Of a stretch of DNA of 39,189 bases, positions 1 to 39,189 are shown one piece after another. The position numbers were made by a program, and so were the translations under genes. Each line of letters begins with the position of its first letter. Position 1 is the first letter of the stretch. The notes beneath the pieces were generated by a model. It ran no database searches. It saw only the letters and a program-made list of their open reading frames with translations, and was not told the DNA's origin. The DNA is from Campylobacterota bacterium (lineage in GTDB: Bacteria > Campylobacterota > Campylobacteria > Campylobacterales > Sulfurovaceae). The stretch spans positions 1-39,189 of the forward strand of contig VCAW01000077.1 in NCBI GenBank assembly GCA_013607775.1. Direction: 5' to 3'.

Positions 1-180
1 TTGCAGGATGTTACTCAGAAAATGCTTGGATTTAGGTGCGAAAGTTAAGTTCTTTTTTTGATTAATTTGAATGGTAATATTAGCTTTTTTTATAAGTTCA
101 ATATCACTGTCATTATTTAAATATGCATATGTATGAAAAACCCCCTGACAGCATAATCCACATTCTTTACAGAGATTAAT
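1..180 (-). CDS. Partial YkgJ-like Cys-cluster protein, runs off left edge
   Basis: Reading leftward from about position 180, one frame stays open for 60 codons to the window edge. It encodes LCKECGLCCQG near its start, the CxxCxxCC signature of the YkgJ/PF03692 family (putative Zn- or Fe-chelating proteins). The sequence then continues as ordinary lysine-rich protein to base 1. No ATG, GTG or TTG precedes the cysteine cluster: an in-frame TAG lies three codons upstream of an ATT, so I placed the left-hand limit of the coding region at that ATT. Either a rare ATT start is used or the true start is in another frame and was lost by an indel; the G5/T5 run at about 137-146 is a possible slip site. 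A second frame on the same strand is open from 389 to 117 (90 codons, ATG at 287), so a frameshifted longer gene is possible. Family call from the motif only; function unknown. Confidence 0.5.
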   Translation of the reverse strand, partial: MNLCKECGLCCQGVFHTYAYLNNDSDIELIKKANITIQINQKKNLTFAPKSKHFLSNILQ

Positions 181-353
181 AGACTATCTTGATTCAAAAC
201 GATTATCCTTTGTGTATAAGGCTTTTTAAGAATAGAAAAACCAATTTTATAGTTAAGTGGAGTATAGCGTATTCCTTCTTGTGTCATGTATTTAATTCTT
301 GGTTTGTACCATTTTTCACAATTTAGAACTAGGTTTATTTCTAAAGAGAATAA

Positions 354-439
354 GTATTCGGTGTGGATGTACCTTGGAATATGGCACGTTTAGAAGAAGT
401 CTATGAAGCCATCTACACCCATACAGATAGCCTAAACTA
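354..439 (+). pseudogene. 28-codon C-terminal coding relic
   Basis: Between an in-frame TAA at 351-353 and a TAA at 437-439 lies a short frame reading VFGVDVPWNMARLEEVYEAI and then IYTHTDSLN. Its codon choice (CGT, GAA GAA, GCC ATC TAC ACC) matches the real genes of this window, whereas the DNA just upstream does not look coding in this frame. I read it as the 3' end of a gene whose 5' part was lost at a breakpoint near 345-353, facing the end of the wzc-like gene. I do not recognise the family. It could also be chance, since 28 codons are few and a 90-codon frame overlaps it on the other strand. Confidence 0.25.
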
Positions 440-444
440 ACAGT

Positions 445-2772
445 TTACTTCTTATCTTCTTCCCTATAACCGTAACCATACCCATATGATTTAACCAGTG
501 GTACATTATTTAAAATGATACCTGGATTGATGTTCTCATCCTGGGTGAGACGGTTGATGTTTTTTATAAAATCTTTTTTTGAGAACTCTGCCTTTGTGAC
601 GATGAGTGTGATGTTTGCCAGGTGCATGATTTTCATGGCATCTGCTACCAGTCCAATAGGTGGTGAGTCTAGCAATACATAGTCATAATGTTACATCAGT
701 TTCTCTGTAATCTTCTCAAGTAAATCTGACATGATAAGCCCCGTAGGATTTGGTGGCTTTGGTCCACTGGTAATGACTTTTAGATGAGGGTTATCTGTCT
801 CTTGTATGGCTTCCTCGAGTGTTGCTCTTTTGGTTAGAAGTGTGCTCATTCCTATGTGGTTGTGTAACTTAAAGTGCTCATGCAGTGTCGCCTTACGCAT
901 GTCCAAGTCCAAGATAATAACAGACTTGTTATTTTGTGCAATGATATTCCCCAACTGTGCAATAGTAAGCGTCTTTCCTTCTGTAGAAACAGATGATGTA
1001 ATGGTAATAAGTTTGGACTTACTTTTAATCTGTGAGAACTCTATATTGCTCCATAAGACATTGATAGCCTCTTTATAGTGGTTTAGACTCTTTTTTGGGT
1101 CTAAGTGAGGTAAAACACTATAGATAGGTATATGCGTCAATTTTTCTATGTCTTCTACTGTCTTAATGGTATTGTTCAAAAAGTTACGTAAAAAGGCAAG
1201 ACTAATACCTAAAATAAGCCCCAAAATAAGTCCTACCAAGATAGTAATAGAACGTTTTGGTTTAATAGGTGCTGATGGCATACTGGCATCTTCGATGATA
1301 CGAATACTTGAAACTGTAGATGCCTCGATAATAGCAGTTTCAGCTCTTTTGTTCAGTAGAAAAGAGTATATTTTTTCATTAAATAAAAAGTTACGGTTTA
1401 GTTGTTCAAGTTGCTGTTCTTGTTCTGGTAGATGTTGTAGCTTCTCTTTATGCTTATTAATGAGTGTTTCTAAAGATTTCTTTTGTTCTCTAAGTGTACG
1501 TAAACTCCCCAATATAGATTCACGCAATGATGTGGTAAGTGAGTTAAGTTCCTTCATGATTTTTAGCATGAGAGGGTGTGATTTTGTATGATATACAGAT
1601 GCTTTTGCGCGTTGCTTAAGCATGCTATGAATTTCTAAGATAATACGGTTGATAGAAGCGTTGGTATGCTGTAAAGAATCAATATTGATGCCTTGAATAT
1701 CTTCATGGGTATCCATATATTGGATTGTATTATCTAGCATATCTATCTGTAGGTTTATTTCATAGAGTTGACTTTCTAGTTGGCTTAGTTTTGTACTGGT
1801 AAGTTGTGCATTGCTGTCTAAACTGACGATAGTATTGGTAGCTTTATAATCTTGTAGTTTTTTAGAAGAACCCTCCAGGGTTTTATGAATAGCCTTTACC
1901 TGCATATCGATAAAATGTAATTTCTTTTTAGCACTCTCTGCTTTGACGTCAAGGTTTTCCTGTATATAGGTATTACTGACCGCTTCCAAAATCTCTTTTG
2001 CTCTGAGTGGCACGGTATCTGTAAAGTTCAGTATGACTATATTTCCCATCTCTTCGTTGGAAGATGCAGAGATGCCACCTTGCATAAAACCAGCCATATA
2101 TTTATTGTCCATTACACTAAAAGCGTATTCTAAATCGTCAGGTTCATATAGTTTTTGAACGGTAAATGAAAACCATTGTGTGACAATTTTTTCTCCATAT
2201 TGATGTGTTTTGTTATAGGTAATGGGTTTTTCATCCTCAGGCTCATTCCCAAAAAGACTATTGGTTATCTTTGTTTTGAGTGAAGGTTCGAGTATAAGTT
2301 GAAAAAGATTTTTTTCAAGAGGTAAAAGTGTGAATTTTACACCTTGAAGTCGTGGGTTTATAGATTCAGACGTAACAACAAACGGAGAATTTTTATAGAG
2401 CTCATGGGTTTTTAAATGTTTGGTGACAAAGTATCGTGTCCCAATATTAAGATGTTTGAGTGCACCTTCTGCTAAGTGACGCGTTTTAAATACGACTAAC
2501 TCATCAAGAATATTATTTCCTTCTTTCCCCATTGCAACACTCATAAAGTCATTTCTGTTACCATAGTAGTCATTAGGATTGAGTTTTATCATGCTTTGTG
2601 ATTGGTAGATGTTGGGAGCAAAATAGGCATAGACAAAGGCAGATAAAGTTGTTAAAATAGTGATAAATATAATCGATTTTTTATATTGTGAGAGTATTGA
2701 AAATATCTCTTTAATATCGATTTCATCTTCATCATTGAAAGTATTAAGAGGTATATCTTCTAAGCGATTCAT
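445..2772 (-). pseudogene. Wzc-type polysaccharide co-polymerase/BY-kinase split by a nonsense codon
   Basis: This is a 776-codon frame on the minus strand with a single internal TAA at 691-693 (codon 694). The N-terminal part has a Wzz chain-length domain with TM1 near residues 35-52, a long coiled-coil periplasmic region and TM2 near 515. A tyrosine-kinase (BY-kinase) domain follows, with Walker A TEGKT near residue 598 and Walker A' LDLDMRK near 619. Beyond the stop, in the same frame, come YDYVLLDSPP (Walker B) and a Tyr-rich tail YGYGYGYREEDKK. Such proteins control polymer length and export of capsule or exopolysaccharide through Wza-type channels and autophosphorylate the Tyr tail. Here the 693-residue product would lack Walker B and the tail, so kinase activity should be lost while the Wzz part may still act. 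The tail fragment has no Walker A of its own. AGGAA lies before the ATG at 2772. A sequencing error or stop readthrough is the alternative. Confidence 0.85.
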
Positions 2773-2805
2773 GCTATTCCTATTATCTTTGTTTATATTG
2801 GTATG

Positions 2806-2811
2806 ATTTTA
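2806..2811 (-). promoter_or_regulatory. Candidate -10 for the wzc-like gene
   Basis: TAAAAT on the minus strand, 34 nt upstream of the ATG at 2772, in the 150-bp divergent spacer between the wzc-like gene and the PqqD-like gene. It matches the -10 element common in Campylobacterota, where the -35 is weak. Placement is by eye. Confidence 0.35.
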
Positions 2812-2866
2812 GCTTAAATTTGTCATAACTCCAAATATTCAGGTCAAATCTTGTGTATCATAGCGC

Positions 2867-2872
2867 TATAAT
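2867..2872 (+). promoter_or_regulatory. Candidate -10 for the PqqD-rsmG gene run
   Basis: TATAAT, 50 nt upstream of the ATG at 2923, in AT-rich DNA without a clear -35. It would drive the six-gene plus-strand run that ends at 5597. Confidence 0.4.
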
Positions 2873-2922
2873 AACGAATTGGTTAGAATGATATAGTAAA
2901 GAGTGTTAGCAGAAGGATGTAG

Positions 2923-3201
2923 ATGGAGTTAGATCAAAAAGTCATATTTGTCGAGAGTGTTTTTGCACAACTTGTAGATGATGAGATGGTACTTTTAGAC
3001 ATGGAGAGTGAAAACTACTTTGGACTTGATGAAGTAGGTACATCGATTTGGAATGCCATGCAAGAGAACGAGACACTTGAAGAGGTCTTTAGCGTATTGT
3101 TGGAACAGTATGATGTAGGAGAAGAGATGTTGAAAAATGATTTACTCAATTTCGTGACAAAACTGGTAGACAATGGACTGGCAAAGGTAGTACAACAGTG
3201 A
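2923..3201 (+). CDS. PqqD-like (RiPP recognition element) protein
   Basis: The 92-residue protein follows the PqqD pattern (PF05402): a two-strand start, then [20 protein letters not shown], then a helical part beginning [16 protein letters not shown] and ending NGLAKVV. PqqD-fold domains bind leader peptides for radical-SAM or other RiPP enzymes; many stand-alone copies sit in polysaccharide or asparagine-synthase-type clusters where their role is unknown. No precursor peptide, radical-SAM enzyme or ABC peptidase is visible in this window. The stop overlaps the rsmG start (GTGA), so the two are probably translationally coupled. GAAGG lies 7 nt before the ATG. The divergent wzc-like gene may be the remaining trace of the partner cluster. 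The fold call is fairly firm, the role is not. Confidence 0.75.
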
Positions 3202-3782
3202 ATTTAACACAATTACTTGACAAAGAGGGCATGACTATCTCCTCAGAGACTATCGTAAAACTTGAAAACTTTGCTTCCTTGCTTCATGAATGGAATCAAA
3301 TACATAACCTTACAGGTGCTAAAACGGTAGAGGCTATTTATGTGAATATTGTAGATTCACTCTATCCTTTGACGTTTATAAAACAGCCCAAAAGTTTGCT
3401 TGATGTAGGTACCGGTGCAGGCTTTCCTGGATTGGCACTAGCTATTGCTATGCCTGAGACTGAAGTAGTATTGGCAGAACCTCTGAAAAAACGTGTCTCT
3501 TTTTTAAAGTATGCAGCGATAGATTTGGTATTGCCTAATGTGAGTGTAGAGGCTAAAAGAGTAGAGTTTGTAGAGCATGAAGCTTTTGAACTTATCTCTT
3601 CGCGTGCAGTGACCAATACCAAGTTACTATTGGACTTGACCAAAGAGATAAGTGACAGTAAAACAGAATATCTTTTCTATAAAGGTTCACGTGTTTTTGA
3701 TGAGATAGAAGATGTACAACATCAGTTAGATTATGATATAGTACAGAAAAACCAGCGTAATTACCTATATATAAAGAGTTAA
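3198..3782 (+). CDS. rsmG: 16S rRNA (guanine-527-N7)-methyltransferase RsmG
   Basis: RsmG (GidB) methylates N7 of G527 in 16S rRNA using S-adenosylmethionine; its loss gives low-level streptomycin resistance in other bacteria. The 194-residue protein has the family's HNLTG at 36-40, the SAM loop [12 protein letters not shown] ending near 78, [11 protein letters not shown] at the second strand, and SRAV near 135-138. The length is close to the usual ~200. Translation starts with GTG at 3198, inside the stop of the PqqD-like gene (4-nt overlap), and the next gene begins 3 nt after the stop, so all belong to one transcript. Confidence 0.95.
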
Positions 3783-3785
3783 AGA

Positions 3786-3998
3786 ATGATTTTAAAGTTA
3801 CTTATTTTTGCTGTTGTGGGTCTGCTTATCTATAAATTTCTTGGTGGTAAACTGCCAACTTTAGGTAAAACAGCACAGGAAAAAAAACTAGATGAAGACA
3901 CCTTGGTAGAGTGTGAGAAATGTAGTACCTATGTGACAGTAAAAGAGAGTTTTATTGTACACGGAAAGTATTACTGTTCGAAAGAATGTAGACCATAA
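3786..3998 (+). CDS. Small membrane-anchored Cys-rich protein, PP0621-like
   Basis: The 70-residue protein opens with one hydrophobic helix (about residues 3-18), followed by a short linker and a mini zinc-ribbon-like end: C43xxC46 and C64xxxC68, with HGKYYCSKEC at the C terminus. This layout (TM helix, CxxC, HGxxYCxxxC) matches small PP0621-type proteins found widely in proteobacteria, whose function is not known to me. The four cysteines probably bind zinc. It follows rsmG by 3 nt, so it is co-transcribed and perhaps co-translated. Confidence 0.7.
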   Translation: MILKLLIFAVVGLLIYKFLGGKLPTLGKTAQEKKLDEDTLVECEKCSTYVTVKESFIVHGKYYCSKECRP

Positions 3999-4013
3999 AA
4001 TAAAGGAAATAGT

Positions 4014-4394
4014 ATGATTATCATTGGACATCCATGGATTAAAAGCAGTCGTTTTTGTAAAGTATTTTCTATAGACGATATTAAAAAAAGTAATGCAGAT
4101 GAGATTGTGTTACTTGAACCTTTGGTTGACTCACATACCTATGCTGCATATTGTCAAGAGAACAATATTACCTTTGCAGTTGTTTCCAATACTTTGGATG
4201 ATGCACTCTTTGCCAATGCACTTGGTGCCAAATATATCATTTGTGAAGAAGATGATGCCTTGATGATACAGCCTATTGCTCAAGAATACCTCTTTGATGC
4301 ACGTTTGTTAGTGCTCATACATAGTGAAAAAGAGATATCTAAAATAGCACGTGGTGGTGTTGATGGTGTGATTTTTGCAGAGGCTATCTGCTAA
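4014..4394 (+). CDS. Unknown 126-residue protein
   Basis: I do not recognise this protein. It has no signal peptide or membrane segment. The alternation of hydrophobic strands and helices (MIIIGHPW; DEIVLLEPL; ITFAVVSNTLDDALFANALGAKYIICEE; ARLLVLIHSEKEI; GVDGVIFAEAI) suggests a small Rossmann-like alpha/beta fold, but no catalytic or nucleotide-binding motif stands out. The ATG follows AAAGGAAATAGT, a good ribosome binding site. The rhomboid gene starts about 5 nt after its stop, so the two are very likely coupled. A role in regulating or localising its membrane neighbours is possible but unproven. Confidence 0.7.
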   Translation: MIIIGHPWIKSSRFCKVFSIDDIKKSNADEIVLLEPLVDSHTYAAYCQENNITFAVVSNTLDDALFANALGAKYIICEEDDALMIQPIAQEYLFDARLLVLIHSEKEISKIARGGVDGVIFAEAIC

Positions 4395-4399
4395 TATTG

Positions 4400-5080
4400 A
4401 TGTTGCACGATATTTTACGTTATAAACTTACCTATACACTCATAGCACTCAATGTGCTAGTGTATCTTTTCTCTGCCTTTTTCAGCCATAGTATTGTCGA
4501 TATGAACATGGAAACTTTAGTACATATGGGTGCTTTGTTCGGCCCTTATACTGTACAACAGGGTGAGTGGTGGAGACTGTTTACTGCAATGTTTTTGCAT
4601 GGTGGCATGACACATATACTTATGAATATGTTTTCACTCTATATTGTAGGGCGTGCTGCTGAGATGTATTTTGATGTAAAATCTTATTTGAGTATTTATC
4701 TCTTTTCTGGACTCATTGGAGGGCTTGCCTCATTGAGTATGCATCCTGCGAGTCTGGGTGTGGGAGCATCTGGTGCTATCTTTGGTGTCTTTGGTGCTTT
4801 GGCAGGATTTTTCTTAGCACATAGAGACAAGATAAGTACACACGCTAAAGCCTTTATGAAAGACTTTGCCATTATTATAGGTATTAACCTGGTGATAGGG
4901 TTTTCCATTCCTGCTGTAGATGTATCTGCACATGTGGGCGGTTTGTTTGTGGGAATGTTAGGTGGGTTTTTAATCTCAAAAAATCCAAAGTTTTTTCTAC
5001 TTTATAGTTCGGAAATGTTACTTGTGATGGTAGCATGGATGCCATATCTCTCCAGTCAATATGCACAAGTACTTTTTTAG
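4400..5080 (+). CDS. Rhomboid-family intramembrane serine protease
   Basis: The 226-residue polytopic membrane protein has the rhomboid landmarks: EWWRLFTAMFLHGG in the L1/TM2 region, H67xxxxH72xxxN76 in TM2, the catalytic serine in GASGAIFG (S124) and the catalytic histidine in SAHVGG (H178). Six hydrophobic segments form the core, with a seventh near the C terminus. Rhomboids cleave transmembrane substrates within or near the membrane; the substrate here is unknown. A TTG lies one codon before the ATG at 4400; I chose the ATG. The 3' end overlaps the next gene (a lipoprotein) by 20 nt, so the pair is tightly linked. Confidence 0.93.
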   Translation: MLHDILRYKLTYTLIALNVLVYLFSAFFSHSIVDMNMETLVHMGALFGPYTVQQGEWWRLFTAMFLHGGMTHILMNMFSLYIVGRAAEMYFDVKSYLSIYLFSGLIGGLASLSMHPASLGVGASGAIFGVFGALAGFFLAHRDKISTHAKAFMKDFAIIIGINLVIGFSIPAVDVSAHVGGLFVGMLGGFLISKNPKFFLLYSSEMLLVMVAWMPYLSSQYAQVLF

Positions 5081-5597
5081 ACTTTTCATCCCTGCATTTT
5101 TGTGTGTATTCTTTCTTTTTGGTTGTGCTGTGAAAGTAGCATCTCCAAGCCATACACGCATTGATGACCTTTCTCATCTTCTATATACTTTGGATACGTC
5201 TATACCAAAAGAAGAGGCTTTGCAACTCTCAAAAGATATCTTTCAAGAAACTAAGGCACTCACAAAAGAGTTTGAGATGACATCTCCTCCTCAGTATCAT
5301 AATTTTTTAGTAAATATTGGGGTAAAAGAAAAAGGGCTTTGTTACCACTGGTCTGATGCTTTTTATACATATTTTGCACATAAGACATACCCTTCTTTCG
5401 AGTTTCATTTGATGGGTGCAAATATAGGAAAGTACTGGACAGAGCATAATGTGATGGTTGTTGTGGCAAAAGGTATGCCAGCGGAAGAGGGCATTGTGAT
5501 TGACCCATGGAGAGAGTCTGGCAGACTCTATTTCTCAAAAGTGAAAGAAGATACAAAATATGTGTGGGAACACAGAGCGAGTAGAGGTTGTAAGTAA
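5061..5597 (+). CDS. Lipoprotein with a candidate Cys-His-Asp protease-like triad
   Basis: The protein has a 21-residue hydrophobic signal peptide and a lipobox LFGC (C22), so it should be lipid-anchored outside the inner membrane. The mature part contains KGLCYHWSDA (C94), TEHNVMVVV (H129) and IVIDPWRESG (D148). The order Cys, His, Asp with these spacings is that of papain/transglutaminase-like hydrolases, and the His-strand-Asp segment looks typical. I cannot name the family. The start overlaps the end of the rhomboid gene by 20 nt, so it is translated from the same message. Its stop abuts the stop of the convergent acidic-protein gene with no spacer. Secreted lipoprotein: firm; hydrolase activity: inference. 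Confidence 0.8.
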   Translation: MHKYFFRLFIPAFLCVFFLFGCAVKVASPSHTRIDDLSHLLYTLDTSIPKEEALQLSKDIFQETKALTKEFEMTSPPQYHNFLVNIGVKEKGLCYHWSDAFYTYFAHKTYPSFEFHLMGANIGKYWTEHNVMVVVAKGMPAEEGIVIDPWRESGRLYFSKVKEDTKYVWEHRASRGCK

Positions 5598-5894
5598 CTA
5601 TTCGGCTACTGGTTCGTCACCTTCTCCTACTTCACGTAATTCTGCTGCTTCTGCTGCATCAGCTTCTTTTTGTGCTTCGGAGATTTCTTCTTTTTGGGTA
5701 TCGTCTTGTTCTTCTATGGTATCTTCTTCTTGTATATCCGCAGCAGGTTCCGTTTCTTGTGCTGACTCTGCAACTTCTTCGCCAGAAGTTTCTACAACAG
5801 TTTCGGTATTGTTTTCTTCAGTTTCTTCTGCAAAAGATGTTGTTTGAAAGAGTAAAAAAAGTGTACAGAGTAGGTTGAAAAGTATTTTAGACAT
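5598..5894 (-). CDS. Secreted, highly acidic low-complexity protein
   Basis: The 98-residue protein has a clear signal peptide (residues 1-22, ending TTSFA) and then almost only Glu, Asp, Ala, Thr and Gln, with no predicted fold. The mature part would carry a strong negative charge and be disordered. Ideas for such proteins include metal or cation binding, or a periplasmic spacer, but nothing here decides. AAGGATACTT precedes the ATG. It stands at the 3' end of the bioD-pyrB-pabB run, 44 nt after pabB. The opposite strand is also open because of repetitive GAA/GAG-type codons; the signal peptide and ribosome binding site favour this strand. Confidence 0.7.
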   Translation of the reverse strand: MSKILFNLLCTLFLLFQTTSFAEETEENNTETVVETSGEEVAESAQETEPAADIQEEDTIEEQDDTQKEEISEAQKEADAAEAAELREVGEGDEPVAE

Positions 5895-5938
5895 AAGTAT
5901 CCTTTATAAAAAAGTATTATTAGTGTACAAAAATATTG

Positions 5939-6907
5939 CTAAAAAGGCAAATAAATCTTGTCAATAAGCTCTTCATATTCACTTTGGGCATTGGAGTCAA
6001 TGGTGATGCCTCCACCACTTTTGTAGTAAAGCTTCTCGTTTTCTTTTTCTATAAAACGTATCATCACACCGGAACGTAAAGAGTCTCCATCAAAGACACC
6101 AAAGACACCTGTGTAGAAGTCACGCTCAAAGTTTTCAACGTCATCTATGATATTCGCAGTACTCTTTTTAGGTGTACCCGTGATGGAGCCAGCAGGTAGT
6201 AGTTGAGAAAGTAGTGAACCTATATTATCTTGCCATACATGAGGGAGTTTTGCTGTGAGTTTAGAACTGACTTGAAGCAACTCTTTTTTACCAGCTTTTA
6301 TCTTCTCTACAAAGCGAAATTTCTCTACTTTTACCTCTGAGCCTATGATGCCTAAATCATTACGCATCAAATCAACTATCATTACATGTTCTGCCATCTC
6401 TTTTTTATTGTTTAAGATACTCTCTTTTGCATTAGGAAGGTTAGCATCAATTGTGCCTTTCATAGGGTAGGTTGCTATGGTGTCACCTTCCATCTCTACA
6501 AAACGCTCTGGTGAGAAACAGATAAACTCATCTTTATAATAGAGTTTAAATTTAGCCCGTGCATAGGTAAAGATTTCTTTGAGTGTATAGTTGGTTTCTA
6601 TGGGTGTTTTAAAGGTGAGGTTGAGTAGATAGGTGTTGCCTGAGCGTATCTCTTCAAGGACTTTTTCTAAAGCTTTTTGATAGACAGAAAATGCAACAGG
6701 GTGTTTGGAAAAGGTAAAAGGTTTTTCTCTTTTTTTCACAGGGTAGTTGCGCCATGATTCTAGTTTGTAGTAGATGTCACTGTCTAAGTCACTGAGGGCT
6801 TTGGCGAAGATTTTGTTTTGGTCATAAGAGATGATAAAGAGAAAGGGGGTACGCGATTGACCAAATTGGTCAATCTGTTTAAATCCTTCCTCTTTTTTGT
6901 ACCACAT
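5939..6907 (-). CDS. pabB: Aminodeoxychorismate synthase component I (PabB)
   Basis: PabB turns chorismate and ammonia into 4-amino-4-deoxychorismate, the first step to p-aminobenzoate and folate. The 322-residue protein is the chorismate-binding catalytic domain with a short N-terminal part (E. coli PabB has about 450). It shows PMKGT (K150, the lysine that marks PabB rather than anthranilate synthase, which has Ala there), DLMRNDLG, LLPAGSITGTPK and YTGVFG. No PabC lyase domain is fused. Only 1 nt separates its ATG from the pyrB stop, so it is co-translated with pyrB. It supplies the pathway completed by folC at 33780. Confidence 0.93.
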   Translation of the reverse strand: MWYKKEEGFKQIDQFGQSRTPFLFIISYDQNKIFAKALSDLDSDIYYKLESWRNYPVKKREKPFTFSKHPVAFSVYQKALEKVLEEIRSGNTYLLNLTFKTPIETNYTLKEIFTYARAKFKLYYKDEFICFSPERFVEMEGDTIATYPMKGTIDANLPNAKESILNNKKEMAEHVMIVDLMRNDLGIIGSEVKVEKFRFVEKIKAGKKELLQVSSKLTAKLPHVWQDNIGSLLSQLLPAGSITGTPKKSTANIIDDVENFERDFYTGVFGVFDGDSLRSGVMIRFIEKENEKLYYKSGGGITIDSNAQSEYEELIDKIYLPF

Positions 6908-6908
6908 A

Positions 6909-7787
6909 TTAAGCGTCTAAAAGTAAAAGCTTGAGTATCGCCATTCTCATAAAGACACCATTTTTGACTTGGGTTAAGACTTTACAGCGAGGGTCTTCGA
7001 GCATCTCATCTGAGATGTCAATGTTTCTCATCACTGGCCCTGGATGGAGTACTAAAATGTCTCTGTCTTCCATGCGCTCGGGAGTGATGCAGTACTGTTT
7101 TGCGTAGTCATCGTAGTCTTCAAAAAGCTCAGTCTCATGGCGTTCGAGTTGTGCACGCAGACTCATAATGACATCGACTTTGTCCATAACGTCTTCGAGG
7201 TTTTTGTACTGAGGCAATGTACTCTCTGGCATAAACTGTTCAGGGGCTACAAGTAAGACATTCATCCCCATACGAGTAAGCAGACGTATGCCAGAACTCG
7301 CCACACGTGAACTTACGATGTCTCCTACTATGGCGATGGTTTTACCTTTGACATCACCACCAAAATGTTCTACCATAGTAAAGAGGTCAAGCAGTGCTTG
7401 GGTAGGGTGTGCGTAGTTCCCTGCTCCGGCGTTAATGACAGGTGTGGTTTGCATGTCTGCGATAAGCTGTGGCGTTTCATTTTTCTCATGTCTGATGATA
7501 ACCCCATCAGGCTCCATAGCACAAAGATTTGCAAAGGTATCTTCTAAACTCTCCCCTTTTTTTGCCGAACTTCTAGAAGGATCAAGATGTACCACAGAAG
7601 CACCCAAACGTTTTGCCGCTACTTCAAAAGAGCTACGAGTTCTTGTACTTGCTTCAAAGAAAAGGGTAATGAGTAGTTTGTCATGAAGCAGTTGTGGAGG
7701 ACGTTGTGCTTTAAAGCATGCTGCATCATGCAGGAGTTGTGCTATCTGGCTGTCAGAAAAGTTATTGGTATCTACGAGATGTTGCAT
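6909..7787 (-). CDS. pyrB: Aspartate carbamoyltransferase, catalytic chain
   Basis: PyrB condenses carbamoyl phosphate and L-aspartate in pyrimidine synthesis. The 292-residue sequence has the carbamoyl-phosphate loop FFEASTRTRSSFE (S47-R51), SSAKKGES (the second phosphate loop), HPTQALLDLFT, and HPGPVMRNIDIS near the C terminus. No pyrI regulatory subunit lies beside it, as is normal in this phylum. The start is supported by AAGGATACCC before the ATG. It is transcribed after bioD (33-nt gap) and leads directly into pabB. Confidence 0.96.
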   Translation of the reverse strand: MQHLVDTNNFSDSQIAQLLHDAACFKAQRPPQLLHDKLLITLFFEASTRTRSSFEVAAKRLGASVVHLDPSRSSAKKGESLEDTFANLCAMEPDGVIIRHEKNETPQLIADMQTTPVINAGAGNYAHPTQALLDLFTMVEHFGGDVKGKTIAIVGDIVSSRVASSGIRLLTRMGMNVLLVAPEQFMPESTLPQYKNLEDVMDKVDVIMSLRAQLERHETELFEDYDDYAKQYCITPERMEDRDILVLHPGPVMRNIDISDEMLEDPRCKVLTQVKNGVFMRMAILKLLLLDA

Positions 7788-7820
7788 GGGTATCCTTAGC
7801 GAATAATTATGAGATTATAG

Positions 7821-8453
7821 CTAATAGGTGCTAATAAACCTTTTTAATCCTCTATCTGTACTCCACCACCCTTCAAACACAGTATCGTAATAAGGCTGTG
7901 TAACCTTAGAAAAATCCTCTTTATCTTCATACAAGTTCACACACCAGTCAAAGTCAATCTCTCGTGTTTTAAGTGCTTCTATGGAGAGGAGTGTGTCGTT
8001 GATGCACCCTAAACGACTAGGAGTGACAAGCAGTGTTTTGATGTTAAGTTCAGTGATGAGGTCTAGCATGGTGTACTCTTTAGTAATGGGGACGAGTAAG
8101 CCTCCTGCACCTTCAACTAGGAGGATGTCACAAAGTTTGGAAAGTTCGTGATATTTTTCAATGAGTTTTTCTATTTGAATAATCTGTTGGGTATCTGCAC
8201 AAAAAGGTGCCGCAGGTAATGCGAATGTGTAAGCTGTGATATCTAGTGGTTTTAAGTCTTTGAAATTCTCATTAACCTTTTGACAAGCTTTTAGTAGTAT
8301 AGTGGCATCAGGAGCTGTATGGGTTACACCTGTCTCTATGGGTTTGTAGACACCTACCTTATGCCCTTTTGAAGCAAGAGCTTCTATGAGCTGTAGTGTA
8401 GTGTGCGTTTTACCCACATTGGTACCCGTAGCGGTGATGAAAAGTGACTGCAT
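7821..8453 (-). CDS. bioD: Dethiobiotin synthetase
   Basis: BioD makes dethiobiotin from 7,8-diaminopelargonate, CO2 and ATP, the next-to-last step of biotin synthesis. The 210-residue protein starts MQSLFITATGTNVGKTH with the P-loop at residues 10-17. KPIETG and VEGAGGLLVP follow, both typical of the family. I chose ATG at 8453 because AGGAATTGTGT gives correct spacing; a TTG two codons further upstream would sit on the ribosome binding site. No other bio gene is in the window. It is the first gene of bioD-pyrB-pabB and is divergent from clpS. Confidence 0.94.
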   Translation of the reverse strand: MQSLFITATGTNVGKTHTTLQLIEALASKGHKVGVYKPIETGVTHTAPDATILLKACQKVNENFKDLKPLDITAYTFALPAAPFCADTQQIIQIEKLIEKYHELSKLCDILLVEGAGGLLVPITKEYTMLDLITELNIKTLLVTPSRLGCINDTLLSIEALKTREIDFDWCVNLYEDKEDFSKVTQPYYDTVFEGWWSTDRGLKRFISTY

Positions 8454-8523
8454 ACACAATTCCTATACATTTTTTGATACAATTATAGTAGAAATAGATA
8501 GATAACAAATTTAAGGATAACGA

Positions 8524-8823
8524 TTGCCAAAGTTTGAAGAAGAATTAGACCTAGCCTTGGAGCTTGAAGAACCACAAATGTTTAAAGTGATTTTGCATAA
8601 TGATGACTATACGAGTATGGACTTTGTGGTAGAAATACTCACGGGTATTTTTCATAAAAGCCATGCACAGGCAGAGCAGATCATGTTGCAGATACATGAA
8701 AAAGGTAAAGCCATCTGTGGTGTATACTCCTTCGAGATAGCGCAAACCAAAGCACAGCAGGTAAAGCAAAGAGCAAAACAAAATGAGTTTCCATTATTGG
8801 CAACTATAGAAGAAGACAGTTAA
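8524..8823 (+). CDS. clpS: ATP-dependent Clp protease adaptor ClpS
   Basis: ClpS recognises proteins with Phe, Leu, Tyr or Trp at the N terminus (N-degrons) and hands them to ClpAP. The 99-residue protein has the core ILHNDDYTSMDFVVEIL, including the Asn-Asp pair that binds the free amino terminus, and then ICGVYSFEIAQTKAQQV. The N-terminal acidic extension (about 18 residues) is the flexible part that regulates ClpA. Translation starts with TTG; AAGGATAACGA just before it is a good ribosome binding site, and no ATG is suitable. clpA follows after 11 nt. Confidence 0.95.
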   Translation: MPKFEEELDLALELEEPQMFKVILHNDDYTSMDFVVEILTGIFHKSHAQAEQIMLQIHEKGKAICGVYSFEIAQTKAQQVKQRAKQNEFPLLATIEEDS

Positions 8824-8834
8824 GAAGGATTAAG

Positions 8835-11024
8835 ATGATAAGTGTAGCACTCAACGATGTATTTAAAGAAGCAGTGACGTATGCAAAAGAGAATAGGCAT
8901 GAATACCTTACCGTGGAGCATCTTTTTTTAGCAATAGTCCGTTCCGTAGCAGGCAAGGAGATACTCTCATTGCTTGACGCAGATACCTCTATACTTGAAG
9001 CAGGAATACAAAAACATATTACACAGACGATACCATCGTTGAAAGAGGCAGTGGAGCCGTTTGAAACAGTGGCACTTTCACGTGCTATCAATGATATGAT
9101 GACACATATTCACAGTTCAGGACGTACTGAAGCAACGATAGGTGACATGATAGCGGCTATCTTTATGCAAGAACATTCGTATGCGGTGTACCTTATGAAA
9201 AAAGAGGGTATTGCGCGTGTAGATGTGCTTGAGGTGATTTCTCATCGTTATGACAAACCACAGCTAGACTCAGATGAGGCTAAAGGTGAAGAGACTTTGC
9301 TTGATCAGTTTACTATGGAGCTTGTCGCTTTGGCTAAAACAGGCAAGATAGACCCAGTTGTAGGACGTGTTGATGAGATAGAGCGTGTCATGCAGACACT
9401 CTGCCGTCGTAAGAAAAACAACCCTCTGCTTGTAGGTGAACCAGGGGTTGGTAAAACAGCCATCGCTGAGGGGCTTGCACTGCGCATCAGTGAAGATGAT
9501 GTACCTGACATTCTTAAAGGCTCAAGAGTCTATGCATTAGATATGGGTGCTTTGGTAGCAGGTACGAAATATAGAGGTGATTTTGAGAAACGTCTTAAAG
9601 GTATCATCAAAGAGCTTTCACAACAAAAAGATGCCATACTATTCATAGATGAGATACATACAATGGTGGGTGCAGGTGCAACATCTGGTGGAAGTATGGA
9701 TGCATCTAATTTACTCAAGCCGACTCTTGCTCGTGGTGACTTAAAATGTATAGGTGCAACAACCTACCAAGAGTACAGAAACTTTTTTGACAAAGACAAA
9801 GCACTTAGCCGTAGATTTGCAAAAATAGATGTGGAAGAGCCAAGTAAGGAAGATACCTTTACCATACTAAAAGGTATTCAACATAAGTATGAAAACTATC
9901 ATCATATTAAATTTACAGATGCGGCACTGGAGTCTGCGATAGACCTGTCTGTAAAATATCTTCATGATAGATTTTTACCAGATAAAGCGATGGATATCAT
10001 CGATGAGGTAGGGGCACATTTTATGCTTAGAGGGCAAAGTGATGTGACGATTAAGCCTAAAGACATCGAAATGTCTGTGGCTAAGATGATGAAGCTACCT
10101 TCTACCGTGATAGGTACAGATGATACTAAGAAGTTGAAAAATTTAGAAAAAGATTTGTCTTCACATATCATAGGACAAGATGAGGCGATTAAAGCACTCT
10201 CAACAGCTATCAAACGTTCGTATGCAGGGCTTAATGGAGAAGATAGACCTATAGGATCTTTTCTTTTTGTTGGACCAACAGGTGTAGGTAAGACAGCATT
10301 GGCGACACAGCTTGCAAAGACTATGCATGTACACTTCGAGAGACTTGATATGTCTGAGTATATGGAGCCTCATACTATCTCTAGACTCGTTGGTGCGCCT
10401 CCTGGGTATGTTGGGTATGAACAGGGTGGATTACTCACTGAGATGATAAAAAAGCATCCGCATACTGTACTGCTTTTAGATGAGATAGAAAAAGCACATC
10501 CTGATATTATGAATATTTTACTTCAGGTAATGGATGGTGCGAAACTGACCGACAACAACGGAGTGGTGAGTGACTTTAAAAATGTTATACTCATTATGAC
10601 CTCTAACATAGGAACAAAAGAAGCCAATGTCATGGGCTTTGAGAAAGATACTTCATCTAAAACAGATAAAGCTTTGGCAGCTTTCTTCTCTCCTGAGTTT
10701 AGAAACCGTTTAAGTGGAACGATAGAGTTTAATCCGCTCTCTTTAGAGGTCTTAATGACTATTGTAGATAGAGAGATGGATAAAGTGAATACTCTTTTGG
10801 CGCCTAAAAAAGTGAAAGTAAAACTGAGCAAAAAAGCCAAAGAGTACCTCGCTAAAGAGGGTTATGATGAACGTTATGGTGCAAGACACATTGCACGTGT
10901 GATAGATGAGAAAGTCAAAGAAGCACTTACTGATGAGATACTCTTTGGAAAACTCAAAAAGGGTGGCTCTGTAAAAATGGGCTTAAAAAAAGAGACACTT
11001 CACTTTGAGTTTACTGAGAAATAG
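8835..11024 (+). CDS. clpA: ATP-dependent Clp protease ATP-binding subunit ClpA
   Basis: ClpA is the AAA+ unfoldase that feeds ClpP and takes ClpS-delivered substrates. Residues 1 to about 145 form the Clp-N repeat domain. AAA1 has Walker A GEPGVGKT (201-208) and AAA2 has GPTGVGKT (about 479-486), with [10 protein letters not shown] and [11 protein letters not shown] as Walker B regions. There is no ClpB-type middle coiled coil, which separates it from ClpB. The ClpP-docking loop, IGL or IGF in most ClpA/ClpX, reads MGF here near residue 600. The length of 729 is near the E. coli 758. It lies between clpS (11 nt) and aat (6 nt) in one operon. Confidence 0.96.
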
Positions 11025-11030
11025 ATAGCG

Positions 11031-11759
11031 ATGGATGAAGCGACTGAAGAGGATTACTATGTCCCGCCTTTGAGTAAATACTCTTCTACTTTTCCTGACC
11101 CACGTTATGCACCTGATGAAGGTTTGCTTGCTTACGGGGGTGATCTTAGCTCTCACCGACTTCTTTTCGCCTATAAAAAAGGAATCTTCCCTTGGTATTC
11201 TGAAGGTGACCCTATACTTTGGTGGTCCCCAAATCCAAGACTGCTACTTTACCCCAACAAATTCAAACTGCGTAAATCTTTTAGAAGAGTGTTACGTTCT
11301 GGAAAATTTACAGTAACTTTTGATAAACACTTTTCCGAGGTTATTGAGCATTGTGCAACAGTGTGCAGAGAAGGGCAGGAAGCATCGTGGATTGTTCCTG
11401 AAATTATAGAAGCTTACACAAGACTGCATGAAGAGGGCTTTGGGCACTCTGTAGAGGTACACCTTGAGGGGAAACTTGTAGGTGGGCTGTATGGATTGGC
11501 TTACGGAAAAGCCTTTTTTGGAGAGTCAATGTTCTCTTTGGTCTCAGATGCATCAAAGGTAGCATTTAAAGCACTAAGTGACGTTTTAGGAGACAGAGGT
11601 TATGATTTTATAGACTGTCAGATGAAGACAGATCATATGATAGGCTTAGGGGCTGAAGTGGTTGATAGAGATATTTTTCTTGATGCACTTGAAGTGGCTA
11701 TCACTAAAGAGACTGACTTTGGTAAATGGCACGATTTTAAATGGACGTATAAGGAATAA
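11031..11759 (+). CDS. aat: Leucyl/phenylalanyl-tRNA-protein transferase
   Basis: Aat attaches Leu or Phe from aminoacyl-tRNA to proteins that begin with Arg or Lys, making them ClpS substrates. The 242-residue protein has FPDPRYAPDEGLLAYGGDLS, the family's KGIFPWYSEGDPILWWSPNPR, and GLYGLAYGKAFFGESMFS with IDCQ downstream. The start ATG lies 6 nt after clpA, with no strong ribosome binding site visible, which fits translational coupling. With clpS and clpA it puts the reader, the unfoldase and the writer of the N-degron pathway into one message; only clpP is elsewhere. Confidence 0.95.
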   Translation: MDEATEEDYYVPPLSKYSSTFPDPRYAPDEGLLAYGGDLSSHRLLFAYKKGIFPWYSEGDPILWWSPNPRLLLYPNKFKLRKSFRRVLRSGKFTVTFDKHFSEVIEHCATVCREGQEASWIVPEIIEAYTRLHEEGFGHSVEVHLEGKLVGGLYGLAYGKAFFGESMFSLVSDASKVAFKALSDVLGDRGYDFIDCQMKTDHMIGLGAEVVDRDIFLDALEVAITKETDFGKWHDFKWTYKE

Positions 11760-11762
11760 AAG

Positions 11763-12758
11763 ATGGTAAATAGAGACATAGGATTCTCTTTATGGTTAGA
11801 CTTCGTTGAGAGAGATTATTTGAAAAATGAGTTTTCTTCTTTGATTGAAAAAGGGATTATTAATGGAGCAACATCCAATCCTTCCATCTTTGCAAGTGCT
11901 ATCACTACTTCACCTGCGTATAAAGAGCAGCTTGAAAGCCTTGAAGGAAAGAGTCCAAAAGAGAAATATGAAGACCTCGCTGTAGATGATATTCGTACTG
12001 CTGCACAGGCACTACGTAGTTCTTATGATGAAGGTAATGACGGATATATCTCCATAGAAGTTGATCCTTTTTTATCGAATGATACCCAAGGTACTATTGA
12101 AGAAGGTAAGCGTCTTTTTGCTGCCATTGGTGAGCCAAATGTGATGGTGAAAGTACCTGCAACAGAAGCTGGATATGATGCCATGACAGAACTTTTGTCT
12201 AATGGAATTTCTGTCAATGCCACACTTATCTTTTCACCTAAGCAAGCACAGAAATGTTTAAAGGCTATGAAAAGAGGACTGGATGATTTTGAATCATCAG
12301 GTGGAGGACGTTGTGAAGCAGTGATTTCTGTTTTTGTAAGTCGCTTTGACAGATTGCTGGACAGTGATTTGGAAAAAGAGGGACTTGATGTTGCAAAAAC
12401 AGGTATCTATAATGCTGCCAAGATTTATAATATCGTTGAAGCAAACCATACCCCATCTGTACGTACGCTCTTTGCAAGTACGGGAGTTAAAGGTGATGAT
12501 TTACCTGCAGATTACTATATGAGAGAACTTTTAGCTCCTCACTCTGTTAATACAGCACCATTGGCTACGATAGAAGCCTATATAGCCACAGAAGCATCTG
12601 CCCCAAAATTACCTATAGATGATGCAGTAATAAATGGATATTTCACAAAACTTTCAGACAATGGTTTTGATATGGATGAAGTGTATAAAACATTATTGGA
12701 TGATGGACTTGTAGCATTTGAAAAAGCATTTCAAGAGATGTTAGATACGTTAAAATAA
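11763..12758 (+). CDS. tal: Transaldolase
   Basis: Transaldolase moves a dihydroxyacetone unit between sedoheptulose-7-phosphate and glyceraldehyde-3-phosphate in the non-oxidative pentose phosphate pathway. The 331-residue protein has GATSNPSIF (35-43), the catalytic lysine in MVKVPATEAG (K130) and NATLIFSPKQA. This is the long type shared by Campylobacterota and actinobacteria. It begins 3 nt after aat, so it is in the clpS operon, although I know of no functional link. The product side feeds erythrose-4-phosphate into the aromatic pathway that pheA uses. Confidence 0.94.
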   Translation: MVNRDIGFSLWLDFVERDYLKNEFSSLIEKGIINGATSNPSIFASAITTSPAYKEQLESLEGKSPKEKYEDLAVDDIRTAAQALRSSYDEGNDGYISIEVDPFLSNDTQGTIEEGKRLFAAIGEPNVMVKVPATEAGYDAMTELLSNGISVNATLIFSPKQAQKCLKAMKRGLDDFESSGGGRCEAVISVFVSRFDRLLDSDLEKEGLDVAKTGIYNAAKIYNIVEANHTPSVRTLFASTGVKGDDLPADYYMRELLAPHSVNTAPLATIEAYIATEASAPKLPIDDAVINGYFTKLSDNGFDMDEVYKTLLDDGLVAFEKAFQEMLDTLK

Positions 12759-12777
12759 CCTAATATAAAGGGATACC

Positions 12778-13926
12778 ATGGAAGAAAAGCTCAAACTATA
12801 TCTTAGAACAATGATTAGTAATAAGGGGTCTGACCTCCATATCAAGTCAGGTTCACAAGTACGTGTTCGTATTTATGGTGTCCTAAAAGTATTGGGAAAA
12901 GAATCTCTCACTGCTGACATGGTTGAACGATTAGCCAAAGAGATTACTACCGCTGACCAATATGAAAAACTCGTCACAGACAGAAACCTTGACTTCTCTT
13001 ATGTTTTAGGAGATGAAAATAGATTTCGTGTAAACTTCTTTTATCAAATGGATGGACTCTCTGCAGTATTTAGAATTATCACTGTAGATATCTTGTCTTT
13101 AGATGACCTAAATCTTCCTCCTGTCATTAAAACATTTACAGAGATACAAAGAGGATTGGTACTGGTGACTGGTGTAACAGGTTCTGGTAAATCAACTACG
13201 CTTGCAGCTATACTTGACAAGATAAACAGAGAGCAAAAAAAGCATATCATCACTGTAGAAGATCCCATAGAGTTTGTACATAAAGACAGAGGCTGTCTTA
13301 TTAACCAAAGAGGAATAGGACAAGATGCCCACTCCTTTTCAGATGCACTTAGAGCAGCGCTGAGAGAAGACCCTGATATCATACTTGTTGGGGAAATGAG
13401 GGACTTGGAGACTATCGATATTGCACTGCATGCTGCCAATATAGGGCACTTGGTTTTTTCTACCCTTCACACACTAGATGCAAAAGAGACGATTGACAGA
13501 ATTGTCGGTATGTTTGGGAATGAAGAGCAAAATCGTATTCGTATGTCTTTGGCATCGGTACTTGAAGGTGTTATTTCCCAAAGGCTTATTCCTACCATTC
13601 GTGGAGGTAGGGTTGCAGGTATTGAAATTCTTAAAAAGACAGCACGTATCGAACAACTTATTGCTGAAAACAGAGATGCAGAAATCTTAGATGCACTCTT
13701 TGAAGGTAAAGAGATTTACGGGACACAAACCTTTGACCAAGCCCTACTTGACCTCTTACGTGCAGGTGAAATAAGCAATGAAACAGCACTTGAATATGCA
13801 ACAAATCCAGCAGATATGAAACTCAAAATGCAAGGGGTTGGAAAAGGTGCTATTATACAAGAGAGCTTTGAAAAAGATGATATCGAAGCAGATGTCTTTG
13901 CCTTTAAAGATGACGAGGAAGATTAA
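12778..13926 (+). CDS. PilT/PilU-family twitching-motility ATPase
   Basis: Hexameric secretion ATPases of this family retract type IV pili. The 382-residue protein has the N-terminal PAS-like domain (GSDLHIKSG), Walker A TGVTGSGKST (131-140), the Asp box, Walker B DPDIILVGEMRD, the His box FSTLHTLDA, and the C-terminal ...NPADMKLKMQGVG. The C-terminal region has no exact AIRNLIRE motif of PilT; it reads IEQLIAENR...YGTQTFDQALLDLL, closer to PilU. An acidic tail (DDIEADVFAFKDDEED) follows. It is 19 nt after tal, with no other pilus gene in the window. With no flagellar genes here, pili may be the main motility route, but that is inference. Confidence 0.9.
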   Translation: MEEKLKLYLRTMISNKGSDLHIKSGSQVRVRIYGVLKVLGKESLTADMVERLAKEITTADQYEKLVTDRNLDFSYVLGDENRFRVNFFYQMDGLSAVFRIITVDILSLDDLNLPPVIKTFTEIQRGLVLVTGVTGSGKSTTLAAILDKINREQKKHIITVEDPIEFVHKDRGCLINQRGIGQDAHSFSDALRAALREDPDIILVGEMRDLETIDIALHAANIGHLVFSTLHTLDAKETIDRIVGMFGNEEQNRIRMSLASVLEGVISQRLIPTIRGGRVAGIEILKKTARIEQLIAENRDAEILDALFEGKEIYGTQTFDQALLDLLRAGEISNETALEYATNPADMKLKMQGVGKGAIIQESFEKDDIEADVFAFKDDEED

Positions 13927-13942
13927 TTTAATCTAAACTCGA

Positions 13943-13948
13943 TATAAT
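13943..13948 (+). promoter_or_regulatory. rplY: Candidate -10 for rplY-pth
   Basis: TATAAT followed by TCGCGTC, in the 77-bp gap before rplY and 55 nt upstream of its ATG. The -35 is not clear, as is usual in this phylum. AAAGGACAGAA just before the ATG is the ribosome binding site. Confidence 0.5.
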
Positions 13949-14003
13949 TCGCGTCTATTTTGCCTAAATTTTGGGTAGAAAGATTTAATTTTAAAGGACA
14001 GAA

Positions 14004-14540
14004 ATGTTAGAAGGTATCGTTAGAGAGAGTATCGGGAAACGTACTGCAAAAGTACTTAGAAGAGATGGTTATCTAACTGCAAACCTTTACGCAAATGGCG
14101 TAGAGAACATTCAAGCTGCGTTTAAACGTGGTGAGTTTGTAAGAGCAGTTAGAAATAAGGAGAACCTAGCATTCGCAGTAAAAGTGGGTGACACTGAAGC
14201 AAATGTTGTGATTCAAGAGTATCAACTACACCCAGTACATGGTGAAGTAGTACACGTAGATTTAAGAGTAACTGTACCAGGACAAGTAACAAACTTCCTC
14301 GTACCAGTAATCACACACGGAACACCAATTGGACTTAAAAACAAAGGTGTACTTGTTATGTCTAAAAAAAGATTAAAAGTAAGAGGCGCTATCGAAGATA
14401 TGCCTGCGAAATTTGACCTTAATGTTGAGCCATTAGAGAGAGATGCATCAATTCTTGTAAGAGATATTGATGTACCTGCAAACTGTAGATTGATGGACAG
14501 ACCAGATGTTTCTATCTGTGGTGTAATCAAAGCTAAGTAA
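14004..14540 (+). CDS. rplY: Ribosomal protein L25, long (CTC/TL5) form
   Basis: L25 binds 5S rRNA in the large ribosomal subunit. The 178-residue protein has the L25 domain first (MLEGIVRESIGKRTAKVLRRDG, ...NVVIQEYQLHPVHGEVVHVDL to about residue 92) and then the beta-rich TL5/CTC domain (VPVITHGTPIGLKNKGVLVM ... ISICGVI-type end). That two-domain form is the usual one outside the short gammaproteobacterial version. pth follows after 7 nt, as in Campylobacter. Confidence 0.95.
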   Translation: MLEGIVRESIGKRTAKVLRRDGYLTANLYANGVENIQAAFKRGEFVRAVRNKENLAFAVKVGDTEANVVIQEYQLHPVHGEVVHVDLRVTVPGQVTNFLVPVITHGTPIGLKNKGVLVMSKKRLKVRGAIEDMPAKFDLNVEPLERDASILVRDIDVPANCRLMDRPDVSICGVIKAK

Positions 14541-14547
14541 TTATAGT

Positions 14548-15123
14548 ATGACACTTTTCGTAGGTCTAGGAAATCCAGGACCACAGTACGAAAACACACG
14601 TCATAATATCGGCTTTAAGGTTATCGACAAACTTGTTGATGACTTTGGAGCTCGAGACATATCTAAAACTTCTTTTCATGGTAAACTTTACCGTTCAAGC
14701 AATTCACTTTTTTTAAAACCTACTACTTTTATGAATCTTTCAGGTAAATCAGTACAGCCAGTAAAACAATTTTTCAAAGTAGATCTTGAAGATGTTATTG
14801 TGATTCATGATGATATTGATTTACCTTTTGGTGCAGTACGTTTTAAAAGAGGTGGTGGGCATGGTGGACATAATGGACTAAAGTCGCTTGATGCCAGTAT
14901 AAGCAAAGAGTACCTACGTGTACGTGTACGTGTAGGTGTGGGTAAACCTGAACATAAGTCACAAGTAGCTGACTATGTACTACATAACTTTTCCGATGAA
15001 GAGATGCAAAAACTGCCACAACTGATTGAACATCTTGCAAAAGCATGTAAAATGCTTGTAGATGAAGAGTTAAATACGGTAAAATCCTTCTATAGTCTAA
15101 AGTCTATAGAAAATTTACAATAA
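14548..15123 (+). CDS. pth: Peptidyl-tRNA hydrolase
   Basis: Pth frees tRNA from peptidyl-tRNAs that drop off the ribosome. The 191-residue protein has VGLGNPGPQYENTRHNIGF with the catalytic H19, FMNLSG, VIHDDIDL (catalytic Asp near 93) and GGHGGHNGLKSLD. One oddity: the strand after this loop reads YLRVRVRVGVGKPE, one Val-Arg pair longer than the family pattern (for example YERVRIGVG in C. jejuni as I recall it), and the DNA there is three tandem TACGTG units. The extra pair lies in a core strand, so it may be tolerated as a bulge or shift. The gene is otherwise intact. Confidence 0.95.
   Translation: MTLFVGLGNPGPQYENTRHNIGFKVIDKLVDDFGARDISKTSFHGKLYRSSNSLFLKPTTFMNLSGKSVQPVKQFFKVDLEDVIVIHDDIDLPFGAVRFKRGGGHGGHNGLKSLDASISKEYLRVRVRVGVGKPEHKSQVADYVLHNFSDEEMQKLPQLIEHLAKACKMLVDEELNTVKSFYSLKSIENLQ
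14915..14932 (+). repeat. TACGTG x3 hexanucleotide run inside pth
   Basis: Three exact tandem copies of TACGTG, followed by one near-copy (TAGGTG). They encode the alternating Val-Arg stretch of Pth and probably arose by a 6-nt slippage duplication that kept the frame. Confidence 0.75.
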
Positions 15124-15157
15124 ATAGAAAGCTTAAAATAATGGAAGGGTTAAAATA

Positions 15158-16240
15158 ATGAGTCTCCTAAGTCCAAAACTCTATTTTTTTTATCTTTCAA
15201 AACTTTATATTAAAAATTTACTCTCCATTTTGTTTGGACTCTCTTTCGCATTTGCTGCAATAGATTATTTTCAATATGCACAAAAACTCGATGTCTCTGG
15301 GAGTTATCAAATCCTCTATATTTTTTATATGTGGGAGCAGGCATTGGGTCTACTGTATCCACTTGCAATTGTGTTTGCTTTGATTATGACAAAGTTGTCA
15401 TTGATTAGAAATAACACTATGGGGGCACTGCATGCCTTTGGCTACAACAGACAAAGGCTCATATTACCACTTCTTTTGGTATCGGTTTTAACCTATATTA
15501 TCTTTACCCTTTTACATACAACAGAATTTTCATATGCAAGAGATAAAGGGACACTCTTACTTAAAAATGAGATAAATGCCTACAATGTCAATAACCTGTT
15601 TTTTAAATATGATGATACTTTTGTTTATATAGATAAATTGGATCCTATTACAAAAACGATAGAAGGTATTACTATTTTTAAAGTAGCTGGTTATCAGGTA
15701 CGATATACCATTAAATCACCCAGAGCGACATTTAATGGGCATGAATGGGATGCGGAAGATGCGACGATAAAAACACATATTTATCAACAAGGTAAATTGG
15801 TACGTTATGATATTGAACATCAAAAAAATATAAGAACTTTGGAAGGATATAAGCCAAAAATTATTGAATCTTTATATGAAGGTAAGGCACTCAATATTGT
15901 TGATGCATACAATACTTGGCGTTTATTGGACAAACAACATTTAAATTCAGATAAAATAAGGGCAGTACTGTATAATAAAACAATCGTACCACTTTTTGCT
16001 ATTGCACTTTTAGTGATACTCTTTTTCAAGTTACCATTTCATGCACGTATGATGAATGTTGGATCAATTATCGCTTTTTCTTTGGGTGCTACATTTATGA
16101 TATGGGGTATTTTATTTGGGTTAAACCAGATTGGTAACAATGGTGTGCTTGTACCAGAACTGACAGCTATATTACCAGTATTTTTACTCTGGATATATGC
16201 TATTTATATTTATTTTTCGGATGGAAAATCGATTCAATAG
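15158..16240 (+). CDS. LptF/LptG (YjgP/YjgQ) family LPS-export permease
   Basis: The 360-residue protein has three N-terminal membrane helices (about residues 20-40, 55-80 and 98-120), a large periplasmic jellyroll-type domain (about 125-265) and three C-terminal helices, the layout of LptF/LptG. Together with LptB these extract lipopolysaccharide from the inner membrane and pass it to LptC/LptA. In C. jejuni the gene after pth is of this family (as I recall, Cj0313), so position supports the call. I cannot say F or G from the sequence. Its functional partner, LptE of the outer-membrane translocon, is at 33253. Confidence 0.9.
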   Translation: MSLLSPKLYFFYLSKLYIKNLLSILFGLSFAFAAIDYFQYAQKLDVSGSYQILYIFYMWEQALGLLYPLAIVFALIMTKLSLIRNNTMGALHAFGYNRQRLILPLLLVSVLTYIIFTLLHTTEFSYARDKGTLLLKNEINAYNVNNLFFKYDDTFVYIDKLDPITKTIEGITIFKVAGYQVRYTIKSPRATFNGHEWDAEDATIKTHIYQQGKLVRYDIEHQKNIRTLEGYKPKIIESLYEGKALNIVDAYNTWRLLDKQHLNSDKIRAVLYNKTIVPLFAIALLVILFFKLPFHARMMNVGSIIAFSLGATFMIWGILFGLNQIGNNGVLVPELTAILPVFLLWIYAIYIYFSDGKSIQ

Positions 16241-16339
16241 TAGGGGATTTAATAAGGATATTTATACAAGTATCATTTTCCCCATTTCTGCTCTACAAGC
16301 CACTTCAGAGAGGCTCTAACTCTGTTTTAATCATTTTTA

Positions 16340-16347
16340 GATAAAAT
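16340..16347 (+). promoter_or_regulatory. lysA: Candidate -10 for lysA-pheA-hisC-dxs
   Basis: GATAAAAT, preceded by a T-rich stretch (TCATTTTTA) in the 143-bp gap after the permease gene and 36 nt before the lysA ATG. The same TTTTTAGATAAAAT string occurs before ndk (23661-23668), which supports it as a standard promoter of this genome. A second TAAAAT lies at 16353-16358. Confidence 0.5.
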
Positions 16348-16383
16348 CACCTTAAAATAGATTAAGATTTTAGGATTAAATAG

Positions 16384-17595
16384 ATGACTTTAGATACCCA
16401 AGCATTGGTGGAAAAATATGGGACACCATTGTATGTATATGATTTTGATTATATTGAAAACAGATATACCACACTTAAAGATGCTTTTGCAGGAAAAAAA
16501 TCGATTATTAATTATGCAGTAAAGGCAAATTCGAACCTTTCTGTTATTGCACATTTGGCTAAACTAGGAGCTGGTGCAGACTGTGTGAGCATTGGTGAAG
16601 TAAACCGTGCGCTTACAGCATGTGTAGATAAGTATAAAATTATCTTCTCTGGAGTAGGGAAGCGTGATGATGAGATACGTGAAGCTTTGCAAAAAGATAT
16701 TCTTATGCTTAACCTTGAGAGTGAAGCTGAGATGAAACGTGTAGAGTTGGTAGCAAAAGAGCTTGGGAAAGAGGCCCGTATCTCTATTCGTGTCAATCCA
16801 AACATTGATCCACAGACACATCCATACATCTCTACGGGACTGCATGAAAATAAATTTGGTGTAGAGATAGATATGGCAAAACGTATGTATATTTATGCCA
16901 ATAAATCAGAATTTCTTAATCCTATAGGAATTCACTTTCATATAGGTTCTCAGCTTACAAAACTCTCACCTATTCAAGAGTCTGCACAAATTGTTGCTGA
17001 TTTGGTACGTTCACTTAAAGCCATCAAAATAGATATTAAATTCTTTGATGTAGGTGGAGGGATTGGTGTCGTGTATGATGATGAGGTAACTATTTCAGCA
17101 AGTGAATATACACAAGCCATTTTCCAAGCAACCAAAGGTTTGGATGTGACACTGCTTTGTGAACCTGGTCGTTACATGGTAGCCAATGCAGGTGCATTTT
17201 TTACAAAAGTATTGTATGAAAAAAATAATGACGGTAAACGTTTTGTTATCGTAGATGGTGGGATGAATGATCTTATAAGACCTAGTCTTTACAATGCTTA
17301 CCACAAGATAGAAGCTGTAGGTGTAGAAGGTGAGAAGTCACCGGCAGATGTGGTAGGACCAGTATGTGAGAGTGGTGATTTCTTTGGGAAAGATGTACCA
17401 CTTCCTGCGTTAGCACATAATGATATTATTGTCGTACAGTCTGCAGGTGCATACGGCTTTACTATGGCATCGAACTACAATACGCGTGCAAAACCAGCAG
17501 AGGTAGCATTGCAAGGTGGAGAAGACAGACTCATTCGCAAACGTGAAACATACGATGATCAGGTTAGATTAGAATTAGAGTATTTACAACAGTAA
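16384..17595 (+). CDS. lysA: Diaminopimelate decarboxylase
   Basis: LysA decarboxylates meso-diaminopimelate to L-lysine with pyridoxal phosphate. The 403-residue protein is a fold-type III enzyme: the PLP lysine is K47 in YAVKANSN, the phosphate-binding glycine loop is DVGGGIGV, and HFHIGSQ lies before it. EPGRYMVANAG and CESGDFFGKD (the Cys from the other subunit) are also present. It is the first gene after a probable promoter and leads into pheA with a 9-nt gap. The HAD gene I recall between lysA and pheA in C. jejuni is missing. Confidence 0.97.
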   Translation: MTLDTQALVEKYGTPLYVYDFDYIENRYTTLKDAFAGKKSIINYAVKANSNLSVIAHLAKLGAGADCVSIGEVNRALTACVDKYKIIFSGVGKRDDEIREALQKDILMLNLESEAEMKRVELVAKELGKEARISIRVNPNIDPQTHPYISTGLHENKFGVEIDMAKRMYIYANKSEFLNPIGIHFHIGSQLTKLSPIQESAQIVADLVRSLKAIKIDIKFFDVGGGIGVVYDDEVTISASEYTQAIFQATKGLDVTLLCEPGRYMVANAGAFFTKVLYEKNNDGKRFVIVDGGMNDLIRPSLYNAYHKIEAVGVEGEKSPADVVGPVCESGDFFGKDVPLPALAHNDIIVVQSAGAYGFTMASNYNTRAKPAEVALQGGEDRLIRKRETYDDQVRLELEYLQQ

Positions 17596-17604
17596 AGGAC
17601 AGAT

Positions 17605-18672
17605 ATGACTTTGGACGATCTAAGATTAAAAATTGACAGCCTTGATGATACACTTTTAAAGCTCTACAATGAGCGTATGGAACTTGTACATCAAGTAGGT
17701 GAACTTAAGAACACAACAGGTGCACCTATCTATCGTCCTGAGAGAGAACAGGCTATTTTAAATCGTCTTAAAACACGAAACAAAGAGTCAAATGGTAAAT
17801 TGACCGATGCTGCCATAGATGCACTCTTTTTAGAGATGTTTGCAGTAGCTCGTAATCTTGAGCTCCCTGAAGGTGTAGCATTTTTAGGACCAGAAGCGAG
17901 TTTCACCCATCAAGCTGCAGAGAGTAAGTTTGGTGCCATGTCAGCATATATTCCTATGGCATCGATACAAGGCATCTTTCGTGAAGTAGCTAAAGGCACA
18001 GCAAAATTTGGTGTGATACCTATCGAAAATTCCTCGAATGGCATTGTGAGTGATACGATTAACTGTTTGGATGAATATGATCTTAAAATCATCGCAGAAG
18101 TAATGATAGATGTACATTTTGCTTTTGCTACTTTGTCTGAAGATATTAAACAGATTAAAAAGATTTACTCAAAAGATATTGCTTTTGGACAGTGTCGCCT
18201 GTTTTTACATGATTTAGGCTTGGATGATGTAGAGTTGGTTCCGGTAGAATCTACAGCAAAAGCGGCAAAACTTGCCGCAGAAGATGAAACTGCAGCAGCG
18301 CTTTGTCCTGCTATTGCAGCAAAACTCTATAACTTGCCTATACGCTTTAATAATATTGAGGACAATACGAACAATAGAACACGTTTTTTTATTATTAGTA
18401 ATTTTGAGAATGCACCTTCCGGAGATGATAAAACATCGCTGCTTGTAAGACTCTCAAACAGACCAGGTTCACTGGTTGATTTTTTAAATCACTTTGAAGA
18501 GGCAGATGTGAATTTAACAAAGATTAAATCTCATATTGTTGAAGGGGAATCTATCTTTTTTATTGAGTTTCATGGACATAAGGATGATGAGAATGTTAAG
18601 CCGATTTTAGAAAAATTAAAAGATGAAATTAAAGTATTGGGCTCTTATGTTCGAGAAACTGATGACGTCTAA
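17605..18672 (+). CDS. pheA: Bifunctional chorismate mutase/prephenate dehydratase
   Basis: This P-protein makes phenylpyruvate from chorismate. Residues 1 to about 88 form an AroQ-type chorismate mutase (LRLKIDSLDDTLLKLYNERMELVHQVG), about 93-270 the prephenate dehydratase (VAFLGPEASFTHQAA, IPIENSSNGIV, NRTRFFII), and about 278-355 the ACT domain that binds phenylalanine for feedback (SLLVRLSNRPGSLVDFL). GPxxS/T and the TRF motif of the dehydratase are intact. The downstream aminotransferase HisC could also transaminate phenylpyruvate, as HisC-like enzymes do in some bacteria; that is a guess from position. Confidence 0.97.
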   Translation: MTLDDLRLKIDSLDDTLLKLYNERMELVHQVGELKNTTGAPIYRPEREQAILNRLKTRNKESNGKLTDAAIDALFLEMFAVARNLELPEGVAFLGPEASFTHQAAESKFGAMSAYIPMASIQGIFREVAKGTAKFGVIPIENSSNGIVSDTINCLDEYDLKIIAEVMIDVHFAFATLSEDIKQIKKIYSKDIAFGQCRLFLHDLGLDDVELVPVESTAKAAKLAAEDETAAALCPAIAAKLYNLPIRFNNIEDNTNNRTRFFIISNFENAPSGDDKTSLLVRLSNRPGSLVDFLNHFEEADVNLTKIKSHIVEGESIFFIEFHGHKDDENVKPILEKLKDEIKVLGSYVRETDDV

Positions 18673-18696
18673 AAAATTAAAAATTAAGAGTTAAAA

Positions 18697-19791
18697 ATGA
18701 GATATAACAAAGTACTTGAAAATATAAAAACATATGAGGCAGGAAAGCCTATAGAGCTTGTAGTACGTGAATTTGGGATTGCCCCAGAAGATGTGGTCAA
18801 GCTTGCATCCAATGAAAACCCAATAGGTACAAGTCCTGCAGTAAAACAAGCTATCATCGATAATGCAGGAAAAGCACATCTTTATCCTGATGATTCTATG
18901 TTTGAACTCAAGGCTGCGTTGGCTTCAAAGTATACAGTGAATGAAAGTAACATTATCATCGGAGCAGGGTCAGACCAAGTATTGGAGTTTATCTCCCGTG
19001 CAGTGTTGGATGAAAATTCATCTGTACTTATGTCAGCAGTAACCTTTGCTATGTATGAAATATATGCAAAACAAATGGGAGCAAAGATATACAGAACAGC
19101 AAGCTATGCACACAAATATGATGAGTTTATGGAAGCATACGAGATGCATAAACCAAAGATTATCTACCTCTGTACACCGAACAACCCGACAGGGGATGCT
19201 ACGAGTAAAGAAGAGGTACTCAAAATCATCAATGCTGTAGATAAAGAGACATTGATTGTGGTAGATGGTGCCTATATGGAATATGCTGCAGCTAAGGATA
19301 GTACATATGCTATAGAGCCAAATGACATACTTGGCTTCCCAAATGTGATTTATCTGGGTACCTTCTCTAAAGCTTATGGACTTGGTGGTATGCGTGTTGG
19401 GTATGGTATCGCTAACAGTGAGATGATAGAGCAACTTTACAAAATGAGACCACCATTTAATATCTCTACACTTTCACTTGCAGCTGCGATTGAGGCGTGT
19501 AAAGATGAAAATTTTGTTAATGAGTCTATTGTTTTACACCAAGAACAGATACAACGTTATGAAACCTTTGCCAAAGAGAATGGATTTACGTATATTGAGA
19601 GCTATACAAACTTTATTACCTATCTATTTGCTGATGACATGGATTCGACAAAGATAGCAGATGACTTGCTAAAACGAGGTGTTATCATACGTAACCTTGC
19701 TTCTTATGGAATGAATGCTATGCGTATCACTGTAGGTACAGCCAATCAGAATGATGTATTCTTTAAACACTTTTTGGAAGTCATCGCTTGA
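18697..19791 (+). CDS. hisC: Histidinol-phosphate aminotransferase
   Basis: HisC transfers an amino group from glutamate to imidazole-acetol phosphate in histidine synthesis. The 364-residue fold-type I enzyme has [40 protein letters not shown], and the PLP lysine near residue 225 in [17 protein letters not shown]. No other his gene is in the window. It lies after pheA with 24 nt between, and its TGA overlaps the TTG start of the next small gene. Broad aromatic or histidinol-phosphate specificity cannot be told from sequence alone. Confidence 0.94.
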
Positions 19792-20006
19792 AAAAAGTAG
19801 TTGTGGTAAAAGCATCTGAAGTAAAAGTGACCCCTTTTGTATTGGATGATTTTATGCAAGTTAAGCAGATGCATGGTAGTATGACTAAAATTACAAAAAA
19901 ATCCCTAAAACATTTAGCCGATGATTTGGGACTTTCATACGATGACAAACAGATTGGTTTTACTAAAAAACTGATAACGGCATATTTAGAAAGACAGGTA
20001 AGATGA
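19788..20006 (+). CDS. Small unknown protein between hisC and dxs
   Basis: The 72-residue basic protein is not one I recognise. It has no signal peptide, membrane helix or cysteine. The visible parts are a beta-like start ([18 protein letters not shown]) and a helical C-terminal half ([30 protein letters not shown]). It starts with TTG overlapping the hisC TGA by 4 nt and ends overlapping the dxs start (ATGA), which strongly supports real translation. In C. jejuni I recall fliF-fliG-fliH at this place, so it may be what replaced or outlived them. Not obviously a remnant of any of the three. Confidence 0.65.
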
Positions 20007-21805
20007 TGAACATAAAAGCACGTTCCATAGAAGAGTTGAATACCCTTGCAGAAGAGATTAGACAAAAGATACTTGAGACTGTAAGTAAAAATGGTGGACA
20101 TCTCTCTTCAACTATGGGAGCAACCGATTTGATTGTTGCGATGCATAAAGTGTTTGATGTAGAAAAAGATCCTTTTATTTTTGATGTAAGTCACCAAGCC
20201 TATGCGCATAAACTATTGACTGGACGTTGGGAAGAGTTTCATACGCTACGTCAGTTTGACGGTATCTGTGGCTACACCAAACCTAAAGAGTCAAAGTATG
20301 ACTACTATGTTGCCGGGCATAGTTCTACTTCTATCTCGTTAGCTGTAGGTGCAGCAAAGGCGATAGCTTTAAAAGGAGAAGATAGAGTACCTGTAGCATT
20401 TATAGGTGATGGCTCTATGTCTGCTGGTATGGTCTATGAAGCACTCAATGAACTTGGAGACAGAAAGTACCCTGTAGTCATCATTTTAAATGACAATGAA
20501 ATGAGTATTGCTAAACCTATTGGGGCTATTTCAAAGCTATTGTCTCAAACGATGGCAGGTTCTTTTTACCAAAGCTTTAAAGGCAAGGTTGAGAAAGTAC
20601 TTGAGCATTTCCCTGAAAGTGCTACCTATATGGCAAAACGCTTTGAAGAGTCCTTTAAACTGATTACCCCAGGCATCTTGTTTGAAGAGATGGGTATCAA
20701 GTATATAGGCCCTGTAGATGGACACAATATTGAATCTTTGATAGAGACGATGGAGGTTGCCAAAGCTTTAGGTGAACCTGTGATTATTCATGCACAGACC
20801 ACTAAGGGTAAAGGTTATGAAATAGCAGAAGGAAGCAAAGAGCATTGGCATGGCGTGAGTGCTTTTGATCTCAAAACCGGTATGGCGCCTAAAAAAGATG
20901 GTGCGAAGTCTGCAACTGCTATTTTTTCAGAAACACTTGTTCAAATGGCAGATGAAGATGAAAAAATTGTAGGTGTTACAGCCGCTATGCCATCGGGTAC
21001 TGGTATGACAGCAGTGATGGAAAAATATCCAGAAAGTTTCTGGGATGTAGCGATTGCTGAACAGCATGCAGTTACCTCTATGGGTCCCTTGGCAAAAGAA
21101 GGGTTTAAACCTTTTTGTACGATTTACTCAACCTTTTTGCAACGTGGTTTTGATCAGGTGATACATGATATTGCTCTTATGGATTTAGGTGTGGCATTTG
21201 CAATGGATAGAGCAGGTATCGTAGGTGAAGATGGAGAGACACATCAAGGAGCATTTGATATCTCTTATTTAAGAGGTATCCCTAATATGACACTACTTGC
21301 TCCGTACAATGAAACAACCATGAAACTTTGTATGGCATTTGCAAAAGAGTATAACCATCCTTGTGCTTTCAGATACCCAAGAGGTGCTTTTTTGGCAGAG
21401 GACTGTGAAAGTCCAGCGTATGAACTAGGTAAATCTGTTTTACTTCAAGAGGGTGATGAAATACTCTTTATTGGGTATGGTAACGGTGTAGGACGTGCCC
21501 AAAAGGTGGCTGAGCTTGTTGAAGCCAAAGTGGCTATCTTGGATTTACGTTTTGTGAAGCCACTAGATGTTGAGATGCTAGTGAACTTGAGTAAAAAGTA
21601 TAAAAAGTGGTTTGTTTTTTCAGACTCGGTAAAAAGGGCGGGTGTAGGTTCTGCAGTGTTAGAGTGCTTGAGTGAAAACGAGATACAAGATGTTTCATTA
21701 ACCTCGTTTGAGTATGATGATGCTTTTATTACCCATGGTAATACGAAGTTGGTTGAAGAGAGTTTAGGTTTATTGCCTGAACAATTGGCAAAAAGAATAG
21801 TGTAG
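20003..21805 (+). CDS. dxs: 1-Deoxy-D-xylulose-5-phosphate synthase
   Basis: Dxs joins pyruvate and glyceraldehyde-3-phosphate, with thiamine diphosphate, as the first step of the MEP isoprenoid pathway. The 600-residue protein has GGHLSSTMGATDL, FDVSHQAYAHKLLTGR, the ThDP-binding GDGSMSAGMVYEALNELG...LNDNEMSI, YIGPVDGH, the catalytic Glu in AIAEQHAVTSM, and DRAGIVGEDGETHQG. Like other Campylobacterota forms it is shorter than E. coli Dxs (620). Two adjacent ATGs exist (20003 and 20006); the first overlaps the stop of the small gene upstream. A palindromic repeat lies 3 nt after the stop. Confidence 0.97.
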   Translation: MMNIKARSIEELNTLAEEIRQKILETVSKNGGHLSSTMGATDLIVAMHKVFDVEKDPFIFDVSHQAYAHKLLTGRWEEFHTLRQFDGICGYTKPKESKYDYYVAGHSSTSISLAVGAAKAIALKGEDRVPVAFIGDGSMSAGMVYEALNELGDRKYPVVIILNDNEMSIAKPIGAISKLLSQTMAGSFYQSFKGKVEKVLEHFPESATYMAKRFEESFKLITPGILFEEMGIKYIGPVDGHNIESLIETMEVAKALGEPVIIHAQTTKGKGYEIAEGSKEHWHGVSAFDLKTGMAPKKDGAKSATAIFSETLVQMADEDEKIVGVTAAMPSGTGMTAVMEKYPESFWDVAIAEQHAVTSMGPLAKEGFKPFCTIYSTFLQRGFDQVIHDIALMDLGVAFAMDRAGIVGEDGETHQGAFDISYLRGIPNMTLLAPYNETTMKLCMAFAKEYNHPCAFRYPRGAFLAEDCESPAYELGKSVLLQEGDEILFIGYGNGVGRAQKVAELVEAKVAILDLRFVKPLDVEMLVNLSKKYKKWFVFSDSVKRAGVGSAVLECLSENEIQDVSLTSFEYDDAFITHGNTKLVEESLGLLPEQLAKRIV

Positions 21806-21807
21806 CA

Positions 21808-21857
21808 CTTCGACAGGCTCAGTGACCAAATAGTGTTGGTGGCTGAGCCTGTCGAAG
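21808..21857. repeat. Palindromic repeat, intergenic copy (perfect 15-bp arms)
   Basis: CTTCGACAGGCTCAG at 21808-21822 and its exact reverse complement at 21843-21857 enclose a 20-nt loop in which ACCA and TGGT can pair further. It starts just after dxs and could also help end transcription, though no T-run follows. The same arms recur in mfd, folC and dnaX. Confidence 0.9.
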
Positions 21858-21866
21858 CCTATGGAT

Positions 21867-21898
21867 TTAAATAAGTATCTTTAAAGATATTTATTTAA
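21867..21898. promoter_or_regulatory. metK: 32-nt uninterrupted palindrome before metK
   Basis: TTAAATAAGTATCTTT is followed directly by AAAGATATTTATTTAA. The two 16-nt halves are reverse complements except for one G/T position, with no loop. It lies 38 nt before the metK ATG. The symmetry suits an operator for a dimeric regulator; as RNA it could form a loopless stem. It does not look like a known SAM riboswitch. Role unproven. Confidence 0.6.
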
Positions 21899-21936
21899 GT
21901 TCAGTGACAGTGAACAAAATAACAAAGGATTCAAAA

Positions 21937-23094
21937 ATGGCTAACCAATACATTTTTACAAGTGAATCAGTAACCGAAGGTCATCCAGATAAAATGGCTG
22001 ATCAGATCTCAGATGCTATATTAGATTATATCATCGCAAGAGATCCACAAGCAAGAGTGGCTTGTGAGACGTTAGTGAGCAATGGTTTTTGTGTTATCGC
22101 AGGAGAACTAAAAACAACAGCGTATGCACCGATGCAAGAGATTGCAAGAGAGGTGATAAAAGAGATAGGCTATACCGATGCTATGTATGGGTTCGATTAC
22201 CGTAGTGCAGGTGTACTTAATGGTATAGGGGAACAAAGCCCAGATATCAATCAAGGTGTAGATCAAGAAGATGGTGAAATCGGTGCAGGAGACCAAGGAC
22301 TTATGTTCGGGTATGCTTGTAAAGAGACACCAGAGCTTATGCCACTACCTATCTCCCTAGCGCATAAAATTACTGCAAAACTTGCAGAAGTTCGTAAAAA
22401 TGGTACTGTCCCGTTCTTACGTCCAGATGGTAAAGCACAGGTCTCTGTGAAGTATGTAGATGGAAAACCAGTGTCGATTGATACGATTGTGGTTTCTACG
22501 CAACACCATGATAATGTTACTTTGGAACAAGTACAAAAAGCTGTACTTGAAGAGGTCATTAAAGCGGTAATTCCAGCAGAGCTAATGCATGATGATATCA
22601 CTTATCACATTAACCCAACAGGGCGTTTTGTGATTGGTGGACCTCAAGGTGATGCAGGACTTACGGGTAGAAAAATTATTGTAGACACTTATGGTGGCTC
22701 TTGTCCTCATGGGGGAGGCGCTTTTTCTGGTAAAGATCCTACAAAAGTTGACCGCAGTGCAGCTTATGCAGCCAGATATGTGGCTAAAAACCTAGTAGCA
22801 GCAGGAGCTTGTGAAAAAGCGACACTTCAGATAGCCTATGCAATTGGTGTAGCAAAACCAGTTTCGATTTATGTAGATACACACGGTACAGCCAATGTAG
22901 ATGAAGCAAAAATTACTGATTGTGTAGCAGCACTTTTTGATCTGACACCTAAGGGTATTATGGAAGAGCTTGATTTGTTAAGACCTATCTATAAAAAAAC
23001 AGCAGCCTATGGACATTTTGGTCGAGAAGACGAAGATTTTACCTGGGAAAAAACACCAAGAGTTGAAGAGATTAGAAGTTATTTGGGACTTTAA
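21937..23094 (+). CDS. metK: S-adenosylmethionine synthetase
   Basis: MetK makes SAM from methionine and ATP, feeding methyltransferases such as RsmG. I set the start at the ATG at 21937 because AAAGGA lies 7 nt upstream and the protein then begins [19 protein letters not shown], as in the family; a GTG 33 nt upstream would add 11 unmatched residues. The 385-residue protein has [25 protein letters not shown] and [19 protein letters not shown], the ATP and metal loops, and ends near YGHFGRED. A terminator follows. Confidence 0.97.
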
Positions 23095-23100
23095 TTGTGT

Positions 23101-23122
23101 AAAAAGAGAATGCCTCTTTTTT
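23101..23122 (+). terminator. Probable intrinsic terminator after metK
   Basis: AAAAAGAG, loop AATGC, CTCTTTTTT, starting 7 nt after the metK stop. The T-run forms part of the stem, so this works as a stem plus U-tract; being A-rich on the other side it may also act for the opposite strand. Confidence 0.65.
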
Positions 23123-23180
23123 GCACATTGATTTTAGAGTTTTTAAAGTATTTTTTAAAAATCTTTAGCTATAGTTTGGG

Positions 23181-23186
23181 TATATT
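23181..23186 (+). promoter_or_regulatory. Candidate -10 for the ferredoxin gene
   Basis: TATATT, preceded by GTTTGGG and about 18 nt before the ribosome binding site AAAGGAAAG of the ferredoxin gene. No clear -35. Confidence 0.35.
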
Positions 23187-23204
23187 TAAATAAAAGGAAA
23201 GAAA

Positions 23205-23570
23205 ATGGCAGTAATTATTAATGATACTTGTATCAACTGTGCAGCATGTATTGACGAATGTCCAGTGGAAGCAATTGTAGATGAGGATGATAATCCAACG
23301 GGTGAGGAGTACTACTATGTATATCCTGATAAATGTGTTGAGTGTGTAGATCACTTTGATTCTCCAGCATGTGCGGAAGCATGTCCAACTGAAGACTGTA
23401 TTACTTGGGATCTTCCATTTACAGCAGAGCATAAAGCACACTTCTGTGAAGGTGAAAACTACCTTGACGAGAAAGCATATGTATGTGAAAATGCTGATGC
23501 TGAAATGCCAATGAGAGATGATATCTCAATTGAAGACAGACAAGCAAAAAGATCAGTAGTAGAAGAATAA
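23205..23570 (+). CDS. 2[4Fe-4S] ferredoxin, Campylobacterota type
   Basis: The 121-residue protein has one regular cluster motif, C9xxC12xxC15xxxC19P, and a second, C44xxC47x8C56xxxC60P, with the 8-residue spacer typical of the long-spacer (Alvin type) ferredoxins. These carry electrons at very low potential, for instance for pyruvate or 2-oxoglutarate:ferredoxin oxidoreductases. The protein is longer than simple clostridial ones: an acidic C-terminal extension of about 50 residues adds C65, C81 and C94. The charge is strongly negative. In C. jejuni a ferredoxin is likewise next to ndk. It appears to be a single-gene transcript between two terminators. Confidence 0.9.
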   Translation: MAVIINDTCINCAACIDECPVEAIVDEDDNPTGEEYYYVYPDKCVECVDHFDSPACAEACPTEDCITWDLPFTAEHKAHFCEGENYLDEKAYVCENADAEMPMRDDISIEDRQAKRSVVEE

Positions 23571-23586
23571 TCACTACAATCTTCCG

Positions 23587-23607
23587 GAGACTGCCATCAG
23601 CAGTCTC
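23587..23607 (+). terminator. Hairpin after the ferredoxin gene
   Basis: GAGACTGC, loop CATCA, GCAGTCTC: a perfect 8-bp stem 16 nt after the stop. The T-run after it is weak, so termination may be partial. Confidence 0.6.
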
Positions 23608-23660
23608 TCTGCACTCATAATACTCTCCAAAAAATTTCAACTTAATTTAATACTTTTTTA

Positions 23661-23668
23661 GATAAAAT
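23661..23668 (+). promoter_or_regulatory. ndk: Candidate -10 for ndk-DUF177-rpmF-plsX
   Basis: GATAAAAT after TTTTTTA, the same string as before lysA. It would give a 5' untranslated region of about 85 nt before ndk, in which two 10-nt direct repeats sit. Confidence 0.5.
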
Positions 23669-23705
23669 TCCGCCCGAATACTATCCTCATAATAGTGTTG
23701 CCTTG

Positions 23706-23731
23706 TAATTATTGGCACATATAATTATTGG
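23706..23731 (+). repeat. Direct repeat TAATTATTGG x2 in the ndk leader
   Basis: Two exact copies (23706-23715 and 23722-23731), 16 nt start to start, lie between the probable promoter and the ndk start. They could bind a regulator or be a chance AT-rich duplication. Confidence 0.5.
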
Positions 23732-23759
23732 AAGTAAATAATCGCTTAGGAATATAAGT

Positions 23760-24173
23760 ATGGAACAAACATTATCAATCATTAAACCAGATGCAGTAGC
23801 AAAAAACGTTGTAGGTCAAATTTTGGCTAGATTTGAAGCAGCTAATCTTAGAATTGCAGCAACTAAAAAAATCAGACTAAGTAGAGTAGATGCTGAAGCA
23901 TTTTACGCTATTCACGCTGAAAGACCTTTCTTTAAAGACCTTGTAGACTTCATGATTTCTGGTCCAGTTGTAGTAACTGTACTTGAAGGTGAAAATGCAA
24001 TGCAAACTAACAGAGACCTTATGGGTGCTACAAATCCTGCAGATGCAGAAGCGGGTACTATTAGAGCTGATTTTGCAGACAGTATTGATGCAAATGCAGT
24101 ACATGGTTCTGACTCTGTTGAAAATGCAATTAATGAAATCAATTTCTTCTTTGCACAAAGAGAGATTAACTAA
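23760..24173 (+). CDS. ndk: Nucleoside diphosphate kinase
   Basis: Ndk moves phosphate from ATP to other nucleoside diphosphates through a phospho-histidine. The 137-residue protein has [15 protein letters not shown], the catalytic histidine H115 in NAVHGSDS, and the usual ATP site residues between. The length is standard. It heads the run ndk-DUF177-rpmF-plsX, matching Campylobacter order. No ribosome binding site of the GGAGG type is seen; GGAATATAAGT comes before the ATG. Confidence 0.97.
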
Positions 24174-24195
24174 TACAATTTAAGGAGTATTCCTT

Positions 24196-24570
24196 ATGAC
24201 AATTGTATTTGATAAGGTAGGTTCAACAGCAAAACCCATTGAATTAAGTTCAGAGGGGATTTTGCTTGAGGGAACTTTGAGAAAAAGTGGTTATCATCAA
24301 GTAACTTTAGATGCAGTATTAAGCGGTGATCTTGAGCTTGATTGTGACAGATGTGGTGACACATATGATTACAGTGTTGACTCAAAACTAACACTTAAAC
24401 TAAGCGATTTGGTTTCTGAAGATAAAGATGATTTAGATATAATTGAGTTTTTAGATGGCAAAATTGATATTTTGTACATATTAGAGAGCGAAATTAACGC
24501 ACTCAAGGGGACATATCATTATTGTGACAAATGTGACAACAATGATGAAGACTTTGAGATAGAATATTAA
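24196..24570 (+). CDS. DUF177 (YceD-like) protein
   Basis: The 124-residue protein belongs to the DUF177/YceD family, whose members lie beside rpmF almost everywhere and are linked to 23S rRNA maturation in plants and bacteria. Visible features are CDRCGD (C-x-x-C) in the middle, an acidic stretch (SEDKDDLDIIEFLDG), and CDKCDNNDED at the end, so two CxxC pairs could bind a metal. AAGGAG before the ATG is the ribosome binding site. It sits 22 nt after ndk and 15 nt before rpmF. Confidence 0.85.
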   Translation: MTIVFDKVGSTAKPIELSSEGILLEGTLRKSGYHQVTLDAVLSGDLELDCDRCGDTYDYSVDSKLTLKLSDLVSEDKDDLDIIEFLDGKIDILYILESEINALKGTYHYCDKCDNNDEDFEIEY

Positions 24571-24585
24571 ACAGAAGGATATAAC

Positions 24586-24747
24586 ATGGCAGTACCTAAG
24601 AGACGTGTGAGTCACACAAGAGCAGCGAAAAGAAGAACACATTACAAATTGACATTACCAATGCCTGTAAAAGATGCAGATGGAACATGGAGAATGCCTC
24701 ACCACATGAACATGACTACTGGTGAGTACAAAACAACTAAAGCGTAA
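24586..24747 (+). CDS. rpmF: Ribosomal protein L32
   Basis: The 53-residue protein begins [20 protein letters not shown] and ends [15 protein letters not shown], the standard L32 pattern. It has no zinc-binding cysteines, so it is the Cys-less (C-minus) form. AGAAGGATATAAC precedes the ATG. The DUF177-rpmF-plsX-fabH order is widely conserved and links ribosome and lipid synthesis. Confidence 0.96.
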
Positions 24748-24750
24748 TTG

Positions 24751-25740
24751 ATGATACGCATCGCAATTGACGCAATGGGTGGGGACTTCGGTCCTGAACC
24801 TATTATAGAAGGTGTTATTCAAGCACTTGATGAAAAAAGATTCTTACCTATACTTGTAGGTGACAAAGAACAGATATTAGAATACCTCCCACAATATTAC
24901 ATAGATAAGGTTGAATTTGAACAATCTTCTGATGTTATTGCTATGGCGGATGCTGCAACAGATGCATTGAAGCGTAAAGACTCTTCTATTTATAAAGCTG
25001 TAGAACTTGTACGTGATGGAAAAGCAGATGCAGTACTTTCAGCTGGACATTCAGGGGCTACTATGACTGCAGCAACACTTCGCATGGGAAGAATCCCAGG
25101 TATTAAAAAGCCAGCACTTGCAACATTGATGCCTAGTATCACGAAAGATAAAACGTTGGTTCTTGATGTAGGTTCTGTTACTGACTGTAAGCCTGAAAAC
25201 CTTTTTCAATTTGGTGCAATGGGTGAAGCATATGCTGAAAAAATCATGAAGATTAAAAATCCTAAAGTAGGACTTTTAGCAAATGGTAGTGAAGACTCCA
25301 AAGGAAATGAGCTGACCAAGGCAACTTTCCCTTTATTGAAAGCTTTAGATGGTTTTATCGGTAATGTTGAAGGTAAAGATATCTTCAATGGTAAAGTGAA
25401 TGTTGTTGTATGTGATGGATTTACAGGAAATATTTTACTTAAAACTTCAGAAGGTGTGGTTTCTACAGTTTTTGACTTGATGAAACAGCATATACGCAAG
25501 TCATTACCTGCGAAAATTGGTGCACTTATGATGAAAAAGAAAGTGTTTGGAAATATGAAAAAGCAAGTAGACAAAGATGAGTATGGTGGAGCACCACTGC
25601 TTGGTCTTAAAGGTTGTGCCATCATTTCTCATGGAGCATCTAGCCCTAAAGCCATCAAAAATGCAGTTTTTCAAGCTATCTCTTATGTAGAATCAGATGT
25701 CAATACAACCATCGAAGAGATTTTAGAAAAAAGCGAATAA
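24751..25740 (+). CDS. plsX: Phosphate acyltransferase PlsX
   Basis: PlsX makes acyl-phosphate from acyl-ACP for PlsY, the first step of phospholipid synthesis in most bacteria. The 329-residue protein starts IRIAIDAMGGDFGPE and has GHSGATMTAAT, LDVGSVTDCKPENLFQFG and NGSEDSKGNELTKA. I set the start at the ATG; a TTG lies one codon before it, directly after the rpmF stop. A hairpin follows, then the fabH promoter candidate. Confidence 0.97.
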   Translation: MIRIAIDAMGGDFGPEPIIEGVIQALDEKRFLPILVGDKEQILEYLPQYYIDKVEFEQSSDVIAMADAATDALKRKDSSIYKAVELVRDGKADAVLSAGHSGATMTAATLRMGRIPGIKKPALATLMPSITKDKTLVLDVGSVTDCKPENLFQFGAMGEAYAEKIMKIKNPKVGLLANGSEDSKGNELTKATFPLLKALDGFIGNVEGKDIFNGKVNVVVCDGFTGNILLKTSEGVVSTVFDLMKQHIRKSLPAKIGALMMKKKVFGNMKKQVDKDEYGGAPLLGLKGCAIISHGASSPKAIKNAVFQAISYVESDVNTTIEEILEKSE

Positions 25741-25755
25741 TACCATTATATTAAA

Positions 25756-25787
25756 GGGAACAAGTCATGGCTTGCTTCCCATTTTCT
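25756..25787 (+). terminator. Possible terminator after plsX
   Basis: GGGAACAAG, loop TCATGG, CTTGCTTCCC (one bulged C), followed by ATTTTCT. It is a moderate stem 15 nt after the plsX stop; readthrough into fabH is likely. Confidence 0.45.
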
Positions 25788-25822
25788 CCCTCATTTTTAG
25801 AAGTTCCCTATTAAACTTATGG

Positions 25823-25828
25823 TAAAAT
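25823..25828 (+). promoter_or_regulatory. fabH: Candidate -10 for fabH
   Basis: TAAAAT, 27 nt before the fabH ATG, in the 115-bp gap after plsX. It suggests fabH can be transcribed separately from plsX. Confidence 0.4.
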
Positions 25829-25855
25829 AAATCCAATAATGTGTTAAGGATAACT

Positions 25856-26863
25856 ATGTCACAAATTTATGCTTCATTTAGATCTATAGGTGCGTATGTG
25901 CCTGAGAAGATTTTAAGCAATGCTGATCTTGAAAAAATGGTAGATACCACGGATGAGTGGATACTTAAACGAACAGGTATTAAAGAGCGTCATATAGCAG
26001 CTAAAGATGAAGTAACGAGTGATATGGGTGCTAAAGCAGCAGCACTGGCCATAGAGCGTTCTGGCATTGCTAAAGAAGAGATTGATTTAGTGCTTTGTGC
26101 TACCGTAACGCCTGACTATTTTAACATGCCATCTACTGCATGTATTATCTCCGATAAATTAGGTATTAGAAATGTACAGGCATTTGATATCTCTGCTGCC
26201 TGTAGTGGTTTTGTCTATCTACTCTCTGTAGCGAAGGCATTTATTGAGTCTGGTATGAAAAAAAATGTACTGATTGTAGGTGCAGAAAAGTTTTCTTCAA
26301 TCGTAGACTATACAGACAGAAGTACTTGTATCCTGTTTGGTGACGGTGCAGGGGCAGCGATGATATCTGCAACGATAAAGAAAGAAGAGTCATTTATTGA
26401 TCTTCATGCCTCAGCTGATGGTGCTTATGCTGACTTCTTGGTGACACCAGCGCCAGGAAGTATCAACCCTGTGAGTCAAAAAGTGATAGATGAAGGCTTA
26501 CAATATGTGCAAATGAAAGGAAATGAAACCTTTAAACTTGCAGTAAAAACACTCACAAAAGATGTCAAAGAGATTTTGGCTAAAAATGAAATTAACTCTG
26601 ATGATATTCCTCACTTTATTCCGCATCAAGCCAATTACCGTATCATCAAAGCAGTGGGTGATGCGCTTAAGATGAAAGAGGAACAAGTGGTGCTTACTGT
26701 GGGTAAATATGGTAACACTTCGGCAGCTTCTATTCCTATGGCGATTAACGATATTTGGGAGTCAGGTAGACTTCAAAATGGCGAACTTATGTTACTTGAT
26801 ACCTTTGGTGGTGGACTTACTTGGTCTTCTGCTTTGCTTCCTTTTGCAGGAAAGAGTAAATAA
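25856..26863 (+). CDS. fabH: 3-Oxoacyl-ACP synthase III
   Basis: FabH starts fatty-acid chains by condensing acetyl-CoA with malonyl-ACP. The 335-residue protein has the catalytic triad C116 (DISAACSGF), H257 (FIPHQANYR) and N287 (YGNTSAAS). I chose the ATG at 25856, after AAGGATAACT; an in-frame GTG at 25841 would overlap this ribosome binding site. The YmdB-like gene begins 3 nt after its stop. Confidence 0.96.
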
Positions 26864-26866
26864 AAC

Positions 26867-27676
26867 GTGAAAATCTCTTTTATAGGTGATATCGTAGGTA
26901 AACCAGGTCGCTTAATGCTGAAGCGACACCTCAAAAGACTACAACAAGAACACTTCATTGACTTTACTATAGCCAACTATGAAAATGCCTCTCATGGCTT
27001 TGGATTGACTGAAAAAAACTGTGTTGAACTTCTTGGCTATGGGGTCGATATGATGACAGGTGGAAACCACTCTTTCGATAAAAAAGAGATACTGGAGATG
27101 TTTGACAGATATCCTCTTATTCGTCCTATCAATTACCCTAAAGAGACATCAGGTGAAGGTTTATACCGCACAACACTTTTAGGACATGAACTAGCCATTA
27201 TTAACCTCATGGGACACTACACTATGCCTATGGTTGACAACCCTTTTACGATGATAGTTGAAGAGCTTAAAAAGCTTAAAGCAGAAAATATAAAACACAT
27301 CATTATAGACATACATGCTGAAGCAAGTTCTGAAAAAAATGCTTTACGTCAAATGCTAAAAAAAGATGTCTCAGCGATACTGGGTACACACACGCATGTG
27401 GCTACAGATGACCTACAGGTAGTTGATGGATGTTGTTATGTGACAGATGTAGGGCTTACGGGTTGTCGTGATGGCGTTATAGGAATGGATGATACGATAC
27501 CTGTAAAACGATTTTTAACCTCATTGGGTGGGCATTATGATGTACCTAATGAATGTAAAGCCATTTTTCAAATGCTGGTTTTTGAGTTAGATGACAAGGG
27601 GCGATGTATAGGCGCTGAGAAGATTAAAATACATGATGATAAGCCTAAGATTGTGACTAAGGCTTGGATGGATTAG
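26867..27676 (+). CDS. YmdB-family metallophosphoesterase
   Basis: The 269-residue protein follows the TIGR00282/YmdB pattern: GDIVGKPGR at the start (metal Asp 8), ANYENASHG, TGGNHSFDK (metal Asn-His pair), IDIHAEASSEK and GTHTHVATDD. Bacillus YmdB is a 2',3'-cyclic nucleotide phosphodiesterase that affects RNA turnover and biofilm choice; the role in Campylobacterota is not known to me. It starts with GTG, 3 nt after fabH, and its TAG overlaps the dnaX stop (TTAG), so the two converge with no spacer. Confidence 0.92.
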   Translation: MKISFIGDIVGKPGRLMLKRHLKRLQQEHFIDFTIANYENASHGFGLTEKNCVELLGYGVDMMTGGNHSFDKKEILEMFDRYPLIRPINYPKETSGEGLYRTTLLGHELAIINLMGHYTMPMVDNPFTMIVEELKKLKAENIKHIIIDIHAEASSEKNALRQMLKKDVSAILGTHTHVATDDLQVVDGCCYVTDVGLTGCRDGVIGMDDTIPVKRFLTSLGGHYDVPNECKAIFQMLVFELDDKGRCIGAEKIKIHDDKPKIVTKAWMD

Positions 27677-29646
27677 GAATTTCTTTTAATTCTTACTTTT
27701 TTAGGGTCAAAAAGGGCTATGGCTTCTTTTATCATCGGTTCTTGAAGTAGAGTTGAAGGGTCTTTCTCTTTTGCTGCTTCCGTGTCTCCAGCTTCAGGGG
27801 AGATACATGAACTTTTCATCTCTAACTCTTCTATCATAGAACTGCTGTCGGCATCAGAGTGTGGGGGTATGGCTTCGACAGGCTTAGTCACCGCTTCGGT
27901 TCCTGAACTTGTCGAAAGGGTCGAAGTGTCAACTACTTTTTTTTTAGCTACATTTACAATCTTGGTTTCAAATCCAAAAAGGTCTTTCACAAACATATTG
28001 ATTAATCCCCAATGCTTGATGAGCATTTTTTTGTCATCACCATCTGCTTGTGAACCCCATGTGAGTTTGTTGTCTTCAAAACTTTCAAAGGCAATATTGC
28101 GTTCAAAACAGGTACCTAAATCATAGTCTCTGTCGTAAATCTTTTTGACAAGTGCATCAAAGGTTTTTTGATGTGGGTTTGCTTTTGGTGCAACGGGTGT
28201 AGGAGGTACTACCTCTTCTTTAATAGGCTCGACTGTAATCTCTTGAATCACTTCAGGTTTAGGGGTTACAACAACTTGCTCTACACTCTCAGACACTATA
28301 GGGCTAGGTTCTTCTTCTGAAGGATTGGTTTCAATAGGTGTAGTCACTTTATTTTCTGTAGGTATTACTGGGTTATTAGTTTCAGATGGTTCTGCATCTG
28401 TGTTTAGTAAAGCTTCTGCACTCGCATTTGTTGACGCGGAAGTGTTTGCTTCTTGTTCTTCAATAGGTCTTCGTACTGTTGGGAGTGTTGCATCTATCTC
28501 ATCTTGCGTAATGGTAATAACTTCAGCAGGGGCTGAGACATCAGGGGTAGGTGACGTTACCATAATTTCAGAGACTTCAACCCCTTTGAGCTCATTTTCA
28601 AGACCACGTATCATGGTGTCTATATCTTTGATTTGTAGAGACTCCATCATTTTAAACAGCGCCAGTGAGAGGACAAACTCTCCATCTGAACCAAGTGCAA
28701 GTAGCGCTTTTGATTCTGCAATCACCCTAAAGAAACGTTCGATAATCATAGGGCTAAGTTTCCCCTGATTTGAGAGGAGTAAATCTTTTAGGTAAAGGGT
28801 TAGTTCATCAAGAATCATCTCTGCTTCATAGTCTCGTGCCATGTTGATGAAGCTTAAAACTTTGCCAGTATCTTTAGCCATTATATTATTGAGCAAGGCT
28901 TCCAAGTGGCTAGGTTCGATGATACCCAGCATCCCTGTCACAGTAGCCACATCTACAAAGTTTTTAGAGTAGACTATAGCTTGGTCTGTAAGTGTGAGTG
29001 AGTCTCTTAAGCTTCCTGCACCAGAACGTGCGATAATGTCTAGTGCTTCTACTTCATACCCTATTTCTTCGAGGTCTAATATGTGTTCTAAGTGTTTGAG
29101 TACAAGATTTTGTGGAATCTTTTTAAATCTAAAATGCTGTGTTCTTGAAAGAATCGTCGCAGGCAATTTTAAAGGATCCGTGGTTGCCAAGATGAACTTT
29201 ACAAAATCAGGTGGTTCTTCCAGTGTTTTAAGTAAAGCATTAAAGGCTTGGTTGGTCAGCATATGGACTTCATCGATGATGAAGATTTTGTAACGTGCTG
29301 AACTTGGTTTGTATTTGGTATGTTCTATGAGGTCTTTGATATCATCAATACCACGGTTGGAAGCAGCATCCATCTCGATAATATCCATATGCGAATTGTC
29401 TGCTGCCATTTTACAGTGGGTGCAGACACCACACGGGTGAGAGGTTGCACCTTGTTCACATAGGAGTGCTTTTGCGAAGATACGTGCAGTAGAAGTCTTA
29501 CCTGAACCTCTAAGCCCTGAAAAAAGGTAGGCATGAGAAAGTCTGTTGCCATCAAGTGCAAGTGAGAGGGTTTGGGAGACTGCTTCTTGTCCGATTAGGT
29601 CATCAAAAGTGGCAGGTCTGTATTTTCTTGCAAGGGCTAAAGACAA
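27673..29646 (-). CDS. dnaX: DNA polymerase III subunit tau/gamma
   Basis: DnaX is the motor of the clamp loader. I set the start at the TTG at 29646: AGGAG lies 5 nt before it and the protein then begins MSLALARKYRPATFDDLIGQ. The longer frame to 29898 has no support. The 657-residue protein has Walker A SGLRGSGKT (to T51), a zinc knuckle C63...C72xxC75xxC78, IIDEVHML, and the SRC-like SRTQHF. A long Pro/Glu/Thr/Ser linker follows (about 385-500), then a folded C-terminal domain. Near the end an A9 run and then a palindromic insert break the alignment-like part; the last ~80 residues look poorly conserved. Divergent from the YpfJ-like gene. Confidence 0.93.
   Translation of the reverse strand: MSLALARKYRPATFDDLIGQEAVSQTLSLALDGNRLSHAYLFSGLRGSGKTSTARIFAKALLCEQGATSHPCGVCTHCKMAADNSHMDIIEMDAASNRGIDDIKDLIEHTKYKPSSARYKIFIIDEVHMLTNQAFNALLKTLEEPPDFVKFILATTDPLKLPATILSRTQHFRFKKIPQNLVLKHLEHILDLEEIGYEVEALDIIARSGAGSLRDSLTLTDQAIVYSKNFVDVATVTGMLGIIEPSHLEALLNNIMAKDTGKVLSFINMARDYEAEMILDELTLYLKDLLLSNQGKLSPMIIERFFRVIAESKALLALGSDGEFVLSLALFKMMESLQIKDIDTMIRGLENELKGVEVSEIMVTSPTPDVSAPAEVITITQDEIDATLPTVRRPIEEQEANTSASTNASAEALLNTDAEPSETNNPVIPTENKVTTPIETNPSEEEPSPIVSESVEQVVVTPKPEVIQEITVEPIKEEVVPPTPVAPKANPHQKTFDALVKKIYDRDYDLGTCFERNIAFESFEDNKLTWGSQADGDDKKMLIKHWGLINMFVKDLFGFETKIVNVAKKKVVDTSTLSTSSGTEAVTKPVEAIPPHSDADSSSMIEELEMKSSCISPEAGDTEAAKEKDPSTLLQEPMIKEAIALFDPKKVRIKRNS
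27871..27918. repeat. Palindromic repeat, copy inside dnaX
   Basis: GGCTTCGACAGGCTTAG at the left and CTGAACTTGTCGAAAG at the right match the arms of the intergenic copy at 21808 with a few changes. In the dnaX frame (minus strand) it encodes about 17 residues including STLSTSSGTEAVTKPVEA and keeps the frame open. Confidence 0.75.
27937..27945 (-). other. dnaX: A9 slippage-prone run in dnaX
   Basis: Nine T on the plus strand give AAA AAA AAA in dnaX, codons 568-570. Losing one A gives AAG TAG; gaining one gives AGT AGT TGA. Either slip therefore stops translation within three codons and would yield a product of 570-572 residues instead of 657. Confidence 0.6.
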
Positions 29647-29701
29647 AGATACTCCTAAAATTCTAGTATCAATATTGTAGTAGATTTTTACTTTTGGTTG
29701 G

Positions 29702-29707
29702 TATAAT
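29702..29707 (+). promoter_or_regulatory. Candidate -10 for the YpfJ-like gene
   Basis: TATAAT after TTGG, 36 nt before the ATG at 29744, in the 97-bp divergent spacer with dnaX. A TACAAT on the minus strand (29674-29679) could serve dnaX. Confidence 0.45.
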
Positions 29708-29743
29708 TGAAGTAAGAAAATATTGAATGTCAAAGGGATTAAA

Positions 29744-30622
29744 ATGAGAATGGATGATGAACGTGAAAGTAGGAATGTAGACGATAGACGAGCCAGCTCA
29801 GGGCGTAGTGGTGGAGGCTTGCCTTCTATGGGGACAATGATGATGTTGTGGCCTATTCTAAAGCCACTTCTTCGTTCTAAATTTGGTATGCTTATCATTG
29901 GTGCAGGTGTAGTTGCCTATATGATGGGCTACAATCCTCTGGCGTTGCTTGGTATGGGTGGAAGTTCTGTTTCTCGTCCTGTAGATAAAGTAAAAGATGA
30001 AAAGCAAGCAGTATTTATCAAAAAGGTATTGGCTAGTACCGAAGATGTTTGGAAAAAACAATTACGAGGGTATAGAGAACCAGTGATGGTGCTTTACCGT
30101 GGAAGTACACGAAGTGGTTGTGGTCACGCTTCTGCGCAGATGGGGCCTTTTTATTGTCCTGCTGACCAAAAAGTCTATCTTGATTTAGGTTTTTTTGATG
30201 AGTTGGCAAAAAGACATGGCGCACCGGGCGATTTTGCGCAAGCGTATGTACTCGCACATGAGATAGGGCACCACATACAAAATTTGCAAGGAACACTTGC
30301 ACAAGTACAAAAAGCAAAACAAAGTTGGGGTGGAAGTTCTAAAAAAGCCAATGCCTTACAGGTGAAAGTAGAACTTCAGGCAGACTGTTATGCCGGTGTA
30401 TGGGCAAACCTTGCACACAAGCAGTTTAATATACTTGAACCGGGTGATGTAGAAGAGGCACTTAGAGCAGCAAGTTCCATAGGAGACGATACTTTACAAA
30501 AACAAGCCGGAGGTGCTGTACGTCCTGATGCTTTTACACATGGAAGTTCAAAACAACGTTTAGAGTGGTTTAGACGAGGATTAAAGTCTGGCGATATTCG
30601 TCAGTGTAATACGTTTAAGTAA
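29744..30622 (+). CDS. YpfJ-like neutral zinc metallopeptidase
   Basis: The 292-residue protein begins MRMDDERESRNVDDRR, the family signature of PF04228, then has one membrane helix (about residues 45-65), C-rich GCGHASAQMGPFYCP, and the zinc site HEIGHH (172-177) with ELQADCYAGVWAN (third ligand Glu near 211). The active domain should face the periplasm, though its substrates are unknown. I chose the ATG at 29744 after AAAGGGATT; a TTG 21 nt upstream is in frame but lies before that site. Two hairpins follow before leuS. Confidence 0.92.
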   Translation: MRMDDERESRNVDDRRASSGRSGGGLPSMGTMMMLWPILKPLLRSKFGMLIIGAGVVAYMMGYNPLALLGMGGSSVSRPVDKVKDEKQAVFIKKVLASTEDVWKKQLRGYREPVMVLYRGSTRSGCGHASAQMGPFYCPADQKVYLDLGFFDELAKRHGAPGDFAQAYVLAHEIGHHIQNLQGTLAQVQKAKQSWGGSSKKANALQVKVELQADCYAGVWANLAHKQFNILEPGDVEEALRAASSIGDDTLQKQAGGAVRPDAFTHGSSKQRLEWFRRGLKSGDIRQCNTFK

Positions 30623-30649
30623 ACATACAAATCAATAAATTCAACTTGT

Positions 30650-30671
30650 GGTGTTGTGAGGGCACAACACC
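30650..30671. repeat. Perfect 9-bp hairpin, YpfJ-leuS spacer (type 1)
   Basis: GGTGTTGTG, loop AGGG, CACAACACC, starting 28 nt after the stop of the metalloprotease gene and followed by CTACAG. It could end that transcript, but there is no T-run. It looks like a short repetitive element of the GTAGGGTG...CACC kind. Confidence 0.6.
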
Positions 30672-30748
30672 CTACAGAAGCATCTAACCCCTTCTTGGAT
30701 ATAATCCTTTCAATTAAATTAACCACCATATCATAGTTAAAATATGCA

Positions 30749-30770
30749 TTCCCAACGAGGACGTTGGGAA
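30749..30770. repeat. Perfect 9-bp hairpin, YpfJ-leuS spacer (type 2)
   Basis: TTCCCAACG, loop AGGA, CGTTGGGAA, followed by CGAG, ending 27 nt before the leuS ATG. Sequence and shape resemble REP-like short palindromes dispersed in many bacterial genomes. Lying in the leader it could also slow ribosome access to leuS. Confidence 0.6.
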
Positions 30771-30797
30771 CGAGTGGTGTGAGAAGGACGAGATAAT

Positions 30798-33239
30798 ATG
30801 AGTTACAATCCAAATGAGATTGAAGCCAAGTGGCAGAAAAAATGGGATGATGAGAAGGCTTTTGAGCCTGATGATGCACTAACTAGAAAAAAGAAATATA
30901 TTCTCTCTATGTTCCCTTTTCCTAGTGGTAGACTACATATGGGGCATGTGAGAAACTATGCCATTGGTGATGCATTTGCGCGTTACTATAGAAAACAAGA
31001 CTTTAATGTACTGCACCCTATCGGTTGGGATGCTTTTGGAATGCCTGCTGAGAATGCTGCCATTAAACATGGTAGACACCCTAAAGACTGGACTTATTCA
31101 AACATAGACTACATGAGAAAAGAGCTTAATACACTTGGACTTTCTTTCTCTAAAACACGTGAATTTGCTACCTGTGATGAGTTGTATACGAAGTGGGAGC
31201 AAGAGTTCATCATCAAGATGTTTGAAGAGGGCTTACTTTATCGTGAATCTACGACTGTAAACTGGTGTGAAGACTGTCATACAGTTCTTGCGAATGAACA
31301 GGTAGAAGAGGGATGTTGTTGGCGTTGTGACAACCCTGTAGAGCTTAAAGAGATGCCTGGGTATTACCTAGACATTATCAAATATGCAGATGATTTGTTA
31401 GGGGATTTGAAACAGCTTGAAGGTAAATGGCCACAGCAAGTACTTACGATGCAGGAAAACTGGATAGGGAAATCACAAGGGCTTGAGTTTGAGTTTGAAC
31501 TTAGCGAAGAGAGTAAAGCAAAACTTGGTGGAAACTTTGAGAAGTATACTGTCTTTACCACACGTCCAGATACTATATTTGGGGTAACTTACTCTGCATT
31601 GGCAGCTGAACATCCTATTACCAAGTACCTTCTAGATAATGATTTATTAGATAGTGACACCGCAGAAAAAATAGTTACTATTACAAACATGACTGAGATA
31701 GAATGTGCCAAAGAGGGGAAAGAAGGGTATGACTTAGGACTTACCGTCATTCATCCACTTACTCGTGAAGAGATACCTGTATGGACAGCAAACTTTGTAT
31801 TGGCATCTTATGGTGGAGGGGCTGTGATGGCTGTACCTGCACATGATGAGAGAGACTTTGAATTTGCTACGAAATATGACTTGCCGATTAAACGTGTGAT
31901 AGCTGGGGGGGAAGAGCTACCATATACACAAGAGGGTACTTTGGAAAACTCAGAATTGTTTACAGGTATCCCAAATGTGGATGCAAAAAAAGAGATTATC
32001 TCGATGTTTGAAGCCAAAGAAGTGGGTAAGGGTACGACCAACTACAAGCTAAGAAACTGGGGTATCTCACGCCAGCGTTACTGGGGAGCACCTATTCCGT
32101 TTGTACATTGTGATGAGTGTGGATTGGTGGCTGAAAAAGTGGAGAACTTGCCTATCTCGTTACCTGAAGATGTAGAGATAACGGGTGAGGGGAACCCACT
32201 TGAAAACCACCCGACATGGAAAAACTGTGCCTGTCCTAAGTGTGGTAAAGATGCCAGCCGTGAGACAGATACGCTAGACACTTTTGTGCAGTCTAGCTGG
32301 TATCAGTTCCGTTATGCAACGAATCCTAAGAAGTGGAATGACGTAGGCATAGACAAAGAAGATGCCAATTATTGGCTAGGAGTAGACCAGTACATTGGTG
32401 GGATAGAACATGCCATCTTACACTTACTCTATGCACGTTTCTTTACTAAAGTACTTCGTGACCTTGGGTACCATGATATTGATGAGCCTTTTGAGAACCT
32501 TCTTACACAAGGTATGGTGCTTATGGATGGTGCAAAGATGTCAAAGTCTAAAGGCAATACTGTTGACCCAGATGCATTGGTAGAGAAGTATGGTGCAGAT
32601 ACGGCACGTCTCTTTACACTTTTTGCTGCGCCTCCTGCTAAGGAGCTTGAGTGGAATGACTCTGCTGTTGAAGGTGCGTTTAGGTTCATTAAAAAACTCT
32701 ATGACAGAAAAGAGAAAGTAACAGCTAATACCTTACCAGAGATAGACCAAAGTACGCTCAGCAAAGAGTCTAAACTGGCACGTGTAAAAGTCTATGAAGC
32801 TTTACAAAAATCTACAGATGTCTATGAAAAAACATTTGCGTTTAACACGCTTATCGCAGTTTGTATGGAAGCACTCAATGCTCTTGATAAACAAGATAAT
32901 GGGGATGTGTGGACAGAGGGAATGTACATTATGTTGAACCTCTTGGAACCTATTATCCCTCATGTGGCAACGGAGCTTTCTGAGATATTGTTCGAAAGAG
33001 AAAACTTGGGTGCGAAGTTGGAAGTAAAAGAAGAAGTTTTTGTACAAGACAGTATTGCCTACATGGTGATGATAGGTGGTAAAAAACGTACAGAGATTGA
33101 GATGAGTCCATCTGCGAATAATGATGAAATCTTAACTGCTGCAAAAGAAGCAGGGGCTAAGTGGCTTGAAGGTATGATAATAGTTAAAGAGATTGTTGTA
33201 CCAAATAAATTGGTGAACTTGGCTGTCAAACCAGCCTAA
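30798..33239 (+). CDS. leuS: Leucyl-tRNA synthetase
   Basis: LeuS charges tRNA-Leu. The 813-residue class I enzyme has HMGH (47-50), KMSKS (580-584), the zinc-type finger [21 protein letters not shown], and the editing (CP1) domain between, with AVPAHDERD. The bacterial leucine-specific insert is present ([10 protein letters not shown]...[18 protein letters not shown]). AGAAGGACGAGATAAT precedes the ATG. A G7 run at 31905-31911 lies in the editing domain. It heads leuS-lptE-folC-mfd and supplies leucyl-tRNA that Aat uses. Confidence 0.98.
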
Positions 33240-33252
33240 TAAAGGGACGAAT

Positions 33253-33777
33253 ATGAAATTGTTTTTAATGACTTTAAGTGTTTTGGTATTGACTGCCTGT
33301 GGATATAAGCCTTCTTCTCAATATATTAAAGAAATTTTTACAGATACAGTCTATGTAGAAGTGAAAGTGGATGCGATTGAACCAGAGAATGCTCCATTTA
33401 TTAAAGATGAAATGAATCGTCTCGTCTATACAAGATTTAAAGGTCAGGTTACATCAAAAGAGTTGGCAGAGAGTAAAATCTATGTAAACTATAGAGGGAC
33501 AAGATATACACCACTTGCCTATGAAGATGGATATGTGACACGTTACCGTGCAGATGTGCGTGTAAACTTTAAGATGGAAACCAAAGAAGGTGTTATAAAC
33601 AAAGCCATACACAGTAGGGTTGAATCTGATATTCAAGCATCTTCACTCACCTCTTCAACATTGAGAACAGAAGCGATTCGTGTAGGTTTGGCAAAAGCAT
33701 TGGATGAATTTATCGGATATGTGAGTGCCAGAGGCTTACAAGCACAGAAAAAGAATAAGGCTCTAAAAGTACAATAA
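33253..33777 (+). CDS. lptE: LPS-assembly lipoprotein LptE
   Basis: LptE plugs the LptD barrel that places lipopolysaccharide in the outer membrane. The 174-residue protein has a signal peptide and lipobox LTAC (C16), the start CGYKPSSQYI, two beta strands with VNYRGTRYTPLAYEDGYVTRYRADVRVNF, and a C-terminal helix. Sequence similarity to E. coli LptE is low, but its place after leuS is conserved from E. coli to Campylobacter and the CGYKP start is typical. It ends 2 nt before folC. Confidence 0.85.
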   Translation: MKLFLMTLSVLVLTACGYKPSSQYIKEIFTDTVYVEVKVDAIEPENAPFIKDEMNRLVYTRFKGQVTSKELAESKIYVNYRGTRYTPLAYEDGYVTRYRADVRVNFKMETKEGVINKAIHSRVESDIQASSLTSSTLRTEAIRVGLAKALDEFIGYVSARGLQAQKKNKALKVQ

Positions 33778-33779
33778 AG

Positions 33780-34928
33780 ATGCAGTTAAATGTTTTTTTA
33801 GATGCGAAGCCTCTCTACTACAAAGAGATAGACCATAAGCGTGTACATGACGCTTATGCGTTACTCAAACCACAGTTAAAACATCCTAGAACAGTACATA
33901 TTGTAGGTACAAACGGCAAAGGCTCAACAGGTCGTATGTTGGCACACTTAGCATATAAAAGTGGGCTTAGTGTTGCGCATTACTCTTCACCACATATTTT
34001 GAAGTTTAATGAACGTATGTGGATAAATGGTTCAGATGCTTCAGATGAGTTACTTGAAGAGGCACATCAAAGATTGTACACAATTTTAGGACAAGAGATG
34101 TCTGATGCCTTGAGCTACTTTGAGTACACGACTCTTTTAGCTTTTGTCGTCTTTGAAAATTGTGATTTGATGGTACTTGAAGCAGGGCTTGGTGGTGAAT
34201 TTGATGCAACCAATGTTTGCGATAAAGAACTGAGTATTATTACCCCTATAGGTATAGACCATCAGGCATTTTTAGGTGAGACGATAGAAGAGATAGCAGC
34301 TACAAAGATACGTAGCATACAAATGCAAGTTTTACTGGCATCACAGCCTTACGAGAAGGTGATTGAGGTGGCAAAAAAGATTGCCAACGAGAAAGGTGCA
34401 GTCCTTCGACAAGCTCAGGAACCTATAAATAAGGTGATTGAACTTGCCAATGACAAAGTATGGGGTGACTACCTTATAGACAATGCAACAGTAGCCCTAC
34501 AAGCCTTAGATATTTTAGGTATTAAGTATGATATAAATGATTTAAAAACCTTAGAGCTTTTCGGACGTTTTTATGCTTTGACAGATAATATCCGCATTGA
34601 TGTAGGGCACAATCCTTTAGCTGCACGTGCCATAGAAAAAGCTTTAGATAAAGAAGTGGTACTTATCTATAACTCTTTGGACGATAAAGATTATGAAGAG
34701 GTGTTAAGAACGCTTAAACCTAAAGTCAAACGTGTAGAGATTATTAAAATTCATTCACAGCGTGCAACAACATTAAGCGAGATAGAAAAAGCTTTAACAA
34801 AAGTAGGATTAGCGTATAGCTATTTCGAAAATAAAATAGATGAAGACGAAAACTATCTGGTATTTGGGTCATTTTATGTAGTAGAAGAATTTTTAAAACA
34901 GAGAAAAGAGTGTAATGTACCAAAGTAA
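33780..34928 (+). CDS. folC: Folylpolyglutamate/dihydrofolate synthase FolC
   Basis: FolC adds glutamate to dihydropteroate and folates. The 382-residue Mur-ligase-type enzyme has the P-loop IVGTNGKGST (41-50), SSPHILKFNERMWING, EAGLGGEFDATN and ITPIGIDHQAFLG. A palindromic-repeat fragment encodes LRQAQEP at 209-215, in the linker region between ATPase and C-terminal domains, so this stretch is probably an insertion. The last 14 nt overlap mfd. PabB at 5939 works earlier in the same pathway. Confidence 0.94.
   Translation: MQLNVFLDAKPLYYKEIDHKRVHDAYALLKPQLKHPRTVHIVGTNGKGSTGRMLAHLAYKSGLSVAHYSSPHILKFNERMWINGSDASDELLEEAHQRLYTILGQEMSDALSYFEYTTLLAFVVFENCDLMVLEAGLGGEFDATNVCDKELSIITPIGIDHQAFLGETIEEIAATKIRSIQMQVLLASQPYEKVIEVAKKIANEKGAVLRQAQEPINKVIELANDKVWGDYLIDNATVALQALDILGIKYDINDLKTLELFGRFYALTDNIRIDVGHNPLAARAIEKALDKEVVLIYNSLDDKDYEEVLRTLKPKVKRVEIIKIHSQRATTLSEIEKALTKVGLAYSYFENKIDEDENYLVFGSFYVVEEFLKQRKECNVPK
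34404..34422. repeat. Palindromic repeat, decayed copy inside folC
   Basis: CTTCGACAAGCTCAGGAACC matches the left arm of the mfd copy. The right arm should follow; GGTGATTGAACTTGCCAATG (34433-34452) resembles GGTGGCTGAGCTTGTCGAAG with several changes, so a worn second arm is likely. Confidence 0.6.
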
Positions 34929-37923
34929 TATATATGAATATTTAGAGGGCTTGTCCCTTCGACAAGCTCAGGGAACGGTGGCTGAGCTTGTCGAAGCCAA
35001 TCTATTCATCTGTAATGACGATAAAGAGGCAATACAAGTACGAGATGTTGCAGTTCTACTTGGGTTTGACACCTTTGTCTTACCTGACTTACGTATAGCA
35101 GTAGGTGAAGACCTACGTGCGTATGCCGAAGATGTTCAGTTGCTTTTTTTACAATTGGCTTCTTTTCATCAAAGCACTAAGAAAAAAGTACTTATCTCTC
35201 CTCTTAGAACACTGCTTATACCTTTCCCAAAAGCAGAGTATTTCTCCTCGAAAACCATAGAGTTTGGGGAAACACTTAATCTTCAAGCACTTAAAGATAC
35301 ACTGTATCAATGGGGCTACCATTTCACAGACATCGCTGCACAACGTGGTGAAGTCTCTTTCCGTGGAGACATTATAGATATTTACCCTATAGATGCCCAG
35401 ATGCCGTATCGTATATCACTTTTTGATGAAGAGGTGGAAACGATACAGCATTATGATGAAGGGACACAAAAACGTGTGAGTGAGGAGTTAGAAGAACTTA
35501 CATTCACTCCTGCATTTTTGGCTTTAGAGAAAGATGAACATGAAGCCCTTAAAAATAGATGTGAGCGTAGCAGTTACGATACTTTTGTAAAAGATATAGA
35601 CTCTTTAGGACTTTGGCATTTAGACGATTTGGGACAGAGTGCGTTAGAGCAGTTCTCTGGCGTATGGGCATCAAATTTGGATGATGAACTTAAAGAGGTC
35701 TATGAACTAACCGCACCTCTAGTTCCTCGTAAATCTTTTTTACTCCCTGCTATTCCTGAGGGCTCAAAGTATCGTGATCTTGAAGCAGTGAATCCTAACA
35801 AACTTTTGGAGTCACATAAAGACAAAAAGATTACTATTATCGCGAAGAATGAGAGTATCGTCAGAGGCTCTGAGTTACATTCGTTTGAAAATATAGAGTT
35901 TGTCTACCAAGAAGGGATTGTCAATCTTCTTGGTTCAGACAGGCTTATACTCTCTCTCAATAAACCACTCAAACGTAAAAAAGTAAAAAAAGCCTCTATC
36001 ATATTGGATGAGCTGAAACCTAGCGACTATGTGGTGCATGAGAATTATGGTGTGGGTATTTTTAAAGGCATAGAAAAACGGGAGATACTAGGCTCTCTCT
36101 CTGAGTTTGTAGTAATGCATTACCAAAATGAAGATGCTCTGCTCATCCCTGTGTCGAGTCTTGAAGTTATAGACCGTTATGTGGCTGAGGGTGGAGCCTT
36201 ACCGGTACTTGATCGTATGGGGAAAGCCAGCTTTAAAAAGCTAAAAGCCAAAGTGAAAGAGAAACTCTTTGCCATTGCTTCACAAATCATCAACCTCTCA
36301 GCACAGCGACATTTGAAAAAAGGTATTAAACTCAAACGAAACATGGAAGAGCATGCTATCTTTATGTCTGAAGCGGGTTTTGTACATACTGATGACCAAG
36401 AGCGGGCTATCAACGATATGTTGGATGATATGGCATCAGGTAAGATGATGGACAGACTACTCTCTGCAGATGTAGGATTTGGTAAAACAGAAGTGGCGAT
36501 GAATGGAATGTTTGTGGCTGTGAAAAATGGTTATCAAGCGATGATGGTAGCCCCTACAACACTGCTTTCATCTCAACACTATAAGTCACTCAAAGAGCGT
36601 TTTTATAATCATAGTATCAAAGTGGCAAAACTCGATAGATTTTCTACAGCCAAAGAGAAGACACTCACACTTAGAGGATTAGAAGAAGGCACTATAGATG
36701 TCGTGGTAGGAACACATGCTCTACTCAAAGCTAAGTTTAAAAACTTAGCTTTAGTTATCATAGATGAAGAGCATAAGTTTGGGGTGAAGCAAAAAGAAGC
36801 CCTTAAAGAGATAGCTATCGATGTGCATCTGCTCTCTATGTCTGCTACGCCTATTCCTCGTTCACTCAATCTTGCGATGTCAGATGTAAAATCTTTCTCT
36901 GAAATCTTAACGCCACCTACGGAGCGTTTAGGTGTTAGAACCTTTGTGAAATCGTATGATGATAAAGTCATTAAAGAAGCGATTTTAAGAGAGATGCGTA
37001 GAGGCGGGCAGATATTTTATGTCTTTAACTCCATTGCAGGGATAGAAGAGAAGAAAAAAGTGTTGTTAGAGATACTCCCTAAACTTCGCATAGCTGTATT
37101 GCACTCCAAAATCTCAGCCAAAGAGACAGAAGATGAGATGATGAAGTTTGAAGATGGTGAGTATGATGTACTCCTCTCTACTTCCATCGTAGAATCAGGC
37201 ATACATATGCCTCATGCAAATACGATGATAGTTGATGGTGCAGATAACTTTGGGATTGCTGACTTGCATCAACTCCGTGGGCGTGTAGGACGTGGGGGTA
37301 AAGAGGGATACTGTTACTTTATGGTGACAGACAAAGAGCGTTTGACAGACAATGCCAAACGTCGTTTGCTTGCACTTGAATCTCACTCAGATTTAGGAAG
37401 TGGGGCAGTACTTGCATTCCATGACCTCGAAATTCGTGGGGGAGGTAACATTATCGGTGAAGCCCAATCTGGACACATCAAACAGATAGGCTATTCACTT
37501 TACCTGCGTATGCTCGAAGATGCCATTAAAGAACTGAGCGGACAAGACAAAGAAGTTGCCCATAATATTGATATGAAACTCTCTATCGATGCGTATTTGA
37601 ATGAAGAGTTGATAGAAGAGGACAGGCTACGTTTAGAACTCTACAGAAGGCTTTCACTTTGTGAATCTACGGGTGAAGTCTATGAAATTGAGTCTGAAAT
37701 AGCAGACAGATTTGGGAAGTTAGACACTATTACCCGTCAATTCATCGATGTCATTGTTATGAAAGTGCTTGCACGAGAAAAAGGCATAAGTAAAGTCTCT
37801 TCTTATGGTGAGAATGTTTTTATCGAATTTAGAGAAGAGGGTGTAGAGAGAGTGCAATTAAAATCAAATTCTAAAGATGATGATGACATTATTGCAACAG
37901 CGATGGCATATTTGAAAAAGTAA
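34915..37923 (+). CDS. mfd: Transcription-repair coupling factor Mfd
   Basis: Mfd removes RNA polymerase stalled at DNA damage and recruits UvrA. The 1002-residue protein has the UvrB-like N-terminal part, the RNAP-interacting domain (SDYVVHENYGVGIFKGIEKRE), and translocase motifs VGFGKT (520-525), DEEHKFG, SATPIPRSLNLAMSD and QLRGRVGRGGKEGYCYF. The C-terminal D7 domain starts near AHNIDMKLSIDAYLNE. Oddity: residues 13-28 (LSLRQAQGTVAELVEA) come from a palindromic repeat inserted in frame just after the start. The ATG overlaps the end of folC by 14 nt. Confidence 0.96.
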   Translation: MYQSNIYEYLEGLSLRQAQGTVAELVEANLFICNDDKEAIQVRDVAVLLGFDTFVLPDLRIAVGEDLRAYAEDVQLLFLQLASFHQSTKKKVLISPLRTLLIPFPKAEYFSSKTIEFGETLNLQALKDTLYQWGYHFTDIAAQRGEVSFRGDIIDIYPIDAQMPYRISLFDEEVETIQHYDEGTQKRVSEELEELTFTPAFLALEKDEHEALKNRCERSSYDTFVKDIDSLGLWHLDDLGQSALEQFSGVWASNLDDELKEVYELTAPLVPRKSFLLPAIPEGSKYRDLEAVNPNKLLESHKDKKITIIAKNESIVRGSELHSFENIEFVYQEGIVNLLGSDRLILSLNKPLKRKKVKKASIILDELKPSDYVVHENYGVGIFKGIEKREILGSLSEFVVMHYQNEDALLIPVSSLEVIDRYVAEGGALPVLDRMGKASFKKLKAKVKEKLFAIASQIINLSAQRHLKKGIKLKRNMEEHAIFMSEAGFVHTDDQERAINDMLDDMASGKMMDRLLSADVGFGKTEVAMNGMFVAVKNGYQAMMVAPTTLLSSQHYKSLKERFYNHSIKVAKLDRFSTAKEKTLTLRGLEEGTIDVVVGTHALLKAKFKNLALVIIDEEHKFGVKQKEALKEIAIDVHLLSMSATPIPRSLNLAMSDVKSFSEILTPPTERLGVRTFVKSYDDKVIKEAILREMRRGGQIFYVFNSIAGIEEKKKVLLEILPKLRIAVLHSKISAKETEDEMMKFEDGEYDVLLSTSIVESGIHMPHANTMIVDGADNFGIADLHQLRGRVGRGGKEGYCYFMVTDKERLTDNAKRRLLALESHSDLGSGAVLAFHDLEIRGGGNIIGEAQSGHIKQIGYSLYLRMLEDAIKELSGQDKEVAHNIDMKLSIDAYLNEELIEEDRLRLELYRRLSLCESTGEVYEIESEIADRFGKLDTITRQFIDVIVMKVLAREKGISKVSSYGENVFIEFREEGVERVQLKSNSKDDDDIIATAMAYLKK
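34957..34996. repeat. Palindromic repeat, copy inside mfd (perfect 15-bp arms)
   Basis: CTTCGACAAGCTCAG (34957-34971) and its exact reverse complement CTGAGCTTGTCGAAG (34982-34996) enclose a 10-nt loop. It starts 42 nt after the mfd ATG, at codon 15, and gives residues L15 to about A28. As mRNA it makes a very stable hairpin close to the ribosome start site. Confidence 0.92.
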
Positions 37924-38000
37924 GCACATACTAATTATCTACATACTATACTTTATCATAGAATATTAGGGGATACTATTTTATAAGATAAGGACAATCA

Positions 38001-39149
38001 ATGCGCTTTTTTGAAGCAGAAATCTTAAAAGGTAAATATTTCCCACCTAAAAGCCGTGAAAGACTTCGTGCTACGATGGTTAACCTTTTTATTTTGGTAG
38101 GTATTTTTATTATTTTACTGTATGCCTATGAAAATTTAGGACAAGGGTATTATGTGATGTTGACAGTGGAAATCTCCATTGTCTTTACCTTAATGGTTGC
38201 CTATCTTGTATTTCCCCATTATGTAAGTATCAATACCACATCCTATATGATACTTGGTGCATTTACCTTTTTACTTGCTATCTCTTTTGTTGTTCCTGAC
38301 AAAGACCCTGAACTTTCACTTTTCTGGTTGGCGGCACTTCCTATTTTTGTATTTTTCTTTTTAGGTGTCGATAAAGGTATCAGGTGGAGTACCAATATGT
38401 TTCTCATTTTACTCTTTATACCACTCTTTTCTTTTATTACAGGTATAAAGTTTGTCTATGAATGGGAACTCTTGTCTCAAATACTTCTTGGATATTTAGT
38501 AGTCTCTTATATGGTCTATATTATTGAGAATGAGAGAAGTTCCTATGAGAAAAAATTGGCGATAGCGTTGGAAGAAAACCAAATGCTTTTTAAAGAAGTA
38601 CACCACCGTACTAAAAATAATATGCAGGTAATCATGGGATTACTTGAAACACAATCTTTTAAAATTGATGATCTTAAATATAAAAAAATGTTTGAAACCC
38701 ATGTTGATAGACTTAAAGCTATGAGTTTAATGCATAAAAATCTCTATACCAATCACTCTTATGAAGAGGTAGATATACATGAATATCTTAATGAGATAGC
38801 AAATAGTTTAAAAACATATACCAATCATAAAATCATTACCAATGTTGATTCTATTATGGTAGATATGAAGATTGCTATGAATATCGGATTGATTTTTAAT
38901 GAAGCTGTCACCAATGCCATAGAACATGCATTTACAGAAGGTGAGGTAGGAGAAATCAATATTGCTTTTAGACATATTGCTGAACGCTGTGTATTTATCA
39001 TTAAAGACAATGGAAAAGGTTTTGACAGTTCGAAAAACTATAAGTCACTTGGTATGACATTAATTAAAGATTTGGCAGGGACTTTGCTAGATAGTAGTCT
39101 CATGATTAAGAGTAGTGAAGGTACACTTATTAAAATCTATGTGGGCTAG
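38001..39149 (+). CDS. Membrane sensor histidine kinase, HisKA_2 type
   Basis: The 382-residue protein has about six membrane helices in residues 25-175 with almost no periplasmic loop, so it senses something within or near the membrane. A short coiled coil leads to the H-box KEVHHRTKNNMQVI (H201/H202), typical of HisKA_2 kinases, then a HATPase domain with N-box NEAVTNAIEHAF (N300), G1 DNGKGFD (~336) and a G2-like LGMTLIKDL. No response regulator or receiver domain is in the window; it may follow beyond the right edge. AAGGACAATCA before the ATG. Confidence 0.9.
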   Translation: MRFFEAEILKGKYFPPKSRERLRATMVNLFILVGIFIILLYAYENLGQGYYVMLTVEISIVFTLMVAYLVFPHYVSINTTSYMILGAFTFLLAISFVVPDKDPELSLFWLAALPIFVFFFLGVDKGIRWSTNMFLILLFIPLFSFITGIKFVYEWELLSQILLGYLVVSYMVYIIENERSSYEKKLAIALEENQMLFKEVHHRTKNNMQVIMGLLETQSFKIDDLKYKKMFETHVDRLKAMSLMHKNLYTNHSYEEVDIHEYLNEIANSLKTYTNHKIITNVDSIMVDMKIAMNIGLIFNEAVTNAIEHAFTEGEVGEINIAFRHIAERCVFIIKDNGKGFDSSKNYKSLGMTLIKDLAGTLLDSSLMIKSSEGTLIKIYVG

Positions 39150-39169
39150 TCGGTTAACTCCTCCTCTGT

Positions 39170-39175
39170 TATAAT
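39170..39175 (+). promoter_or_regulatory. Candidate -10 for a gene beyond the right edge
   Basis: TATAAT, 20 nt after the kinase stop and followed by ATGGTATG; the window ends 14 nt later, so the gene it serves cannot be seen. Confidence 0.25.
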
Positions 39176-39189
39176 ATGGTATGAATTCA

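Follow-up and report, generated by a model that had tools for sequence, protein, structure and literature searches.

The analysed window, a stretch of 39,189 nucleotides, is an entire contig of a Sulfurovaceae genome of the sulfur-oxidizer type and probably carries a recently inactivated, wza-less Wzc-type polysaccharide co-polymerase/BY-kinase gene within a collapsing lasso-peptide-type locus. The genome is assembled in 268 contigs and is 97.6% complete, and the contig ends 444 bases past the kinase gene. The kinase frame lies on the minus strand at 445..2772 and encodes 774 residues plus an internal stop. Translation of the minus strand from 2772 to 445 confirmed the claim of the first-pass annotation that a single in-frame TAA (691..693, minus strand) interrupts an otherwise open frame; this stop is the sole lesion and the terminal stop is normal. 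The TAA is codon 694, one codon ahead of the Walker B motif YDYVLLDSPP, and the product ends at residue 693.

Pfam comparisons placed a Wzz domain (residues 16-91; PF02706, 45.2 bits against a cut-off of 25.5) and a GNVR domain (residues 452-531; PF13807, 69.8 bits against a cut-off of 27.7) ahead of the stop, and split the AAA_31 kinase domain, with a part on either side of the TAA. When aligned with relatives, a Walker-A-like SSVSTEGKT and a Walker-A'-like VIILDLDMRK were also found upstream of the stop. Walker B and the YGYGYGY tail are encoded only downstream of it, in a remnant at 445..690 (minus strand) that includes the C-terminal part of the kinase and has 39-57% identity to relatives. 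The earlier description of a shortened protein that keeps Wzz and Walker A and loses Walker B and the tyrosine tail matches these domain and motif positions. The nearest named proteins in NCBIfam and PDB comparisons were Wzc and Etk, and the window gene is a BY-kinase by descent, not a working one as written.

To place the stop among relatives, we compared it with 29 nearly full-length homologues out of 60 related genomes and with 50 further loci retrieved from GTDB genomes by an alignment query, 46 of which span the codon and a few of which come from genomes of the first set. No internal stop was present in any of the 29 homologues or in any of the 50 further loci. Among the 29 homologues, the residue aligned to the stop is E in 20, K in 4, A in 2, and S, T and N in one each, with Q in none. 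E is also dominant in the wider set, where three loci have Q (L124, L130, L144), and it is the residue of the closest locus, L123 (about 52%). It had been proposed that the TAA arose from CAA by a change at position 692, but with the gene on the minus strand the first base of the codon is position 693 of the plus strand, and a CAA origin, while possible, is not favoured because relatives usually have E and rarely Q at that residue.

The part behind the stop has remained conserved, with 81 conserved residues continuing in frame. Similarity to L002 and L003 is 56% in this part versus 49% in the kinase part ahead of the stop, and 2 of 17 conserved columns are changed, which is inside the range of the relatives and gives no clear sign of relaxation. 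Judged from these alignments, the stop is more than chance. Since the stop is absent in relatives and the residues behind it are still conserved, it would be either recent or an assembly error, and the absence of clear relaxation likewise suggests that the inactivation is very recent or that it is a sequence or strain artefact. An open frame behind the stop, as read from the DNA, is not evidence of its translation.

The genes beside the kinase are damaged as well. A truncated relic and a frame-damaged YkgJ-like gene had been noted here at first pass, and both are real. The relic, at 354..440 on the plus strand, consists of the last 28 codons and the stop of an HprK-related (lasso-type) kinase, the remainder of which is gone; it is 40-65% identical to the C-termini of 16 HprK-like proteins from homologous loci, with E-values down to 2e-9. 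The YkgJ-like (CxxCxxCC) gene at 49..290 on the minus strand has a frame change near 175-200, and its 3' part is cut by an IS-like repeat; we infer the extent of this gene upstream of the CxxC part. A PF03692 search for its other half past the repeat found no second half at any repeat end, and a weak match in C153 proved unrelated and was rejected. The repeat is multicopy, and its end occupies 1..51 of the window with the terminal repeat ATTTAGGTGCGAAAGTTAAGTT, a sequence common to two different repeat ends. Another 20 long matches to it occur across the genome, almost all of them where contigs end (L045-L072). This repeat breaks the assembly, and the contigs do not include its transposase.

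On the other side of the kinase gene is an intact gene for a PqqD/lasso B1-like RiPP recognition protein (2923..3201, plus strand; PF05402, 64.1 bits, cut-off 23.4), the best NCBIfam match of which is lasso_PqqD_Bac at 57.7 bits, under that family's cut-off of 80. It is followed by rsmG (3198..3782, plus strand), which anchors the homologous locus in relatives. By ORF sizes and spacing, the contig holds no visibly broken gene from 2923 to 39149.

Many Sulfurovum-type genomes have a lasso-type cluster ahead of pqqD-rsmG, made up of ABC, B2, HprK, an Asn-synthase-like protein and short peptides, and this cluster sometimes includes a member of the window kinase's lineage. An intact kinase of the same lineage is found at the lasso-type locus in G035 (L032/L133 = G035:C17) and in L135, and a further intact kinase lies beside HprK in L131, which was assigned to such a locus by this HprK neighbour. 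All three of these Sulfurovum kinases are near HprK genes, and those of L133 and L135 are near pqqD-rsmG, as is the window kinase. The strand that carries the cluster also carries these intact genes, whereas the window kinase is stopped and is encoded opposite to the HprK tail and pqqD, between which it lies. Of the cluster, the window retains only these two and the stopped kinase. In G030, a second member of the genus, the same kinase has been wrecked independently at the same place (L100:5561-6180), where an internal deletion joins approximately residue 107 to residue 285 and is followed by a frame break and then truncation, leaving two fragments. The ABC gene of G030 is also split. NCBIfam matches to HprK and cyclase in the relatives are far under the curated cut-offs.

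The intact second wzc that had been suggested as a check was not found in the 97.6%-complete genome, and the window kinase is the only co-polymerase found. Wza (PF02563) was unmatched across the genome, a result that may be limited by assembly gaps, and CpsB was not found in this genome. The same genome gave no match to the lasso B2 protease (PF13471), no NF033535-like protein as an Asn-synthase-like cyclase and, in a search run without a positive control, no intact HprK-like protein. With 268 contigs, Wza and the other partners could sit in assembly gaps. Among the relatives, 39 of 60 have Wza, mostly adjoining wzc; a linkage of wzc and wza in all relatives was considered and rejected, as the neighbourhoods revealed a separate wza-less group. 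In trees, the window kinase and the copies from these loci grouped together, three of them with support of 97/92, and with more taxa they fell within a wider, mostly wza-less group (support 86/85 to 87/69). Because the clean clade of lasso-locus copies weakened on adding taxa, we dropped it and claim only the wider group.

Taken together, we consider decay of the locus to be the probable explanation. The lasso-type cluster beside pqqD-rsmG would have lost nearly everything except pqqD, and the leftover kinase would then have gained a nonsense codon in a genome rich in the IS-like repeat. If translated, the 693 residues ahead of the stop would form a membrane co-polymerase whose kinase is dead, lacking the Walker B aspartate and the tyrosine tail. 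The stop is presumably fixed in the population and the product non-functional. That the locus is decaying, as the first-pass annotation had suggested, is supported by the reduction of HprK to 28 codons, the broken YkgJ-like gene, the missing lasso-type genes and the independently wrecked kinase of G030.

It is rather unlikely that most cells carry an intact gene and that the TAA comes from an error of consensus calling or assembly, or from a minority strain, in an assembly that is fragmented and probably derived from a metagenome. A single lesion in 774 codons, with the part behind it conserved like the rest, is what such an origin would leave, and the assembly is in 268 contigs with the kinase gene close to a contig end; however, the remainder of the contig is without a visibly broken gene, the neighbours are independently damaged and another species has lost the same kinase. 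The complete Wzz and GNVR domains would suit a 693-residue protein that works as a kinase-less co-polymerase like the Wzz-type (PCP-1) proteins, yet we regard this as quite improbable given that half an ATPase fold is retained, the genome has no detected polymer-export partner and the full kinase is kept in relatives. Assembly of group 1 capsule also reportedly requires Wzc phosphorylation (Wugeditsch et al. 2001).

Readthrough or recoding of the stop, or a translation restart that yields a separate C-terminal piece, would make use of the conserved frame that runs on behind it, but between the TAA and the Walker B aspartate the sole in-frame start is a TTG that itself falls within Walker B, and the other window genes read normally, with TAA as a stop. 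We know of no working BY-kinase that is split at this point, and consider this explanation very unlikely. As an alternative to decay, the first-pass annotation had suggested that the stop switches capsule output reversibly. Stops and frame changes in capsule genes, including wzc, do arise under selection in Klebsiella experimental evolution (PMC9376106). At the window stop, however, there is no tandem or simple repeat and there are no inverted arms or invertible element, and searches of the genome found neither wza nor cpsB nor another co-polymerase, so a switch has next to no probability here; a nonsense base change would also revert by rare point mutation only. The inactivation itself resembles ordinary gene decay rather than a switch, and the first interpretation is therefore only partly supported, its decay standing, its switch not, and its CAA origin being possible but not favoured.

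The Wzc and Etk tyrosine autokinases (PCP-2a; PDB 9r62, 7nhr, 3la6) have Wzz, GNVR, Walker A and Walker A' in common with the window kinase. The window differs from them in that Walker B and the tyrosine tail, though still encoded, lie behind a nonsense codon, and in that the genome has no detected Wza partner and the locus is not a capsule operon. Lasso clusters containing HPr-kinase homologues are known (PMC8498205), as is leader binding by B1/PqqD (PMC5067487). The loci of the relatives share B1/PqqD, B2, an Asn-synthase-like cyclase, HprK and ABC with paeninodin-type lasso clusters that have an HPr-kinase homologue (PMC8498205, PMC5067487), and their candidate leader peptides share the Y-x-x-P-x-L-x-x-L-G stretch; in the window, by contrast, only PqqD and the HprK tail are left of such a cluster.

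Candidate lasso-type RiPP precursors were observed in Campylobacterota as short ORFs (about 55-90 aa) adjoining HprK and PqqD genes (L032, L131, L135, L102, L105, L108, L111, L114, L115, L118, L141, L142, L145). Their candidate leaders follow the pattern RRxFLKKxxYxxPxLxxLGxLxKP, with variable, GPP/W-rich ends, and NCBIfam gave them no name save a weak TAT-signal match. In Sulfurimonas (L141:71-4701, L142, L145), PqqD, an HprK-like kinase and such a peptide are found inside a wza-wzc capsule-type locus, and these loci are a second link between capsule-type and PqqD/HprK gene sets.

On its own, the stop amounts to ordinary decay in a genome with many copies of an IS-like repeat; the lead of greater interest is that the kinase is associated with a lasso-type locus. 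Several Campylobacterota have a Wzc-type kinase adjoining HprK-like kinases, PqqD and short peptides with a Y-x-x-P leader, which brings surface-polysaccharide and RiPP genes together. A limited literature search found no work that connects Wzc to lasso, PqqD and HprK. We tentatively suggest that the wza-less Wzc-type lineage in Sulfurovaceae may serve lasso-peptide-type (HprK/PqqD) loci rather than capsule export and may be gained and lost with them, in which case the window would have captured one such system dying.
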